Origin: Candidatus Gastranaerophilales bacterium
Lineage (GTDB): Bacteria; Cyanobacteriota; Vampirovibrionia; Gastranaerophilales; Gastranaerophilaceae
Assembly (NCBI GenBank): GCA_944325145.1
Contig: CALYDL010000009.1
Location: 1 to 64,000, forward strand
Direction: 5' to 3'
Length of the DNA: 64,000 nt
The notes beneath the pieces were generated by a model. It was not told where the DNA came from. It did no database searches and was given only the letters and a program-made list of their open reading frames with translations. The translations under genes and the position numbers were made by a program. Within the stretch, counting starts at the first letter, position 1. Every line of letters begins with the position of its first letter. Below are positions 1-64,000 of the stretch, piece by piece.

Positions 1-12
1 GGGGTGAAAGAT

Positions 13-1083
13 ATGGCAGAAATTTTTAACAATAAAATTAATTTTTTAAAAGCGCTTGCCATTTTAATTGTTGTTTCAGGGCATTTAGAATTTTCTTTAA
101 TTCCAATGTTTCCGCCATATTCATTTCAGGTTATTTTATTTTTCTTTATAGCAGGAATGCTTTTTAGGGAAAACTACGGTTTTTTTGAATTTATTAAAAA
201 AAGAATTAAAAGTTTAATGATTCCATATTTTTTATATGAAATTTTTTATATTGGAATTACATTTTTAATGGCACCAATTGTGGGCAAATTCTGGGGTATG
301 AAGGTTAATTTTTATAATGAATTAATTATGCCCTTTTTAACGGGCCACCAATTAGATTTAATTTCGCCTTTGTGGTTTGTGCCTTGTTTATTTATAACTT
401 TAATTTTATATAAAATTTTTTCATACATTAAATTTTGTGATGGGGTTAGATTTTTCTTTTATTTAATCCTTTCGTTTTTTGCAGCAAGTTTAGATAAATT
501 TTCTGATAACATTTTTATTCTTCCTTTTATAAGAAGCTTTTTTGCCATATTTTTTGTTCATTTGGGGTTTATTTATAAAAATAAAATTGAAGAGAAAATA
601 AACATTTTTGCTCCAAAAATTTTATATTCGGTTTTAATTTTACAGAGCATTTTATGGTTTTTTAACAAAGATTTTACGCCAATTGATGGTATTGGGCTTC
701 ATTACCTTTTAGTTTGGGGCAAATTTTTTAACCCCTTTGTTTCAATTTTAACAAGTTTAACAGGAATTTATATAAGTTTATTTATAGTAGATGTTATTTT
801 CCCTTACCTTAAAAATTGGAATTTTCTTCATAAAATAGGGCAAAATAGTTACCATATAATGGCAAACCACCTGCTTGTTTTTAATATTTTAACTTATTCA
901 TTTTTATATATAAAAGGAATTCCTTTTGATGTTAAAAATTCAAATGATATTTACTGGTTTTATTTTCCTCTAAAAACAACGTATTTTTATTTTGTTGTTG
1001 GAATTATTTCAACCGTTTATTTTGGCGAATTTTTAAAGTTTTTAAAAAGAAAAATCTTTGCTATAAAAGAATTTAATAAATAA
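13..1083 (+). CDS. Acyltransferase family 3 membrane protein
   Basis: An integral membrane O-acyltransferase of the acyltransferase-3 family, which moves acetyl or other acyl groups onto cell-surface sugars. The family signature is near the N-terminus (NFLKALAILIVVSGH, with the conserved His), followed by about ten hydrophobic segments through residue 350 and a basic C-terminal tail. At about 356 aa the length fits a stand-alone family member. I chose the ATG at 13 because GGGGTG lies 6 nt upstream; a GTG at 4 is also possible, and the frame is open to the window edge, so an upstream start cannot be excluded. The substrate cannot be read from sequence. A stem-loop follows directly. Confidence 0.8.
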   Translation: MAEIFNNKINFLKALAILIVVSGHLEFSLIPMFPPYSFQVILFFFIAGMLFRENYGFFEFIKKRIKSLMIPYFLYEIFYIGITFLMAPIVGKFWGMKVNFYNELIMPFLTGHQLDLISPLWFVPCLFITLILYKIFSYIKFCDGVRFFFYLILSFFAASLDKFSDNIFILPFIRSFFAIFFVHLGFIYKNKIEEKINIFAPKILYSVLILQSILWFFNKDFTPIDGIGLHYLLVWGKFFNPFVSILTSLTGIYISLFIVDVIFPYLKNWNFLHKIGQNSYHIMANHLLVFNILTYSFLYIKGIPFDVKNSNDIYWFYFPLKTTYFYFVVGIISTVYFGEFLKFLKRKIFAIKEFNK

Positions 1084-1151
1084 AAAAGATTAAAAATAAA
1101 AAAGAACCTTATTTTTTAGGTTCTTAAATCATCTTTTTAAATGGAGCGGGA
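1083..1151. repeat. Direct repeat copy A (terminator plus tRNA-Gly 3' end)
   Basis: A 69-bp segment repeated almost perfectly at 1228-1297 (one A more in the second copy). It contains the stem-loop AAGAACCT / AGGTTCTT flanked by a second arm pair (AAAGAT / ATCTTT) and ends in the 3' terminal bases of the tRNA-Gly gene including its CCA (TGGAGCGGGA on this strand). The stem-loop can terminate transcription from both sides: the acyltransferase on the plus strand and the tRNA on the minus strand. Confidence 0.85.
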
Positions 1152-1227
1152 CTCAACTGTCCCTTATTGCTTATGCGATTAGGGACAGTTAGTGCACAAG
1201 CAAGAGGTTACTCGTCTTTAAAATATG
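1152..1227. other. 76-bp insert with long palindrome between the repeats
   Basis: The segment between the two repeat copies carries a hairpin with 10-bp perfect arms (AACTGTCCCT / AGGGACAGTT), one mismatch, five further pairs and a TTAT loop. It has no coding potential. It may be a small palindromic insertion or the remnant of something that recombined at the tRNA 3' end. Confidence 0.6.
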
Positions 1228-1297
1228 AAAAAGATTAAAAAATAAAAAAGAACCTTATTTTTTAGGTTCTTAAATCATCTTTTTAAATGGAGCGGGA
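1228..1297. repeat. Direct repeat copy B, overlapping the tRNA-Gly 3' end
   Basis: Second copy of the repeat at 1083-1151; here it is continuous with the intact tRNA-Gly gene. Its stem-loop is the natural terminator of the tRNA on the minus strand. Confidence 0.85.
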
Positions 1298-1362
1298 GAC
1301 GAGGATCGAACTCGCGACATCTTCCTTGGCAAGGAAGCATTCTACCACTGAATTACTCCCGC
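1288..1362 (-). tRNA. tRNA-Gly (GCC)
   Basis: On the minus strand the sequence folds as a cloverleaf: acceptor GCGGGAG / CTCCCGC, D-arm with GGTAGA, anticodon stem CTTCC / GGAAG, anticodon GCC at 1328-1330, and T-arm with GTTCGATCC. The discriminator T is followed by an encoded CCA. The 3' end is duplicated 145 bp downstream (copy A). Confidence 0.97.
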
Positions 1363-1497
1363 AATTGCGTTCCGTATTATCATAATACTTAATCAAAATT
1401 TTCTGTCAACAGTTTTTGTATTATAAAAACCAAAAATATTTTAAATTATGTATTTTTGTATTAAAATATCAAGTATAAATAAGTAAGGAGATTATGT

Positions 1498-3174
1498 ATG
1501 AGAGATTTATCACCCCTTCATAAGGCAAGATTGGGCTATAACCCTAAATTAGCAGGTGCTCTTCAAGAAGGAATCAAAAACGTTAAATTTACATTCGGCG
1601 AAAAAACTTCTGCCGTAAAAGACAAAGAAGATATTGAAAAACTTTTTAAAGATGTTTATGGCGGCCCGATTGTTTCTTTTTCAAATGCGGGTGAATCGCT
1701 CAAAATGGAAAATAAAAACGTTGGCGTAATTTTATCAGGCGGCCAAGCCCCCGGCGGTCACAACGTTATTGCAGGTTTGTATGATGCAATTAAACAAGCA
1801 AACCCAAACAATAAACTCTATGGTTTCTTAGGCGGCCCATCAGGCATAATTGATGGCAAATATGTAGAATTTGACGATAAATTTATTGATGCTTACAGAA
1901 ACACAGGCGGCTTTGACATTATAGGTTCCGGCAGAACTAAACTTGAAACAGAAGAACAATTTGAAAAATCATTAAAAGTTTGCCAAGCGCTTAATATCAA
2001 CGCAATTGTTATTATTGGCGGCGACGATTCAAACACAAACGCTTGCATGCTTGCTCAATGGTTAAAAGCCAAAAACACAGGTATTCAAGTAATTGGCTGC
2101 CCAAAAACAATTGATGGTGACCTTAAAAATTCACAAATCGAAATTTCATTCGGTTTTGATACAGCTACAAAAACATACGCTGAACTTGTTGGTAACATTC
2201 AAAGAGACGCAAACTCAGCTAAAAAATATTGGCACTTTATTAAATTAATGGGAAGGTCTGCAACACATGTTGGCTTAGAAGTTGCTCTTCAAACACAACC
2301 AAACATTGCTTTAATTTCAGAAGAAGTTGAAGCTAAAAAACAATCTTTAAAATCAATTGTTGATTATATTACAGATGTTGTTGTTAAAAGAGCTGAAAAA
2401 GGCAAAAACTTTGGTGTTGCCCTCATTCCTGAAGGGTTAATTGAATTTATCCCTGAAATGAAAACAATGATTCAAAGCTTAAACGACCTTTTAGCTGTTT
2501 TAGAAAAAGACGAAGCTTTTGTTAACGCAGCAAACGAAGCAAAATATGAAATCATTTCATCAAAATTAGACAAAGATAATGCTTTTGTATTTAATTCTCT
2601 ACCTTCTTTAATTAAAGCTCAATTATTAATGGATAGAGACCCCCACGGCAACGTTCAAGTTTCAAAAATTGAAACAGAAAAACTTTTAATTGAAATGGTT
2701 AAAGAAAACCTTAAAAAATTAAAAGCAGAAGGCAAATACAACGGCAAATTCTCTGAACAAGCACACTTCTTTGGTTATGAAGGAAGATGCGCTATGCCAT
2801 CTAATTTTGATGCAGATTACTGCTATTCATTAGGCTATAACGCATTTGCGCTTATCTTGGCAGGTTTAACAGGTTATTTATCAAGCATTAAAAATTTAAC
2901 AGCACCTGCAGCTGAATGGAGGGCAGGCGGTGTTCCATTAACCATGATGATGAATATGGAAAAACGCCACGGCGTTATGAAACCTGTTATTCAAAAAGCA
3001 CTTGTTGAACTTGATGGCCCTGTATTTAAGGAATTTGAAGCAAACAGAGAAAATTATGCTCTAAATGATTGCTACATTTTCCCGGGCGCTATTCAATATT
3101 ATGGCCCAACAGAAGTTTGTGATAACACAACAATCACGCTTCAATTAGAACAGAAGGTGCCTGCAAAATGCTAA
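1498..3174 (+). CDS. pfp: PPi-dependent 6-phosphofructokinase, long type
   Basis: Phosphorylates fructose-6-phosphate with pyrophosphate instead of ATP, reversibly, in glycolysis and gluconeogenesis. The 558-aa length matches the long PFP clade of spirochaetes, chlamydiae and plants, not the 320-aa ATP enzyme. Motifs: GGQAPGGHN at 81-89, GGDDSNTNA at 174-182 (the second Asp replaces the Gly of ATP enzymes and indicates PPi use) and PKTIDGDLK at 202-210 with the PPi-associated Lys. AAGGAG at 1485-1490 sits 7 nt before the ATG. The gene overlaps ychF by 7 nt. It fits with the membrane pyrophosphatase at 13120-15534. Confidence 0.95.
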
Positions 3175-4265
3175 AATGCGGAATAGTGGGGCTTCCAAAT
3201 GTTGGAAAATCAACCCTTTTTAACGCTTTAACCACATCTGATAATGCTCAAAGTGCAAATTATCCTTTTTGCACTATTGAGCCCAATGTGGGTGTTGTAA
3301 ACGTGCCTGATGAAAGGCTTTATGTTTTACAACCAATGGTAAAAACAGATAATGTTGTTCCTGCCGCCATTCAATTTGTTGATATTGCAGGGCTTGTTAA
3401 AGGCGCAAGCAAAGGGGAAGGTTTAGGCAACCAGTTTTTGGCAAACATTAGAGAATGTGACGCTATAATTCAGGTTGTAAGATGTTTTGATGACCCAAAC
3501 ACAATTCACGTTGCAGGAAGAATCGACCCTGTTGATGACATTGAAACAATAAATACAGAGCTTGCCTTAGCTGATATTCAAACATTAGAAAACAGATTGA
3601 AAAAAATCACAAAAACTGCAAAATCAGGCGATAAAGAAGCGGTTTTAGAAAATTCAATCATAGAAAGAATAATGCCATACCTTGAACAAGGGCATTTTAT
3701 TAATGTTCCTGAATTATTCGATGAAGAAGAACAAAAAATAGTAAAAAGTTTCTTTTTACTTATGACAAAACCTGTTATTTATTGCGCCAATGTTTCTGAA
3801 AACGATTTATTAACAGGTAACGATTATGTAGAAAAAGTGAAAGAATATGCCGATAAACAAGGCACTAAAACTGTTGTTATAAGCGCACAAATTGAATCAG
3901 AACTTGTTTCTTTGGGAAAAGAAGAAGCAAAAACCTATCTTCAAGATTTAGGCGTTGAAACTTCAGGCATAGATAAAATGATTAAATCGGCATACGACCT
4001 TTTAGGCCTTCAAACCTACATAACTGCAGGTGAAAAAGAAGTTAAAGCTTGGACTATTAAAAAAGGCACAAAAGCGCCTCAAGCAGCAGGCGTTATTCAC
4101 ACGGATTTTGAAAAAGGCTTTATTAAAGCAGAAGTTGTTTCTTATGAAGACTTTGTAAATTCAGGCGGCTGGGTTCAGGCAAGAGAAAAAGGCCTTGCAC
4201 GACTGGAAGGCAAAGATTATATCGTTCAAGACGGCGATATAATGGTATTTAGATTTAATAACTAA
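3168..4265 (+). CDS. ychF: Redox-regulated ATPase YchF (Obg/TRAFAC family)
   Basis: Ribosome-associated P-loop ATPase of the Obg-related group. It has the P-loop GLPNVGKST at 8-16, the G3 region [10 protein letters not shown] near residue 70, an NVSE motif in the G4 position that favours ATP over GTP, and a C-terminal TGS domain ending in the family-typical [10 protein letters not shown]. The 365-aa length is normal. The start overlaps the end of pfp, so the two are probably translationally coupled. Two consecutive terminators follow. Confidence 0.96.
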
Positions 4266-4271
4266 AACCTA

Positions 4272-4297
4272 AACCCCTTAAACTTAAGGGGTTTTTT
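4272..4297 (+). terminator. Rho-independent terminator after ychF
   Basis: Stem CCCCTTAA / TTAAGGGG followed by six T, starting 7 nt after the ychF stop. Confidence 0.9.
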
Positions 4298-4309
4298 AAT
4301 AATAAAAAT

Positions 4310-4342
4310 TGCACCAAAATGTATTATCTTGGTGCATTTTTG
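4310..4342 (+). terminator. Second tandem terminator
   Basis: Perfect 8-bp stem TGCACCAA / TTGGTGCA followed by TTTTTG. It backs up the terminator at 4272. Confidence 0.8.
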
Positions 4343-4533
4343 TTCTTTTTATTATCATAGCATTGTTTTTAGGTTTATTCAACGGGTGTTATTTTACCCT
4401 GTTTTTAATTTTTTCTTTTCTTTTATTCGCTTATTATCTTTCTTTTCACCCCTTGCAACAAATTAATACATTTTGTTGCGTTTGAAATTAATCGCACATT
4501 AAAAGCAATGATATTTTACCAATATCAACAATA
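4343..4533. other. Non-coding stretch upstream of the paired element
   Basis: No plausible gene on either strand. Small hairpins are visible: GGGT / ACCC followed by TTTTT near 4384-4406, and GCAACAAA / TTTTGTTGC near 4456-4480. The region is T-rich on the plus strand. I cannot assign a function. Confidence 0.5.
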
Positions 4534-4682
4534 CTTTTAAAATCATCTGTCTTTACCGAAAGGTGAAGTGGAGCCAAGTGTAGCAATTGTTTGTTTTTTT
4601 AATTTAATCTTTTAATTTTAATCATCATAAGCTTTGCGAAACGGCGACTCTGAACAACTGAGGGGACAGATGATTTTAAAAG
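4534..4682. ncRNA. Candidate structured RNA or small inverted-repeat element
   Basis: The ends are perfectly complementary over 18 bp (4534-4551 with 4665-4682; arm core AAAATCATCTGTC / GACAGATGATTTT). Directly inside the left arm is a 7-bp hairpin, CTTTACC-GAAA-GGTGAAG, closed by a GNRA tetraloop with one G-T wobble. Near the right arm CTCTG-AACAA-CTGAG can form another short hairpin; the middle is AT-rich and unpaired. Nested pairing with a GNRA loop favours an RNA, possibly a leader of the pilin gene 145 nt downstream. The perfect ends and possible 3-bp ATA flanks would also fit a MITE. It matches no riboswitch class I know. Confidence 0.45.
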
Positions 4683-4721
4683 ATAAGATTAAACTTATTC
4701 ATTAAGCCTTGTTTTCTTTTC

Positions 4722-4787
4722 TTTTTGGTTCGTTTTTCTTTTCTTTGATAGGCGTATGAAAAAAGAAAAGAAAAATGAACAAAGCAA
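4722..4787. repeat. Long pyrimidine/purine hairpin ahead of the pilin gene
   Basis: A T/C-rich arm (GGTTCGTTTTTCTTTTCTTT) pairs with an A/G-rich arm (AAAGAAAAGAAAAATGAAC) across a short GATAGGCGTATG loop, about 20 bp with a few mismatches. It ends 28 nt before the SD of the pilin gene. It could act as an attenuator or mRNA stabiliser; this is inference. Confidence 0.55.
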
Positions 4788-4827
4788 AAAAAATAAATAA
4801 AAAAACAAATTAATGAAAGGATAGTTT

Positions 4828-5553
4828 ATGTTTAAAAGAGGTTTTACATTAGCAGAAGTTTTAATAACTTTAGCAATTATTGGTGTTGTAGCTGCAATTT
4901 CTATACCATCTGTAATAAGTAATTCCCAACAACAAGAATTTAAAACAGGATTAAGAAAAGCAGTCAGCGTGCTAAATTCAGCCATCGCCATGAACATGGC
5001 AATAGATGGGGAATCTCCTTATGATAATGCAAATCTGTACGGCTATTTAATGAAACATATGACAATAATAAGCAGTTTTACAAGATTGGAAGACAGATTT
5101 TATACACAAATTCCTGAAACAGGTGAAAACCACCATAATTCTGCGTTTTATACAACAGATGGTATGCGTTTTGAAATTAGGAGTGGTGCAAATTATACAT
5201 TTCACAAATTATATGAAAGCAATGTATACGCTTGTTTTGGTGGTTCTTCTGGCGGATTAAATATTATTGAAAGCCAAACATGTGGCGGATGTGGCAGCTA
5301 TGGTTTAAACAACAATGTTGACGGTACAACAAAGCCGCCATGCATTATTATGGTCGACGTCAATGGTGATAGAAAACCAAATCCGGAAAACATAAATTGT
5401 CATCAGTATGAATGCGGAAAGGGCTATAAATATTCGGATGCAGAAGGCACAAAGCTTACTGATGTTTTTACAATACTAATAACAGACAAACAGGCAATTC
5501 CTTATGGCGTTGCGGCACAAAGGGCTATGTATCAGGCGCAAGCTAAAAAATAA
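4828..5553 (+). CDS. Prepilin-type N-terminal cleavage/methylation protein (pilin-like)
   Basis: A secreted pilin-like subunit. Residues 1-30 are a class III signal: MFKRG then FTLAEVLITLAIIGVVAA, with expected cleavage between Gly5 and Phe6 and the essential Glu at mature position 5. The remaining ~210 aa form a globular domain with a Cys-rich stretch (CGGCG near residue 150, then paired Cys near 170-190) likely forming disulfides outside the cell. AAAGGA lies 6 nt before the ATG. No pilus assembly genes are near. Whether it is a major pilin, a minor pilin or a pseudopilin cannot be told. Confidence 0.9.
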   Translation: MFKRGFTLAEVLITLAIIGVVAAISIPSVISNSQQQEFKTGLRKAVSVLNSAIAMNMAIDGESPYDNANLYGYLMKHMTIISSFTRLEDRFYTQIPETGENHHNSAFYTTDGMRFEIRSGANYTFHKLYESNVYACFGGSSGGLNIIESQTCGGCGSYGLNNNVDGTTKPPCIIMVDVNGDRKPNPENINCHQYECGKGYKYSDAEGTKLTDVFTILITDKQAIPYGVAAQRAMYQAQAKK

Positions 5554-5567
5554 TTATCCTTTCATTT

Positions 5568-5596
5568 ACCCCTTTTTAAATAAAGGGGTTTTTATT
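5568..5596 (+). terminator. Terminator after the pilin-like gene
   Basis: Stem ACCCCTTT / AAAGGGGT followed by TTTTATT, 15 nt after the stop codon. Confidence 0.88.
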
Positions 5597-5631
5597 ATAA
5601 ATTTACACCTTTTGATGGATGAAATTATATA

Positions 5632-5646
5632 TTTAGATAGTCTAAA
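5632..5646. promoter_or_regulatory. Palindrome TTTAGA-N3-TCTAAA, possible operator
   Basis: A perfect 6-bp inverted repeat with a 3-bp spacer, 25 nt before the start of the Cys-rich small protein gene. Position and symmetry suit a repressor site, but no partner is known. Confidence 0.35.
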
Positions 5647-5671
5647 CTGTTATTGTTGAGGTGTATAGTAT

Positions 5672-5923
5672 ATGGAAAAAGGTTGTTCAAATTGCCCTAA
5701 TAAGGGGGCGGAAGTTTTTGTTCCGCAAACAAACGGTTCGATATCAAATTCTCTAATTCAAAATTGGACGCAGCAGGCGTTTGAATGTTACAGTATTAAT
5801 TGCGACTGCGCTTTATGTTCAATAGACAGAAAAAAATATTCATTTGTCTGTCAAATGCCAAAAGTTATTAAAGAACTTTTGAAAAACAACATTCAACCCG
5901 ATATAAGTTTATTCACAGGCTAA
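5672..5923 (+). CDS. Cys-rich small protein, unknown function
   Basis: I do not recognise this 83-aa protein. It has no signal peptide or membrane segment. Seven Cys occur in clusters: CSNC at 5-8, CDCALC in the middle, and two single Cys, a spacing that would suit metal binding. GAGGTG 8 nt before the ATG, an upstream terminator and a downstream terminator mark it as a genuine single-gene unit. The palindrome at 5632-5646 may control it. Confidence 0.75.
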   Translation: MEKGCSNCPNKGAEVFVPQTNGSISNSLIQNWTQQAFECYSINCDCALCSIDRKKYSFVCQMPKVIKELLKNNIQPDISLFTG

Positions 5924-6009
5924 AAATTCCGTTTGTTAATCTCCTTTCTTGACACAAAACAACACTGTTTTTAAGAAAAATGCCCGAAAAACGCATACTT
6001 AAAGACTCT

Positions 6010-6040
6010 TTAAGCCCTTAAATTAAAAGGGCTTTTATTT
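6010..6040 (+). terminator. Terminator between converging genes
   Basis: Stem AAGCCCTT / AAGGGCTT followed by TTTTATTTT on the plus strand. The minus-strand gene ends right at its edge. Confidence 0.8.
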
Positions 6041-6522
6041 TACCTTGTTTTTTCAAAGAAAATTCTTAAGGCATCATTTTCGCCTTGAGGAATAATAATT
6101 TCATCTTTCAAAAAGCTTTTATCTTCTTCATTTCTTTGGAATTTTAAGCTATTTGAATAATAAATTTTATTCATTATAGTTAAAATTAAAAATATAACAA
6201 GTGAAGATATAACAACGCCAAGCATTGCAAATGCAAATTTTTTCAATGTAAATTTAAGGTTATCATTAGTATCTTCTAAAACATCTTTTCTCACTTCTTC
6301 ATTTGCATTTGGTGTCATCACTTTAACATCTTCAACTTTTGGGGTTTTAACTTCTTTTGTTGAATTTTGAATTGCTTCATCTATTGTTAAGTCAATATCA
6401 TTGTTTTGAATTTCAACCCCTTGTTCAAGTGAAAATGCAGCGTCATTAATGTTTGCACCCAAAATTAAAGGTGCAAACATTAAAATTAAAATTATTAAAA
6501 TTTTATTCGCTAACTTCAGCAC
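6040..6522 (-). CDS. Small membrane protein coupled to RNase E/G
   Basis: A 160-aa protein of unknown family. Starting at GTG 6522 it begins with a hydrophobic leader (about residues 6-22) and has a second membrane segment near residues 105-128, leaving an acidic linker on one side and a ~35-aa charged tail. I chose the GTG because AAAGG lies 6 nt upstream inside the RNase gene and because it gives a 20-nt overlap with that gene; the frame stays open further upstream but would then read through the RNase tail in another frame. The overlap implies translational coupling. It might anchor or regulate the RNase; that is inference. Confidence 0.65.
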   Translation of the reverse strand: MLKLANKILIILILMFAPLILGANINDAAFSLEQGVEIQNNDIDLTIDEAIQNSTKEVKTPKVEDVKVMTPNANEEVRKDVLEDTNDNLKFTLKKFAFAMLGVVISSLVIFLILTIMNKIYYSNSLKFQRNEEDKSFLKDEIIIPQGENDALRIFFEKTR

Positions 6523-8317
6523 TTGTTGCCTTTCTTGAAGTTTTTCTTGTTGTTCTTTTTCTTTTTGGTTTTTGAACTTCTTTAACTTCAGTTTCTTGTT
6601 TTTGTTCAACTTCTTTATTTTCTTCAATTATATCAGAAGTTTTTGTTTCTGTTGAAGTTTCAGTTTGAGTTTCTTGTTTTTGTTCTTTTTTGCCCATCTT
6701 TTTAGCTTTTCTTGAAACTCTTTTTTGAGGCTTTGTTTCTTTTTTTTCTTCTTTTATTTCCTCTGCTTTTGGTTCTTCTTTTTGAACTTCAGCTTGAATT
6801 GTTTCAATTTGAACAGCTTCATTTTGAATTGGTTCAATTGGAACTTCAGTAACAGTTTCAGATAAAATTTGATTCATAACTTCTTGAACTTCAGGGGATA
6901 ATTCGCCCTGTTCTTTTTTCATGTTTGAATCTTTGTTTTCATTTTGGAATTTATTATTTTTGAAATTATTTCTTTCGTTTTTATTAAATTTATTATTTTT
7001 ATTTTTTTGGAAGTTGCCGCCATTGTTATTATTTTGGTTATTGTTTTGGCTTTGGAAAGGCCCTTTAATTTTGTTAATTTTCGCCCTTTGTTCGCCCGTT
7101 TGCAAGCTTGACATAAATTTCAAATCTTCAATAACAAAGCCTTGGCCTTGGCATTTATCACATTTTGTTGTAAAGATTTCAGAAATGCTTTGGCCTTGTC
7201 TGTGCCTTGTTAATTCAACAAGCCCAAGGTCAGAAAGCTGCCCTATTTGCGGTTTTGCTTTATCAGATTCAAGCGCAAGTTCAAAATATTCAAGAAGTTT
7301 TAATTTGTCTTCCCTTGTTGCCATATCAATAAAATCTACAACAACCATGCCGCCAATATTTCTTAATTTTAATTGCCTTGCAATTTCATCTGCGGCTTGA
7401 AGGTTTGTTTTTAAAATAGTTTCTGCTTGAGAACCTGAACTTGTAAATTTGCCGGAGTTAACATCTATAACGGTTAAGGCTTCTGTTTGCTGAATAAAAA
7501 GGTATCCGCCCAAAGGAAGGTTAACTTTTGTTTGAAGCGCATTCATAATTTCTTTATGAACACCTTCTGCAACAAGCAGAGGGTCAGAACCTTTGTGCAT
7601 TGAAACTTTAACTTTCATATTCCAATGCTGCAACAATTGAGATGTTCTATGAAGCGCAAAAGACGTATCTACAACAATTTCATCAGTGTCTTCGGTGCAT
7701 GCTTCTCTTATAACTTTGTATAAAAGGTCTTGGTCACGATACAAAAGACAAGGGGGGTTAGATGTATCTGCCGCAGTTACAATAGAATTCCATTTTTCAA
7801 GAAGCATTTCCATATCTTCTTGAATTTCTTGTTCACTTTGCCCCTCGGCTTCGGTTCTTACAATAACACCCACGCCAACAGGTTTTAGAAGGCTTACAAT
7901 AGATTTTAGCCTTGCTCTTTCTTTATTTGAAACAATTTTTCTTGAAACGTTAATGCCTGTTTCATCAGGTAACAAAACAAGAAATCTGCCCGGTAAGCTT
8001 AAAGAAGTTGTAACCCTTGGGCCTTTGTGCCCTGTCGGTTCTTTTACAACTTGGACAATTAATTTTTGTTTTGGCTGAACTTTTTCTGTTAATGTGCCTT
8101 TTCCTTGAATGTCATCTGCGTGAATAAAGCCCATTTTATCTTTCATGCCAACATCCACAAATGCAGCTTCGATACTTGGCAAAACGTTATCTACAACAGA
8201 TAAATAAACATCCCCTAACAGTACATCGCCTTTTGTAATAAAAAATTCGGAAACTTTGCCATTTTCCATAACGGCAGCAATGCTGTCTCTTTCAGAAATC
8301 ACAATTTTTTTTGACAT
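6503..8317 (-). CDS. rng: Ribonuclease E/G
   Basis: Endoribonuclease that starts mRNA decay and matures rRNA. In order: an S1 RNA-binding region about residues 35-105, the catalytic DNase I-like region with Asp285 (VIDVNSG) and Asp331 (DFIDM), and the Zn-link CDKC at 386-389 that pairs subunits. After residue 400 comes a ~200-aa disordered tail, first Asn/Lys-rich (430-460), then Glu/Lys/Thr-rich, as in RNase E scaffolds. The core resembles RNase G, so the name could be rne or rng. AAGGA lies 10 nt before the ATG. A hairpin is present in the 5' leader. Confidence 0.95.
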   Translation of the reverse strand: MSKKIVISERDSIAAVMENGKVSEFFITKGDVLLGDVYLSVVDNVLPSIEAAFVDVGMKDKMGFIHADDIQGKGTLTEKVQPKQKLIVQVVKEPTGHKGPRVTTSLSLPGRFLVLLPDETGINVSRKIVSNKERARLKSIVSLLKPVGVGVIVRTEAEGQSEQEIQEDMEMLLEKWNSIVTAADTSNPPCLLYRDQDLLYKVIREACTEDTDEIVVDTSFALHRTSQLLQHWNMKVKVSMHKGSDPLLVAEGVHKEIMNALQTKVNLPLGGYLFIQQTEALTVIDVNSGKFTSSGSQAETILKTNLQAADEIARQLKLRNIGGMVVVDFIDMATREDKLKLLEYFELALESDKAKPQIGQLSDLGLVELTRHRQGQSISEIFTTKCDKCQGQGFVIEDLKFMSSLQTGEQRAKINKIKGPFQSQNNNQNNNNGGNFQKNKNNKFNKNERNNFKNNKFQNENKDSNMKKEQGELSPEVQEVMNQILSETVTEVPIEPIQNEAVQIETIQAEVQKEEPKAEEIKEEKKETKPQKRVSRKAKKMGKKEQKQETQTETSTETKTSDIIEENKEVEQKQETEVKEVQKPKRKRTTRKTSRKATSAEVSE

Positions 8318-8431
8318 AATTTTTAAATCCTTATTTAATTTTAAAAATTTGCACTTTTTTGCCCTGAAAACGAGCCAATGCGCTATAAAAAGCAGCAGTA
8401 CAAAAAATTAAAATATGCTATACCTTGTTAA

Positions 8432-8474
8432 TTGGTATTTTCAACCCTGTGACAAACGCACTTTGAAAATTACC
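8432..8474 (-). promoter_or_regulatory. Hairpin in the RNase E/G 5' leader
   Basis: Inverted repeat GGTATTTTCAA / TTGAAAATTACC (one extra base) around a 19-nt loop, 115 nt upstream of the RNase start. RNase E genes in other bacteria control their own mRNA through 5' leader structures; a similar role here is inference. Confidence 0.45.
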
Positions 8475-8638
8475 ACAAATAAATGATACTACATTTATAT
8501 AAAATTTGAAATACCCTACATTTTGTTTACTATACATTTGAATTTAATAACGTAAACATTTATTAAATAATTTGCACAACTATTTTTTTTGTGTAATAAT
8601 TCAAAACGTTAATAGTCTAACCATTCCTTTCTTGACTT
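8475..8638. other. AT-rich spacer, possible small RNA
   Basis: No open frame with an SD on either strand. A plus-strand terminator at 8639-8672 has no coding gene in front of it, so a short transcript of 100-150 nt may start here (for example from TATACAT near 8531). Confidence 0.35.
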
Positions 8639-8672
8639 ATGCGGTTTTTGAAATTTCAAGGCCGCATTTTTA
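8639..8672 (+). terminator. Orphan terminator upstream of ruvC
   Basis: ATGCGG / CCGCAT stem with an internal TTGAAATTTCAA palindrome, followed by TTTTTA. The nearest upstream plus-strand gene ends far away at 5923. Confidence 0.75.
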
Positions 8673-8686
8673 TTTATTAAGAAATT

Positions 8687-8714
8687 TTGTATTTTAAAAT
8701 TCGGATATTAAAAT
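8687..8714 (+). promoter_or_regulatory. Promoter of ruvC, likely leaderless
   Basis: TTGTAT at 8687-8692, 16-bp spacer, TAAAAT at 8709-8714; the ATG follows after 7 nt and no SD is present, so transcription probably starts at or next to the ATG. Confidence 0.5.
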
Positions 8715-8721
8715 ATTAAGT

Positions 8722-9204
8722 ATGAGAATTTTAGGAATTGACCCCGGCATTCAAATTACAGGCTATTCGATTTTGGATGTTGAGGGGGAAAATTACAATA
8801 TAATAGCCTCAGGCAGCATAAGAACAGAAAAAGAACAAGGAATACAAAACAGGCTGTCTGAAATTTTCCATGACATTATAAGCATTTGTAAAATGTATGA
8901 ACCTGATTGTGCCGCTATTGAAGAACTTTTCTTTTTTAAAAACCAAAAAACAATAATTCCCGTAGCTGAAGCAAGAGGAGTTATTTTAGCCGCTTTAAAT
9001 GAAATGAACGTTTCTATGGGGGAATACACTCCATTAGTTGTAAAACAAGTTATAACAGGCCATGGAAGAGCAACTAAAGAAGAAGTGAGAGATATGGTAA
9101 AAAGGTTTGTTGAATTAAACAAAAATACAAAACTGGATGATACAATTGATTCAATTGCAATTGCAATTTGCCATGCCAGAAACCTTGAAGCAAAGAGGGG
9201 TTAA
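8722..9204 (+). CDS. ruvC: Holliday junction resolvase RuvC
   Basis: Endonuclease that cuts Holliday junctions together with RuvAB. The four acidic catalytic residues are visible: Asp7 (GIDPG), Glu67 (AIEELFFFKN), Asp140 and Asp143 (DDTIDSIAIAICHA). The 160-aa length is normal. No SD precedes the ATG, and the promoter lies so close that the mRNA may be leaderless. The next gene begins 1 nt after the stop. ruvA and ruvB are not in this window. Confidence 0.96.
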   Translation: MRILGIDPGIQITGYSILDVEGENYNIIASGSIRTEKEQGIQNRLSEIFHDIISICKMYEPDCAAIEELFFFKNQKTIIPVAEARGVILAALNEMNVSMGEYTPLVVKQVITGHGRATKEEVRDMVKRFVELNKNTKLDDTIDSIAIAICHARNLEAKRG

Positions 9205-9205
9205 A

Positions 9206-9655
9206 ATGGAGATTATAAGCTTTAAATATTTAAAAAGTTTAGCAATTTATTCTGCAATTTTAGGGGCAGCCTGCGCCATTATTTCTTTAATTCCTTTTTT
9301 AATGCCGATTATTTCTTTATTTTTCCTTCCTTTTTTAGGGGCAATTGCACCAATAGTTTTACTTATAAAGCTTGATAGCTTTAATTCAAATGAAAACAAA
9401 ACTTTTGCAATTTTAGGGGCAATTTCAGGCTTTTTTATGTGCCTTTCATATTGCGTTGTTTTTGTTCCTTTGGTTTTTATAATTCACCTTATTTTTAAAA
9501 GCTATTATGATTATGGCGTTCAATATTTGAATTTATTTCTTTCTATTTTATTTTTTATTATGATTGCAATTGTTTACATTTTAACAAATGCGGTTTTAGG
9601 GCTTATTTTTGGAATTATTTTTAATTATATAAAGCAAAATAAGCAAAATGTTTGA
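9206..9655 (+). CDS. Four-helix membrane protein, unknown function
   Basis: A 149-aa protein with about four hydrophobic segments covering most of its length and no motif I recognise. The ATG at 9206 is preceded by AGAGGGG inside the end of ruvC, which decides the start over an upstream in-frame ATG within ruvC. One nucleotide separates it from ruvC, so they form an operon. Confidence 0.75.
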   Translation: MEIISFKYLKSLAIYSAILGAACAIISLIPFLMPIISLFFLPFLGAIAPIVLLIKLDSFNSNENKTFAILGAISGFFMCLSYCVVFVPLVFIIHLIFKSYYDYGVQYLNLFLSILFFIMIAIVYILTNAVLGLIFGIIFNYIKQNKQNV

Positions 9656-9657
9656 TT

Positions 9658-9680
9658 TTTTCTCCACTAAAATGAGAAAA
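9658..9680. promoter_or_regulatory. Inverted repeat before umuD, possible SOS operator
   Basis: TTTTCTC (9658-9664) and GAGAAAA (9674-9680) form a perfect 7-bp inverted repeat with a 9-bp spacer, ending 7 nt before the umuD start. It coincides with a TAAAAT box and has no terminator-like T-run. No lexA gene is in the window to compare with. Confidence 0.45.
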
Positions 9681-9687
9681 TAAAATT

Positions 9688-10104
9688 ATGAGAAAAGTTA
9701 AGCTAAAAAATATAAAAAGGTTTAAATTCGGCGCACCCTTATTTAGAACAAATATAAGGGCAGGGTTTCAAAATGTTATAGACGATGACATTGAAAAAAG
9801 AGTTTCATTAGATAGAATTTTTGAAATTCAAAGCCCATCAACCTTTATATTCAGAGTTTCGGGCGATTCTATGGTAGATTTTGGCATTTATGAAGACGAC
9901 CTTGCCATTGTTAAAAAAACAACAGATATTAAAAACAATGATATTGTTGTTGCAAACGTTGACGGCGCTTATACAATTAAAATTTACAAAGAAAAAGGCG
10001 GAAATATTTGGTTAGAAGGGGCAAGCCCAATGTATAAAAACATAAAACCAAAATTTAAGCTTGAAATTTTTGGCAAAGTTATAGGCATCACAAGAAAAAT
10101 ATAA
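9688..10104 (+). CDS. umuD: UmuD-like translesion polymerase accessory protein (S24 peptidase)
   Basis: Self-cleaving LexA-fold protein that activates DNA polymerase V. The catalytic dyad is Ser61 (SGDSM) and Lys98 (YTIKIY), and an Ala25-Gly26 bond lies at the expected cleavage site; all are shifted by exactly one residue from E. coli UmuD. The 138-aa length is typical. It has no good SD. The umuC start codon follows the stop immediately, as in other umuDC operons. Confidence 0.93.
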   Translation: MRKVKLKNIKRFKFGAPLFRTNIRAGFQNVIDDDIEKRVSLDRIFEIQSPSTFIFRVSGDSMVDFGIYEDDLAIVKKTTDIKNNDIVVANVDGAYTIKIYKEKGGNIWLEGASPMYKNIKPKFKLEIFGKVIGITRKI

Positions 10105-11307
10105 ATGGAAAACATTTTACTTATAGACTGTAATAATTTTTTTGCCTCTTGCGAAGAACTTTTTAACCCGTCTTTAAAAGGAAAGGCAATTTGCGTTTTA
10201 AGCAATAATGACGGCTGCATTGTTGCAAGGTCTAACGCTGCAAAAAATTTGGGCGTGCCTATGGGAATGCCCTATTTTATGGCAAAAAAGAAGTTTAAAA
10301 ATGTAATTTATTTATCAGGCAACCTTAAAAAATATTCTGAAATTTCAAAAAGAATAATGAAAAAATTATACGATTTCACCCCATCTGTTGAACAATATTC
10401 AATAGATGAAGCTTTTTTAGATATAAAAGGCTGCTTAAATTGCCACAAAAAAACACCCGTTGAGCTTGCAGTTCAAATAAGAAAAGAAATTAAAGAAGAA
10501 ATAGGAATTGATGTTTCTGTTGGCGTTTCAAAAACAAAAACTTTATCTAAAATTGCAAGTGAAATTGCAAAAAATCAAATAAGAAAAAATATTCAAACAA
10601 AAACTTTAGGGGTGTATGAAATAAATGAAAATAATTTAGATAAAATTTTGGAAAATACCCCCATTCAAGAGGTTTGGGGGGTTGGGAGCAACCTTCATAA
10701 ATTTTTTAGAAAACATAACATTATAAATGCTAAAATGTTTGTTAAGCTTGATGATGATTTTATCCAAAGAAATTTGGGGAAAAAGGGCTTAGAATTAAAA
10801 ATGGAACTTATCGGGATAAAAGCTTATCAAGTTATTGATTATTACGTTGCCCCAAAAAGCATTTCAAAAAGTTCGTCATTTAAAGAATTTACAACAGATA
10901 AAGCCTATATAATAAACGAATTAAACGGCCATCTTCATAGGGTTTGCATAAAATTAAGAAGTCACAATTTAAGAGCAGGCGTTTTATCTGTAATGCTTCG
11001 AACAAAAGATTTTAGAGTGGATAGTGAAAAATTTGTTTTTGATATTCCAAAAGACAGCGAATTTGAACTTTATGAAACAATGCACAGGCTTTTTAATTTT
11101 TTGTATAAAGAAGGGGTAATCTACCGCTCATCAGGAGTTACCGTTTCAAAATTAACGGATAAGGAAGATATTCAATTAATTTTATTTGAATCTGATGCTG
11201 ATAAAAAGAAAAAGAAACTATCAAATGCTTGGGATAAAATTGAGCAAAAATTCGGCTATGGGGCAATTTCTGTTGGTATAAAAAAGAAAAAAGAAGAAGA
11301 AAAATAA
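10105..11307 (+). CDS. umuC: DNA polymerase V catalytic subunit UmuC (Y-family)
   Basis: Error-prone translesion DNA polymerase. Motifs: the N-terminal DCNNFFASCEE metal site, VLSNNDGCIVARS, and SIDEAFLDI with the catalytic Asp-Glu pair; helix-hairpin-helix and little-finger domains follow. The 400-aa length is slightly short of the E. coli protein (422) but complete; the end is Lys-rich. The ATG directly abuts the umuD stop, implying coupled translation and SOS-type regulation. Confidence 0.95.
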   Translation: MENILLIDCNNFFASCEELFNPSLKGKAICVLSNNDGCIVARSNAAKNLGVPMGMPYFMAKKKFKNVIYLSGNLKKYSEISKRIMKKLYDFTPSVEQYSIDEAFLDIKGCLNCHKKTPVELAVQIRKEIKEEIGIDVSVGVSKTKTLSKIASEIAKNQIRKNIQTKTLGVYEINENNLDKILENTPIQEVWGVGSNLHKFFRKHNIINAKMFVKLDDDFIQRNLGKKGLELKMELIGIKAYQVIDYYVAPKSISKSSSFKEFTTDKAYIINELNGHLHRVCIKLRSHNLRAGVLSVMLRTKDFRVDSEKFVFDIPKDSEFELYETMHRLFNFLYKEGVIYRSSGVTVSKLTDKEDIQLILFESDADKKKKKLSNAWDKIEQKFGYGAISVGIKKKKEEEK

Positions 11308-11380
11308 CAAATTTTACTTTATATGCATGAGTTCAAACCTCCTTAATTAAAATATAATTGGACAACGGAGGTAGTCAAAT

Positions 11381-11704
11381 ATGATAATAACAAATATTGA
11401 AAACATACCCGGAATGGCAATTGTAGCCCAATATGGACTAGTAACAGGAAGCACCGTTAGAGCTAAAAACGCAATAAAAGATTTTGGTGCAGGATTAAAG
11501 AATATAATTGGTGGCGAGTTAAAAAGTTATACTGAACTTTTAACAGAAGCAAGAAAAGAAGCTGTTGAAAGAATGAAAATGCAAGCAAAGGCACTTGGAG
11601 CAAATGCAATTATTAATGTTAGATTGGCAACTTCTTCAATAACAGCCGGTGCTGCAGAAGTTTATGCATATGGAACAGCTGTAAAAGCAGAACCAAGAGG
11701 ATAA
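11381..11704 (+). CDS. YbjQ family protein
   Basis: A 107-aa protein of the YbjQ/UPF0145 (putative heavy-metal-binding) family. It shows the family pattern: an N-terminal strand (MIITNIENIPG), a GGELKSYTELLTEAR segment, then AKALGANAIINVRL and a final AYGTAV strand. The fold is known to form pentamers; the function is unsettled. GGAGG lies 9 nt before the ATG. It opens a three-gene operon with a membrane-tethered relative and an M48 peptidase. Confidence 0.88.
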   Translation: MIITNIENIPGMAIVAQYGLVTGSTVRAKNAIKDFGAGLKNIIGGELKSYTELLTEARKEAVERMKMQAKALGANAIINVRLATSSITAGAAEVYAYGTAVKAEPRG

Positions 11705-11707
11705 TTC

Positions 11708-12157
11708 ATGATTGAAATATTAATACTGCTCATAGTAATTGTAATAACTTACGTTACAGGCACTATTATTGAAAAAAATCATTATAAAAGCATTATAAAA
11801 AGAGAAATTGCACTTATAAAAAAACCCATAATAAATGCAGGTGCAAAAACTTGGAATACCAAAAAGAAAATTAAAAAAATTGAACTTGTTTCAGGTGAAG
11901 TTGTAATTAGTGGCGATTACTTCAAAAACTTTGCAGCAACATTAAAAAGCATATTTGGCGGAAGACTAACATCATTTGAATCAATTTTAGATAGAGGCAG
12001 AAGAGAAGCAATTATAAGAATGAGAGAAAGCGCAAAAGACGCGAATTTCATTATAAATGCAAAAATAGAATCCGTTATGATTAACGACTACTACACAAAT
12101 AAAGGCGTTCCTCAATGTGCAATTATTGCTTACGGCACTGCAATAACATATGAATAA
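11708..12157 (+). CDS. Membrane-anchored YbjQ-like protein
   Basis: A 149-aa protein with one N-terminal membrane helix (about residues 3-20) followed by a YbjQ-like domain: GRLTSFESILDRGRREAI and IIAYGTAI match the corresponding parts of the preceding gene, while the intervening region is divergent. It lies 3 nt after the first YbjQ gene and overlaps the M48 gene by 8 nt. Probably a duplicated and tethered copy. Confidence 0.75.
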   Translation: MIEILILLIVIVITYVTGTIIEKNHYKSIIKREIALIKKPIINAGAKTWNTKKKIKKIELVSGEVVISGDYFKNFAATLKSIFGGRLTSFESILDRGRREAIIRMRESAKDANFIINAKIESVMINDYYTNKGVPQCAIIAYGTAITYE

Positions 12158-12941
12158 AAAACTTCAGGAAAAATATCTAAAAAATATAGAAGGCAATGTT
12201 AATGTCGGAAAAATAGACAGCGGCGTAGAATTCATCTTTCTTGTTGTCGCCTTGTTTGCAATAATAGGCGTATTTAGCATGTTTGCCGACAATTTAATAA
12301 GTTTTTGTATTGACAGAATGCCAAATGAAACTCAAGTCCGACTGGAAAGGGCGATAAGCCTTAATATTAAAAATTTAAACATTGTAAATGATGCAGACAC
12401 GGGAAAATTAAGCGCTATCGTGCAAAAAGTTGTTGCAATGGATTCAAAGCTGCAAAGAAAATCAAATTTTCCGATATATGTAGTTAACAACGACAAAATT
12501 AATGCCTTTATAGCACCGGACGGTGCAATATTCGTTACATCCAAATTAACAGATACTATCAAAAACGAAGAAATACTCGCTTTTGTAATAGCCCATGAGC
12601 TTGGACATTATGCAAACAGAGACCACCTAAAAAGCATTGGTAAAGAGATAGCAAAATTTATTGCAACAACAGCATTATCAGGCAGCAACAGCACTCTTGA
12701 AACCACATTAAACGGCATATCTGGTATACATGAGCTAAAACATTCAAGAAAGCAAGAAAAAAAAGCAGATAAATATGCAAGCAATGCAATATACAAATTA
12801 TACGGAAGCACAAAAGGCGGGGTAAATTTTTTCAAATTACTTAAAAATAAAGAAAATTCGCCATTATTTATAGAATATTTATCAACACATCCAAGCACAG
12901 AAAGCCGAATTAAAGCAATTAAAAAATTTAAGAGAAATTAA
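12150..12941 (+). CDS. M48-family membrane metallopeptidase
   Basis: A zinc peptidase related to HtpX/BepA/Ste24. The zinc site is HELGH at 149-153 with Glu203 (EKKADKYA) as third ligand. One membrane helix at about residues 27-46 tethers it; no cleavable signal peptide is evident. The region before the active site (IYVVNNDKINAFIAPDGAIFV) is typical of periplasmic-facing M48 enzymes. At 263 aa it is a minimal M48 unit without TPR repeats. It overlaps the membrane YbjQ-like gene, so the products likely work together, perhaps in envelope protein quality control. Confidence 0.88.
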   Translation: MNKKLQEKYLKNIEGNVNVGKIDSGVEFIFLVVALFAIIGVFSMFADNLISFCIDRMPNETQVRLERAISLNIKNLNIVNDADTGKLSAIVQKVVAMDSKLQRKSNFPIYVVNNDKINAFIAPDGAIFVTSKLTDTIKNEEILAFVIAHELGHYANRDHLKSIGKEIAKFIATTALSGSNSTLETTLNGISGIHELKHSRKQEKKADKYASNAIYKLYGSTKGGVNFFKLLKNKENSPLFIEYLSTHPSTESRIKAIKKFKRN

Positions 12942-12990
12942 ACAATTGCAAAAAAAGCATATTTTATTATAGAATCAGTGCATACAATAT

Positions 12991-13061
12991 TCCGGGATCG
13001 TCTAGCGGCAGGACAGCAGACTCTGGATCTGCTTACGGTGGTTCGAATCCATCTCCCGGAG
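12991..13061 (+). tRNA. tRNA-Gln (CTG)
   Basis: Full cloverleaf: acceptor TCCGGGA / TCCCGGA, D-arm, anticodon stem GCAGA / TCTGC with loop CTCTGGA and anticodon CTG at 13023-13025, and T-arm GGTTCGAATCC. The discriminator G is not followed by CCA, unlike the tRNA-Gly gene. Confidence 0.96.
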
Positions 13062-13069
13062 AAAATAAA

Positions 13070-13106
13070 AAGACCGAAAAGCTTAAAAACTAATCGGTCT
13101 TTTTTA
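13070..13106. terminator. Terminator after tRNA-Gln, shared with the pyrophosphatase gene
   Basis: AGACCGA / TCGGTCT stem with A-run on one side and T-run on the other, so it can work in both directions. Confidence 0.85.
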
Positions 13107-13119
13107 TATGGTTTATTTT

Positions 13120-15534
13120 TTATCCTCTTTTTGGAATTCTCATTGCATAGAATGACCTTAAAACAAAGATTATTGCAATTAACAAAAATACTGCGCCGGC
13201 AATTTTTGAATATTTCATAAATTCGCTGCTGATTGCAATTTCCATTGCAAGAAGCCCAAACAAGGTTGTGAATTTAATTATAGGGTTCATTGCAACAGAT
13301 GATGTATCTTTGAATGGGTCGCCAACGGTATCACCCACAACGGTTGCATCGTGGAGAGGCGTTCCTTTTTCTTCAAGGTCAACTTCAACAATTTTTTTGG
13401 CGTTATCCCAGCAGCCGCCTGCGTTTGCCATAAATACAGCTTGGAATAGACCAAAAACTGCAATTGCAATTAAATAGCTTACAAAGAATGAAACAGGAGC
13501 GTTACTTGATGTTGTTGGAGACGATAAAAATGCAAGTGCAAGAGCAAAAGCAAAGAGTGCTACAAATATGTTAAACATGCCTTTTTGAGCATATTGCGTG
13601 CATATTTTAACAACTTCTTTTGAATTTTCAAGGTTTGCTTTTTTATCATCAGCTTCGCCCAGTTTAATGTTCTTTTTAATAAATTCAACCGCACTGTATG
13701 CGCCTGTTGTAACAGCCTGCATTGAAGCACCACTGAACCAATAAATAACGGCACCGCCTGTAATAAAACCAATTAATGTGTATGGGTTTAAAAGGTTCAA
13801 AATGCTTTCAGGTGTGATATTTAAGGTTTCTTTAATTACAAGAATTAAAGAGAAAATCATAGTTGTTGCACCAACAACGGCAGTTCCTATTAAAACAGGC
13901 TTACTTGTTGCTTTAAAGGTATTGCCTGCACCGTCATTTTCTTCTAAGTATTTTTTAGCATTATTGAAATCGGGTTTAAAACCATATTTTTTTTCAATTT
14001 CTTCGCCAATATTAGGAACTTCTTCAATTAATGATAATTCATAAACTGATTGAGCATTGTCCGTAACAGGGCCATAGCTGTCAACTGCAATTGTAACAGG
14101 GCCCATACCAAGAAAGCCGAACGCAACAAGGCCAAATGCAAACACTGAAGGATAAATCATAATATTATCTATATAAAGGCTTGCAAAATAAGCAAGGCCC
14201 ATTAATAAAACAATAATTGCGCCAATCCAAAAACCTGAAAAATTACCTGATACAATACCTGATAAAATGGTTAAAGATGCGCCGCCTTCACGAGAAGCAG
14301 TAACAACTTCTTTTGTGTGCTTTGCTTTTGGGCTTGTAAATATTTTGGTCATTTCAGGAATTAAAGCAGCACCTAATGTACCACATGAAATAATTAAAGA
14401 TAAAATGAACCATAAATTATTTTCTATGCCGCCAAGCAGCCATTTACTTACAGAGAATGTCATTATAATTGATAAAATGGAGGTTAACCAAACAAGGTTT
14501 GTAAGTGGAACTTCAAAATCAAACCTTTTATTTTCACTTTCGGATTTTTTAGCATAAAAATGAGTGATGATTTTATTAAACCAATATGCAACAACAGAAG
14601 TTGCAATCATCAAAAATCTCATAGTGAATATCCAAGCTAAAAGTTGAATTTGATATTCTTTAAATACACCCAATAAAATGAAGCTTACAAGCGCAACGCC
14701 TGTTACACCATAAGTTTCAAAGCCATCAGCCGATGGGCCTATTGAATCGCCTGCGTTATCGCCTGTACAATCTGCAATAACACCGGGGTTTCTTGGGTCG
14801 TCTTCTTTAATTCCGAATTGAATTTTCATCAAATCAGAACCAATATCTGCAATTTTTGTAAAAATACCGCCTGCAACTCTAAGAGCTGATGCACCTAAGC
14901 TTTCACCGATTGCAAAACCAATAAAGCAAGCACCTGCAAGGTTCCCCGGCACAAACAATAAAATTACAAGCATTAAAATTAATTCAACTGAAACAAGCAA
15001 AACCCCAATGCTCATGCCGGCTTTTAAAGGCACATTCAAGCAATTTAAAGGTTTTGATTTTAAGGCTAAAAATGAGGTTCTTGCGTTTGCCAATGTATTC
15101 ATTCTGATGCCAAACCAAGCAACCAAATAAGAACCTAAAATGCCTATAACAGACCATAAAAGAATTAATAAAACGCTTTTTATGCCCATTTTTTCTAAAA
15201 CACCAAAGTAATAAGCAATACAAAGCGCAATTAAAATTTCTAATACGATTAAAAATTTGCCTTGTTGAACAAGGTATGTTTTGCAGGTTTCAAAAATTGT
15301 TGTTCCCACTTGTTCCATTACAGGGTGAACAGGAATTTTTTTAACTCTTGCAAATTCAATTAACCCGAAAATTGCCCCGATAACAGCAACACCGATACCA
15401 ACCAACAAAAGGTGATAATTAAAACAATCTGTTTTAAAATCGGGAACTACAAGCGAAGCTTCGCTTGCAAATACGGGAGTTGAAAAAAGCAAAACGGCAA
15501 TTAAGCTAAATGCCTTTTTTAAAAAATTTTTCAT
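13120..15534 (-). CDS. hppA: Membrane-bound ion-translocating pyrophosphatase
   Basis: Integral membrane enzyme that hydrolyses PPi and pumps H+ or Na+. At 804 aa it carries an N-terminal signal-like segment (1-23) and about 16 membrane helices. Active-site motifs: EDDPRNPGVIADCTGDN at 244-260 running into AGDSIG, and the second half with DNAGG-like acidic repeats near the end. GNTFKATSK at 537-545 has Lys541 where K+-dependent enzymes have Ala, so K+ independence is expected. The pumped ion cannot be read safely. A good promoter precedes it. It would use PPi from biosynthesis, complementing the PPi-dependent PFK. Confidence 0.95.
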   Translation of the reverse strand: MKNFLKKAFSLIAVLLFSTPVFASEASLVVPDFKTDCFNYHLLLVGIGVAVIGAIFGLIEFARVKKIPVHPVMEQVGTTIFETCKTYLVQQGKFLIVLEILIALCIAYYFGVLEKMGIKSVLLILLWSVIGILGSYLVAWFGIRMNTLANARTSFLALKSKPLNCLNVPLKAGMSIGVLLVSVELILMLVILLFVPGNLAGACFIGFAIGESLGASALRVAGGIFTKIADIGSDLMKIQFGIKEDDPRNPGVIADCTGDNAGDSIGPSADGFETYGVTGVALVSFILLGVFKEYQIQLLAWIFTMRFLMIATSVVAYWFNKIITHFYAKKSESENKRFDFEVPLTNLVWLTSILSIIMTFSVSKWLLGGIENNLWFILSLIISCGTLGAALIPEMTKIFTSPKAKHTKEVVTASREGGASLTILSGIVSGNFSGFWIGAIIVLLMGLAYFASLYIDNIMIYPSVFAFGLVAFGFLGMGPVTIAVDSYGPVTDNAQSVYELSLIEEVPNIGEEIEKKYGFKPDFNNAKKYLEENDGAGNTFKATSKPVLIGTAVVGATTMIFSLILVIKETLNITPESILNLLNPYTLIGFITGGAVIYWFSGASMQAVTTGAYSAVEFIKKNIKLGEADDKKANLENSKEVVKICTQYAQKGMFNIFVALFAFALALAFLSSPTTSSNAPVSFFVSYLIAIAVFGLFQAVFMANAGGCWDNAKKIVEVDLEEKGTPLHDATVVGDTVGDPFKDTSSVAMNPIIKFTTLFGLLAMEIAISSEFMKYSKIAGAVFLLIAIIFVLRSFYAMRIPKRG

Positions 15535-15571
15535 AAAAATTCTTCCCTTTATAAACTCTAATTCAAACTGA

Positions 15572-15601
15572 ATTATAATATATGATTGCGGTTTGTGGCA
15601 A
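15572..15601 (-). promoter_or_regulatory. Promoter of the membrane pyrophosphatase gene
   Basis: On the minus strand TTGCCA, an 18-bp spacer and a perfect TATAAT, 37 nt upstream of the start codon, with AAAGGGAAG as SD. Confidence 0.75.
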
Positions 15602-15634
15602 GGAAAATAGGGAAAATTCAGCCAAAAGGAAGAT

Positions 15635-17626
15635 TTAATTTAAAATATCTCTTAATTTTTTAATTTTATCTCTAATTTCAGCCGCCCTTTCAAAATCTAA
15701 AAGTTTAGCTGCTTTCATCATATCTTTTTCAAGTTTATTTAAAAGTTTTGGCAAGTCTTTTTTGTCTATTTTTAATTCGGTCATAGATTCTGCAATAATA
15801 TCTTCAACGTTTCTATAACTTTGAACAAGCGCCAATAAATTATTTTCAACGGGTTTTTTAATTGTTTTTGGGGTTATATTATGGTCTTTATTATATTTTA
15901 ATTGAATTTCACGCCTTCTTTTTGTTTCATCAATTGCCATTTTCATGGAATCTGTTATTTTATCTGCATACATTATAACTTTGCCGTTAACGTTTCTTGC
16001 AGAACGCCCTATTGTTTGAATTAAAGATGTTTCGCACCTTAAAAAGCCTTCTTTGTCTGCATCCATAATGGCAACCAAAGAAACCTCAGGAACATCAAGC
16101 CCTTCTCTTAAAAGGTTTACACCAATTAAAACGTCAAAAACACCGAGCCTTAAATCTCTTAAAATTTCAACTCTTTCTATTGATTGAATTTCAGAGTGCA
16201 AATAGCGAACTTTAACGCCTTTTGAATTAAGATATTCAGATAAATCTTCGGCCATTTTTTTAGTTAATGTAGTTACAAAAACTCTTTCATTTTTTTCAAC
16301 CACTTTTTCAATTTCATTAATTAAATCACTCACTTGCCCTTCTGTCGGGTGAAGTTCAATTATAGGGTCAACAAGCCCTGTGGGGCGAATTATTTGCTCT
16401 ACCATAGAATCTGAAACTTCTTTTTCAAAGTCGCCCGGCGTTGCTGATATAAAAATTTTCTGGTTAATTTTTCCCCAAAATTCTTCAAATGTCAGGGGCC
16501 TATTATCTTTTGCACAAGGAAGCCTGAACCCGTAATCAACCAAAACATCTTTTCTTGAAGAATCCCCAAAATACATTCCTTTTAATTGGGGCAATGTTAC
16601 GTGAGATTCATCTATAACAACAAGAAAATCTTCTCTGAAATAATCCAATAAAGTTGCGGGGGGAGTTCCTTTTTCCCTTCTTTCCAAAATTCTTGAATAG
16701 TTTTCAATGCCGGAACAATAGCCCATTTCTTTAATCATTTCAATGTCATAGTTAACCCTTTGCTCCAGCCTTTGAGCTTCAACAAGTTTATTTTGAGAAT
16801 AAAGTTCCCCCAAGCGTTCTTTTAATTCTTCTCTAATCATCCTTATGGATTCTTCTTGGTTGTCATCATCCGCTAAATAATGAACTGCAGGATAGATAAC
16901 AGTTTCAGAAACGGTTTCTATAACTTCGCCTGTTGTTGCATCTATTCTTGAAATTTTTTCAATTTCATCGCCAAATAATGAAATTCTTGTTATAACTTTT
17001 TCAAAAGCAGGCATGATTTCAATTAAATCGCCCCTAACTCTAAAGGTTGCTCTTTTTAGTTCAACATCGTTTCTTTCATATCTTGTTAAAATCAGGTGGT
17101 TTAATAATGCTTTTCTATCTATTTCATCGCCAATATGAAGTGTGACAGCACCTTTAAAATAATTTTCAGGCAGCCCCAAACCATAAATGCAGCTAACAGA
17201 TGCTACAACTATAACATCGTTTCTTTCATATAAACTTCTTGTTGTGTTGTGGCGAAGCCTGTCTATTTCATCATTTATGGAAGCCGTTTTTTCAATGTAG
17301 GTATCTGTTCTTGGAATGTAGGCTTCAGGCTGATAGTAATCATAATATGATATAAAATATTCAACCGCATTGTTTGGAAAAAGCTCTTTAAATTCGCCGT
17401 ATAATTGGGCGGCAAGCGTTTTATTGTGGGCAATTACAAGAGTTGGTTTTTGAACTTTTTCAATAACATTTGCAATTGTAAAAGTTTTGCCTGAACCTGT
17501 TACCCCTAAAAGCGTTTGATTTTTAAAACCTTTATTTATGCCATCAACCAATTCTTTAATTGCTTTTGGCTGATCGCCAGATGGCTTATGATTTGATACT
17601 ATTTGAAATTTATTTTCTTTCGGCAT
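15635..17626 (-). CDS. uvrB: Excinuclease ABC subunit UvrB
   Basis: Damage-recognition helicase of nucleotide excision repair. Walker A GVTGSGKT is at 41-48, the YYQPEAY damage-binding beta-hairpin is near residue 95, helicase motifs such as DESHVTLPQ and QTIGRSARN are intact, and a C-terminal UVR motif (about 625-660) binds UvrC. The 663-aa length is normal. It starts 24 nt after the tolC-like gene without a visible SD, so it may be expressed as the last gene of the efflux operon. uvrA is not in the window. Confidence 0.97.
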
Positions 17627-17650
17627 AAATAAATTGTTGCACTTAAAATG

Positions 17651-19330
17651 TTAAATTTCAACATTTTCATGGTTTTCAACAGGTTTTAGAGATTGGCCGA
17701 TAGCTTTTTCCAAATTTGCTTTAGCGCTATTGTAGGTGTATACGTTTGAAACGTATGCAAGTTTTGCATTTTCATAAGTTACTTGAGATTCTTTTAATTC
17801 AACCGCATCGCAAACGCCTGCTTTATATCTTCCTTGAGATAATTCAAAGCTTTCTCTTGCTTGCTGCACTGCAACTTTAGAAGCCGCTATTCTTTCTCTT
17901 GCATCGTTTAATTGAACGTATGCTGTTTGAATTTCATAGTAAATATCATTAACAGAAGCTTTGGTGTTATATTGCTGTTGTTTCATCTCAGCCTTTGCCT
18001 GTTTAATTTGAGATGTGATTGTTACAGGGTTTATAACAGGAAATTCAAAATAGCCGCCAACTGAATACCAAGTGGCATCTGTGAAATGGTCTCTGCCCCC
18101 CATAGAAAGGTCAGCTGAAACTGAAATTTTTGGCATATATGTTTTTTTAGCTAATTTAACATATTCATCTGCCATTTTCATTTGTAAAATTGCCATTTTA
18201 AGATCAGGGCGAGCTTCATTTGCAATTTCAATAGCACCTTTCATTGTAATATCGGTTGCTTCATAAGGCATAACCGTATTTACAACGTAGGGTTCAATAA
18301 ACGGAGTTCCCATAACATTATTTAATTTAGAAACTGCAAGGTCAACCGCATTTGTTGCTTCTATGTAATTTGCCTTAGCATCTGCCAAATTAGCTGATGC
18401 TATTGTTACATCAACTTTTGGTCTTGTGCCGATTTCATAGAAAGCACGCGCTTGTTTATACATTGTTTCATATTGTTCAACCGTTTCTTGCCTTACCTGT
18501 TTTGCGCTTAGTGCGTATAAAAGGTTATAATAAGCGTCTTTAACATCGCAAACAACAGAATTTACAACAGATTCAATATTTTGTTTTGCATTTTCCCATT
18601 CAAGTTTATTAATTGTATATTGGTTTTGTGTAACACCAAAGTCATAAACCAATTGAGAAAGTGAAATTGTGCCAAGCAAATATTTTGTATAAGTTGGAAT
18701 TTTAAAACCGGAAGGCATACCTGACATATCGGGTTTATTTCTCATAATGCCCGTTGAAGTTGAAAGGCTTGGTGTGTAGTTTGCAATTGTTTGAACTTTG
18801 TTTTCTTTAACCGCAGATGAATTTGCATAAGCAGCTTGAATTTTTGGGTTATTATTTAAAGCAAGTTCAAGGCAATCTGCCAAAGATAATTCTTCTGATT
18901 TTGAAACGGCACCTTGAATTGTAATGTGTTTGTCTTCAACATCGCCAACAGGGTAATAACCGTTTTCGGGAATTAAATATTCAGAATAATCGTTTTTATT
19001 TTTCTTTTCTTTTTTTACTTTCCTTTTTTCAAGCTTTTCACCTTTTTTATCTATGGTTATTTCTTCTTCTTTGTTATTTTCACCTGAAACTGCAGGAACT
19101 TCTTCCTTAATTTCTTTTATATTTTCTTCAACTTTTTCTTTTATATCTTCTTTTGTCTGAACGGCAGCAGGTTCCTTTGCATCTTGAACAACAGGAACAG
19201 GTGCTGTCACGTTTGCATCTTGCTCAGAAATTAATATCGGTTCGCTTGCAATGGCAATATTAACTGATAGTGCAATTGGCAATATAAAATATAAGAATTT
19301 CCCATAAAACTTTTTATTGGAATTTTTCAT
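17651..19330 (-). CDS. TolC-family outer membrane efflux protein
   Basis: Outer membrane channel of a tripartite efflux pump. It has a signal peptide (about 1-28), an unusual ~100-aa charged Lys/Glu/Val linker, then two OEP repeats with long coiled-coil helices (roughly 150-340 and 370-545). At 559 aa it is longer than E. coli TolC because of the linker. It overlaps the RND gene by 17 nt, which assigns it to that pump. Confidence 0.92.
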
Positions 19331-22300
19331 TTTCTCTCATTTCCTCAATGTGTTTTTGCTTTCTTAATTTACTTTGTTCTTTTGCTCTTTCTCTTTGATT
19401 TTGAATGTGAGCATAAAATGCGGGAACTAAAATTGCACCAACGGTAACCGCAACTATCATACCGCCAAATACTGCCGTTCCTAAAGATTTTCTGGATTCA
19501 GCGCCGGCACCTGTTGCTACAACCAAAGGCACCATACCCAAGATGAACGCAATACCTGTCATCATAACGGCTCTGAACCTTATATTAGCAGCCTCCATCG
19601 CAGCTTCATATACAGTTTTGTTTTCGTCTTCCCTTGCAACTTTTGCAAACTCAACAATCAAAATAGCTTGTTTTGCCGCAAGGCCTATTAACATGATAAG
19701 CCCTATTTGAGCATAAATGTCAAGTTGGTTTCCTGTAACATATTGAAGGAAAAGTGCCCCCAACATTGCAATAGGCGTAATTAACATAACGCCCACAGGC
19801 AGCATCCAGCTTTCATATAATGCAACAAGGAACAAATATACAAACACTAAGCTCATTAAAAGAACAGATGCTGTTTGGCCTGTTGATTCAATTTCTTGCA
19901 AAGATGTACCGGACCATGCAAAGCTTAAATCAGACTTTAATTTATCTTTTGAAATTTTTATCATTTCATTAATTGCATCACCTGAAGATTGACCTTTTGC
20001 AGGGTTACCTTGAATTTGAATTGCATTATACATATTGAACTTAGTAACACTATACGGGCCTGTAACAGGTTTAATATTTAAAACTGAACTTAAAGGAGCA
20101 GATTTGCCGTCGTTTGTTTTGATATAGATTTTATCCATATCAGACGGAACACCCCTGTATGGTTCATCTGCTTGCATCATAACCCTGAATACCCTGCCTT
20201 GAAGGTTGAAGTCGTTTACATAATAAGCACCAAATTGTGATGATAAAGCTGCAACAACTTCTGATTCAGATATATTTTGAGCTTTTAATTTTTGATAATC
20301 AATATCGATTAAAAACTGCGGAATATTTGCGTTGAATTGGGTAAACACGCTCGATAATTTAGGGCTTTGGTTGGCTGCCGCCATAAGCTGAACAGCTTCA
20401 TTGTATAATTCTTGAGAAGTTCTTCCGCCTTTATCCAACAATTGATATTCAAAGCCGCCGAACATACTCATACCTGATATTGCAGGAGGAACGAACGTTA
20501 CAATTTGGGCTTCATTATATTGAGATGTTATTTTTGCAATGCTCTTTTTATAATCAGCCAGTGTTGTTGCCCATCTTGCCTTTTCTTCTGGGCTCATAAA
20601 TAATTTTCTTAATTTTGAAGGGCCCTTTCTTTCTTCAAAAGATTGGAAAACCGTGAATATCAAGGCTGTGTTATCACCGTTCATACCGATGATACCGCCA
20701 ATTTGCCTAATACCCGGAAGTTCCATTAATTGTTCTTCAATTTCTTTTGAAAGTTCTGAAGTTTTTGCTAAAGAAGTACCATCGGGCATAATTATGTTTG
20801 TCAAAATTGCACCCATATCTTCTTCCGGTAAGAACCCTGTTGGAATCAACCTAAACAAGCCGCCTAAGCCTGCAAGGATTAAAACGTAAACCAAAAGAGT
20901 TTTGCCGCCGCGTCTTATAAAGTAATCTGAGCCTTCTAAGAAAACTTTTTTCACTCTGTCAAAAAACCTGTTATATTTTTTAATGCAGATTTCCCAAGCT
21001 GAAGCTATAAATTCACCCCAGGCTCTGATTTTTTCTTTTGTGGTTTTAGGGTGGCATTTTGACCAGTAATCAGTATATAATTCTCTGAATTTTTCATGGA
21101 AAGTTCTTGTTGGAATTTCATCTTTACCCCTTAAAATTGTTGCGCAAAGCGCAGGAGCCAAAGTTAAAGCTACAACAACCGAAAAACCGATTGAAGCCGC
21201 AATTGTAACAGCAAATTGCAAGAACATTTTGCCTGAAATACCTGAAATAAAACAGCAGGGAACAAATACTGCCATCAAAACAAGAGATGTTGCAACAACA
21301 GCACCTGTGATTTCTTGCATTGAAATAATTGTTGCTTCTTTGGGGGAAACACCCATTTCAATGTGCCTTTGAACGTTTTCAACAACAACGATACTATCGT
21401 CAACAACAGTACCTACCGCTAATACAAACCCAAATAAGGTTAGAGTATTAATCGATATGCCGCACACGGCAAATATTGCCAAGGTGCCTATCAAAGAAAC
21501 AGGAATTGAAACGAATGGAATTAAAGATGTTCTCCAATCGCCCAAGAACATATATACAACGATTGTAACCAATATAACCGCAAGAACAATTGCATGAACT
21601 ACTTCTGCCAATGATTCTTTAATGGTTTCTGTTGTATCTCTTAATATTTTATATCCTATACCATCAGGAAAACTTTTTGATAGTTCAACCATCTTTTTAT
21701 TACAATCGTTTGCAACTTGAATTGCGTTAGCGTCTGATAATTGCATAACAGACATAACCGCAATTTCTTGACCATTCAAACGGCCGATACTTGCATAACT
21801 TTCACCGCCAAGTTCAACTCTTGCAATATCTTTAATTCTGATTGAAGAACCATCTGTATTAGACCTTACAATAATATTTGCAAATTGTTCAGGCGTTGTT
21901 AATCTTCCTGTGGTTTTTAGGGTTATTTTCATTTGGTGTTTATTTACCAAAGGCTCAGCACCAATATCACCTGCAGGAATTTGAACGTTTTGACCTTGTA
22001 TTGCTGTTTGCACTTCTAATGGCGAAACATTCAAAGCCGCCATTTTATTCGCATCAAGCCAAACTCTTATAGAATAATCTCTTGCACCGTATACGTTAAC
22101 TTGGCCAACGCCATTTACACGGGCAAGTTCATCTTTTAAATAAATAGATGCATAGTTTGAAACATCAATTAAGTTTTTGGAATCATCGGGTGAATAAACG
22201 GCATACATAACAAGGCCGGCACCTTGTGTAGACCTTTTTGTAGTTAACCCGTATCTTTGAACATCAGACGGAAGCCTTGGTGTTGCCAAAGAAACCCTGT

Positions 22301-22625
22301 TTTGAACGTTTACAAGCGCCATATCAGGGTCTGTACCCGTTTTAAAGAATACGTTTAATTGATAAGTACCGTTGCTTGAAGTACTTGTCATATAAATCAT
22401 ATCTTCTACACCGTTTACTTGTGCTTCAATAGGTTGCGCTACGGTTGATTCAACAACTTCTGAGCTTGCACCTGTATATGTAGCTTGAACAACAACCTGA
22501 GGCGGTGTAATATCGGGGTATTCTTCCAAAGGAAGGTTTTTAAGACATATAAGCCCGACTAAAACTATAACCAGTGATAAAACTATGGCAAATCTTGGTC
22601 TTTCTATAAAAAATTTGGCAAACAT
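19314..22625 (-). CDS. RND efflux transporter, HAE1/AcrB type
   Basis: Inner membrane proton-driven multidrug pump. It has 12 membrane helices in the RND 1+5+1+5 pattern, two large periplasmic loops, and the proton-relay double Asp in helix 4 ([17 protein letters not shown]). GFLPEEDMG in the second loop is typical. The 1103-aa length is slightly above AcrB because of a cytoplasmic insert around residues 500-555 (Lys/Trp-rich) and a charged C-terminal tail. It lies 7 nt after the MFP gene and overlaps the TolC gene. The substrates are unknown. Confidence 0.96.
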
Positions 22626-22632
22626 TATTTAA

Positions 22633-23835
22633 TTAATCCTCTTGTTTTTTTGCTTCGTCTTTTTTTGTTTCAGCATCATTTTTATCTTCTGTCTGTTTTT
22701 CGATTATATTAACAGGAACTCCGTCTCTAACTTTTATAATGCCTGTTTCAACATATTTTTCATTTTTATCTATGCCGGATTTAATAATCCAATTGTTGCC
22801 TTGTTGGCCGTCTGTTTCGATAGATCTTTTATGGGCAACATTATTTTCGTCAATTACAAATAAATATCTTCCGTTTGTATCTTGAAGAACAGCAGTCATA
22901 GGAACAGCCATTCTTTTAATTTTCTTATTTGAATAGACTTTAACGCCTACAAAATCTCCGGGGATTAAAGTTGATTCAGGGTTCGGGAAAGTTGCTCTCA
23001 AGGTAATTGAACCTGTGGTTTCTGATATTACGTTATCAAAGAAATCCGCATTACCTGTTTTATTGTAGATAGAACCATCGGGAAGTTTGATTTCAACTTT
23101 AATCGGTTTTTTATTTTTAGAATCAGGAATAATTTCATCTTCTTTCAAAGAAGCAAAAATTCCGGAATCAAGAGAATATGTTACATAAATTGGGTCAATG
23201 CTAACAACTTTTGTTAAAACCGTATTTGGAGATGACAAGAAGTTGCCGACAGTTACAACAGGCAAGCTGATTTTACCTGTAATAGGCGCTGTAACTCTTG
23301 TGTATGATAAAAGCCTTTTTGCATCATTAACGGCAGCAATGTTTGCTTTAACCGTTGCATTTGCAGCATCTCTTGCAGCAAGTGCGTTATCATATTCAGA
23401 TTTTGAAACAAAATCGTTTGCTACAAGTTCTTTTGTTCTTTCAAAATCTTTTTGAGCTTGGTATTGTTGAGCTTTAGCAGTATCTAAGTTTGCTTTTGCC
23501 TTATCATATGCAATTTGAAATTCTGTTGGGTCAATTATGTATAATAATTGGCCTTTTTTAACCAAATCGCCATCTTTGTAATGCTGGCTCATAATCATGC
23601 CTTGAACACGAGCAATTACATCTGCCGATTTCACCGCAACAACACGGCCCGGGGCTTCAATAACGCTTGAAGTTTCAATTTCAAAAGGCGTATTTGCCTC
23701 AACGTTTGGTATCATTGATTTTTTAATTGCTTCTGATTGTTCTTTTTCAGAATTTTTTGTTTCAAAAAACCTATATGCAATACTTAAAAGCAAAACTAAA
23801 ACTATTGTAATTGTAATTGTTAACTTCTTATTCAT
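22633..23835 (-). CDS. RND pump periplasmic adaptor (membrane fusion protein)
   Basis: Links the RND pump to the TolC channel. It has an N-terminal membrane anchor (about residues 5-22), a split lipoyl/barrel-sandwich domain (IARVQGMI ... VKKGQLLYIID and ITGKISLPVVTVGNFL), a coiled-coil hairpin (about 95-150), and a beta-barrel plus membrane-proximal domain. I took the ATG at 23835 because GGTGA precedes it by 6 nt; an ATG 12 nt upstream has no SD. No Cys for lipid attachment. First gene of the MFP-RND-TolC-UvrB operon. Confidence 0.94.
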   Translation of the reverse strand: MNKKLTITITIVLVLLLSIAYRFFETKNSEKEQSEAIKKSMIPNVEANTPFEIETSSVIEAPGRVVAVKSADVIARVQGMIMSQHYKDGDLVKKGQLLYIIDPTEFQIAYDKAKANLDTAKAQQYQAQKDFERTKELVANDFVSKSEYDNALAARDAANATVKANIAAVNDAKRLLSYTRVTAPITGKISLPVVTVGNFLSSPNTVLTKVVSIDPIYVTYSLDSGIFASLKEDEIIPDSKNKKPIKVEIKLPDGSIYNKTGNADFFDNVISETTGSITLRATFPNPESTLIPGDFVGVKVYSNKKIKRMAVPMTAVLQDTNGRYLFVIDENNVAHKRSIETDGQQGNNWIIKSGIDKNEKYVETGIIKVRDGVPVNIIEKQTEDKNDAETKKDEAKKQED

Positions 23836-23847
23836 TTTTTTCACCAT

Positions 23848-24203
23848 ATTAGAATATACAATTGATTAATAACATAACGATATTAACACTTAAAATAAGC
23901 TTCGGGCAACATTACAGGCTACTCCATTTGTATGATTTTATGTGCAGCTTATTTAAAATGGTAGCATTAATGTGTTTCTTTTGCAACATGTTTCTTAAAA
24001 AACATATATAAGGAGTAGCAAATTTTTTTATTTATGGTTTTTAAAACCCAAGTTAGGTGAAAAAGTCCGGAATAATAGCATATATAACGAAAAGAATTTG
24101 AATATTACCCCATAAGACAGTTTTTTATTTAAACTTTCAGCGGTTAATTCTTGGAATAAAATGCTTCAAGATAAGGTAAACAGTTTATTAAATGAGATTA
24201 TTA
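23848..24203. other. Non-coding stretch upstream of the efflux operon
   Basis: No convincing gene apart from the small one that follows. AAATAAGCT (23893-23901) and AGCTTATTT (23946-23954) form a 9-bp inverted repeat 44 nt apart, in the position of the efflux operon leader or operator. The rest is AT-rich with no clear structure. Confidence 0.4.
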
Positions 24204-24362
24204 ATGGATTTTAAAGAATACGTAAAAAAAGTAAACAAAAAAGTAAGAAAGGCTGACAAAAAGGCAAAAAACCCTTTTTTAGAGCGCAGTTTTGCCTACA
24301 ACCCTTTTATGAGTGCAATTGAACAAACCTACATTTGGGTTGAACAGAAAAAATGGCATTAA
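24204..24362 (+). CDS. Small basic protein, unknown function
   Basis: A 52-aa frame with a strongly Lys-rich N-terminal half and an aromatic C-terminal half (SFAYNPFMSAIEQTYIWVE), no membrane segment and no family I know. A weak GAG lies 7 nt before this ATG; an in-frame ATG at 24192 would add four residues. Codon use resembles the neighbouring genes, but there is no strong SD or terminator. Confidence 0.45.
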   Translation: MDFKEYVKKVNKKVRKADKKAKNPFLERSFAYNPFMSAIEQTYIWVEQKKWH

Positions 24363-24435
24363 GAATTGTTAATGGTTGCATTTAACTTTTCTCTTTATGA
24401 TACGATAAAATAAAATCGGAAATTAAGAGGAATTT

Positions 24436-25533
24436 ATGAAAACTTTAAGCCTTGTTATACCTGTTTACAATGAAGAAAGAACTTTAAGAAACATAGTTTC
24501 TGAGGTTATAGAAAAAATAAAATCGGATGAAATTAATTTAGAATTAGTTTTGGTTGATGATTGTTCATCTGATAATAGTTTGAAAATCGCAAAAGAAATT
24601 GCAAGTGAAATTCCTTTTGTTAAAGTTTTTCACCACGAAAAAAACCAAGGAAAAGGCGCAGCCTTAAAAACAGGCTTTATGAATGCAACGGGGGATTATA
24701 TAGGCATTCAAGATGCTGATTTGGAATATGACCCTAAAGATTACCTCAAGCTTTTAAAACCGCTGTTAGAAGACAAAGCAGATGTTGTTTACGGCAGCAG
24801 ATATTTAAAAAGAGATACAAGGCGCATTTTATATTTTTGGCACACCTTTATGAATAAAGGCTTAACCCTTTTAACAAATATGTATACAAACCTTGATATA
24901 ACAGATATGGAAACTTGTTATAAACTTTTTAAAAGAGAAGTTATTCAAGAAATTGCACCGAATTTAAAAGAAAACAGATTCGGTTTTGAGCCTGAAGTTA
25001 CAATTTATGTTTCAAAAGGAAAATATAGATTATATGAATGTGCCATAAGTTACAATCCAAGAACCTTTGAAGAAGGCAAAAAAATTGGCGCAAAAGACGG
25101 TTTAAGGGCCTTATATTGCATTTTTCACTATGGCGGCCACGTTGCACCCGTTCCAATGCAAATTTTATTATACCTTTTTATAGGCGGCGTTTCAGCTATT
25201 GCAAACATTTTATTCTTTATGATTTTTAACCACTATAAAATGGATTTAGTTTACAGTGTTTGGTTTGCATTTATAATTTCTGCAATGATAAATTATTTCC
25301 TTTGCATTGCAATTTTATTCAGACACAAAGCAAGATGGACAACATTTGGCGAAATTGTTTCATATATTATAACCTTAATCATTATGGGCGCGCTTGATTA
25401 CATTTGCACCTATGGGCTTATTTTTGTTGGGCTTTCAAGCTTTTGGTCAAAAACAATTTCAAGTTTAATTGGCGTTGTCGGCAATTTTGTTTTAAGAAAA
25501 TATTTTGTATTTCAGGAAAAAACAAAAAAATGA
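24436..25533 (+). CDS. Glycosyltransferase family 2 fused to a GtrA-like domain
   Basis: Residues 1-235 are a polyprenyl-phosphate sugar synthase of the DPM1/GtrB type: LVIPVYNEERTL, VDDCSSDNS and QDADLEYDP (DxD-like metal site). Residues 240-365 hold four membrane helices of the GtrA flippase-like family. Such fusions make and may flip undecaprenyl-phosphate sugars for the next enzyme. AAGAGG precedes the ATG. The stop overlaps the start of the membrane glycosyltransferase that would use the product. Confidence 0.9.
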   Translation: MKTLSLVIPVYNEERTLRNIVSEVIEKIKSDEINLELVLVDDCSSDNSLKIAKEIASEIPFVKVFHHEKNQGKGAALKTGFMNATGDYIGIQDADLEYDPKDYLKLLKPLLEDKADVVYGSRYLKRDTRRILYFWHTFMNKGLTLLTNMYTNLDITDMETCYKLFKREVIQEIAPNLKENRFGFEPEVTIYVSKGKYRLYECAISYNPRTFEEGKKIGAKDGLRALYCIFHYGGHVAPVPMQILLYLFIGGVSAIANILFFMIFNHYKMDLVYSVWFAFIISAMINYFLCIAILFRHKARWTTFGEIVSYIITLIIMGALDYICTYGLIFVGLSSFWSKTISSLIGVVGNFVLRKYFVFQEKTKK

Positions 25534-27038
25534 TGCTTGATATACCTTTAAAAAACATTCTGACAGCATTAAAAAATAGAGAGCTTCCCATAGCCAAACT
25601 TGCAATTTTAATTATAATAATTGCAGGGGTTATTTTAAGAATTAAAATTTACCTTTTTAACCAAGGTTTATGGGGAGATGAGCTTTCTTTAGTATATTAC
25701 AATTTTATGAAAAAAAGTTTTTTGGAACTTTTTCAACCGCTTAACAATAATCAAGTTGCCCCGCCATTATTTTTAATTACAACAAAATTCTTTTTTGAAA
25801 TGGGAAGAAGCATTAATGCTTGGCTGTATGCAGATTTAGGCGCAAAGTTTTTTCCTTTCATTTGCTCCTTTTTATCTGTTTTTGGGTTCTATTTTCTTTT
25901 AAATAAAGTTTTTAAAAATAAAATTTATATAGCAATTTGCACGCTTCTTTTTTGTTTTAACCCGATTGCACTAAGTTACACGCAAGAAGTTAAACAATAT
26001 TCAACAGACCTTTTATTTTCAATTTTGCTAATTTATACTTTTTATTCAATTAATTTTAAACAAGATTCAATTAAAAAAATTTCAATATATTCTCTTATAT
26101 TATTAATTTCAATATGGTTTTCAACTTCTGCTATTTTTGTTATTATGGCAGGTTTTTGCTATTTAATATTTGATTTTATAAAAAACAAAACTTACGATAA
26201 AAAGTTCTTATTTTTCGCTATTCCGTTTGCTGTAAATTTTTTAATTTGGTATTTTATATATTATCTTCCCGTTAAAGAGTTAAATTATGAGTATATGTTT
26301 AATTTTTGGGGAAAAGAAGCGCAGAAATTTTTAGTATATGATGTTTTTGGAATTTTTAACCACGAGCTAAAGGCTTTAACTTCTTTTAATTATATTCTTC
26401 CCGCCCTTGGAGTTGGAATTTTAATTTTAATATATAAAAAAGAATTAAAAATTTTAGCATTAACAATTTTGCCTGTAATTTTTTGTTCAATGGCTTCTTA
26501 TATGTATTTTTACCCTTTTGAATTAAGGTTAATTTTGTTTCTTTTGCCATCAATTATAATAGTTTCAACTTCATTTTTGCTTTTAATTGAAGAAAACAAG
26601 AAAAATGTTTTTGCGATTTTTATTTTCACTTTAATTGCAACAGTCTTGCAGTTTGAACATTCGGTTTCAGAAAATATATATTTCAAAACAAGCGTTAGAA
26701 AACAGGTGGAATATATAATTAAAAACAGAAATAAATTTGAAAAAATATATACATTTCATATTCCTGAATTTGAGTATTATTCCAAAATATTAAATATGAA
26801 TTTAAAATGTATTTCTTTATATTACCCGTTTGAGAAAGAAAAGGCAGATTTATTTGTTAATTCTTTAGAAAAAAATAAAACACACCTTCTTTTAATACCA
26901 ACACTTGCAGGGCTAAGCGAAGAATTTCCGATAAATATGAAAACATATATGAAAAACAATGAAAAGGTAGAAATTATTGAAACAATTGCTGCTTCAAACA
27001 ATGGTAATTTTTACATAATGAAATTTAGAACAAAATAA
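25530..27038 (+). CDS. ArnT/PMT-like membrane glycosyltransferase
   Basis: A 502-aa membrane enzyme of the GT-C fold that transfers sugar from a polyprenyl-phosphate donor to a lipid or protein. About 11 membrane helices; the first periplasmic loop carries the catalytic-type acidic pair Asp50-Glu51 (GLWGDELSL). The C-terminal ~100 aa are soluble. ATGATG overlaps the stop of the GT2-GtrA gene, so the two form a donor-synthesis and transfer pair. The acceptor is unknown. Confidence 0.85.
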   Translation: MMLDIPLKNILTALKNRELPIAKLAILIIIIAGVILRIKIYLFNQGLWGDELSLVYYNFMKKSFLELFQPLNNNQVAPPLFLITTKFFFEMGRSINAWLYADLGAKFFPFICSFLSVFGFYFLLNKVFKNKIYIAICTLLFCFNPIALSYTQEVKQYSTDLLFSILLIYTFYSINFKQDSIKKISIYSLILLISIWFSTSAIFVIMAGFCYLIFDFIKNKTYDKKFLFFAIPFAVNFLIWYFIYYLPVKELNYEYMFNFWGKEAQKFLVYDVFGIFNHELKALTSFNYILPALGVGILILIYKKELKILALTILPVIFCSMASYMYFYPFELRLILFLLPSIIIVSTSFLLLIEENKKNVFAIFIFTLIATVLQFEHSVSENIYFKTSVRKQVEYIIKNRNKFEKIYTFHIPEFEYYSKILNMNLKCISLYYPFEKEKADLFVNSLEKNKTHLLLIPTLAGLSEEFPINMKTYMKNNEKVEIIETIAASNNGNFYIMKFRTK

Positions 27039-27070
27039 AAAACCCCTTATCATTTTGACAAGGGGTTTTT
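27037..27070. terminator. Terminator between converging genes
   Basis: AACCCCTT / AAGGGGTT stem with A-run and T-run on opposite sides, serving the glycosyltransferase (plus) and rplL (minus). Confidence 0.88.
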
Positions 27071-27090
27071 GCTGTGTATTAAAATTAAAA

Positions 27091-27471
27091 CTATTTAATT
27101 TCAACAGTAGCGCCAGCTTCTTCAAGTTTTTTCTTGAGTTCGTCAGCTTCTTCTTTTTTAACGTTTTCTTTAATCGGTTTAGGAGCGCCATCAACTAAAT
27201 CTTTAGCTTCTTTTAAGCCAAGACCCGTGATTTCTCTAACTAATTTAAGTACCGGAATTTTGTTAGCGCCAGCTGAAGCTAAAACAACGGTTACTTCAGA
27301 TGGAGCATCAGCTGCAGCTGCATCAGCAGCACCGGCAGCAGGAGCAGCAGCAACTGCAACAGGAGCAGCAGCTGAAACGCCGAATTTTTCTTCCATAGCT
27401 TTAACTAATTCTGCAGCTTCGATTAAAGTTAATTTTTCAATTGATTCTAAAATAGCTTCTACATTGCTCAT
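27091..27471 (-). CDS. rplL: 50S ribosomal protein L7/L12
   Basis: Stalk protein that recruits translation factors. It has the N-terminal dimerisation helix pair (1-32), an Ala/Pro-rich hinge (about 33-55) and the C-terminal domain with [20 protein letters not shown]. The 126-aa length is normal. It follows rplJ by 32 nt in the usual order, with AAGGAG as SD. Confidence 0.98.
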
Positions 27472-27503
27472 TATTTTTTCTCCTTATTTTAATTTTTTCT
27501 AAC

Positions 27504-28022
27504 TTACGCTTTTGTTTTTGCTACTGCATCGATTGCTCTAACCAACGCGCTCATAACGCCATTGACAGAGTAAACAATGCCTGAAGCGGGTGAATTGATT
27601 GAACCGAGGATTTTTGCATAAAGTTCTTCTTTTGAAGGAAGATTTGCAAGTTTTTTTGCTTCTTCAGCATTTAAAAGGTTGCCATCCAAAACAGCGCCAA
27701 CTATTTCGCCTTTTTTGGATTCTTTAATGAATTTTGAAACAACTTTTGCAGCGGCAACTTCATCGCCAAAGCCAAATGCAATAGCTGAAGGGCCTTTTAA
27801 TAATGCTTCGATGGCTTCAAAATTTGTGCCTTTTGATGCGATTTTGCAGAGTGTGTTTTTTGTTACCGTGTAATCGCAATCTTCTTTTTGCAATCTTCTT
27901 CTTAAATCGGTAATTTCTTCAACACTGTATCCGCGGTAATCGGTAACAACCGCAACTTTAGCATTTTCAAAACTTTTTTTGAAGACTTCAATTTTTTCGT
28001 TTTTGAAAGCTTTTGTTGTCAT
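27504..28022 (-). CDS. rplJ: 50S ribosomal protein L10
   Basis: Base of the ribosomal stalk; binds 23S rRNA and L7/L12 dimers. The N-terminal VVTDYRGYSVEEITDLRRRL and central FIKESKKGEIVGAVLDG regions are typical, and the C-terminal helix that binds L7/L12 is present. 172 aa. Preceded by an L10 leader and a promoter. rplA/rplK are not adjacent. Confidence 0.98.
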   Translation of the reverse strand: MTTKAFKNEKIEVFKKSFENAKVAVVTDYRGYSVEEITDLRRRLQKEDCDYTVTKNTLCKIASKGTNFEAIEALLKGPSAIAFGFGDEVAAAKVVSKFIKESKKGEIVGAVLDGNLLNAEEAKKLANLPSKEELYAKILGSINSPASGIVYSVNGVMSALVRAIDAVAKTKA

Positions 28023-28077
28023 AATGTTAACCTTTCTTTTGGATGTTTACATAAAATAAATTTTGTATGCACAAAAA

Positions 28078-28152
28078 CGGTAAACAACTATAAGGTTTTG
28101 TTTTCTACCTGAGCAGGAGATTAAGACAAAAAATGCCGCCTGCCGTCTTTGG
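28078..28152 (-). promoter_or_regulatory. Ribosomal protein L10 leader
   Basis: The minus-strand leader of rplJ contains the pairing AAGAC / GTCTT, GCAGG / CCTGC and the conserved-looking CTCCTGCTCAGGTAG segment of L10 leaders, where L10(L12)4 binds its own mRNA. Position between promoter and rplJ fits autoregulation. Confidence 0.65.
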
Positions 28153-28163
28153 CATAATATAAA

Positions 28164-28190
28164 ATTATACAAAACAAAAAATATTGTCAA
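28164..28190 (-). promoter_or_regulatory. Promoter of rplJ-rplL
   Basis: Perfect TTGACA and TATAAT on the minus strand with a short 15-bp spacer, just upstream of the L10 leader. Confidence 0.7.
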
Positions 28191-28277
28191 TTCAAATTTA
28201 TTTTTTGTAACAAAGCTTTGAAAAAGCTTAATATTCATGGTAATAATTGAATATATCCATTTTTTAAGATGATATAT

Positions 28278-28907
28278 ATGGAAAATTCAAAAGAAAAAAT
28301 CGAACACAACGTAAAATTACGGCAGTATTTGGGACTTATTAATAAAATTGCCAAGGTGGAGTATAAATCAATGGCAGCTCAACATTTAATAGAATTTGAT
28401 GAGCTTGTTAACATTGGTATACAAACTGTTGATGTTTTATTTTTATCACATGAAGGAAACAAAGAAGAATATAACGAATCTTATTTAACAACCGCAATAA
28501 AATGGGCAATAAGAAACGAATTAAGGCGCCGTTACCGCTGGCATGGGGTTAAAATTCACAGCGAAAGCGGCATAGAACCTGATAAAAACGAATTAAGAGA
28601 AGCAATTTATAAAACCATTTTATCAACCGATGAAATGCTAGAAAATGAAAAGCCGTTTGAAGTTAAAGACCAGAGAAAAAACCCCGAAGAAACCTGCGAA
28701 TTTAACCAAATGTCCATTATGCTTCGAAAAGCAATAGCAGAACTTCCAAAGCGTGAAAGAGAATTGATTGAAGCAAAATTTTTCAAAGAAAAAAAACTAA
28801 TGGAACTATCTGAAGAATTTTCAATTTCGGCTTCAAGAATTTCAAGAATTATAAAATCCGGCCTTGATAAAGTTCGTGATTATTTAATTCAAAATGATTT
28901 AACATAA
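28278..28907 (+). CDS. RNA polymerase sigma-70 family factor
   Basis: A 209-aa alternative sigma factor. Region 2 is at about residues 30-90 (FDELVNIGIQ, then AIKWAIRNELRRRYRW, the -10 recognition helix); region 4 is at 150-205 (LPKRERELIEAKFF and an HTH with SISASRISRIIKSGL). A poorly conserved linker stands in place of region 3, reminiscent of FliA/WhiG-like or general group 3 factors. An in-frame ATG lies 9 nt upstream; neither has a good SD. No anti-sigma gene is adjacent. Confidence 0.88.
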   Translation: MENSKEKIEHNVKLRQYLGLINKIAKVEYKSMAAQHLIEFDELVNIGIQTVDVLFLSHEGNKEEYNESYLTTAIKWAIRNELRRRYRWHGVKIHSESGIEPDKNELREAIYKTILSTDEMLENEKPFEVKDQRKNPEETCEFNQMSIMLRKAIAELPKRERELIEAKFFKEKKLMELSEEFSISASRISRIIKSGLDKVRDYLIQNDLT

Positions 28908-28976
28908 AATTACAAACAGGTTTTCTTTTTAATGTTTTCTTGGCATTATTGTTTTTGTATAAAACATTTTTAAGTT

Positions 28977-30023
28977 ATGAAAATAAAACCTGAAAATTAT
29001 AATTATCACCAGCCTGAATTTAAGGGAATATACAACAATAAAGCTTTTTTAAAGGGTTTAGAAACAATATCTGACCATGGAACAAGCTTTGTTGCGGGTG
29101 TTTCATTGGCTTCTTCTTTGTTTTTAAGGCCTCTTGCGATACAAATGGCACCAAGCGTTGAAAAAGAAAATAAAAAATATGCAGGCGTAAATTCCGTTGC
29201 ATCGGGAATTGCAAGATTTTTAACAGTTGAAGCAATTGCACTTCCCATTGAAAATGCAATTAAGAATATAGATAAAAACCCGAATAAATTCTTAAAAAAA
29301 GAAACAATGGATAATTTAAAAAACGGGGCAAAAAGCCTTGTTGAATCAAAAGATTATAAATTTGCAACGCAAGTTTTAAAATTGGGGGTAAATTTTGTAA
29401 CAGCAATACCGAAATCAATGCTCACAATTGCTCTCATTCCAATTATTATGGATAAATTTATAAATAAAAAAAATAAAAATTTACCTGATACCCCTTTAAA
29501 AAAAGAAAATTATGACCCTGTTTTTTCACCATTTTTTAAAGGAAACATTCAAAATAAAATTTCAAGCGGTGTAGGAAAAATTTTAGATATTAAAGAAGTT
29601 CAGGGGCTTATTCAAAAATACAGCAAAAACGACCAAAACATTGCAAGAAATATTTCCATGGCAACGGATGTTTTGTTAACTTCAGCCTTTGCAATACAAA
29701 CAAAGAAAAATAAAAAAATCGAAGAAGAAAGAAAAAAACCGCTTATTTTAAATAATTTAATTTCAACAGGAATAACGCTTTTGGGGGGTTACACAATTGA
29801 TAATTTAATTCAAAAAGGCGGAAAAAATTTCCTTGAAAAATTCAAAAATGCGAACAAAAACAACCCCAAACTTCCAAAATACATTGAAGGATTAAACATT
29901 TTAAGGCCTACTCTTATTTTTGCAGGGTTATATTACGGAATTTTGCCCATCGCTTCAACATTTTTGGCGGAAAAAACCGACAAACTAACTAAAAAATCAA
30001 GCTTTCAAGGAAATATTTCCTGA
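28977..30023 (+). CDS. Hypothetical protein with N-terminal FxG motif, cluster member 1
   Basis: A 348-aa protein I do not recognise. It starts with a polar ~14-aa leader ending in EFKGIYN (Phe15-x-Gly17). It has two similar hydrophobic units: PSVEKENKKYAGVNSVAS plus a long apolar stretch (about residues 60-100) and IEEERKKPLILNNLIST plus apolar stretch (about 245-275), with a basic linker. Both resemble segments in the two minus-strand genes that follow, so all three look like one family. Its last 27 nt overlap the convergent neighbour. It has no SD and no signal peptide. Confidence 0.75.
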   Translation: MKIKPENYNYHQPEFKGIYNNKAFLKGLETISDHGTSFVAGVSLASSLFLRPLAIQMAPSVEKENKKYAGVNSVASGIARFLTVEAIALPIENAIKNIDKNPNKFLKKETMDNLKNGAKSLVESKDYKFATQVLKLGVNFVTAIPKSMLTIALIPIIMDKFINKKNKNLPDTPLKKENYDPVFSPFFKGNIQNKISSGVGKILDIKEVQGLIQKYSKNDQNIARNISMATDVLLTSAFAIQTKKNKKIEEERKKPLILNNLISTGITLLGGYTIDNLIQKGGKNFLEKFKNANKNNPKLPKYIEGLNILRPTLIFAGLYYGILPIASTFLAEKTDKLTKKSSFQGNIS

Positions 30024-30488
30024 TTTTTCCCCTTTTTGTTCTTTATTATATGAAGCAATTTTTGTTGCAAACAAAGGCGTTAAAATTCTTTTTGCACCAA
30101 TCGAAGCTAAAACAAGTGTTGAAACCGCATTAAATGCAGCTTTTGCATTTTTTAATTCTTTGGGGCTGTCTTTTAGCGATTTAAAAAGTTTATCAGTAAA
30201 GAAACTTTGGAATTTTTCACTTGAAACAATAAACCCTGCGCCAATTTGAGTTACTGCAGTTGCAGCACAAGTTGCAGCATCCATTTTTGCTGTGAAATTT
30301 TTCTTTTCTTTGGGAATTTCATCATTATTTAAAGTGTTTTTAACTCTTAGAGCATATGCAAAAACGTCTTTTGAAACGCTTGTGATTAACAAAGTTCTTG
30401 CTAAAAATTTAGGGTCTGTTGCACTTTTTACAATATGATTTTTAACAATGGAAGAATTTGCAATGCTTGAAGCAACTTTTTGTATCAT
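29997..30488 (-). CDS. Hypothetical protein, cluster member 2
   Basis: A 163-aa protein of unknown function. It contains the cluster's recurring unit, IPKEKKNFTAKMDAATCAA followed by an apolar stretch (about residues 78-115), and a second apolar segment near 130-145. It overlaps the upstream gene by 4 nt (ATGA), indicating coupled translation, and its 3' end overlaps the opposing cluster member 1. It lacks the FxG leader. Confidence 0.7.
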   Translation of the reverse strand: MIQKVASSIANSSIVKNHIVKSATDPKFLARTLLITSVSKDVFAYALRVKNTLNNDEIPKEKKNFTAKMDAATCAATAVTQIGAGFIVSSEKFQSFFTDKLFKSLKDSPKELKNAKAAFNAVSTLVLASIGAKRILTPLFATKIASYNKEQKGEKSGNISLKA

Positions 30489-31285
30489 AAAGCGCCTCCT
30501 TGTTTATTTTGTATCGGAACAGCACCTTTTGCGTGGTTTAAAAAGGTTTCAATATTTGGCATTTTAACCATTTTTGAAGGATTTTTTGCAGCCCTTTTTT
30601 CATAAATTTTATTCATTATTTTTGGGTGAATATAATTTTCAATTGCGCACAAGAATGGCGTTAAAAGAAGAGCGGCAACAAAACAAATTCTATTTTGAAG
30701 GTGAAATTTATTTTCGTGGGCATGTTCAAAATTTTTAAATGATTTAATAGCAGCCGTTTTAATTTTATCATCCGCACCATCTAAAATTTCAACAATGTCT
30801 TCAGCTGCTTTTTTTGTATATCCGCCATCTTTAATACTTGTTAAAAAATCTTTGGATTTTTCTTTTATTTTAGGTGTTTTATCTGCAATTTTTTCAAATG
30901 TATCTATAAATTTTTCTCTTTGAAGTTTTTCATTATAAGAAAAACCTTTTCTTGCATTTTTGGCTTTATCAAAATAGCCTTTATCGGCTAAATCTCCCAC
31001 TATTTTTGAACCCGCCATTAAAACGGGAACTTCTAAACCCAATTGAATAAAAGCTGCAACGGGGTTTTTAAAAGCCGAAAATTCTTTATTTTCTTTTGGC
31101 TCACTGCTTGCAAGCATAATAACTGCAGGCACAACAACGGCTTTTCCCAAAAAATCGCATGCGATACTTGTGCCTTCGCCTATATTACCTGCTTTTGCAA
31201 ATTTTTTTGCTATTTTTTCGGATAGTTTTGAAGCGCCCGTAAAATTTGTTTGATTATTAATGCTTATGTTATTTTGAACTTTCAT
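30485..31285 (-). CDS. Hypothetical protein with N-terminal FxG motif, cluster member 3
   Basis: A 266-aa protein of unknown family. The leader MKVQNNISINNQTNFTG has Phe15-x-Gly17, matching cluster member 1 and the helicase at 58667. The segment SSEPKENKEFSAFKNPVAAF plus apolar stretch (about residues 60-100) aligns by eye with member 1; a Cys-containing hydrophobic helix near 200-220 may span a membrane. The end is basic and contains NHAKGAVPIQNKQGG. Confidence 0.72.
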   Translation of the reverse strand: MKVQNNISINNQTNFTGASKLSEKIAKKFAKAGNIGEGTSIACDFLGKAVVVPAVIMLASSEPKENKEFSAFKNPVAAFIQLGLEVPVLMAGSKIVGDLADKGYFDKAKNARKGFSYNEKLQREKFIDTFEKIADKTPKIKEKSKDFLTSIKDGGYTKKAAEDIVEILDGADDKIKTAAIKSFKNFEHAHENKFHLQNRICFVAALLLTPFLCAIENYIHPKIMNKIYEKRAAKNPSKMVKMPNIETFLNHAKGAVPIQNKQGGAL

Positions 31286-31428
31286 GGTAGGTAATGGTAT
31301 AAAAACCGAAAATATATTTTTTTAACGTCATTTTAAAAGTTGATTATTTTAATTGAAATTGATATTATAATATAAACGATAAAATAATTATTTGTTATAT
31401 TGTTTATAAATTAGGGAATTATATTTTT

Positions 31429-32325
31429 ATGAAAACGGATAGATTTTTTGTAGTTGAGATTGTTGATAAATTCTCAAGAATGGTGATGTTATTTTTTGCA
31501 GGGTTGGTTTTAGGCGCTGTGCTTGCATTAGGGTATTATTACGTTTTAGAACCCTCAATTGGCGCAACGGTTACATTCATTGCAATTTATTGTGCAATTT
31601 TTGCCACCTATGTTGCAGTTACCAATTCTTTAAGAAAAATAACAAAAGTGGAAATTTTTAAAGATAAACTTTCTTTTGTTTTTGAAAAGAAAAATGAAAT
31701 TTCATCAAGAAAAGATGTTTATTATAACGACATTAAATCTTACAAAATTTCACCTTTAACAGATAAAAAAAATGCCGCTACAGAAAACCCTGATAAAGAT
31801 AAATATTCCCTAAGAGTTTTTGGTTTTAAAACAGATGCGGAATTATTCAACGGTGAAAAAATCACATTTCAAGACAGCTGCTCTGACGGTGTTTTAATTT
31901 ATTCACCTTCATATATTTACAGAATGATTGATGTTAAAAGGTTTAACCCTAATTTTCCTTTAATTTTAGAAAATTTTGAATCTAAAAAAGAACCGGAAAA
32001 CTTCAATTACCAATTCAAATATTATGAAGAATTAAACAAAAACCTTTCATTATTCCAAAACAAAAGATATTTAATGTGCTTAATTAAATATACTTTAATT
32101 TTCACGCTTGTTGTGGCCGTTCTCTCAGGCACTGCAATTGCTGCTTGTTTGTATTATAAAGTTTTAAAAAGCCAAGCAGATATGTTTATGTTTATTTATT
32201 CAACATTGGGCATTTTAGTTGGCATCTTAATTCCAATGTGGCTTGTAGCAGTTTTAACTTCATTGGTTGGCGGCAAGTTTAACTTAAAAGCAAAAAATAC
32301 AATTGAAAAAATTATAAAAGAATAA
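31429..32325 (+). CDS. Membrane protein of unknown function
   Basis: A 298-aa protein with two N-terminal membrane helices (about 15-40 and 43-65), a ~140-aa soluble middle domain rich in beta-type sequence, and two C-terminal helices (about 222-248 and 255-285). The pattern of two helices and a cytoplasmic beta domain resembles PH-domain-like membrane proteins, but I see no defining motif. AGGGA precedes the ATG. The DMT transporter follows after 1 nt. Confidence 0.75.
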   Translation: MKTDRFFVVEIVDKFSRMVMLFFAGLVLGAVLALGYYYVLEPSIGATVTFIAIYCAIFATYVAVTNSLRKITKVEIFKDKLSFVFEKKNEISSRKDVYYNDIKSYKISPLTDKKNAATENPDKDKYSLRVFGFKTDAELFNGEKITFQDSCSDGVLIYSPSYIYRMIDVKRFNPNFPLILENFESKKEPENFNYQFKYYEELNKNLSLFQNKRYLMCLIKYTLIFTLVVAVLSGTAIAACLYYKVLKSQADMFMFIYSTLGILVGILIPMWLVAVLTSLVGGKFNLKAKNTIEKIIKE

Positions 32326-32326
32326 A

Positions 32327-33163
32327 ATGTTCGTATCGGTTGTTGCACTAATTTCAAGAATTTTATCTAACCCGATAGCCAATTTTTTTCAAAAAAAATT
32401 AACGGTGATGGAATCTTCCCTTACCGTTAATTTTTGGTCATATTTTTTTATGGCAGTTTTATGCCTGCCTTTTATTAAAAATAACCAAATAACAGGTTAT
32501 AGCGGGGATTTTTATTTATATGTAATTTTAGCGGGGCTTCTTTGCTTTTTGGGCACAATTTGCCTTATAAAAGCACTTTCAATAGGCGAACTTTCTGTTT
32601 TAGGGCCGATTAATTCTTATAAATCAATAATAGGCTTAATTGTTGCATTTTTTATTTTGGGGGAAATTCCAAACATAAAAAGTTTTATTGGTTTTTTTCT
32701 CATTATTGGGGCAAGCTTTTTATTTGTTGATGAAAAAGGAAAATTTATTTTAAATAAAAGTGTATTATTAAGAATGCTTGCCCTTGTTTTTACAGGGGTG
32801 GAAGCTGTTATATTAAAACAAATTATTTTAATGTCGAGCCCAATGGTTTCTTTTATTTGGTGGGCATTTATGGGCTTTATTTTTTCTTTTCTTTTTGCGC
32901 TTATTAACAAAAAGTTAAAGCCCAATTCAATTAAAACGGTTCAAACCTGTTTTATTATAGGAGTTTTACTTTCTATTATGCAGTTATCCACAAATATTGT
33001 TTTTGAAAATTTTAATGTAGGGCTTTCTTTAGCTTTATTTCAACTATCAAGTGTAGTTTCATTATTTTTAGGGTTTAGGTTTTTAAACGAAAAAGGAATT
33101 TTAAGAAAAACAACAGGCACAATCATTATGATAATTGGTTCTGTTTTAATTTTATTAAAATAA
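32327..33163 (+). CDS. EamA/DMT-family transporter
   Basis: A drug/metabolite transporter superfamily membrane protein with ten predicted helices in two five-helix EamA repeats. The end of repeat 1 (IKSFIGFFLIIGASFLF) and the end of repeat 2 (TTGTIIMIIGSVLILL) are parallel. 278 aa is normal. It starts 1 nt after the preceding stop, so is co-transcribed. The substrate cannot be inferred. Confidence 0.87.
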   Translation: MFVSVVALISRILSNPIANFFQKKLTVMESSLTVNFWSYFFMAVLCLPFIKNNQITGYSGDFYLYVILAGLLCFLGTICLIKALSIGELSVLGPINSYKSIIGLIVAFFILGEIPNIKSFIGFFLIIGASFLFVDEKGKFILNKSVLLRMLALVFTGVEAVILKQIILMSSPMVSFIWWAFMGFIFSFLFALINKKLKPNSIKTVQTCFIIGVLLSIMQLSTNIVFENFNVGLSLALFQLSSVVSLFLGFRFLNEKGILRKTTGTIIMIIGSVLILLK

Positions 33164-33194
33164 AAATCCGACACTTTTTAAGTATCGGATTTTT
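33164..33194. terminator. Terminator between converging genes
   Basis: AAATCCGA / TCGGATTT stem with inner ACTT / AAGT pairing, between the DMT transporter and ilvC. Confidence 0.85.
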
Positions 33195-33212
33195 AAAACT
33201 TATATTAAAAGC

Positions 33213-34220
<1,008 letters not shown>

Positions 34221-34327
34221 TTAAATTGGTATAAGTTCTTATAGCCCCTAGTGTAGCCCTTAATAAAGCATTAGTCAATCAATTGTTTTCAATATATAAT
34301 TAACTTAACTGAAGGAGAAAACAAAAA

Positions 34328-35569
34328 TTGAACAATTTGGCTGATATTAATAATGCAATTATAAATATTTCACTTTTAACCGTTTATAAGAATTTTTTGT
34401 GCGATGACGTTTGCGTAAAGTTTATTGTTTTATTGGAAGCAATTAAAGAAAATGAAGAATTTGCAAAAGTTATTGAGCTTTATACAGATTTTATTTCAGA
34501 ACTTTACAAGTCGGAATTTAAAGGCGATTGGTCAAGTTATGTAAGAAATTTTGTTTTATCTGATAACAACCCTGTTTCAATTGAATGTGCCAGAAATAAT
34601 TCTTCAAATATTCCGACATTTATTTTAGGCACATTTGAATATGAGCTTAGAATTTTATCCGATATTGCAAGCATTAAATTTGAAGATATAAGAGAGGTTT
34701 TGTTTGCGCATTTTCCTTTAGCAAAAGATGCAATTAATTCAATTCCTTCTTTTGATTCGTATAAGCTTTTATTTACAAAAGACCAAATTCAAGAAAGCTA
34801 CAAAAAAGAAGGCTATGGCGTTATTTCAAAATATTCAGCCTTTAAATACAGCTATGATGAAATGTTAAAACCGGTTATAACGCCTGATGACATTACATTA
34901 GACAGCCTTAAACTTTATGATTACCAAAAAAACATTTTAAAAGATAACACTCTTGCATTTTTAAACGGCAAAAAGGCAAATAATATTTTGTTATATGGCG
35001 ACCGCGGCTGCGGCAAGTCATCTTCTGTTAAAGCAATTGCAAATGAATATAAAAATTTAGGGCTTAAAATTATTCAAATATACAAAGATGACATTTCAAG
35101 TTTAGAAGCTTTGTGTGAATATTTAGCTAATTTTCCTTCTAAATTTATTATTTTTATAGATGACCTTGTTTTTGATGAAAACGATTCCGAATTTTCTTCC
35201 GCAAAGGCGGTTTTAGAAGGGTCTTTGGCAAAACACCCCGATAACATTTTAATTTATGCAACAACAAACAGAAGGCATTTAATTAAAGAAACATTTTTAG
35301 CTCGTGAAGGGGATGAAGTTCACCTGAATGACACAATGGATGAAGCAGCGTCACTTTCTGACAGGTTTGGAATTACAATCACATTTTCATCGCCTGACAA
35401 AAAGAATTACCTTGAAATTGTAAAACAATTGGCAGCTGAATTAAACATAAAAGAAGATGAAGAAACCTTGTTTAAAAAAGCAGAAGCTTTTGCGCTTTTA
35501 AAAGGCAACAGAGCACCCAGAATTGCAAGACAATTTTTAACAGCTTATCAAGCAAACACTTTAAATTAA
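34328..35569 (+). CDS. DUF815-type AAA+ ATPase
   Basis: A 413-aa P-loop ATPase of the DUF815 group. An N-terminal helical region (1-180) is followed by the AAA core: Walker A GDRGCGKS at 224-231, Walker B FIIFIDDL near 275, a sensor-1 like YATTNRRHL and a C-terminal helical domain. The function of the family is unknown. The start is a TTG with AAGGAG 10 nt upstream; no in-frame ATG lies near it. Confidence 0.87.
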   Translation: MNNLADINNAIINISLLTVYKNFLCDDVCVKFIVLLEAIKENEEFAKVIELYTDFISELYKSEFKGDWSSYVRNFVLSDNNPVSIECARNNSSNIPTFILGTFEYELRILSDIASIKFEDIREVLFAHFPLAKDAINSIPSFDSYKLLFTKDQIQESYKKEGYGVISKYSAFKYSYDEMLKPVITPDDITLDSLKLYDYQKNILKDNTLAFLNGKKANNILLYGDRGCGKSSSVKAIANEYKNLGLKIIQIYKDDISSLEALCEYLANFPSKFIIFIDDLVFDENDSEFSSAKAVLEGSLAKHPDNILIYATTNRRHLIKETFLAREGDEVHLNDTMDEAASLSDRFGITITFSSPDKKNYLEIVKQLAAELNIKEDEETLFKKAEAFALLKGNRAPRIARQFLTAYQANTLN

Positions 35570-35632
35570 ACCTTGAAGTTTAATTTGGTTTTAATTATAA
35601 TTAAAGCAAGTTAGTTGTATTTGGAGATTTTA

Positions 35633-35878
35633 ATGAATATTAATTTACTTGCCTTAGAGGATGGTTTAATAGTTTTAAGCGTTGGCTTTTTCACTGTTTT
35701 TCTTTTTCTTGGCATCTTAATTTTTGCCATGAACATTATGGGAAATTTAATTAAATACTTAAATAAAATTTTCCCTGCCGCTGTTCCTGCAGGCGCTGCA
35801 GTTAAAAAAGTTTCAAGCGGCGCAGATGAAGAAATTGCAGTTGCAATTGCTGCCGCACTTTTAAGACAAAATCATTAA
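35633..35878 (+). CDS. OadG-like small membrane subunit
   Basis: An 81-aa protein resembling the gamma chain of Na+-pumping decarboxylases: one N-terminal membrane helix (GFFTVFLFLGILIFAM), an Ala/Pro-rich linker and a C-terminal amphipathic EEIAVAIAAALLR helix of the OadG type. GGAG precedes the ATG by 7 nt, so I prefer this start to one 18 nt upstream. No OadA or OadB partner is nearby; they may be elsewhere. Confidence 0.7.
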   Translation: MNINLLALEDGLIVLSVGFFTVFLFLGILIFAMNIMGNLIKYLNKIFPAAVPAGAAVKKVSSGADEEIAVAIAAALLRQNH

Positions 35879-35889
35879 TAAAATTTATA

Positions 35890-35916
35890 TGCCCCTTAAA
35901 TTAAGGGGCATTTTTT
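35890..35916 (+). terminator. Terminator after the OadG-like gene
   Basis: TGCCCCTTAA / TTAAGGGGCA stem followed by six T. Confidence 0.9.
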
Positions 35917-36038
35917 GTGCTTTTTTTCTTAAATTTTCTTTACAAAGTTTAATAATTATTTTATAAGGCGCAATTTTTAATACATTCTATGTTTTAGTTT
36001 ATATATAAAGCTTTTTAATGGAAAAGGAAGTATTACTA

Positions 36039-37721
36039 ATGGCGTTTTTTGGAATGTATCCAAGTAAATATATAGGCGGAAACCCATATGGGTTTAACGG
36101 CTTATACGGTTTTAATGCCCCTTCCTTTTTTAGCGGCGCTCACCCAAACAGTATAAATAATGGCGGTGTAAATTATTTTAGCGGAAATATTCAAGGTGCT
36201 CAAAACGTTCAAATGGCAGCACCAATTCAAAATACTCAAAATGTTGCGCCAAACAATAATATTCAGGCACCGGTTCAAGATACATATCAACCCCAAACAA
36301 TGAACGCTCAAGTTCAAAATCTTCAAAACACATTAAATAATGCAAAAAATGAACAAGGCATTATTGGCAAGGCATGGGATGGCATTAAAGGTTTAACGGG
36401 AATTGGCTTATCTGAAAAGAAATGCCAAAAATATATAAATAATGTTCAAAATGGCACAATGAGCTATGATGAAGCATTTTCTAAAATTTCAAAATATTCA
36501 GGCAAACAAAAAAGCGGTGTTAACCTTATAACAGGTATTTCAACAGGTGTTGTAACGGCAGCAGCTCTTGGTTTTGCGCCACTTACAGGCGGAGCTTCCA
36601 TTTTAGCTGCAGCAGGAATAGGCGCCGCTACAAAAGCAGGCTTAAAAACAGTTGACAGAGCAACAAACAATATTCAAAACGACGCATTTAATATAAAACA
36701 AATTGCAAAAGACGGTTTATCAGGTGCACTTGATGGCGCAGTTTCAACTGCAACAGTAGGAATTGGCAAAGAAGCCGTTTTAAGTGCAACAACTGCTAAA
36801 GAAGCAATGAAGCAAGGTGCAATTGCAGGTGCTAAGGGTGGTGCAATTTCAGGTGCTGCCATAGGCGCCGGCGATTATTCAATTGATTGTGCATTTGGCG
36901 ATCAAAAATTTGAAGCGGATGATTTAATTATTAATACTGCTTATGGCGCAGTTGCAGGCGCTGCAACAGGTGCTGTTATCGGCGGAATTCAAGGTAAGAA
37001 AACATTCAAACCGGAAGGTGAAACAACACCGCCTCCAACAGGTGAACAACCAAAAGTGGAACCTAAGGTTGAACCAAAAGTTGAACCAAAAGTTGAGCCG
37101 AAAGTTGAGCCAAAAGTTGAGCCAAAGGCTGGTGAAACTCCCCCTCCAGTAGGTGAACAACCTAAAGTTGTTCCTCAACCAAAAGCAGGTGAAACAACAC
37201 CACCTCCAACAGGTGAACAACCAAAAGTGGAACCTAAGGTTGAACCAAAAGTTGAGCCGAAAGTTGAGCCGAAAGTTGAGCCAAAGGCTGGTGAAACTCC
37301 CCCTCCAACAGGTGAACAACCAAAAGTGGAACCTAAGGTTGAACCAAAAGTTGAGCCGAAAGTTGAGCCGAAAGTTGAGCCAAAGGCTGGTGAAACTCCC
37401 CCTCCAACAGGTGAACAACCAAAAGTGGAACCTAAGGTTGAACCAAAAGCGGCAGAACCAACTCCAACTCCTGCAGCAGAAGAACCAAAAGTTGAACCAA
37501 AAGCGGCAGAACCCACTCCAACTCCTGCAGCAGAAGAACCCATAATTGAATCTGACCCATTAAAAGAAAATATAGCAGGCTTTGTAAGCGGCAAAAAAGC
37601 GGGCGTTGCGCCGCAAGATGCTGCCAGCGATAATTTAAAAGATAATATTACAAAAGTTGTAACAGATAAAAAACTTGGCACTCTTGCGAAATTAAAAGGG
37701 TTCTTTGGGTTTGAAAGTTAA
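36039..37721 (+). CDS. Repeat-rich protein with glycine-zipper region and KVEP repeats
   Basis: A 560-aa protein of unknown function. In order: a Gly/Tyr/Phe/Asn-rich start (MAFFGMYPSKYIGG, GFNGLYGFN), a Gln/Asn/Pro-rich region to about 110, a short folded part, two Gly/Ala-rich apolar stretches (about 160-200 and 265-320) that look like glycine zippers able to insert in membranes, then about 170 residues of KVEP and GETPPPTGEQP repeats, and an end with two related units (DPLKENIAGFVSGKK, DNLKDNITKVVTDKK). AAGGAAG lies 7 nt before this ATG. No signal peptide is present. It could be a surface or secreted effector-like protein; this is speculation. Confidence 0.75.
   Translation: MAFFGMYPSKYIGGNPYGFNGLYGFNAPSFFSGAHPNSINNGGVNYFSGNIQGAQNVQMAAPIQNTQNVAPNNNIQAPVQDTYQPQTMNAQVQNLQNTLNNAKNEQGIIGKAWDGIKGLTGIGLSEKKCQKYINNVQNGTMSYDEAFSKISKYSGKQKSGVNLITGISTGVVTAAALGFAPLTGGASILAAAGIGAATKAGLKTVDRATNNIQNDAFNIKQIAKDGLSGALDGAVSTATVGIGKEAVLSATTAKEAMKQGAIAGAKGGAISGAAIGAGDYSIDCAFGDQKFEADDLIINTAYGAVAGAATGAVIGGIQGKKTFKPEGETTPPPTGEQPKVEPKVEPKVEPKVEPKVEPKVEPKAGETPPPVGEQPKVVPQPKAGETTPPPTGEQPKVEPKVEPKVEPKVEPKVEPKAGETPPPTGEQPKVEPKVEPKVEPKVEPKVEPKAGETPPPTGEQPKVEPKVEPKAAEPTPTPAAEEPKVEPKAAEPTPTPAAEEPIIESDPLKENIAGFVSGKKAGVAPQDAASDNLKDNITKVVTDKKLGTLAKLKGFFGFES
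37012..37535 (+). repeat. In-frame tandem repeats (99-bp unit plus 12-bp subunits)
   Basis: A 99-bp unit coding for AGETPPPTGEQP followed by five KVEP and a Lys occurs as identical neighbouring copies starting at 37287 and 37386, with shorter or degenerate copies on both sides. The inner 12-bp KVEP unit is repeated 6, 5, 5 and 2 times in successive blocks. Because every unit is a multiple of three, all other frames stay open too. Confidence 0.9.
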
Positions 37722-37738
37722 AATATTCCTTGTATAAT
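37711..37738 (+). promoter_or_regulatory. Promoter of the nitrilase-family gene, likely leaderless
   Basis: TTGAAA at 37711-37716, a 16-bp spacer and TATAAT at 37733-37738; the ATG follows 8 nt later and there is no SD. Confidence 0.65.
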
Positions 37739-37746
37739 TATCTGTA

Positions 37747-38559
37747 ATGAATAATTACGGAATTTTAGCGCTTCAATATGAGCCAAGAATAAATAATATA
37801 GAAAAAAACATAGAAATTGTTAAATCTCAGCTTCAAAATTTTAGTGAACAATTAGATTTAATCATATTGCCCGAATTTTTTTCAACAGGAATAAGCCACC
37901 AAGGGTTTATGGATTATGCAGAAAATGAACAAAACCCAAGAGTTTCGAATTTTTTATCAAACCTTGCAAAAGAGAAAAATTCAAATATTATTGGCGGCAC
38001 AATAATAGAAAAAGACGGGGGAAATTTTTATAACACATCTTACATTTTTAACAGAAACGGCGAAATAAAAGGCAAATACAGAAAAATTCACCTATATTCA
38101 TATTTTGGCGGAAAAGAAGATGAAGTTATCACGGAAGGAAGCAACCAACCTGTTACAGTTGAGCTTGACTTTGCAAAAATTGGGCTTAGCATTTGCTTTG
38201 ATTTAAGGTTCCCAATACATTTTAATAAATTAATGAAAATGGGAGCAGAAATTATAGCTTGCCCAAACGCTTGGTGTTTGCCAAATAAATCAACTAATTA
38301 TGATTTTGAACTTAAAAAAAGAGAGATGAAATCTTTTGCAATAACAAGAGCAGTTGAAAATTTATGTTATTTTGCAGGGTCTTCTTTTATTGGCAGCTTA
38401 GGTTCAGGGCTTAATTCTTGTGCAAATTCAATTATTGTTTCACCTGTTGGCGAAATTCTTGCAATTGGAGAAGATAAACCCACAGCAATTTATTCAAAAA
38501 TTGATATGGAGCTTTTAAGAAATTTAAGAAAAGAATTTCCGGTTGATAAAATCGACTAA
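37747..38559 (+). CDS. Carbon-nitrogen hydrolase (nitrilase superfamily, omega-amidase-like)
   Basis: Cytosolic amidase of the nitrilase fold. The catalytic triad is Glu43 (ILPEFFS), Lys113 (YRKIHLY) and Cys150 (GLSICFDLRF). The 270-aa length and the motif set resemble YafV/Nit2-type omega-amidases that remove ammonia from alpha-keto acid amides, but the substrate is not certain. The promoter's -10 box ends 8 nt before the ATG, so the mRNA appears leaderless. Confidence 0.9.
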   Translation: MNNYGILALQYEPRINNIEKNIEIVKSQLQNFSEQLDLIILPEFFSTGISHQGFMDYAENEQNPRVSNFLSNLAKEKNSNIIGGTIIEKDGGNFYNTSYIFNRNGEIKGKYRKIHLYSYFGGKEDEVITEGSNQPVTVELDFAKIGLSICFDLRFPIHFNKLMKMGAEIIACPNAWCLPNKSTNYDFELKKREMKSFAITRAVENLCYFAGSSFIGSLGSGLNSCANSIIVSPVGEILAIGEDKPTAIYSKIDMELLRNLRKEFPVDKID

Positions 38560-38585
38560 AAAAGCTCCTTTTAAGGAGCTTTTTA
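38560..38585. terminator. Bidirectional terminator
   Basis: AAAAAGCTCCTT / AAGGAGCTTTTT between the amidase and the lipoprotein gene. Confidence 0.9.
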
Positions 38586-38587
38586 AT

Positions 38588-39007
38588 TTAGTTATATCTG
38601 AATCCTTGAATTTTTTTCCTGTATTTTTCTTCAATTTGTTCTTTTTGGGTTTTCAAATTATTAATTTCATTTTGCAAAATAGTTAATTTTGCTTTCTTTT
38701 GAGAAGCTTTTAGTTTCATATTAATAAGTGTATTTCTCATCAAAGCTTCTTTTTGTGCAATTTGTTTATTAATGGGTTCCAATTCTCTGTCTCTTTCCGC
38801 TTTTGTTTTATCAATCAAATCTTGCAAAGAAAGCGGGCTGTCGCTGCCTCTTAATTTTTGCTGATTTATTGTTTTCATATCGTTTTTAAACGATTCTGCA
38901 ACATTTGAAAAATCATTTTGAACGGAAGCTATAAAATCGTTTCCTTGAGCGAAAGTGCAGCCTGTTAAAAACAAAACCGACATCATTAACAAAAAACTCT
39001 TTTTCAT
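38588..39007 (-). CDS. Small coiled-coil lipoprotein
   Basis: A 139-aa protein with a type II signal (MKKSFLLMMSVLFLTGC); lipidation is expected at Cys17. The rest is charged and helical with long coiled-coil segments (about 60-135), rich in Lys, Gln and Glu. It resembles no family I can name; Lpp- or OmpH-like roles in the periplasm are possible by architecture only. It has its own terminator. Confidence 0.8.
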   Translation of the reverse strand: MKKSFLLMMSVLFLTGCTFAQGNDFIASVQNDFSNVAESFKNDMKTINQQKLRGSDSPLSLQDLIDKTKAERDRELEPINKQIAQKEALMRNTLINMKLKASQKKAKLTILQNEINNLKTQKEQIEEKYRKKIQGFRYN

Positions 39008-39090
39008 AAATTAAAACTCCTTTTTAATAGGAAAATATTACAATATGAAAACAGTTTTTACAATAATATTAATGCACGATTTAACACAAC

Positions 39091-39122
39091 AAAAACCGCA
39101 GTCAAAAAAGCTGCGGTTTTTA
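39091..39122. terminator. Terminator after rpsR
   Basis: AAAAACCGCAG / CTGCGGTTTTT, a perfect 11-bp stem that can act on both strands. Confidence 0.9.
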
Positions 39123-39140
39123 ACAAACTTTTAGCAAGAA

Positions 39141-39374
39141 CTAGTTTTCGAAAACGTAGCCCATTAAAGAAGATTCTCTTGCTTTTTTAACTGCAACAGC
39201 AAGTTTTCTTTGGTGAAGTGCGCAAGTGCCTGTAATTCTTCTTGGAAGAATTTTGCCTGCTTCTGATAAAAATCTTTTCAATTTTGATGTGTCTTTGTAA
39301 TCAATCACTTCAACTTTGTCTGCGCAAAAGCTGCAAGTTTTTTTCTTTTTATTGTCTTTTAAATCTTTAGCCAT
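39141..39374 (-). CDS. rpsR: 30S ribosomal protein S18
   Basis: Small-subunit protein that binds with S6. The 77-aa protein has the typical [35 protein letters not shown] core split here by positions 32-66, and an N-terminal CSFC that with the later Cys/His could bind zinc. Last gene of the S6-SSB-S18 operon, with AAGGAAAA as SD. Confidence 0.97.
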
Positions 39375-39405
39375 TTATATTTTCCTTTATTTTGTTATTT
39401 ACTTT

Positions 39406-39807
39406 TTAAAACGGAATTTCATCCGGATCAATTAAATCTTCCGCAATTTCTTCTGTTGAAAATTGAACAACAGGCTCTTCTTTTTTGGGAGCTTGTTCGT
39501 TTGAAGAAGAATCGCCCGAGATTTTTTCTATATTAGAAGCATTAATTGTAGCAACTTTTCTTTCTTTGCCGTTTGTAGTTTTAACTGTTTCCATTTGAAG
39601 CCTGCCATCAACTATGACAGAATCATTCATTTTAACGGTATCAGCAACTCTGTCTGCAATTGCACCAATCGCAGAAACCCTTACCAAAGTTTCTTCTTGC
39701 GGGTTAATATCCACAATTAAACTTGTAATTGCAAGGTTATTTTGTGTAAACCTTTTTTCAGGGTTTTTAACCACTTTGCCTGTTACAACAATTTTTGCCA
39801 GTGTCAT
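39406..39807 (-). CDS. ssb: Single-stranded DNA-binding protein
   Basis: An OB-fold protein that coats ssDNA. Residues 1-105 form the OB fold; the acidic tail ends in DLIDPDEIPF, the conserved tip that binds partner proteins. At 133 aa it is short, with a short linker. It lies between rpsF and rpsR, as in most bacteria. Confidence 0.94.
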   Translation of the reverse strand: MTLAKIVVTGKVVKNPEKRFTQNNLAITSLIVDINPQEETLVRVSAIGAIADRVADTVKMNDSVIVDGRLQMETVKTTNGKERKVATINASNIEKISGDSSSNEQAPKKEEPVVQFSTEEIAEDLIDPDEIPF

Positions 39808-39812
39808 AAATC

Positions 39813-40103
39813 TTATGCCTTTTTAACTTTTGTGAAAATTGTTCTTAAGATATTTTCGTTTAATCTTAATTGTCTTTTGAAATCAACAACTTTGTCTTCA
39901 GGTAAATTTAATTTTTGAACAACGAAGTAGCTGTCCCTATAACCTTGAACATCATAAGCAGTTTTCTTTCTGCCCATTTTTTCAGTATCAATAATGCTTC
40001 CGCCCAAATTTTGAACGGTTTCTTCAATCTTGGTGACAACTTTATCTGCTTCATCATTATCAAGATTGGGTTTAATTGCTGATAATAATTCGTATTTTGC
40101 CAT
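39813..40103 (-). CDS. rpsF: 30S ribosomal protein S6
   Basis: Small-subunit protein that pairs with S18. The core MAKYELLSAIKPNLDNDEAD and the C-terminal RLNENILRTIFTKV are typical, and the 96-aa length is normal from the ATG at 40103, which has AAGGA 8 nt upstream. The frame is open 54 nt further, but that extension is not typical of S6. First gene of the S6-SSB-S18 operon. Confidence 0.96.
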   Translation of the reverse strand: MAKYELLSAIKPNLDNDEADKVVTKIEETVQNLGGSIIDTEKMGRKKTAYDVQGYRDSYFVVQKLNLPEDKVVDFKRQLRLNENILRTIFTKVKKA

Positions 40104-40188
40104 TTTATTTTCCTTAACTGTTTTAGTATTTTGCATATTTGAACTTATCACAAACAATTTTTATATGCAAATATAATGGTTAATTTTG

Positions 40189-40983
40189 TTAATTATAGTA
40201 AAATACCCCTTCAAAAACTTTCTCTGCTTCACCTGTCATAAAGATGTTTTTGCCTGAATAATCTATAAATAATGAGCCGCCGGGGAGCATTACTTCAACT
40301 TTATTATTTAATAAACCTTTTTTAACGCCGGCAGCAACAGAAGCACAAGCGCCCGTGCCGCAAGCCATTGTAATGCCGCAGCCTCTTTCCCAAACATTTA
40401 CTTCTATTTTTGAAAAATTAAGAACATTTATAAATTCAACGTTTGTTTTTTCAGGGAAAATTTTTGCATTTTCAATTTTTGAACCATCTCTTTTTGCAAG
40501 GGTTTTACCGTCATCGTTTGTAAAAATTAAACAGTGGGGGTTTCCCATGCTAACAGCAGATGCTCTATAACCTTCAACTTCAAAATCCATTGGGTTTACC
40601 ACATTAACAGGAATATTTTCCGCTTCAAAAATGGGTTCTCCCATATCAACTTTAACTAAACCTGAATCTAAAATTTCAGGAATAACAATTCCTCTTTTTG
40701 TTAAAACGGTAAATTTCTTTTTATTAACAAGCCCTTTTTCATAAGCATATTTTGCAAAGCAACGAATGCCATTCCCGCACATTTGAGCAATTGAACCGTC
40801 TGAATTATAGAAATTCCAGCCAATATCAGCAGCGGGCGTTTTAATAGCGTTAAAAATGCCGTCTGCACCTATTCCAAACCTTCTATCGCAAAGTTTGGCT
40901 GCAATTTCAGGGGTAACTTCAACATTTTCAACTATTATAAAATCGTTTCCGATACCATGCCATTTTTCAAATTTAATTTCCAT
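40189..40983 (-). CDS. dapF: Diaminopimelate epimerase
   Basis: Converts LL- to meso-diaminopimelate for lysine and peptidoglycan synthesis. The two catalytic Cys are Cys69 (MCGNGIRCFAKYA) and Cys208 (ACGTGACAS). 264 aa is normal. I use the ATG at 40983, preceded by GAGG, instead of a TTG two codons earlier. The start overlaps the end of the DUF4127 gene by 11 nt. Confidence 0.97.
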   Translation of the reverse strand: MEIKFEKWHGIGNDFIIVENVEVTPEIAAKLCDRRFGIGADGIFNAIKTPAADIGWNFYNSDGSIAQMCGNGIRCFAKYAYEKGLVNKKKFTVLTKRGIVIPEILDSGLVKVDMGEPIFEAENIPVNVVNPMDFEVEGYRASAVSMGNPHCLIFTNDDGKTLAKRDGSKIENAKIFPEKTNVEFINVLNFSKIEVNVWERGCGITMACGTGACASVAAGVKKGLLNNKVEVMLPGGSLFIDYSGKNIFMTGEAEKVFEGVFYYN

Positions 40984-42418
40984 AATCAACCTCTATTTCA
41001 ATTTCAAAGCTTCTTTTCCAAGGCAAAATATATTTTACATTAAAATCTTCTTTTGTGAAATTTTTAATTTTATCTTCAAAAGGTTTGAATTTATCAAGGT
41101 TTAGTTCAAGTTCTTCAATAAAATTCTTATCTTCTCTTTTTTGAATTATTTTTCTAACATTTGCCTGATAGCCCCAATCATCTAAAAACCTTGTTATTAA
41201 AAGTTTTTTATGGGCTTTTTCGTTAAATATTCCTTCTTTTTTTGCAAAATAAGAAATTAAGCCTATAATAAGCGCGCTTCCAATTGTATTTGCGCTTGTG
41301 TTGTAGCCTGAATATGCCAATAAATTATCATTCAAACCGTTTTTAAAAATTTCTTCAATAAGCCTGTTATCAGAACCATTTGCGTTTGAAACATCTGCTA
41401 TTATATATGGTGTTTCAAATTTTGGAATTTTACCTTTAAATTCATTAATGCTATCTAAAAAAACAAGTTCCCCTTGAATGTTTTGAAAATTGTTAACAAA
41501 TAAAGTTATATCAGGGTTAATATTTGTAATTAGAGCATTTTTAACGCCTAAATTAATTTGAGCTAAAACGCATTTTTCAATTGATATATCTTCATATCTT
41601 GAAATTAAATTTTTAGAATCAGGATGAGAAAAAACAACATTAATTTTAACTTTTTTATCTTCTATTATTCCTCTTAATAAAAGCCCCAAGGGAATTTCAT
41701 CTGCACCTGTTTTTGTTATTGCAGGAAGGTTTTCTTTTTGAATTAATTCATCTAAAACGTTTGCTTCTTCAACATTTAAGCCAAATTCGCCCGTATCGTC
41801 TTTTGAAAAAACAAGATAGTTAAAAATTTCTTCTTTTAAAAGTTCCAAATAAAACTTATTAATTTCAAAATTTCTTTTTCTTGTGTCTAAATAATCTTCT
41901 AAAATTTCATTTGGAATTATGTTGTAAACGCAATTATATTCTTTTAAAACCCTTGATTTATGCTGGTAATAAGAATATGAAAAAATTCTTTTACCCCATT
42001 TATTCCAATATTCTTTTTCTTCTTCATTTATATTATTGTTTGAAATGCGCATAATGCTTGATGTTGCATAAATTTTTAAATTGGGGTTTTCTTTCTTTTT
42101 TAATTTTAAAATTTCTTTTAATTTTAAAATTCTTGTTTTTATTTCTTCATAAGTTTCTTTACACCTTCTTGATGAAACAAGCCCGCCGTATGCAACTGTA
42201 TCAAGCGATAAAACTATTAAATTAACAGGTTCTAAGTTTTGAAGCCAATCTAAAATGGCATTAATATTGCTAACTTCAACAAGCCCGCCCAATAACTCCC
42301 TGTTTGGCATAAAAAGTTTTAAGTTGTTATTTATATTTGTAATTTGTTCCGTTAATAAATATGTAATCGGGCGATTATCTATTGGAACAAATGCTATTTT
42401 GAATTCTGTCGTTTTCAT
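40973..42418 (-). CDS. DUF4127 family protein
   Basis: A 481-aa soluble protein of the DUF4127 family, recognised by the N-terminal FVPIDNRPITYLLT and the later ADVSNANGSDNRL and AYSGYNTSANTIG motifs. The function of the family is unknown. I chose the ATG at 42418: there is no SD, but a TAAAAT box lies 7 nt upstream, suggesting leaderless expression. It is followed by overlapping dapF. Confidence 0.85.
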   Translation of the reverse strand: MKTTEFKIAFVPIDNRPITYLLTEQITNINNNLKLFMPNRELLGGLVEVSNINAILDWLQNLEPVNLIVLSLDTVAYGGLVSSRRCKETYEEIKTRILKLKEILKLKKKENPNLKIYATSSIMRISNNNINEEEKEYWNKWGKRIFSYSYYQHKSRVLKEYNCVYNIIPNEILEDYLDTRKRNFEINKFYLELLKEEIFNYLVFSKDDTGEFGLNVEEANVLDELIQKENLPAITKTGADEIPLGLLLRGIIEDKKVKINVVFSHPDSKNLISRYEDISIEKCVLAQINLGVKNALITNINPDITLFVNNFQNIQGELVFLDSINEFKGKIPKFETPYIIADVSNANGSDNRLIEEIFKNGLNDNLLAYSGYNTSANTIGSALIIGLISYFAKKEGIFNEKAHKKLLITRFLDDWGYQANVRKIIQKREDKNFIEELELNLDKFKPFEDKIKNFTKEDFNVKYILPWKRSFEIEIEVDYGN

Positions 42419-42425
42419 AAAAATC

Positions 42426-42455
42426 ATTTTACATCAATTACTGTTTGATTTACAA
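42426..42455 (-). promoter_or_regulatory. Promoter of the DUF4127-dapF pair, likely leaderless
   Basis: On the minus strand TTGTAA, 18-bp spacer and TAAAAT, with the ATG 7 nt after the -10 box and no SD. Confidence 0.45.
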
Positions 42456-42499
42456 TAAATTCTGTGCCGAATTTTTGGCAATATTTATCTGGGGGTTAA

Positions 42500-43834
42500 A
42501 TGCAATTCAGCATTAGAGAAGTAATTGAAAATACAAATGCCGCTTTACTTAAAGGCGATATTGAAGCAGAAGTTAAATTTAATATATCGACAGACACAAG
42601 AAAAATTCAAAAAGGAGATTTTTATCTTCCTTTAAGAGGCGAAAATTATGACGGTCATTGTTTTATAGATAATGCAATAAAAGAAGGTGCAATCGGTTAT
42701 TTTACACAAGATAAAACAAAAATTAATAATGACGCCGAATTTATTATTTACGTTGAAAATTCCCTTGTTGAATATTTAAAATTAGCAAATTACATAAGAA
42801 GAAAAATTAACCCCAAAGTTGTTGCAATAACAGGTTCTTCAGGCAAAACCACCGTTAAAGAAATGTTATTTTCGGTTTTAAACACAACGTATAAAACGTA
42901 TAAAACATTTTTAAACCACAACAATGAAATTGGCCTTTGTGAAACGTTTTTCAATATGCCAATTGATACCGAATTTCAAATTGTTGAAATGGGCATGAGA
43001 AATTTAGGTGAAATTGAACTTTTATCAAACTATGCAAACCCTGATATGGGAATTATTACAAACGTTGGAACAGCACATGTTGAATTATTGGGGAATATTA
43101 AAAACATTGCAATTGCAAAATGTGAAATTGCAAGCCATCTAAAAAAAGAAGGAACTTTTATTGCGCCAAGGTGCAAAAACATTGAAGAAACAGTTAAATT
43201 TGAAGGCGAAAAAATTTATACAAGCCTTGAAGATTGCAAAAATATAAAAATTGAAAAAAACAAAACCGCTTTTGAATATAAAGATGAAACTTTTGAATTA
43301 ACCGTTGAAGGTGAACACAACGTTTCAAATGCGCTTTTGGTTATAGAAGCTACTAAAAAAGCAGGCGTTACAATCGAAAACATCAAGAAGGGATTATTAA
43401 ATTTTAAACCTATTGAAAAAAGGTGGGAAATTTCAAGAATAAAAGATTTTAATTTTATAAACGACAGCTACAACGCAAACCCCGAATCAATGAAGGCTGC
43501 GATTAAAACATTTTTATCAGTTAATAAACCCCCTGTTGCGCTTGTTTTGGGCGATATGGGCGAGCTTGGAAAAGATTCCATTATGTACCACAAAGAAATA
43601 GGGGAATTTCTGTCTTCCTATTGTAAAAAAGATTCTGACGTTACTATTTTAACAGTTGGGGAGCTTGCAAAATTTATTTTAAAGGCCTCTCTTTTAGAGG
43701 GAAAATCTTTTAAAACAAATGTTGATTGCGCAAAATATATTGTACAAAACTTAAAACCTGATACTACAATACTTTTAAAAGCATCAAGGTTTATGAAATT
43801 TGAAGAAATTATAGAAACGGTGAAAATATTATGA
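42500..43834 (+). CDS. murF: UDP-MurNAc-tripeptide-D-Ala-D-Ala ligase
   Basis: Adds D-Ala-D-Ala to the peptidoglycan precursor in the cytosol, using ATP. The P-loop is AITGSSGKTTVKEML near residue 112, the central Mur ligase motif includes ITNVGTAHVELLG, and NDSYNANPESMKAA near 325 is specific to MurF. 444 aa is normal. GGGGGT lies 6-7 nt before the ATG. First gene of a cell-wall operon; murE is not directly upstream. Confidence 0.97.
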   Translation: MQFSIREVIENTNAALLKGDIEAEVKFNISTDTRKIQKGDFYLPLRGENYDGHCFIDNAIKEGAIGYFTQDKTKINNDAEFIIYVENSLVEYLKLANYIRRKINPKVVAITGSSGKTTVKEMLFSVLNTTYKTYKTFLNHNNEIGLCETFFNMPIDTEFQIVEMGMRNLGEIELLSNYANPDMGIITNVGTAHVELLGNIKNIAIAKCEIASHLKKEGTFIAPRCKNIEETVKFEGEKIYTSLEDCKNIKIEKNKTAFEYKDETFELTVEGEHNVSNALLVIEATKKAGVTIENIKKGLLNFKPIEKRWEISRIKDFNFINDSYNANPESMKAAIKTFLSVNKPPVALVLGDMGELGKDSIMYHKEIGEFLSSYCKKDSDVTILTVGELAKFILKASLLEGKSFKTNVDCAKYIVQNLKPDTTILLKASRFMKFEEIIETVKIL

Positions 43835-44805
43835 TAATGACATCGGTTGCTTTTCTTATAGCACTTGCACTTGTATTATTATTAGGTGTTCCATACTTAG
43901 AATTTATGAAGAAAAAAATGTATGGGCAATATATCAGAGAAGAAGTTAAAATGCTTCATGAAAAGAAAAATAAAACCCCGACAACAGGCGGCGTTTTTAT
44001 TGTGGCAGCAATTATTATAGCTTCCATAACAGCACTTTTTATGGCGCAAGAATTAACAACAAGGGCAATCATTGTTCTTATGACTTTAATTTTCTACACT
44101 TTTACAGGCTTTGAAGATGACATTAAAAAAATTAAAGAAAAACATAATGAAGGCTTAAGCCCAAGGGCAAAATTAACGCTTCAAATTGCGGTTTCAATGC
44201 TGCCTTCTTTATACATTTTATTCCAGCACCAAGCACAATTAACATTTTTTGGCTTAAACATTGAACTTGGCTTTTTGTATCCTTTCTTTGCAGTTTTTAT
44301 GATTGTAGGTTCATCAAATGCGCTTAATTTAACAGACGGGCTTGACGGGCTTGCTGCAGGATGTTCATTTTTTGCATTTTTAGCTTGTTCTGTTATATCT
44401 CTTATAAATGGTTACAACGATTTAGCCATAATTTCAATAACAGCATCTGCCGCTTCTTTAGGCTTTTTATATTTTAACCGCAACCCCGCTAAAATTTTTA
44501 TGGGAGATACAGGCTCTCTTGCACTGGGCGGCATGCTTGCAACCATTGCCATTATGGGCAAATTCGAACTTTGGTTAATTCCTGTTGCAATAATTTTTAT
44601 ATCAGAAACCTTATCTGTAATGCTTCAAGTTACAAGCTTTAAATTAACAGGTAAAAGAATTTTTAAAATGAGCCCAATTCACCACCACTTTGAACTTTCA
44701 GGGTGGAATGAAAAGAAAATTGTTACCGTTTTTTGCTTTATTTCTGCACTTGGCGGTTTAATTGCAGTTTGGGGCTTCCTTGTTCAAAAAATGTTGGAGC
44801 AATAA
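43831..44805 (+). CDS. mraY: Phospho-MurNAc-pentapeptide transferase
   Basis: Membrane enzyme that makes lipid I by moving phospho-MurNAc-pentapeptide to undecaprenyl phosphate. Motifs: HEKKNKTPTTGG near residue 45, NLTDGLDGLAAG in the active site, MGDTGSLALG, and MSPIHHHFELSGW near the C-terminus. About ten helices, 324 aa. ATGA overlap with murF; a second ATG two codons later is an alternative start. Confidence 0.97.
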   Translation: MIMTSVAFLIALALVLLLGVPYLEFMKKKMYGQYIREEVKMLHEKKNKTPTTGGVFIVAAIIIASITALFMAQELTTRAIIVLMTLIFYTFTGFEDDIKKIKEKHNEGLSPRAKLTLQIAVSMLPSLYILFQHQAQLTFFGLNIELGFLYPFFAVFMIVGSSNALNLTDGLDGLAAGCSFFAFLACSVISLINGYNDLAIISITASAASLGFLYFNRNPAKIFMGDTGSLALGGMLATIAIMGKFELWLIPVAIIFISETLSVMLQVTSFKLTGKRIFKMSPIHHHFELSGWNEKKIVTVFCFISALGGLIAVWGFLVQKMLEQ

Positions 44806-44808
44806 ATT

Positions 44809-46140
44809 ATGTTATATGATGGTAAAAAAGTTTTAGTATTGGGGTTTTCTTTAACCGGCAAAAAAAGTGCCGAATATTTTATTAAAAATGGCGCCAATGT
44901 TTATATTTCAGAATATAAAGAACAGCTTGAAAAAGACAGGGAAGAAATTCAAAAACTTCAAAATTTGGGAGTTAAAATTGAATTTGGCGGCCATAGCGAT
45001 GAATTTATTCAAAATGCAGATTTTGCAATAATTTCCCCATCTATTAAAGATGACGCCCCTGTTTTAGAAAAAATTAACTGCCCCATTTATTCTGACCTTG
45101 AATTTGTTGGCAAAAACTTAAATTATGAAGACAAAATGGTTTTAATAACAGGCACAAACGGCAAAACAACAACCACAATGCTAACTTCTTTTGTATTAAC
45201 TAAAAAATTTAGCGCTCCATACGTTGGAAATGTTGGCGTGCCGCCATTAGAAGTTATTGAAAAAAAACCAGATTATCTTGTTGTTGAAGCAAGTTCTTAT
45301 CAATTGCATTATTCAAAAAACCTGAAACCTTATATTTCAATTTTATGCAATATAACACCCGACCACATTGCTTGGCACAACGGAATTGAAGGTTATATTA
45401 AAGATAAAACGGACATTTTAAAAAGGGCAGATAAAAATTCATATGTAATTTTAAACTATGATGACCCTTACACAAAAACTTTTGCAGATGATATAAAAGC
45501 AAATTTATATTATTTTTCATTAAATAAAATTGATTATGAAAACCTGTGTTATTTAGAAAACGGTTCAATTTATTTTAAAGATGAAAAAATTGTCGATATA
45601 AATGAAATTAATTTAGAAGGCAACCACAACTACCAAAATGTAATGTGCGCCATTATCGCATCAAAAATTTTAGGCTTAGACAATAAAACAATTAAAAATG
45701 CCGTTTGCGAATTTAAGGCGCCCGGCCACAGGCTTGAATTTATAAGAAAAATAGGAAAAACTTCTTATTATAACGATTCAAAAGCAACAAACCCCGAAGC
45801 ATCAAATGTTGCAATAAATTCGTTCCCGAATAAAAAAGTGGCACTAATTGCAGGGGGCAGAGATAAAAACACTTCCTTAGATGAATTTGTAGGGTATATT
45901 AAAAAAAGCATTGAAAAAGTTGTTTTAATTGGCGAAGCAACTGAAAGATTTAAAAAAGCGCTTTTGAATGTTGGCTTTAACAACATCAAAGAAGAAAAAA
46001 CTCTTGAGCTTGCAATAGATGAAGCCGCAAAAGACAACCCCGATGTTGTTTTATTTTCGCCTGCCTGTGCAAGTTTTGATATGTTTGATAATTTTGAAGC
46101 AAGAGGAGAGGCTTTTAGAGAATATGTCGAAAAGAAGTGA
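44809..46140 (+). CDS. murD: UDP-MurNAc-L-Ala-D-Glu ligase
   Basis: Cytosolic ligase adding D-Glu. Three Mur ligase domains: a Rossmann-like N-terminus (VLGFSLTGKKSAEYF), the ATP site ITGTNGKTTTTML near residue 112, and the C-terminal domain with NDSKATNPEAS and AGGRDKN. 443 aa. It starts 3 nt after mraY. Confidence 0.97.
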   Translation: MLYDGKKVLVLGFSLTGKKSAEYFIKNGANVYISEYKEQLEKDREEIQKLQNLGVKIEFGGHSDEFIQNADFAIISPSIKDDAPVLEKINCPIYSDLEFVGKNLNYEDKMVLITGTNGKTTTTMLTSFVLTKKFSAPYVGNVGVPPLEVIEKKPDYLVVEASSYQLHYSKNLKPYISILCNITPDHIAWHNGIEGYIKDKTDILKRADKNSYVILNYDDPYTKTFADDIKANLYYFSLNKIDYENLCYLENGSIYFKDEKIVDINEINLEGNHNYQNVMCAIIASKILGLDNKTIKNAVCEFKAPGHRLEFIRKIGKTSYYNDSKATNPEASNVAINSFPNKKVALIAGGRDKNTSLDEFVGYIKKSIEKVVLIGEATERFKKALLNVGFNNIKEEKTLELAIDEAAKDNPDVVLFSPACASFDMFDNFEARGEAFREYVEKK

Positions 46141-47287
46141 ATATCCGAATAATTACACGGAAGAAGACAATTATATAATTTCACCGCCCGATAGAACTCT
46201 TGTTATTGTAACAATTTTTCTTGTTGTTATCGGCATTATGGCAATATTTTCGGCAGGTTCTTCAAAAGCTGTTATTGAAGAGTTATCGCCCGTTCACTTT
46301 ACAATAAGGCAGTTTTTTTGGCTTGTTGCAGGAATTTTTGGAGCAAACTTTTTTGCAAAATATGATTATAAAAAATTAAAAAATTATTCAATGAGCTTGC
46401 CTGTTATTGTTTTAATTATGCTTCTTTTGGTTCAATTTACACCATTAGGGGTTACTGTTAATGAAGCAAAAAGGTGGCTTGGTTTTGGGCCCTTGCAGTT
46501 TCAGCCTTCTGAAATTGCAAAACCTGCGGTTATTTTAATGTTTGCACACATTTTTAGCAAAAATATAAACATTTTTGACCCAAACAAATTTTCATATTAT
46601 TTCGTTTTTCTTTTAATGCTGCTTTTTATCTACAAGCAGCCAAACCTTTCAATGGTAATTTTACTTTTAACAACAGTTACCGTTATTTGCTTTATGTCAG
46701 GCGGAATAAACATCAGACAAATTATAACCTATTTTATGGGGGCAGTTGCCGTTATTGCATTTACTATTAAAGATTACCAAAAGCAAAGGCTTATTGTTTG
46801 GCTTGACCCAAATAAAGACCCCCACAACACAGGCTATAACATAATTCAATCTTTGGTAGCATTTGCGGGCGGCGGCTTTTTTGGCGTTGGTTACGGCAAT
46901 TCCAAACAAAAATTATCTTGGCTTCCTGAAGGGCACACCGATTTTATTTTTGCCGTTATTGCGGAAGAATTTGGCTTTTTAGGGTGCTTTTTTATAATTT
47001 GCCTTTTTGCAATGTTTGTTCAAAGGGGCTTTGTTATAGCATCAAGAAGCCCTGATGTATTTGGCAAACTTGTTAGCATTGGTATAACTTTTTCAATAGG
47101 CTTTCAAGCTTTAATGAATATGTCTGTTGCAAGTTCGTTTTTGCCTGCAACAGGGATACCCCTTCCTTTTATAAGCTATGGCGGAAGCTCTTTATTTGTT
47201 TCATTATGCATGCTTGGGGTATTATTAAATATATCTAAAAAAAGAGTTCAGAGAATAAGGCCATACAATGAAATCAGATATCAATAA
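46124..47287 (+). CDS. ftsW: Peptidoglycan glycosyltransferase FtsW (SEDS family)
   Basis: Septal peptidoglycan polymerase. Ten membrane helices; signatures RWLGFGPLQFQPSEIAKPA and, near the end, LPATGIPLPFISYGGSS. I start it at the ATG 46124, overlapping murD by 17 nt, preceded by an AGGAGAGG stretch; a longer frame inside murD lacks support. 387 aa. The position between murD and murG marks it as FtsW and not RodA. Confidence 0.95.
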   Translation: MSKRSEYPNNYTEEDNYIISPPDRTLVIVTIFLVVIGIMAIFSAGSSKAVIEELSPVHFTIRQFFWLVAGIFGANFFAKYDYKKLKNYSMSLPVIVLIMLLLVQFTPLGVTVNEAKRWLGFGPLQFQPSEIAKPAVILMFAHIFSKNINIFDPNKFSYYFVFLLMLLFIYKQPNLSMVILLLTTVTVICFMSGGINIRQIITYFMGAVAVIAFTIKDYQKQRLIVWLDPNKDPHNTGYNIIQSLVAFAGGGFFGVGYGNSKQKLSWLPEGHTDFIFAVIAEEFGFLGCFFIICLFAMFVQRGFVIASRSPDVFGKLVSIGITFSIGFQALMNMSVASSFLPATGIPLPFISYGGSSLFVSLCMLGVLLNISKKRVQRIRPYNEIRYQ

Positions 47288-48377
47288 TAAAATTTTTTTT
47301 ATAACAGGCGGCGGCACAGGCGGGCACATTTACCCTGCAGTTTCAATTATTAATGAATTAATTAAAAATGGTGCCAATAAAGAAAAAATTTTTTATATAG
47401 GAAACAAAAAAAACCTTGAATTTAAAATTGCAAAAGATAACGGTTTTAATTTCTTATCAACTTCAGTTTTTGGAATGCCAAGAAAATTAAGCCCTAAATT
47501 TATTTCTTGGACATTTTGTTTATTTGTTTCAATTATAAAATGCTTATTTTACATTTTAAAATATAAACCAAATGTTATTTTTGCAACGGGGGGTTATGTT
47601 TGTGCGCCAACCTTATTTGCTGCAAATATTTTAAAAGTTCCATATATTCTCCATGATTCAGATTGTTTCCCGGGCGTTGTTTCAAGAACATTTTCAAAAA
47701 ATGCAAAGGCAGTTAATTTGGCATTTTTAGAAGCTAAAAAATACATTAAAAATAAAAATGTTTATAATTTTAACAACCCCGTTCGCTCAAGCTTTTTTGA
47801 AATGACAAAAGAAGAAGCAAGAAAAAATTTAAACATTAATCATGAATTTTTAATTCTTATTATGGGCGGCTCTCAGGGTGCAAAAAGCATTAATGAAGCA
47901 GCAATTGATGTTATTAAAACTTTTAAAAACAAAGATGATATCAAAATAATTCTTCAAACAGGAAAGAAAAATTATGATGATGTTATAAAAGATTTAGAAA
48001 TTCCAAATAATACAAAAGTTGAACCTTATTTTGACAATATGGCAATTCCAATTTTAGCGGCCGATTTAATAATTTCAAGGGCAGGTTCAATCAGCATTTC
48101 TGAAATTTTATCTGCTAAAAACCCGTCTATTCTTGTTCCATACCCATATGCCGCAGCAGACCATCAAAGAATAAATGCTCATTCAATTGAAGATAAAAAA
48201 GCTGCAATTTATCTTGAAGATGACGAATTAAAAAAAGGCAAATTAAAAGAAAAAATAGAAGAAATTTTAAATAACAAAGAAGAATATAATTTATTAAAAC
48301 AAAATGCAGAAATTTTGGGTGCAAACTTTAAACAAGCAAACGAAAAAATATTAAACCTGATTTTAGAGGCAATTTAA
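47268..48377 (+). CDS. murG: UDP-GlcNAc-lipid I N-acetylglucosaminyltransferase
   Basis: Peripheral membrane GT28 enzyme that makes lipid II. The glycine-rich N-terminal GGGTGGHIYPAVSI, the second-domain MGGSQGAKSINEA and the donor-site RAGSISISEI with PYPYAAADHQ are all present. 369 aa. It overlaps ftsW by 20 nt. Confidence 0.97.
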   Translation: MKSDINNKIFFITGGGTGGHIYPAVSIINELIKNGANKEKIFYIGNKKNLEFKIAKDNGFNFLSTSVFGMPRKLSPKFISWTFCLFVSIIKCLFYILKYKPNVIFATGGYVCAPTLFAANILKVPYILHDSDCFPGVVSRTFSKNAKAVNLAFLEAKKYIKNKNVYNFNNPVRSSFFEMTKEEARKNLNINHEFLILIMGGSQGAKSINEAAIDVIKTFKNKDDIKIILQTGKKNYDDVIKDLEIPNNTKVEPYFDNMAIPILAADLIISRAGSISISEILSAKNPSILVPYPYAAADHQRINAHSIEDKKAAIYLEDDELKKGKLKEKIEEILNNKEEYNLLKQNAEILGANFKQANEKILNLILEAI

Positions 48378-48378
48378 A

Positions 48379-49581
48379 ATGAATGCCGCAGAAATTTTAA
48401 CAAGCAAAAATAAATTTCACATTAAACTGGGGTTAGAGAGAATGGAAATTATTCTAAAAGCCTTTAATAACCCTGAAAATTCTTTTGAATGCATTCATAT
48501 AGCAGGCACAAACGGCAAGGGTTCAACTTGCACTATTATGGAAAAAATTTTGCTTGAAGATAAAAGAAAAGTTATCGGCAAATATACAAGCCCGCATCTT
48601 TTTTCATACACTGAAAGAATTTCTGTTAACGGGGAAAATATATCTGAAGTTGAACTAAACCAAATTATAAGCCTTGTAAATAAAAAAGATGCTGAACTTA
48701 ATTTAGGTTTAACAGAATTTGAAATTTTAACCACAGCCGCTTTTATTTATTTTAAAAAGAAAAATGTTGATATTGCAATTTTAGAAACTGGCCTTGGCGG
48801 AAGATTAGATGCAACAAATGTTATTAAAAAACCTTTAATTTCAGTTATTACATCAGTTTCATTTGACCATAAAGAAAGATTAGGGGATACAATTGAAAAA
48901 ATTGCATTTGAAAAAGCGGGAATTTTAAAAAAAGGCTCAATATGCACCTTTTTAAAAACTAACAATGGCTTTGAAACCTTGAAAAATGAAGCAATTAAAA
49001 AAGGGGCAATTTTTATTGAAGATGATTTAGATGTTATTGTTGAAAACAATATTGCAAAAATAAACGGAGAAGATTTTGAATTTAATTTAAATGGCGACTT
49101 TCAAAAAGAAAATTTGAAATTGGCGCTTCTTGCCATAAATTCGCTTGATTTTAAAATTAAAAAAGAAACAATTAAAAATGCGCTAAAAAATGTTTCTTGG
49201 CGCTTTAGAATGGATAAAATTAACTATAAAGGAAAAAACCTTCTTATAGATAGCTGCCATAACCCTGATGGTGCAAGAGTTTTAGCGGAATATTTAAAAA
49301 AATATGAAAAAAACAAAAAAATAAAATTTATATTTGGCTGCCTTAAAAATAAAGAATATGAAAAAATTTTAGATACCATCTATAAACCGGAATTTGATTT
49401 TTGCTTCTATGAATTTAATTACCCAAATGCCTTAAAATATGAAAATTTAGATGAAAAATATAAAAATAAAATAAGAGAAATTAAAAACCCTATGTTTGAA
49501 ATTGAGCAAAACGATTATGAACTTTGCATTTTGGCAGGTTCAATTTATATGCTTGGAAAAATTTTTAAAGATAAAATTTAG
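48379..49581 (+). CDS. folC: Folylpolyglutamate/dihydrofolate synthase
   Basis: Mur-ligase relative that adds Glu to folates and may also make dihydrofolate. ATP site HIAGTNGKGSTCTIM near residue 37-51, LETGLGGRLDATNVI near 135, and DSCHNPDGARVL in the C-terminal domain. 400 aa. It begins 1 nt after murG, making it the end of this operon; no clear terminator follows. Confidence 0.95.
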   Translation: MNAAEILTSKNKFHIKLGLERMEIILKAFNNPENSFECIHIAGTNGKGSTCTIMEKILLEDKRKVIGKYTSPHLFSYTERISVNGENISEVELNQIISLVNKKDAELNLGLTEFEILTTAAFIYFKKKNVDIAILETGLGGRLDATNVIKKPLISVITSVSFDHKERLGDTIEKIAFEKAGILKKGSICTFLKTNNGFETLKNEAIKKGAIFIEDDLDVIVENNIAKINGEDFEFNLNGDFQKENLKLALLAINSLDFKIKKETIKNALKNVSWRFRMDKINYKGKNLLIDSCHNPDGARVLAEYLKKYEKNKKIKFIFGCLKNKEYEKILDTIYKPEFDFCFYEFNYPNALKYENLDEKYKNKIREIKNPMFEIEQNDYELCILAGSIYMLGKIFKDKI

Positions 49582-49855
49582 ATTGTTATATACTTTTTTC
49601 TAAAAAAACCCTGTTTTATTAAGTTTTGTAAAGTTAAATTTTTCGGCTTAAAGCTGGATATATCAAGCTTTTTAAAATTTTTACTTATTTTTTTTAAAAA
49701 AATAGTATATATTTTATACATAAACTAGCAAAATAATTTTATTTCATGTTTTATACAATAGGAACAAAACTTGGAATAAACCCAAGTCGGTAATTTTTTT
49801 TAACTATTTAAAAGCTATTATTAATAAACACGATTTTTTAGGAGAACCGGTACCA

Positions 49856-50239
49856 ATGACGGATATATCAGGAAATTTTAGTATAAACCATCACTATGAC
49901 AGCGAAATTCAACCAAAAAAAGAATGTACCGGTGAATGCTGCAATCAAGAAGCAAATAAAACTTGCGACAACAAATCGCAAGTAGACCTTGATAAACAGC
50001 CTGCTGCTGTTTCAGGCAGAGCTTTGGTTAAAAAAGCAGATAAAACAGGCGAGTATAAATTTGACCCCAAAAAAGTTGAAGAAGACGTTCAAGAATATAT
50101 GTTATTGGCTCAAACTGCGCAAGATACCCTAAATTCTTTTAAAGAAGCAGGTTTTTCTGATGAAGAAGCACAAGAAAAAACCATAGAATTTATGGAATCT
50201 CTTTATTTGGGGCTAAATTCTGAAGAACAAAGTGCATAA
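49856..50239 (+). CDS. Small protein of unknown function
   Basis: A 127-aa soluble, acidic protein. Residues 20-40 hold a cluster of Cys (CTGECCNQEANKTC) that might bind a metal; the C-terminal half is helical (EEDVQEYMLLAQTAQDTLNS). I know no family for it. AGGAG lies 10 nt before the ATG. The 274-bp gap after folC contains an ACTTGG / CCAAGT hairpin at 49769-49787 and is otherwise AT-rich. Confidence 0.75.
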   Translation: MTDISGNFSINHHYDSEIQPKKECTGECCNQEANKTCDNKSQVDLDKQPAAVSGRALVKKADKTGEYKFDPKKVEEDVQEYMLLAQTAQDTLNSFKEAGFSDEEAQEKTIEFMESLYLGLNSEEQSA

Positions 50240-50274
50240 TTTTTTTTGTTGAAACTAAACCCTTTTTGAATTAA

Positions 50275-50310
50275 AATTTTGCCTGTAAGTTAACTTAAAA
50301 AGGCAAAATT
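50275..50310 (+). promoter_or_regulatory. Hairpin covering the SD of the radical SAM gene
   Basis: AATTTTGCCT (50275-50284) and AGGCAAAATT (50301-50310) form a perfect 10-bp stem with an inner AAGTTAACTT palindrome. The only SD-like AAAAAGG for the TTG start at 50314 overlaps the right arm, so folding would hide it. Confidence 0.5.
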
Positions 50311-50313
50311 CAG

Positions 50314-50943
50314 TTGCAAAATCTTATTTATTTTTTATACGAAAAAGCTTATGTAAATATAACAAACGCTTGCACAAACGCTTGCAAGTTCTGCGTTAGA
50401 GACATTAAAGACGATGTTGTTGGTGCTGAACTGTGGTTATCTGATAAAAACGTTAAAGCATCTGATGTAATTGAGCAAATTAACAAAAACAAAGATAAAA
50501 TTGCCGTTCATAACGAGCTTATTTTTTGCGGATACGGCGAGCCTTTAACCAAATTCAATGAAGTGATTGAAGTTTGTAAATATGTAAAATCTTCCATGCC
50601 GAATGTTAAAATCAGAATTAACACAAACGGGCATGGAAATTTTGTTGCAAAAAGAAATTTAGTTCCTGAACTAAAGCCTTTGATAGATTCAATTTCTATC
50701 AGTTTAAATGCGCAAAATGAAGAAGAATATAATAAAATCTCATCTCCAAAAATTGAAAATGCTTATTTTGAGATGTTAGATTTTGCAAAAAAATGTGTTA
50801 GTGAAGGAATTGACACAACAATGAGTATTGTAACAGGCTATAAGCCTGAAGAATATAATATCAACCCTGAAGCTTGCAGAAAAATTGCCGAAAATATCGG
50901 TGCAAAATTCCGCATTAGAGAATGGATTGAAAACGGTTATTAA
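50314..50943 (+). CDS. Radical SAM protein (TatD-associated type)
   Basis: A 209-aa radical SAM enzyme with the 4Fe-4S motif Cys20-x3-Cys24-x2-Cys27 (NACTNACKFCVRD), a GYGEPL SAM-binding loop and an RINTNGHGN strand. The short length and NITNxCxNACxFCxRD pattern resemble the TatD-nuclease-linked radical SAM family, though no tatD gene is nearby. The start is a TTG because no in-frame ATG exists before the Cys motif. Translation may be controlled by the hairpin just upstream. Confidence 0.82.
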   Translation: MQNLIYFLYEKAYVNITNACTNACKFCVRDIKDDVVGAELWLSDKNVKASDVIEQINKNKDKIAVHNELIFCGYGEPLTKFNEVIEVCKYVKSSMPNVKIRINTNGHGNFVAKRNLVPELKPLIDSISISLNAQNEEEYNKISSPKIENAYFEMLDFAKKCVSEGIDTTMSIVTGYKPEEYNINPEACRKIAENIGAKFRIREWIENGY

Positions 50944-50967
50944 AAAGCATAAAAAAAGGAGAAAAAA

Positions 50968-53133
50968 ATGCAAGATACCATTTTGGACAAAATTATGAAA
51001 CCGAAATCAATTGCAGTTATTGGCGCTTCAACCAAAGAACACACAATTGGTTCAGATATTATGAAAAGATTACAAGAATATAAATTCAACGGTAAAATTT
51101 ACCCTGTTAACCCAAAAGGCGGCGTAATTGAAGGCTTACAAGCATATACAAGCGTTTTAGAAATTCCTGAAAGTATTGACCTTGCAATTGTTGTAGTTAA
51201 TGCAAAATTTGTTTTATCTACAATTGATCAATGCCACGAAAAAGGCATTAAAGGTGTTTGCATTATTACAGCAGGCTTTAAAGAAACAGGCAAAGAAGGC
51301 GCTGAACTTGAAAAACAACTTGTTGAAAAATTAAAAGAATATGGCATGAGATGCGTTGGCCCTAATTGCTTGGGCGTTGTTAACACACACCCTGATATTA
51401 GAATGGATGGCTGCTTTGCCGAATCTCTTCCTGAACGCGGCAACATCGGCTTTGTTTCACAATCAGGCGCATTGGGCGGCGGCATTTTAAACATTTTAAA
51501 AGACTTAAACCTTGGTTTTGCTCAATTTATTTCAATCGGCAACCAAGCAGATGTTAACGCTGAAACTGCTCTTGAATATTGGGAAAATGAACCTGACGTT
51601 GAACAAATTCTTTTATATATGGAATCAATTCAAAACCCATCAAACTTTAGAAAACTTGCTTCAAGAATCACAAAGAAAAAACCAATCTTAGCTCTTAAAG
51701 CAGGCAGATCTGCCGCAGGCGCTTCAGCTGCAAGCTCTCATACAGGTTCACTTGCAGGTGCAGATAAAGCAGCAGCAGCACTTTTACAACAATCAGGCGT
51801 TATAAGAGAATTTTCATTGAAAAACCTTTTTGCAACAGCTAAAGTTTTTGCAAACTGCCCAATTCCAAAAGGCGATAGAGTTGCAATTATTACAAACTCA
51901 GGCGGCCCCGGCATTATGGCAACAGATGCAGTTTGCGAATATGGCATGCAAATGGCAAAAATTACAGATGAAACAAAAGAAAAATTAAGAAGTTTCTTGC
52001 CTTCAGCAGCTTCTGTTAAAAACCCGATTGATATGATAGCATCAGCTCCAATCGAACACTACAAACAAACATTAGAAACAGTTATAGCTGATGAAAACGT
52101 TGATATGATTATTGTAATTTATCTTCCGTTCCTTGGCTTAAAAGATATAGACGTTGCAGAAGCTTTGATGGAAATTAAAGCTAAAAATCCTCAAAAACCT
52201 GTTGTCGGCGTATTTATGACAAAAAGCGAATTCTTCTCAAAATTATCTGATATGAATGTTAATATGCCATTCTTTATGTACGCAGAAGAAGCAGCAGACG
52301 GCTTAAACAGGTTAAACCAACAAAGACTTTGGATGGAAAGACCCGAAGGTAAAGTTCCTTGCTTTGATGTTGACAGACAAAAAGTTAAAGAAATTATCGC
52401 AAAATCTGTTAAAGAAGGCAGAGACCAACTTACAACTTTAGAATCAATTGATGTTCTTCAAGCTTACGGCATTAGAGCTTGCAAATACGGCTTAGCAACA
52501 AATATTGACGAAGTTGTTACATTGGGTAATTCAATCGGATATCCTGTTGTTATGAAAATGACATCAAAAACAACATCACATAAAACAGATGTTGGCGGCG
52601 TTGTTGTGAACATTCGTTCAGAAGAACAATTAAGAAAAGAATATGAAGCCTTGTTAGGCCGTCTTGAAGAAAAGGGCTTACTTGAAGGCTTAGAAGGCGT
52701 TATTATTCAAGAAATGGTTAAAGGCAACCGTGAAATGGTTTGCGGTATTGCAACAGACCCACAATACGGCCCAATGATGATGTTTGGTTTAGGCGGCGTG
52801 TTTGTTGAAACCTTGAAAGACGTTACATTTAGAATTGCACCTTTGACTGATATTGATGCAAAAGAAATGGTTCAATCAGTTAAAGCATATAAACTTCTTC
52901 AAGGCGCAAGAGGCACAACACCTGCACAAATCAACCAAATTGAAGAAACATTGTTAAGGTTATCTCAACTTGTTAATGATTTCAAATTCATTGATGAACT
53001 TGATATTAACCCGCTTTTAATTTCTGAAAAAACCGGCGAAGGCATTGCAGTTGACGGCAGAATTAAAGTAAGAATGAATGAAGCAAAAGAATTCTTAGGC
53101 TGTGAAGTAAACTGCTGCTCACAAATGGCATAA
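50968..53133 (+). CDS. Acyl-CoA synthetase (NDP-forming), alpha-beta fusion
   Basis: A 721-aa cytosolic enzyme that makes ATP from acetyl-CoA (or another acyl-CoA), ADP and phosphate. In order: CoA-binding domain (SIAVIGASTKEHTIG, 13-27), ligase domains with SQSGALGGGIL and SHTGSLAGADKAAA, then an ATP-grasp beta domain (about 490-715) with GYPVVMKMTSKTTSHKTDVGG. No GNAT domain is attached, so it is a metabolic synthetase and not a protein acetyltransferase. Strong codon bias and a good SD (AAAGGAG) suggest high expression. It fits a fermentative energy route. Confidence 0.92.
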   Translation: MQDTILDKIMKPKSIAVIGASTKEHTIGSDIMKRLQEYKFNGKIYPVNPKGGVIEGLQAYTSVLEIPESIDLAIVVVNAKFVLSTIDQCHEKGIKGVCIITAGFKETGKEGAELEKQLVEKLKEYGMRCVGPNCLGVVNTHPDIRMDGCFAESLPERGNIGFVSQSGALGGGILNILKDLNLGFAQFISIGNQADVNAETALEYWENEPDVEQILLYMESIQNPSNFRKLASRITKKKPILALKAGRSAAGASAASSHTGSLAGADKAAAALLQQSGVIREFSLKNLFATAKVFANCPIPKGDRVAIITNSGGPGIMATDAVCEYGMQMAKITDETKEKLRSFLPSAASVKNPIDMIASAPIEHYKQTLETVIADENVDMIIVIYLPFLGLKDIDVAEALMEIKAKNPQKPVVGVFMTKSEFFSKLSDMNVNMPFFMYAEEAADGLNRLNQQRLWMERPEGKVPCFDVDRQKVKEIIAKSVKEGRDQLTTLESIDVLQAYGIRACKYGLATNIDEVVTLGNSIGYPVVMKMTSKTTSHKTDVGGVVVNIRSEEQLRKEYEALLGRLEEKGLLEGLEGVIIQEMVKGNREMVCGIATDPQYGPMMMFGLGGVFVETLKDVTFRIAPLTDIDAKEMVQSVKAYKLLQGARGTTPAQINQIEETLLRLSQLVNDFKFIDELDINPLLISEKTGEGIAVDGRIKVRMNEAKEFLGCEVNCCSQMA

Positions 53134-53149
53134 GAAATAAAAACAAATT

Positions 53150-53178
53150 AAAAGCTCCCTTAATTAAGGGAGCTTTTT
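53150..53178. terminator. Bidirectional terminator
   Basis: AAAGCTCCCTTAA / TTAAGGGAGCTTT palindrome, ending the synthetase gene on the plus strand and the SRP RNA on the minus strand. Confidence 0.92.
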
Positions 53179-53188
53179 TAATAAATAA

Positions 53189-53447
53189 CCGTGCCACTGT
53201 CTATCGTTGCTATTCAATAAGCATTTCACTTTTCATATCTCCATTTTTTACCAAGTACCCGTTAACATCATCTTAGTGCTGCTATGTTTCCATCCTGACA
53301 CGGTTCGAAGCATAATCGCCACTTAAATAAAAAATATCAACAATATTCAAAGTTCAATAACAAACCAAATAGCCCCTCATAACAGGCTCTGCACCCTGCG
53401 TAAGCTTCAGGTCAAGAGTTCGCAACGCCCCGTGGAGCACGGCACAT
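53189..53447 (-). ncRNA. ffs: Signal recognition particle RNA, large bacterial type
   Basis: The minus strand contains the SRP core of helix 8, GTCAGGATGGAAACATAGCAG with GGAA and AGCAG loop bases (rc of 53276-53299), inside a long rod. The 5' part (GTGCCGTGCTCC, GGGGCGTTGCG, about 53370-53446) matches an Alu domain, and the ends pair GTGCC / GGCAC. The ~258-nt length indicates the large form with Alu domain, as in Bacillus and clostridia. A TAAAAT box at 53451-53456 (minus strand) lies about 5 nt before the 5' end. It binds Ffh for membrane protein targeting. Confidence 0.87.
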
Positions 53448-53470
53448 TTATTTTAGCATAAAAATTTTTT

Positions 53471-53632
53471 TTATAAAACTTCTCTAAATTCATCTTTTGT
53501 GGCACCGCACTCAGGGCAAACCCAATCATCAGGGAGTGATTCAAATTCCGTTCCTTTTGGAATATTTTGAACATCATCCCCTATTTCAGGGTCATAAACA
53601 TAACTGCAAACTACACAAATATATTTTTTCAT
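53471..53632 (-). CDS. Rubredoxin
   Basis: A 53-aa one-iron electron carrier. It has the two Cys pairs of the Fe(SCys)4 site: [10 protein letters not shown] near the N-terminus and [11 protein letters not shown] near the C-terminus, plus the usual Trp (DDWVCPEC). GGAG lies 7 nt before the ATG. Found in anaerobes for O2/H2O2 reduction chains. It stands between SRP RNA and the metal ATPase without a clear partner. Confidence 0.96.
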
Positions 53633-53688
53633 AGATTTTCTCCTTTCAATTTTTTTATAAATTAAAAGGAATTTTTTTTAATCCGACA

Positions 53689-55563
53689 TCAGTTTATTTT
53701 TTTGTCGTACAAAAAGCTTGCATTTAAAACAACCAAAATTGATGCAAAATTATGAACAATGGCGCCTGTAACGGGAACTAAAATTCCAAATGCAGATAGA
53801 GTTAGTGAAATAACATTTATTGTCATTGAAATTATAATGTTTGTTTTAATTGTTTTAATTGTGGCATTTGACAGTTTTTTCAAATAAGAAATTTTATTTG
53901 GGTCATCGCCTGTAATTATAATGTCAGAACTTTCAATTGCAATATCAGAACCAAAGCTTCCCATAGAAATGCCGACATCTGCCGTTTTTAGAGCAATTGC
54001 ATCATTCACGCCATCACCTATCATACAAACCGTTTTGCCTTCTTTTTGAAGTTCTTCAATCTTCATTGCTTTTTCTTTTGGCATAAGGTTTGAATAAACC
54101 GTTTTAACCCCTGCTTTTTTAGCAAAATAGCCTGCGGTTAATTTGTTATCACCCGTTAATAAAACCGTTTCAAGGTTCATTTCATCATTTAAGGTTTCTA
54201 TTGCTTTAATTGAATTTTCTTTAATTGTATCTGAAAGCGCAATAAAACCTTTTGGTTGTTTATCAACTGCAATAATAAGGGTAATTTTGCCATCAAGCCT
54301 TTTTGAATTAACCGCTTTTTTCATTTCGCCCGTTAATTCAATGTTGTTATCTTCCATAAATTTTTCGTTGCCGATATAAATTCTTTTATTATCAAGCTTT
54401 GAATAAATTCCTTTGCCTGAAAACATTTTGAAATCTTGAGTTTCATTTAATTTAAAATCTTTTGATAAGGCATATTCAACAACGGCACAACCAATCGGGT
54501 GTTCAGATTTCATCTCAGATGAAGCAGCTAAATATAAAATGTCATCAACAGAAACGTCAGAAAATTTTTCAATATTTGAAACGGTAAGTTTTCCTTCTGT
54601 TAAAGTGCCTGTTTTATCAAAGGCAAAAGTTGTGCACCTTCCGATTGTTTCAAGGCCAATGCCGTCTTTTATGATAATTCCTTTTTTTGTAGCATTTCCG
54701 ATTGCTGCCATAATAGATGTTGGTGTTGCAAGAACAAAAGAACAGGGGCAAAAAACAACCAAAACCGTAACTGCTCTTGAAATTTCACCTGTTATTAAAT
54801 ATACAATAATTGCAAATAAAATGGCAGAAGGTATTAAAACTGTCGCCCACTTATCCACAATTCTTTGTGTGGGGGCTTTTTTATTTTCCGCTTCTTTTAC
54901 CAGTTTAATTAATTTTTGAACGGTTGAATCTTTGTATTCTTTTGTAACTTCAACATCAATAACGCCATAGCAATTTGTAGTTCCAGAAAAAACACTATCG
55001 CCCTTTTGTTTATCGACAGGAATGGATTCCCCTGTTACAATTGCTTGATTAATTGAAGTTTCACCTGAAATAATGACGCCATCCGATGGTATATCTTCAC
55101 CTGCTAAAATTCTTATTATGTCGCCCTTTTGAATGGTTTCTGCAGGAACAATTTCTTCTGTTACCGAGTTATCATTGATATTTAATTTTCTTGCCGTCTT
55201 TGGAACAAGATTTAAAAGTTTTGTTATTCCTTTTTTGGCTTTATCTATTGTAAGGTCTTCTAAAATTCCGCCAAGTGCCATAATAAAGGCAACTTCTGCC
55301 GCTGCAAAAATTTCATTTGTTAAAATTGCGGCCGTCATTGCAATTGAAATTAAAAGAGAGGCAGTTAATTTTTTATTCAAAAATAAATTCTTTAAGCCAA
55401 AATAAATTATAGGAACGCCTGAAATTATAATTGTAAAAACTGCAAAATCGACCATAAATGATATTTTAAAAAATGCAAAAATAGCACTTAAAATAAGAAA
55501 TATCATTGAAATTACGGTCATTTTAAGACCTGATAAAATTTTGCAAATTTTTTCCAGTTTCAT
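53689..55563 (-). CDS. Heavy-metal translocating P-type ATPase (P1B)
   Basis: Metal export or import ATPase with the CPC motif in helix 6 (VVFCPCSFVLATP), the phosphorylation site DKTGTLTEG, a histidine in HPIG, and GDGVNDAIALKTADVG. No N-terminal metal-binding CxxC domain: the 624-aa protein starts almost directly with membrane helices. The last helix region (PVTGAIVHNFASILVVLNAS) differs from classical Cu and Zn types, so the metal is uncertain (Zn, Cd, Mn or Cu). It lies 3 nt after ahcY. Confidence 0.9.
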   Translation of the reverse strand: MKLEKICKILSGLKMTVISMIFLILSAIFAFFKISFMVDFAVFTIIISGVPIIYFGLKNLFLNKKLTASLLISIAMTAAILTNEIFAAAEVAFIMALGGILEDLTIDKAKKGITKLLNLVPKTARKLNINDNSVTEEIVPAETIQKGDIIRILAGEDIPSDGVIISGETSINQAIVTGESIPVDKQKGDSVFSGTTNCYGVIDVEVTKEYKDSTVQKLIKLVKEAENKKAPTQRIVDKWATVLIPSAILFAIIVYLITGEISRAVTVLVVFCPCSFVLATPTSIMAAIGNATKKGIIIKDGIGLETIGRCTTFAFDKTGTLTEGKLTVSNIEKFSDVSVDDILYLAASSEMKSEHPIGCAVVEYALSKDFKLNETQDFKMFSGKGIYSKLDNKRIYIGNEKFMEDNNIELTGEMKKAVNSKRLDGKITLIIAVDKQPKGFIALSDTIKENSIKAIETLNDEMNLETVLLTGDNKLTAGYFAKKAGVKTVYSNLMPKEKAMKIEELQKEGKTVCMIGDGVNDAIALKTADVGISMGSFGSDIAIESSDIIITGDDPNKISYLKKLSNATIKTIKTNIIISMTINVISLTLSAFGILVPVTGAIVHNFASILVVLNASFLYDKKIN

Positions 55564-55566
55564 TTT

Positions 55567-56856
<1,290 letters not shown>

Positions 56857-56936
56857 TTAATTTGATTTTACCATAAAATTTTTGTGGTAGAATAGCTTTA
56901 GTGTATTGCATCAATATACAAAAAAGGAGATATTTT

Positions 56937-58595
56937 ATGAGCACAAAAGAATTTTTCACAAACTCCGAAGAATTGAAACAGCTTTATTCAGCTGCTCGTG
57001 CAACAATTACTGCACCGTTTTTCGGCAACAATGTAGAACATGTTCAAACAGTTTCCGAAGCTTACAAATTAGCTTTAAACAGCCCCGGAACAATTGAACT
57101 TACAGGCATGCCTGTTTACGAACCCGAAAAAATCGGCCTTCCAAAAGGCGCTAACCAATTATTATTCAACGATGGTACAGTTGTTGGCCGTTGCGCTGCA
57201 GCAAGAAAAATCGTTGGCGAACCAAATTGCGACCTTGGCTATTTATTGCCTATCATTCGTGAAGCAATTTACAATACACGTGACAGATTAATGTATAAAA
57301 CCGAAGTTGTTGTAGGTTTAGAAGAAGACTTTATGGTTAAAGCTCATCTTTTAATTCCTGAAGGCTTTGAAAACATTATGTATTCTTGGATGTTAAACTT
57401 CCAATACATTAACGAATACTATTCAAATATGTATGCAAATTCAAGAGAAATCAACGAAGGTGACCTTTTCATTTTCTCAGATCCTGATTGGACACACCCT
57501 GATTTCCCATACGGTTTAACATTCTTTGACCCTGTACACAACTGTGCAGCAATTTTAGGTATGAGATACTTCGGCGAACACAAAAAAGGTACATTAACAC
57601 TTGCTTGGGGTTGCGCTGCAAGAAACGGTTACGCTTCATGCCATGGCGGTATGAAAAGATATAACTTGGGCAACGATAAATCATTCCAAGTTGCAGTGTT
57701 TGGATTATCAGGTTCAGGCAAATCAACAATTACTCACGCAAAACACAATGACAAATATAATATCACCGTTCTTCACGATGACGCATTTATCATCAATATT
57801 CACGATAAATACACAATCGCTCTTGAACCTGCATACTTTGACAAAACTGCAGACTACCCAATCGGCTGCGCTGATAACAAATACATTTTGACTCAACAAA
57901 ACGCAGGCGCTATTCAATTAGCAGACGGCAAAGTTGTTTCAATCACGGAAGATATCAGAAATGGTAACGGCCGTGCAGTTAAATCAAAACTTTGGTCACC
58001 AAACAGAGTAGATAGAATTGATGAACCTATTAATGCTATTTTCTGGTTGATGAAAGATCCTACAATTCCTCCTGTATTAAAATTATCAGGTGCTTCATTA
58101 GGTTCTGCTATGGGTGCAACCTTAGCTACAAAAAGATCATCTGCTGAAAGATTGGCAAAAGGTGTTGACCCTAACGCATTAGTTGTTGAACCTTACGCTA
58201 ACCCGTTCAGAGTTTATCCTTTGGAAATGGATTATACAAGATTTAAACAATTAATCGCAGATGGCGTTGATTGCTACATCTTAAATACAGGTGAATTTAT
58301 GGGCACAAAAGTTAAACCGGCTCATACACTTGGCATCATTGAAGCTATCGTTGAAGGTACAGCTAAATTCCACAAATGGGAAAACTTCTCAGACATCGAA
58401 ATTATGGATATTGATGGCTTTGATGCATCATTTAGCAATAAAGAATATGCTGAACAATTTGCAGCAAGAATGCAAGACAGAATTAACTTCGTTAAATCAA
58501 GAGAAACAGAAAAAGCAGGCATCGACAAACTTCCTGCTGACGCTCTTGAAGCTCTTGAAAACGTTGTTAAACAAGTTAACGTTGCAAAAGTTTAG
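56937..58595 (+). CDS. pckA: Phosphoenolpyruvate carboxykinase (ATP)
   Basis: Interconverts oxaloacetate and PEP with ATP/ADP; in anaerobes it often runs toward oxaloacetate. The kinase-1a P-loop GLSGSGKSTITH is encoded near 57700-57735, followed by the LHDDAFIIN metal site. The 552-aa start at 56937 is fixed by AAGGAG 7 nt upstream; an in-frame ATG 36 nt earlier is inside the leader. TGGTAGAAT at 56885-56893 looks like an extended -10. Strong codon bias suggests high expression. Confidence 0.92.
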   Translation: MSTKEFFTNSEELKQLYSAARATITAPFFGNNVEHVQTVSEAYKLALNSPGTIELTGMPVYEPEKIGLPKGANQLLFNDGTVVGRCAAARKIVGEPNCDLGYLLPIIREAIYNTRDRLMYKTEVVVGLEEDFMVKAHLLIPEGFENIMYSWMLNFQYINEYYSNMYANSREINEGDLFIFSDPDWTHPDFPYGLTFFDPVHNCAAILGMRYFGEHKKGTLTLAWGCAARNGYASCHGGMKRYNLGNDKSFQVAVFGLSGSGKSTITHAKHNDKYNITVLHDDAFIINIHDKYTIALEPAYFDKTADYPIGCADNKYILTQQNAGAIQLADGKVVSITEDIRNGNGRAVKSKLWSPNRVDRIDEPINAIFWLMKDPTIPPVLKLSGASLGSAMGATLATKRSSAERLAKGVDPNALVVEPYANPFRVYPLEMDYTRFKQLIADGVDCYILNTGEFMGTKVKPAHTLGIIEAIVEGTAKFHKWENFSDIEIMDIDGFDASFSNKEYAEQFAARMQDRINFVKSRETEKAGIDKLPADALEALENVVKQVNVAKV

Positions 58596-58616
58596 TTTAA
58601 AATTTGCATAAACTGA

Positions 58617-58648
58617 TACAGCCCTTAAAATTAAGGGCTGTATTTTTA
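58617..58648. terminator. Terminator between pckA and the helicase gene
   Basis: TACAGCCCTTAA / TTAAGGGCTGTA palindrome followed by TTTTTAT. Confidence 0.9.
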
Positions 58649-58666
58649 TTTATAAAATAAGACTTC

Positions 58667-61261
58667 TTATTCTTCTTTATTTTTGCTTAATTCATAGTTA
58701 AAGATATCTACAACGGGTGGTTTCTTCAAGCTTAAAATAGCTTCCATTGCATTATCTTGAACTTCTTTATCAGGGGATAGTTCATAAACTAATTTCAAAA
58801 TATCAATTGTGCCGTTAATAACTCTTAAAAAGTCGCCATTATGATAAATTAATTCTTTTTCTCTTAATTTATTCATAATTTCTCCCCAGCCTTGTATTGC
58901 TTCATCTCTATCATCAGGGAGTTCGGAAAATTCAACAATATAAGGTGCAAGGTTTGTGCTTATGGGGGTTGGTTCTTCTTTTATGCCATGAGCCATTTCA
59001 AACTGGTCAACATCATCAACCAAATTTAAAATTGGCGTTAGAGAATCATTCAAATAGGCAACATCACCCTTAAATTCTCTTGAGGGGTTTTCGTCTTTAA
59101 CATCTGAAAACATTGAACAAATTGCAATTAATTCTTTTGGTGACATTTCACTTAAATATTTAGGGTCTAAGAGCATTTCTGTCATAATAATTTCATTTAT
59201 GCCAAAAACGCTTTTTGCAAGTTCGCCTTTTTCGGTTCTTGTATATGTTCCGTCTTCATTTTGTTCAACATAGCCAAAGGATTTCAATATATCAAGCCTT
59301 TCGCTAACAACATTTTCATTTCTTTCAATACTGTCTGCATTTTGGTGCCCTGCGAACGTTCTTAAGAGCATATCATCAAAATTGTTCAAATTTCTTTCGG
59401 ATAAAATTGAAGCGTATGAAATTTGATATTGGCTTCTTATTGCAGTGTCTTTTGAAGAAGTTTTTTGAACGTAGGTTTCATATTGTTCAAGGTCATATGG
59501 AATTACAATAACGTTTCCTATTTCATCTTTTCCTCTTCTTCCTGCACGGCCCGAACCTTGTTTAAAGGAAGCGTTTGAAATTTCCGTTATTTCAGTGCCG
59601 TCAAATTTTTCCATTGAAGGGAACACTGTTGTTCTAAACGGCATATTAATGCCTGCAATTAATGTATCTGTTGCAAAGCAAGCTTTAACAAGCCCCTTTC
59701 TTGAAAGTGTTTCAACAAGGCTTTTATAGGCAGGGAGTTTTCCTGCATGGTGAACGGCAAAACCTTTCATTAGGCGTTCTAATTCCATATCATCAAAATC
59801 TGAGCCTAAATATACGCCTTTTTCTTTTGCTTTTTGAACCTCATCATAAACCATTCTTGATTCTTCCGGCGTCAACAAGCTTTCAGAATGGTCTGCCGCT
59901 TTTTGCATTTCTTTGTTGCAGCCTTTTTTGGAAAAAATATAAAATAGGGCGGGGGTCATTTTTTTATCGTTTAAAAGTTTAATAACTTTGCTGAATTTCG
60001 GGTTATCAACAAAACTTCCTTCCGGTTCTTTTTTAATTGTGGTTGAACCTTTGTTTGATAAAATAAGCCCGATTGCTTCCGCTTTATCTTTATCTGCACC
60101 CGCTTCTTTTAATTTTTCTGCCAAATAACCTGCATTAAGTTCATTTCTTCTGCCGGCTAAACTTCTTAAATATTGAGCCAAAGCATCATAATCTTCTAAA
60201 CCTAAAATCTCACAGGCTTCTTCAGCTACTGCCAATTGGCGGTCTGAAGAATTAATTTTGTTTTCAAATTGATAAAGGTCTATTTTATGAGTTTTGGCAG
60301 CTTCAAGTTGAAGTTTTCCTTCTTCGTTTTGAGTTAAAATATATTCTCTTAAAGGAACATGCCTTTCAGTTTCAGGGACATTTACAAGGTGGGTTGGAAT
60401 TTCACCGTTTAATTCAGAAAGCCAAGCTTCAATATCTTGAGCATTTGAAGCTGTTGCAGAAAGCATCATTTGTTTCATATGGCTTGGAGTATTCATAACT
60501 GATTCTTCCCAAACAGTGCCTCTTTCTCTGTCACCCATATAGTGAAATTCATCGTAAATAACACCGTCGTAATCGGCATATTCAATATCTGCAATTCTTT
60601 TATCACTTGATAAAAGCGAATTTCTATATATTTCTGTTGTCATAACAAGAATGGGGGCATCGGGGTTAATTTGGGTATCACCTGTTAAAAGCCCTATATT
60701 ATCTGTATTTACAAGGTTTCCTTCTTCATTGTATTCTCCAAAAAGCTTTGAAAATTCTGTATATTTTTCATTACTTAAAGCTTTCAAGGGGGATAGATAA
60801 ATTAATTTTTTACCTTTATCTAAAGCATCTTTAATTGCATATTCGGCAATTAATGTTTTTCCTGTTCCTGTCGGAGCTGAAACAATTGTTGTTGCATTTT
60901 CTTTTGTATAAGCATCAATTGCTTCTTGTTGGTATCTATCAAGGGTAAATTTACCGTGGGTTTCTTCAAATGGGGCAGGTTTTTCTTTAACTTCATCAGG
61001 CAAATCTATTGACATTAATTTGTCGAAATCAAAATAAGATTGGCTGAAAGGATGAGAACTTTTTGCAGATTTATTAATATTAAAACCCACTAAAAAAGGG
61101 TCGTAGCCGTCTTGAATTTTTGAACCGTATTCAAAGTAGAATTCAGGCGTCCAACTTGGCCTTTGGCATCCTTCTTTCTTTTCGTGTTTTTGTCTTCTTT
61201 TGCTTCTGCCTTCAAAATTAACTGAATTTAAGCGATAATTTTCTAAACTTACAACCCTCAT
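58667..61261 (-). CDS. Ski2-like DEAD/DEAH-box RNA helicase with FxG leader
   Basis: An 864-aa superfamily 2 helicase. Walker A APTGTGKT is at 129-136, DEFH at 237-240, SATASN follows as motif III, and ATDTLIAGINMP with QGSGRAGRRG gives motifs V and VI of the Ski2/Mtr4 branch. A ~100-aa N-terminal extension begins with a polar leader containing VNFEG (Phe16-x-Gly18) then a basic KRRQKHEKK stretch. The C-terminal ~250 aa resemble the helical part of Ski2 proteins. A role in RNA processing or decay is likely but unproven. RBS not obvious. Confidence 0.88.
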   Translation of the reverse strand: MRVVSLENYRLNSVNFEGRSKRRQKHEKKEGCQRPSWTPEFYFEYGSKIQDGYDPFLVGFNINKSAKSSHPFSQSYFDFDKLMSIDLPDEVKEKPAPFEETHGKFTLDRYQQEAIDAYTKENATTIVSAPTGTGKTLIAEYAIKDALDKGKKLIYLSPLKALSNEKYTEFSKLFGEYNEEGNLVNTDNIGLLTGDTQINPDAPILVMTTEIYRNSLLSSDKRIADIEYADYDGVIYDEFHYMGDRERGTVWEESVMNTPSHMKQMMLSATASNAQDIEAWLSELNGEIPTHLVNVPETERHVPLREYILTQNEEGKLQLEAAKTHKIDLYQFENKINSSDRQLAVAEEACEILGLEDYDALAQYLRSLAGRRNELNAGYLAEKLKEAGADKDKAEAIGLILSNKGSTTIKKEPEGSFVDNPKFSKVIKLLNDKKMTPALFYIFSKKGCNKEMQKAADHSESLLTPEESRMVYDEVQKAKEKGVYLGSDFDDMELERLMKGFAVHHAGKLPAYKSLVETLSRKGLVKACFATDTLIAGINMPFRTTVFPSMEKFDGTEITEISNASFKQGSGRAGRRGKDEIGNVIVIPYDLEQYETYVQKTSSKDTAIRSQYQISYASILSERNLNNFDDMLLRTFAGHQNADSIERNENVVSERLDILKSFGYVEQNEDGTYTRTEKGELAKSVFGINEIIMTEMLLDPKYLSEMSPKELIAICSMFSDVKDENPSREFKGDVAYLNDSLTPILNLVDDVDQFEMAHGIKEEPTPISTNLAPYIVEFSELPDDRDEAIQGWGEIMNKLREKELIYHNGDFLRVINGTIDILKLVYELSPDKEVQDNAMEAILSLKKPPVVDIFNYELSKNKEE

Positions 61262-61286
61262 TATATACCCTTCAAATTAACTGTTA

Positions 61287-61571
61287 TCAATGCTTTCGAA
61301 TAAAAGGCAATAAAGAAATTAAGGACAAAGCTATTGCAGAAAATGCTAACCCTGCACTAACTTTGCCCGCATTTAAAGTATTTGTTCCCCCTAATTTCAT
61401 AGTGTCGTTAGGGTTTTCATAGCTTGATATGGTATCTCTAAGGGAGACATTAGGCAGCTTGTCTGGCGGCGTAACGGCTCCAAAATTCAATTTCGCATTC
61501 TTCATAGAATTGTTTTCGGTCCCAAAACCGAAATTAATAGACGAAAAAGAACTATTCAAACCACACTTCAT
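61287..61571 (-). CDS. Small tail-anchored-like protein with NFGFG motif
   Basis: A 94-aa protein of unknown family. The polar N-terminal part contains INFGFG (residues 12-17), close to the FxG position in three other proteins of this window. A single membrane helix covers about residues 70-90 (AGLAFSAIALSLISLLPFI) and a short basic end follows, which is a tail-anchor layout. AAAAGG lies about 12 nt before the ATG. It directly precedes the helicase gene (25 nt), so co-expression is likely. Confidence 0.62.
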   Translation of the reverse strand: MKCGLNSSFSSINFGFGTENNSMKNAKLNFGAVTPPDKLPNVSLRDTISSYENPNDTMKLGGTNTLNAGKVSAGLAFSAIALSLISLLPFIRKH

Positions 61572-61664
61572 TAACTATTTTAGCCTTTTATTTGATTTTA
61601 GCTTGAAAAAACCGCTGAATAAATTTTATTGCTAAAATATGAAGGTTTTGTAACAAATTTGAAA

Positions 61665-62363
61665 CTAACAACCGCAAGTAAGCCCTGCACAAAGGTTTAT
61701 ATTTTGCCCTGTAATTCCTTTTGCGCTATCAGAGATTAAATATTTAATTAAATTTGCAATTTCAACAGGTTCAACAAACCTTTTTTGGGGAACTACATCA
61801 AGGGTTTCCATTTTTTCTTGTTCATTTAAAGCGGCGTTTGTTAACGGTGTTTCAACCCAGCCTGGGGAAATTGAATTAATTGTTATATTGTATTCGGCAA
61901 GCTCTAATGCCAAAGACTTTGAAAACCCGAAATATGCAGATTTTGTAGCACTATATAAGCTTGCGTTTGCTTCTCCAACAACTCCTGAAATTGAAGCTAT
62001 ATTAACTATTCTGCCGAATTTTTTTTGTTTCATATAGGGGACAACAAGGCTTGTTAAATAATAATGCGATATAAAATTAGAATTAAAAATTTTAATTGTT
62101 TCATCCAGCTTCATTTTATCTATCGGTGAATAAAGGTATTCGCCCGCATTATTTATAAGTATATCAATTTCGCCAAAGTTTTCTTTGACGTAATTATAAA
62201 GTTTATTAACATTTTTCGGGTCAGAAAGGTCTATACTTAAGTAATTTTCAATATCAAGTTTTTTTCTGCCCGTTTGAAAGACATTGTAACCTTCTGCTTT
62301 TAGTTTTTCTGCTGCAATTTTGCCTATTCCTGATGAGGAGCCTGTGATTAATACATTTTTCAT
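61665..62363 (-). CDS. Short-chain dehydrogenase/reductase
   Basis: NAD(P)-dependent SDR of 232 aa. Cofactor motif TGSSSGIGKIAAE (residues 7-19), NNAG, catalytic Ser in NIASISG and YSATKSAY with the Tyr and Lys. The closing part (SPGWVETPL, then ITGQNINLCAGLTCGC) is FabG-like. The substrate is unknown. It overlaps the preceding gene by 4 nt (ATGA). Confidence 0.9.
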   Translation of the reverse strand: MKNVLITGSSSGIGKIAAEKLKAEGYNVFQTGRKKLDIENYLSIDLSDPKNVNKLYNYVKENFGEIDILINNAGEYLYSPIDKMKLDETIKIFNSNFISHYYLTSLVVPYMKQKKFGRIVNIASISGVVGEANASLYSATKSAYFGFSKSLALELAEYNITINSISPGWVETPLTNAALNEQEKMETLDVVPQKRFVEPVEIANLIKYLISDSAKGITGQNINLCAGLTCGC

Positions 62364-62704
62364 TGTTCTTTTAATTTTAGCCCCGTTAAATCAATTTCAG
62401 TAAATTGCTGCATAATACTTTGAATGTTTTCATAAAGTGTTTCTCTTTCATCAGGAGAAAGCTGGCGAATTGCTTCTACAACCCTATGAATATTAGGGTT
62501 TTTGTCATACCAGCGGTTGTATTTTCTGGGATCGTTTTCTTCAACAATCTTCAAAAATGCAACACAATCCATGCTGATTACTTTGGGAATAGCGGCTAAA
62601 ATATCAATAGCCACTTCAGATTGCACTTTTTCATCCAAAGTTTCAAGAAGCGTCATAAATGCGCTTAGGTACCTGTCTTTGTCATACCACCTTAGATTTC
62701 CCAT
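62360..62704 (-). CDS. Small helical protein, unknown function
   Basis: A 114-aa soluble, helix-rich protein with no family I recognise. It carries a repeated RWYDK motif (residues 5-9 and near 67), each followed by a helical stretch, suggesting two similar halves. It is coupled to the SDR gene by ATGA overlap and divergent from the HU gene. Confidence 0.7.
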   Translation of the reverse strand: MGNLRWYDKDRYLSAFMTLLETLDEKVQSEVAIDILAAIPKVISMDCVAFLKIVEENDPRKYNRWYDKNPNIHRVVEAIRQLSPDERETLYENIQSIMQQFTEIDLTGLKLKEQ

Positions 62705-62767
62705 ATTCTAATTATAACAAGTTTTTAATAAAAATAGTATAAGTTTTGTATTTTTTTTAGAAAAAAC

Positions 62768-62796
62768 TTGCCAAAGATGAGAAAATTCAATATAAT
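62768..62796 (+). promoter_or_regulatory. Promoter of the HU gene
   Basis: TTGCCA, a 17-bp spacer and TATAAT, 27 nt before the ATG, with AAAGGGG as SD. A near-consensus housekeeping promoter. Confidence 0.85.
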
Positions 62797-62823
62797 CAGA
62801 CACATATAGAAAGGGGTTCTACA

Positions 62824-63102
62824 ATGAACAAAGAAGAATTAGTACAAGAAGTTGCTAAAAAAGCAAAAGTTACACAAAAAGAAGCAGTTGAAGTTTTAAA
62901 CAGCTTCATCGAAACAGTACAAAAATCAGTTTCAAAAGGTCAAAAAGTTACATTAGTTGGCTTTGGTACCTTTGAAGCTCGTAAAAGAGCTGCAAGAACT
63001 GGCCGCAACCCTCAAACAGGTAAAGAAATTAAAATTGCTGCAAAAACAGTTCCTGCATTTTCAGCCGGTAAAAAATTCAAAGAACTTGTTAACAAAAAAT
63101 AG
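62824..63102 (+). CDS. hup: HU family DNA-binding protein
   Basis: A 92-aa nucleoid protein that bends DNA. The N-terminal helical dimer part (ELVQEVAKKAKVTQKEA) and the arm GFGTFEARKRAARTGRNPQT with the intercalating Pro are typical. Strong promoter, SD and codon use suggest high expression. It has its own terminator. Confidence 0.97.
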   Translation: MNKEELVQEVAKKAKVTQKEAVEVLNSFIETVQKSVSKGQKVTLVGFGTFEARKRAARTGRNPQTGKEIKIAAKTVPAFSAGKKFKELVNKK

Positions 63103-63129
63103 TTTTTAGAGTTTTTTGAAAATAATTTG

Positions 63130-63160
63130 AAGCGGTATGGTTTCCATACCGCTTTTATTT
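63130..63160 (+). terminator. Terminator after the HU gene
   Basis: AAGCGGTATGG / CCATACCGCTT stem with TTT loop, followed by TTATTTTTG. Confidence 0.92.
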
Positions 63161-63217
63161 TTGTTATTGCAACCAAATAAGAAAAATTATAGAATATAGA
63201 AAGATAAGGGAAAAAGA

Positions 63218-63715
63218 ATGCTTGAGCTTTTAATTTTATACATTTTAAACAAATATGATTGCACTATTTATAAAATTCAAAAATTAATAGGAGAAATGTT
63301 TTTTATATTTTCATGCCCTTCTTTAGGGGCAATTAACCCTGCCCTTAAAAGGTTGGAAAATTTGGGGTGCGTTGAATATTCTTCTTTTATGTCAGATGGG
63401 GGAAAACTTTCTAAAACATACAAAATAACGCCCTTCGGGCTTAAATATTTAAAAGAAACAATTTCTTTATTTGATTTCAAAAATTCTGCGCACATGCTAA
63501 ATAACGCAAAAGTTTGCATAAGCATTTCAGACGTTTTAGACAACAAGCAAAAAGAAGATTTTTATTTTTTGGTTGTAAATAAATTAAAAATTTTAAAAAA
63601 AGACATTGAAAACAACTTATCAAACCCTTATATTTTATACACTGAAATTCAAAGAAAAGTTTTAGATGGCACAATAAAAGAAATAGATGAGCTTATTTTA
63701 ACAATTGAAAAATAA
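63218..63715 (+). CDS. PadR-like transcriptional regulator
   Basis: A 165-aa winged-helix protein of the PadR type: an N-terminal domain (LELLILYILNKYDCTIYKIQK, then PALKRLENLGCVEY and the wing SKTYKITPFGLKYL) and a C-terminal helical part for dimerisation (about 90-165). AAGGGA precedes the ATG. Ligand and targets are unknown; the next gene has its own promoter within this coding end. Confidence 0.8.
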   Translation: MLELLILYILNKYDCTIYKIQKLIGEMFFIFSCPSLGAINPALKRLENLGCVEYSSFMSDGGKLSKTYKITPFGLKYLKETISLFDFKNSAHMLNNAKVCISISDVLDNKQKEDFYFLVVNKLKILKKDIENNLSNPYILYTEIQRKVLDGTIKEIDELILTIEK

Positions 63716-63727
63716 CCATGGTATAAT
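63698..63727 (+). promoter_or_regulatory. Promoter of the last gene, likely leaderless
   Basis: TTAACA, 18-bp spacer and TGGTATAAT (extended -10); the ATG follows 6 nt after the -10 box, with only T in between and no SD. Confidence 0.6.
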
Positions 63728-63733
63728 TTTTTT

Positions 63734-64000
63734 ATGGAATTAAAAAAGCTTTCAATTATAATAGGTTCGCTTGTTTTAGCTATTTTTCTTTTTTTGGCGG
63801 GGTTTTTATTCATTTTTAATTCAGGCCATAAAAAAGATTCTTTTACATATTACAAACAAGGAATTGAATATTTTGAAAAGAACGATTTTCAAAATGCCTA
63901 TTACAATTTCACAAAAATATATCCAAATTCGCCCCTTTTTCTAAATGCACTTTATAAACAGGCAAAAAGTGCTGAAAATGTGGGAGATTACAAAACTGCA
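63734..64000 (+). CDS. Membrane-anchored TPR protein (partial, cut by window end)
   Basis: The first 89 residues of a longer protein: a membrane anchor or signal (about residues 7-29), then TPR-like helices (YYKQGIEYFEKNDFQNAYYN and ALYKQAKSAENVGDYKTA). The layout resembles the N-terminus of Slt-type lytic transglycosylases or tetratricopeptide lipoproteins, but the catalytic part lies beyond the window. Confidence 0.6.
   Translation, partial: MELKKLSIIIGSLVLAIFLFLAGFLFIFNSGHKKDSFTYYKQGIEYFEKNDFQNAYYNFTKIYPNSPLFLNALYKQAKSAENVGDYKTA

Follow-up and report, generated by a model that had tools for sequence, protein, structure and literature searches.

The locus described here raises the question of what three neighbouring genes of a gut bacterium, here called A, B and C, are for, and with which cellular system they work. 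They lie in the window, by which we mean the whole 64,000-nucleotide stretch of DNA analysed, part of a genome of 1.88 Mb. The relatives of this genome go by the labels Candidatus Gastranaerophilales, Galligastranaerophilus and Melainabacteria, and are non-photosynthetic gut cyanobacteria. A first-pass annotation made from the letters alone had placed two coupled genes on the minus strand and a third gene converging on them, and both their coordinates and their arrangement are confirmed (Table 1). C and B are coupled by an ATGA overlap (30485-30488), the GGAGG ribosome-binding site of B is embedded in the 3' end of C, and A converges on B with an overlap of 27 bases. We take all three to be real genes because their sister-species orthologues, at 76-87% identity, keep intact open frames. 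For C and its relatives, a reading of the C-terminal Gly-Gly as a processing signal was weighed and set aside; in the window the ribosome-binding site of B accounts for these residues.

Table 1. Features of the A/B/C locus, with positions in the window and residue numbers in the encoded proteins.
Feature	Position	Strand	Basis
Sigma-70-family gene adjoining A; a neighbour judged to be outside the system	28269..28907	+	Matches to sigma-70 models in Pfam and NCBIfam
Gene A, 348 aa, fused two-unit helical protein	28977..30023	+	Open frame, homologues; associated with PnuC in other genomes
N-terminal F-x-G of A (F15-K-G17)	29019..29027	+	Present in only ~34 of 75 homologues
N-type unit of A (residues 18-172), homologous to C	29028..29492	+	hhalign 94.5%; 99.8% with larger profiles
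Loop EKENKKY (residues 62-68), K/E/N-rich, joining helices 35-56 and 63-100 in the N unit of A	29160..29180	+	Structure model
F-x-G of the low-confidence linker of A (F187-K-G189), just before the second unit	29535..29543	+	Conservation
C-type unit of A (residues 187-340), homologous to B	29535..29996	+	hhalign 97.1%; 99.1% with larger profiles
Loop EEERKKP (residues 249-255), K/E-rich, joining helices 206-244 and 250-292 in the C unit of A	29721..29741	+	Structure model
Gene B, 163 aa, single C-type unit	29997..30488	-	Open frame, homologues
K/E loop of B (PKEKKNF, residues 59-65)	30294..30314	-	Open frame, model of B
Gene C, 266 aa, single N-type unit, upstream of B	30485..31285	-	Open frame, homologues
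K/E/N loop of C (PKENKEF, residues 63-69)	31079..31099	-	Sequence
N-terminal F-x-G of C (F15-T-G17)	31235..31243	-	Sequence

The claim that no described family fits these proteins is borne out by every search made. Pfam and NCBIfam scans with E values up to 1 gave no match of A, B or C above a curated cut-off, the best scores being weak chance matches (MnhB, 12.5 bits vs 22.5; DUF7399, 15.7 vs 27), and in the same scans none of the three matched the PnuC/NMN_transporter entries PF04973 and TIGR01528. PHROG yielded no significant match (E at least 0.006), PADLOC no model match with E up to 0.1, the PDB sequences no match of substance, and viral contigs no relative of A. A phage or mobile origin was thus rejected for want of viral relatives of A and PHROG matches, and a role in anti-phage defence for want of a PADLOC match. 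In the searches made the family is found only in the Gastranaerophilales: a B-type profile searched against 386 genomes of the phylum matched 145, every one from the window's order and 142 from its family, and the A profile matches some family member in 361 of the 383 genomes of the order. These members fall into several paralogue groups, namely A, short C-B pairs, long C-B pairs, split A-like pairs and fusions of 450-700 aa, one of which is present in the window's own genome. An open frame of 24,078 residues in a relative is an apparent artefact, lying in a 20-kb contig stretch that is open in six frames and that we take to be masked.

The three proteins had also been judged, by eye, to be mutually related. 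As single sequences inside the window they show marginal similarity (6 bits for A with B, 5 bits for A with C). Comparison of family profiles aligns residues 1-178 of A with C (hhalign probability 94.5%, E 7.5e-8) and residues 183-348 with B (97.1%, E 6e-11), where no reversed or block-shuffled control exceeds 4%; with larger profiles the N-terminal half of A reaches 99.8% against C and the C-terminal half 99.1% against B, where shuffles reach up to 22%. The relationship thus stands for A with C and for A with B, and is only likely for B with C. Since its N-half is homologous to C and its C-half to B, A is, at the level of profile comparison, the fused form of the C-B pair. Between the two types of unit, the hhalign probability is 37% with all sequences and 71% with single-unit proteins, compared with at most 1.5% in shuffles (score 37 vs at most 19), and the K/E loops are in register where the two types align. 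An ancient duplication, likely though unproven, would have given N-type and C-type units one common ancestor. The arrangement recalls split and fused two-half membrane proteins, in which related units likewise occur as adjacent genes or as one chain, but A, B and C match no such family in sequence or fold.

Gene order in other species points to a partner for A. In 80 named A loci, corresponding to 80 sampled species, neighbour clustering finds a gene of ~230 aa divergently beside A in 68, at a median distance of ~56 bases, and the other neighbours vary, leaving this gene as the sole constant one. It encodes PnuC, the transporter of nicotinamide riboside (vitamin B3), as judged from its matches to PF04973 (E 1e-41), to TIGR01528 (125 bits vs a cut-off of 42) and to the solved PnuC structure 4QTN (E 1.6e-30); A, which has no PF04973 or TIGR01528 match, is the genetic partner of this transporter and not a member of its family. 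In four genomes (G010, G020, G032 and G035) A and then pnuC are co-directional, which shows that the link persists when the orientation changes. In the window genome pnuC lies on a separate contig (C12) and a sigma-factor gene precedes A, an arrangement common only to the closest relatives; these genomes keep both A and pnuC despite the different contigs. Two lineages, the window's subgroup and that of loci L117, L121, L133, L136, L142 and L168, have a C-B pair adjoining pnuC or A; in other lineages such pairs occur without these genes.

This comparison does not support the first-pass suggestion that the genes act together with the adjacent sigma factor. A and its relatives could on that reading belong to a membrane anti-sigma or stress system, and the sigma-70-family gene does lie just 69 bases upstream of A in the window, but a gene of that size occupies the place only in the window's closest relatives, in which pnuC is elsewhere, and in 68 of 80 other species it is pnuC that lies upstream of A, on the opposite strand. 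With an anti-sigma domain also absent from the Pfam and NCBIfam matches, we reject the partnership on comparative gene order and regard it as barely credible.

Several other elements were recorded. No riboswitch was found beside pnuC among six loci examined, which showed only tRNAs. In the window, an L10 ribosomal leader (Rfam RF00557; 28045-28170, minus strand) precedes rplJ-rplL just upstream of the sigma-factor gene, and a bacterial large SRP RNA (Rfam RF01854) lies at 53189-53442 on the minus strand. One A-pnuC pair occurs in a record titled Muribaculaceae (JAMPCZ010000060.1, locus L171), most likely a misbinned or mislabelled contig.

The presence of A across genomes follows that of PnuC closely. 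Among 38 relatives, the 22 with a strong A orthologue are exactly the same 22 that have PnuC. Across the 383 genomes of the order, with E below 1e-40 taken as a strong A match and in counts tallied by hand from tables, 276 have both, 5 have A only (G027, G249, G406, G473 and G577), 8 have PnuC without a strong A (G366, G397, G466, G472, G522, G534, G566 and G567, with G472 cut by a contig end) and 94 have neither (Fisher p 6e-73, phi 0.91). Joint presence is in excess within genera too (P ~5e-25 over 14 polymorphic genera), and joint absences occur in 14 genera that otherwise have both; examples of joint absence are G006, a member of the window's genus, and G028, a congener of G033, in which both are present. 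As a control, genomes of the genus g32 have strong B matches and neither A nor PnuC, and G002 and G003 carry A and PnuC and no B. B-type genes thus do not track PnuC, and the pattern is therefore specific to A. Consistent presence with PnuC and linkage to its gene, the two properties by which we would recognise a PnuC accessory protein, are both found for A in the 383 genomes and in its divergent neighbours. We know of no described accessory protein of PnuC.

The same data could be read more sparingly, with A and pnuC as co-inherited neighbours that share a bidirectional promoter, A acting elsewhere, for example in membrane organisation. The short divergent spacing and the occurrence of A paralogues without PnuC are in keeping with this, and the joint losses could in part represent single deletions of two adjacent genes. 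We nevertheless consider it rather unlikely, since the window genome and its close relatives keep both genes on different contigs, other lineages have the pair co-directional, and the remaining neighbours vary freely.

What kind of protein A might be is suggested by its predicted structure. The model (pLDDT 86.7, pTM 0.78, from 75 sequences) is all-helical, with helices 22-33, 35-56, 63-100, 108-115, 125-141 and 143-162 in the N-terminal half, then a poorly predicted linker, then helices 190-204, 206-244, 250-292 and 299-347 in the C-terminal half; each unit has three hydrophobic stretches. The model of B is weak (pLDDT 67.6) and shows the helix order of an A unit (26-54, 60-88, 91-101, 109-154). 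The K/E/N-rich stretches that had drawn attention to the locus, described there as being followed by a run of apolar residues, indeed occupy corresponding positions in all four units (Table 1), but are not simply followed by such a run: each is the loop that links the first two long hydrophobic helices of its unit, with a third hydrophobic helix beyond. At the loops of A, E64, N65, K66 and Y68 are conserved in the N unit, and I248 and K253 are invariant in the C unit. Charged and proline residues are also conserved inside the hydrophobic helices of A (R51-P52, K146, D231 and R310-P311). Lysine and arginine are about equally numerous on both predicted sides (~24 vs 22 per protein if the N-terminus is inside), and because they favour neither side, six plain transmembrane helices are not established. 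The A/B/C family is probably membrane-associated. The envelope idea of the first pass is partly retained; nothing found speaks for a compartment, and the data point instead to a nutrient transporter.

The six hydrophobic helices of A, within which charged and proline residues are conserved, would also suit a protein that is itself a transporter, be it an exporter or an energising half, acting in the pathway of PnuC without touching it. Yet A belongs to no transporter family by sequence, its charge pattern is unlike that of a normal polytopic protein, and its model matches no fold clearly above background in the PDB and viral fold libraries compared, from which a matching family may be missing (Foldseek best E 0.19). 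Set against known helical membrane folds, among them the rhodopsin/GPCR-like fold and the ABC exporter transmembrane domain, it reached a VIA Z of at most 5.0, with an rmsd of 9.6 over 162 residues, as is typical of helical bundles. We hold a transporter role for A itself to be very unlikely.

The explanation that best accounts for the whole, and to which we lean with some reserve, is that A is a dedicated partner of PnuC and that B and C are a two-gene version of it with another client. A would be built from two related units of three helices each, bundled into a hydrophobic protein that probably sits at the inner membrane and most likely contacts PnuC or an enzyme that receives its substrate; such contact may stabilise, regulate or couple PnuC uptake. 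B and C would provide the same architecture from two genes, C supplying the N unit and B the C unit, made together through their translational coupling, and they probably pair like the two halves of A to serve some client that is not PnuC. The data establish the units, their homology, the confinement to one lineage in the searches made and the genetic link between A and PnuC, whereas insertion into the membrane, contact of A with PnuC, pairing of C with B and an effect on transport are inferred. None of the databases searched contains the protein family, and as a system it is best seen as a partner, particular to this lineage, of a known transporter. The family resembles other uncharacterised lineage-specific families of uncultured bacteria in being confined to one order in our searches and in lacking a database family, and differs from them in that one of its members has a strong, specific functional partner.

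The metabolic setting of this partnership is unusual. PnuC is generally taken to work alone as a facilitator, its substrate being retained in the cell once NadR has phosphorylated it, and the PnuC superfamily includes carriers of thiamine, riboflavin and deoxynucleosides. None of the 38 relatives, 22 of which have PnuC, carries NadR above the curated cut-off, the control being detected in 2 of 14 reference genomes. The reaction of NadR is described in PMC7221760. NadC is present in 36 of the 38, and with no NadR above cut-off the route of nicotinamide riboside and the transported substrate are uncertain: imported nicotinamide riboside may follow another route, or this PnuC may carry another vitamin. 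That PnuC is hardly ever found here without another helical protein, unrelated to it, in genomes with no NadR above cut-off, suggests that vitamin B3 uptake is run or controlled differently in these common gut bacteria, which are mostly known from metagenomes, and gives a protein group unnamed in databases a testable role. A search of the open literature for Melainabacteria with PnuC returned no paper. In four genera (loci L270, L275, L276 and L278) a split A-like pair directly follows nadB-nadC and precedes a HEAT-repeat gene, queC and a DUF366 gene; in G016 (L279) such a pair stands beside a similar queC block from which nadB-nadC is missing. Because this link is absent in other genera, we do not count it as main evidence.

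A short motif, F-x-G, recurs in the family. In A, F187 is found in 74 and G189 in 72 of 75 homologues, in a linker that is otherwise unconserved and predicted at a pLDDT of ~50; F-x-G also precedes the first helix in C and many split units, and 28 of 48 N-type proteins have it in their N-terminal part. It further appears near the N-termini of other proteins of these bacteria. In ~1.25 Mb of sequence from the window's genome, the first 80 residues of open reading frames contain [SN]F[polar]G at 2.3 times the rate of later residues (32 vs ~14 expected, p 6e-4), a modest test with a motif chosen after inspection of the data, and the reversed motif shows no enrichment in the first 80 residues over the same sequence. 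These patterns are hints of a lineage-wide short linear motif.

On this basis the family might instead consist of lineage-specific membrane scaffolds, in which F-x-G brings metabolic or transport proteins to a membrane site, A serving PnuC and its paralogues other clients. The nearly invariant F187 and G189 fit such a role, as do the paralogue groups of a single genome with their different conserved neighbours (nadB-nadC, cdaA, or glutathione synthetase-like and DAHP synthase-like genes). Against it, shared gene order between related genera may by itself account for some of these neighbourhoods, the N-terminal F-x-G of A occurs in under half of homologues, and binding through F-x-G is putative; we find the idea quite unlikely. 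Its widest form, in which the units are a lineage-wide scaffold family that places chosen transporters and enzymes at membrane sites through F-x-G, with A and PnuC as one instance, seems to us distinctly improbable. We continue to prefer the reading of A as a dedicated partner of PnuC.

Further observations concern the motif and the other paralogues. [SN]-F-x-G is found in many otherwise unrelated proteins behind a short polar N-terminal stretch, often with an M-K/R/Q/N-V/I start; examples from the window's own genome include L199:14060-16087, L225:1394-4018, L239:6687-9353 and L217:2152-3789. The long C-B pair is part of a conserved block (L240-L247, L249-L251, L253 and L254) that includes the CdaA diadenylate cyclase and usually a 7TM-HD protein, both typical of c-di-AMP turnover. 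In the same genome as the window, a paralogue of 699 aa (L177:3613-5712, minus strand) has both units repeated and several F-x-G motifs; its flanking genes, in congeners too, are a glutathione synthetase-like ATP-grasp gene on one side and a DAHP synthase-like gene on the other.
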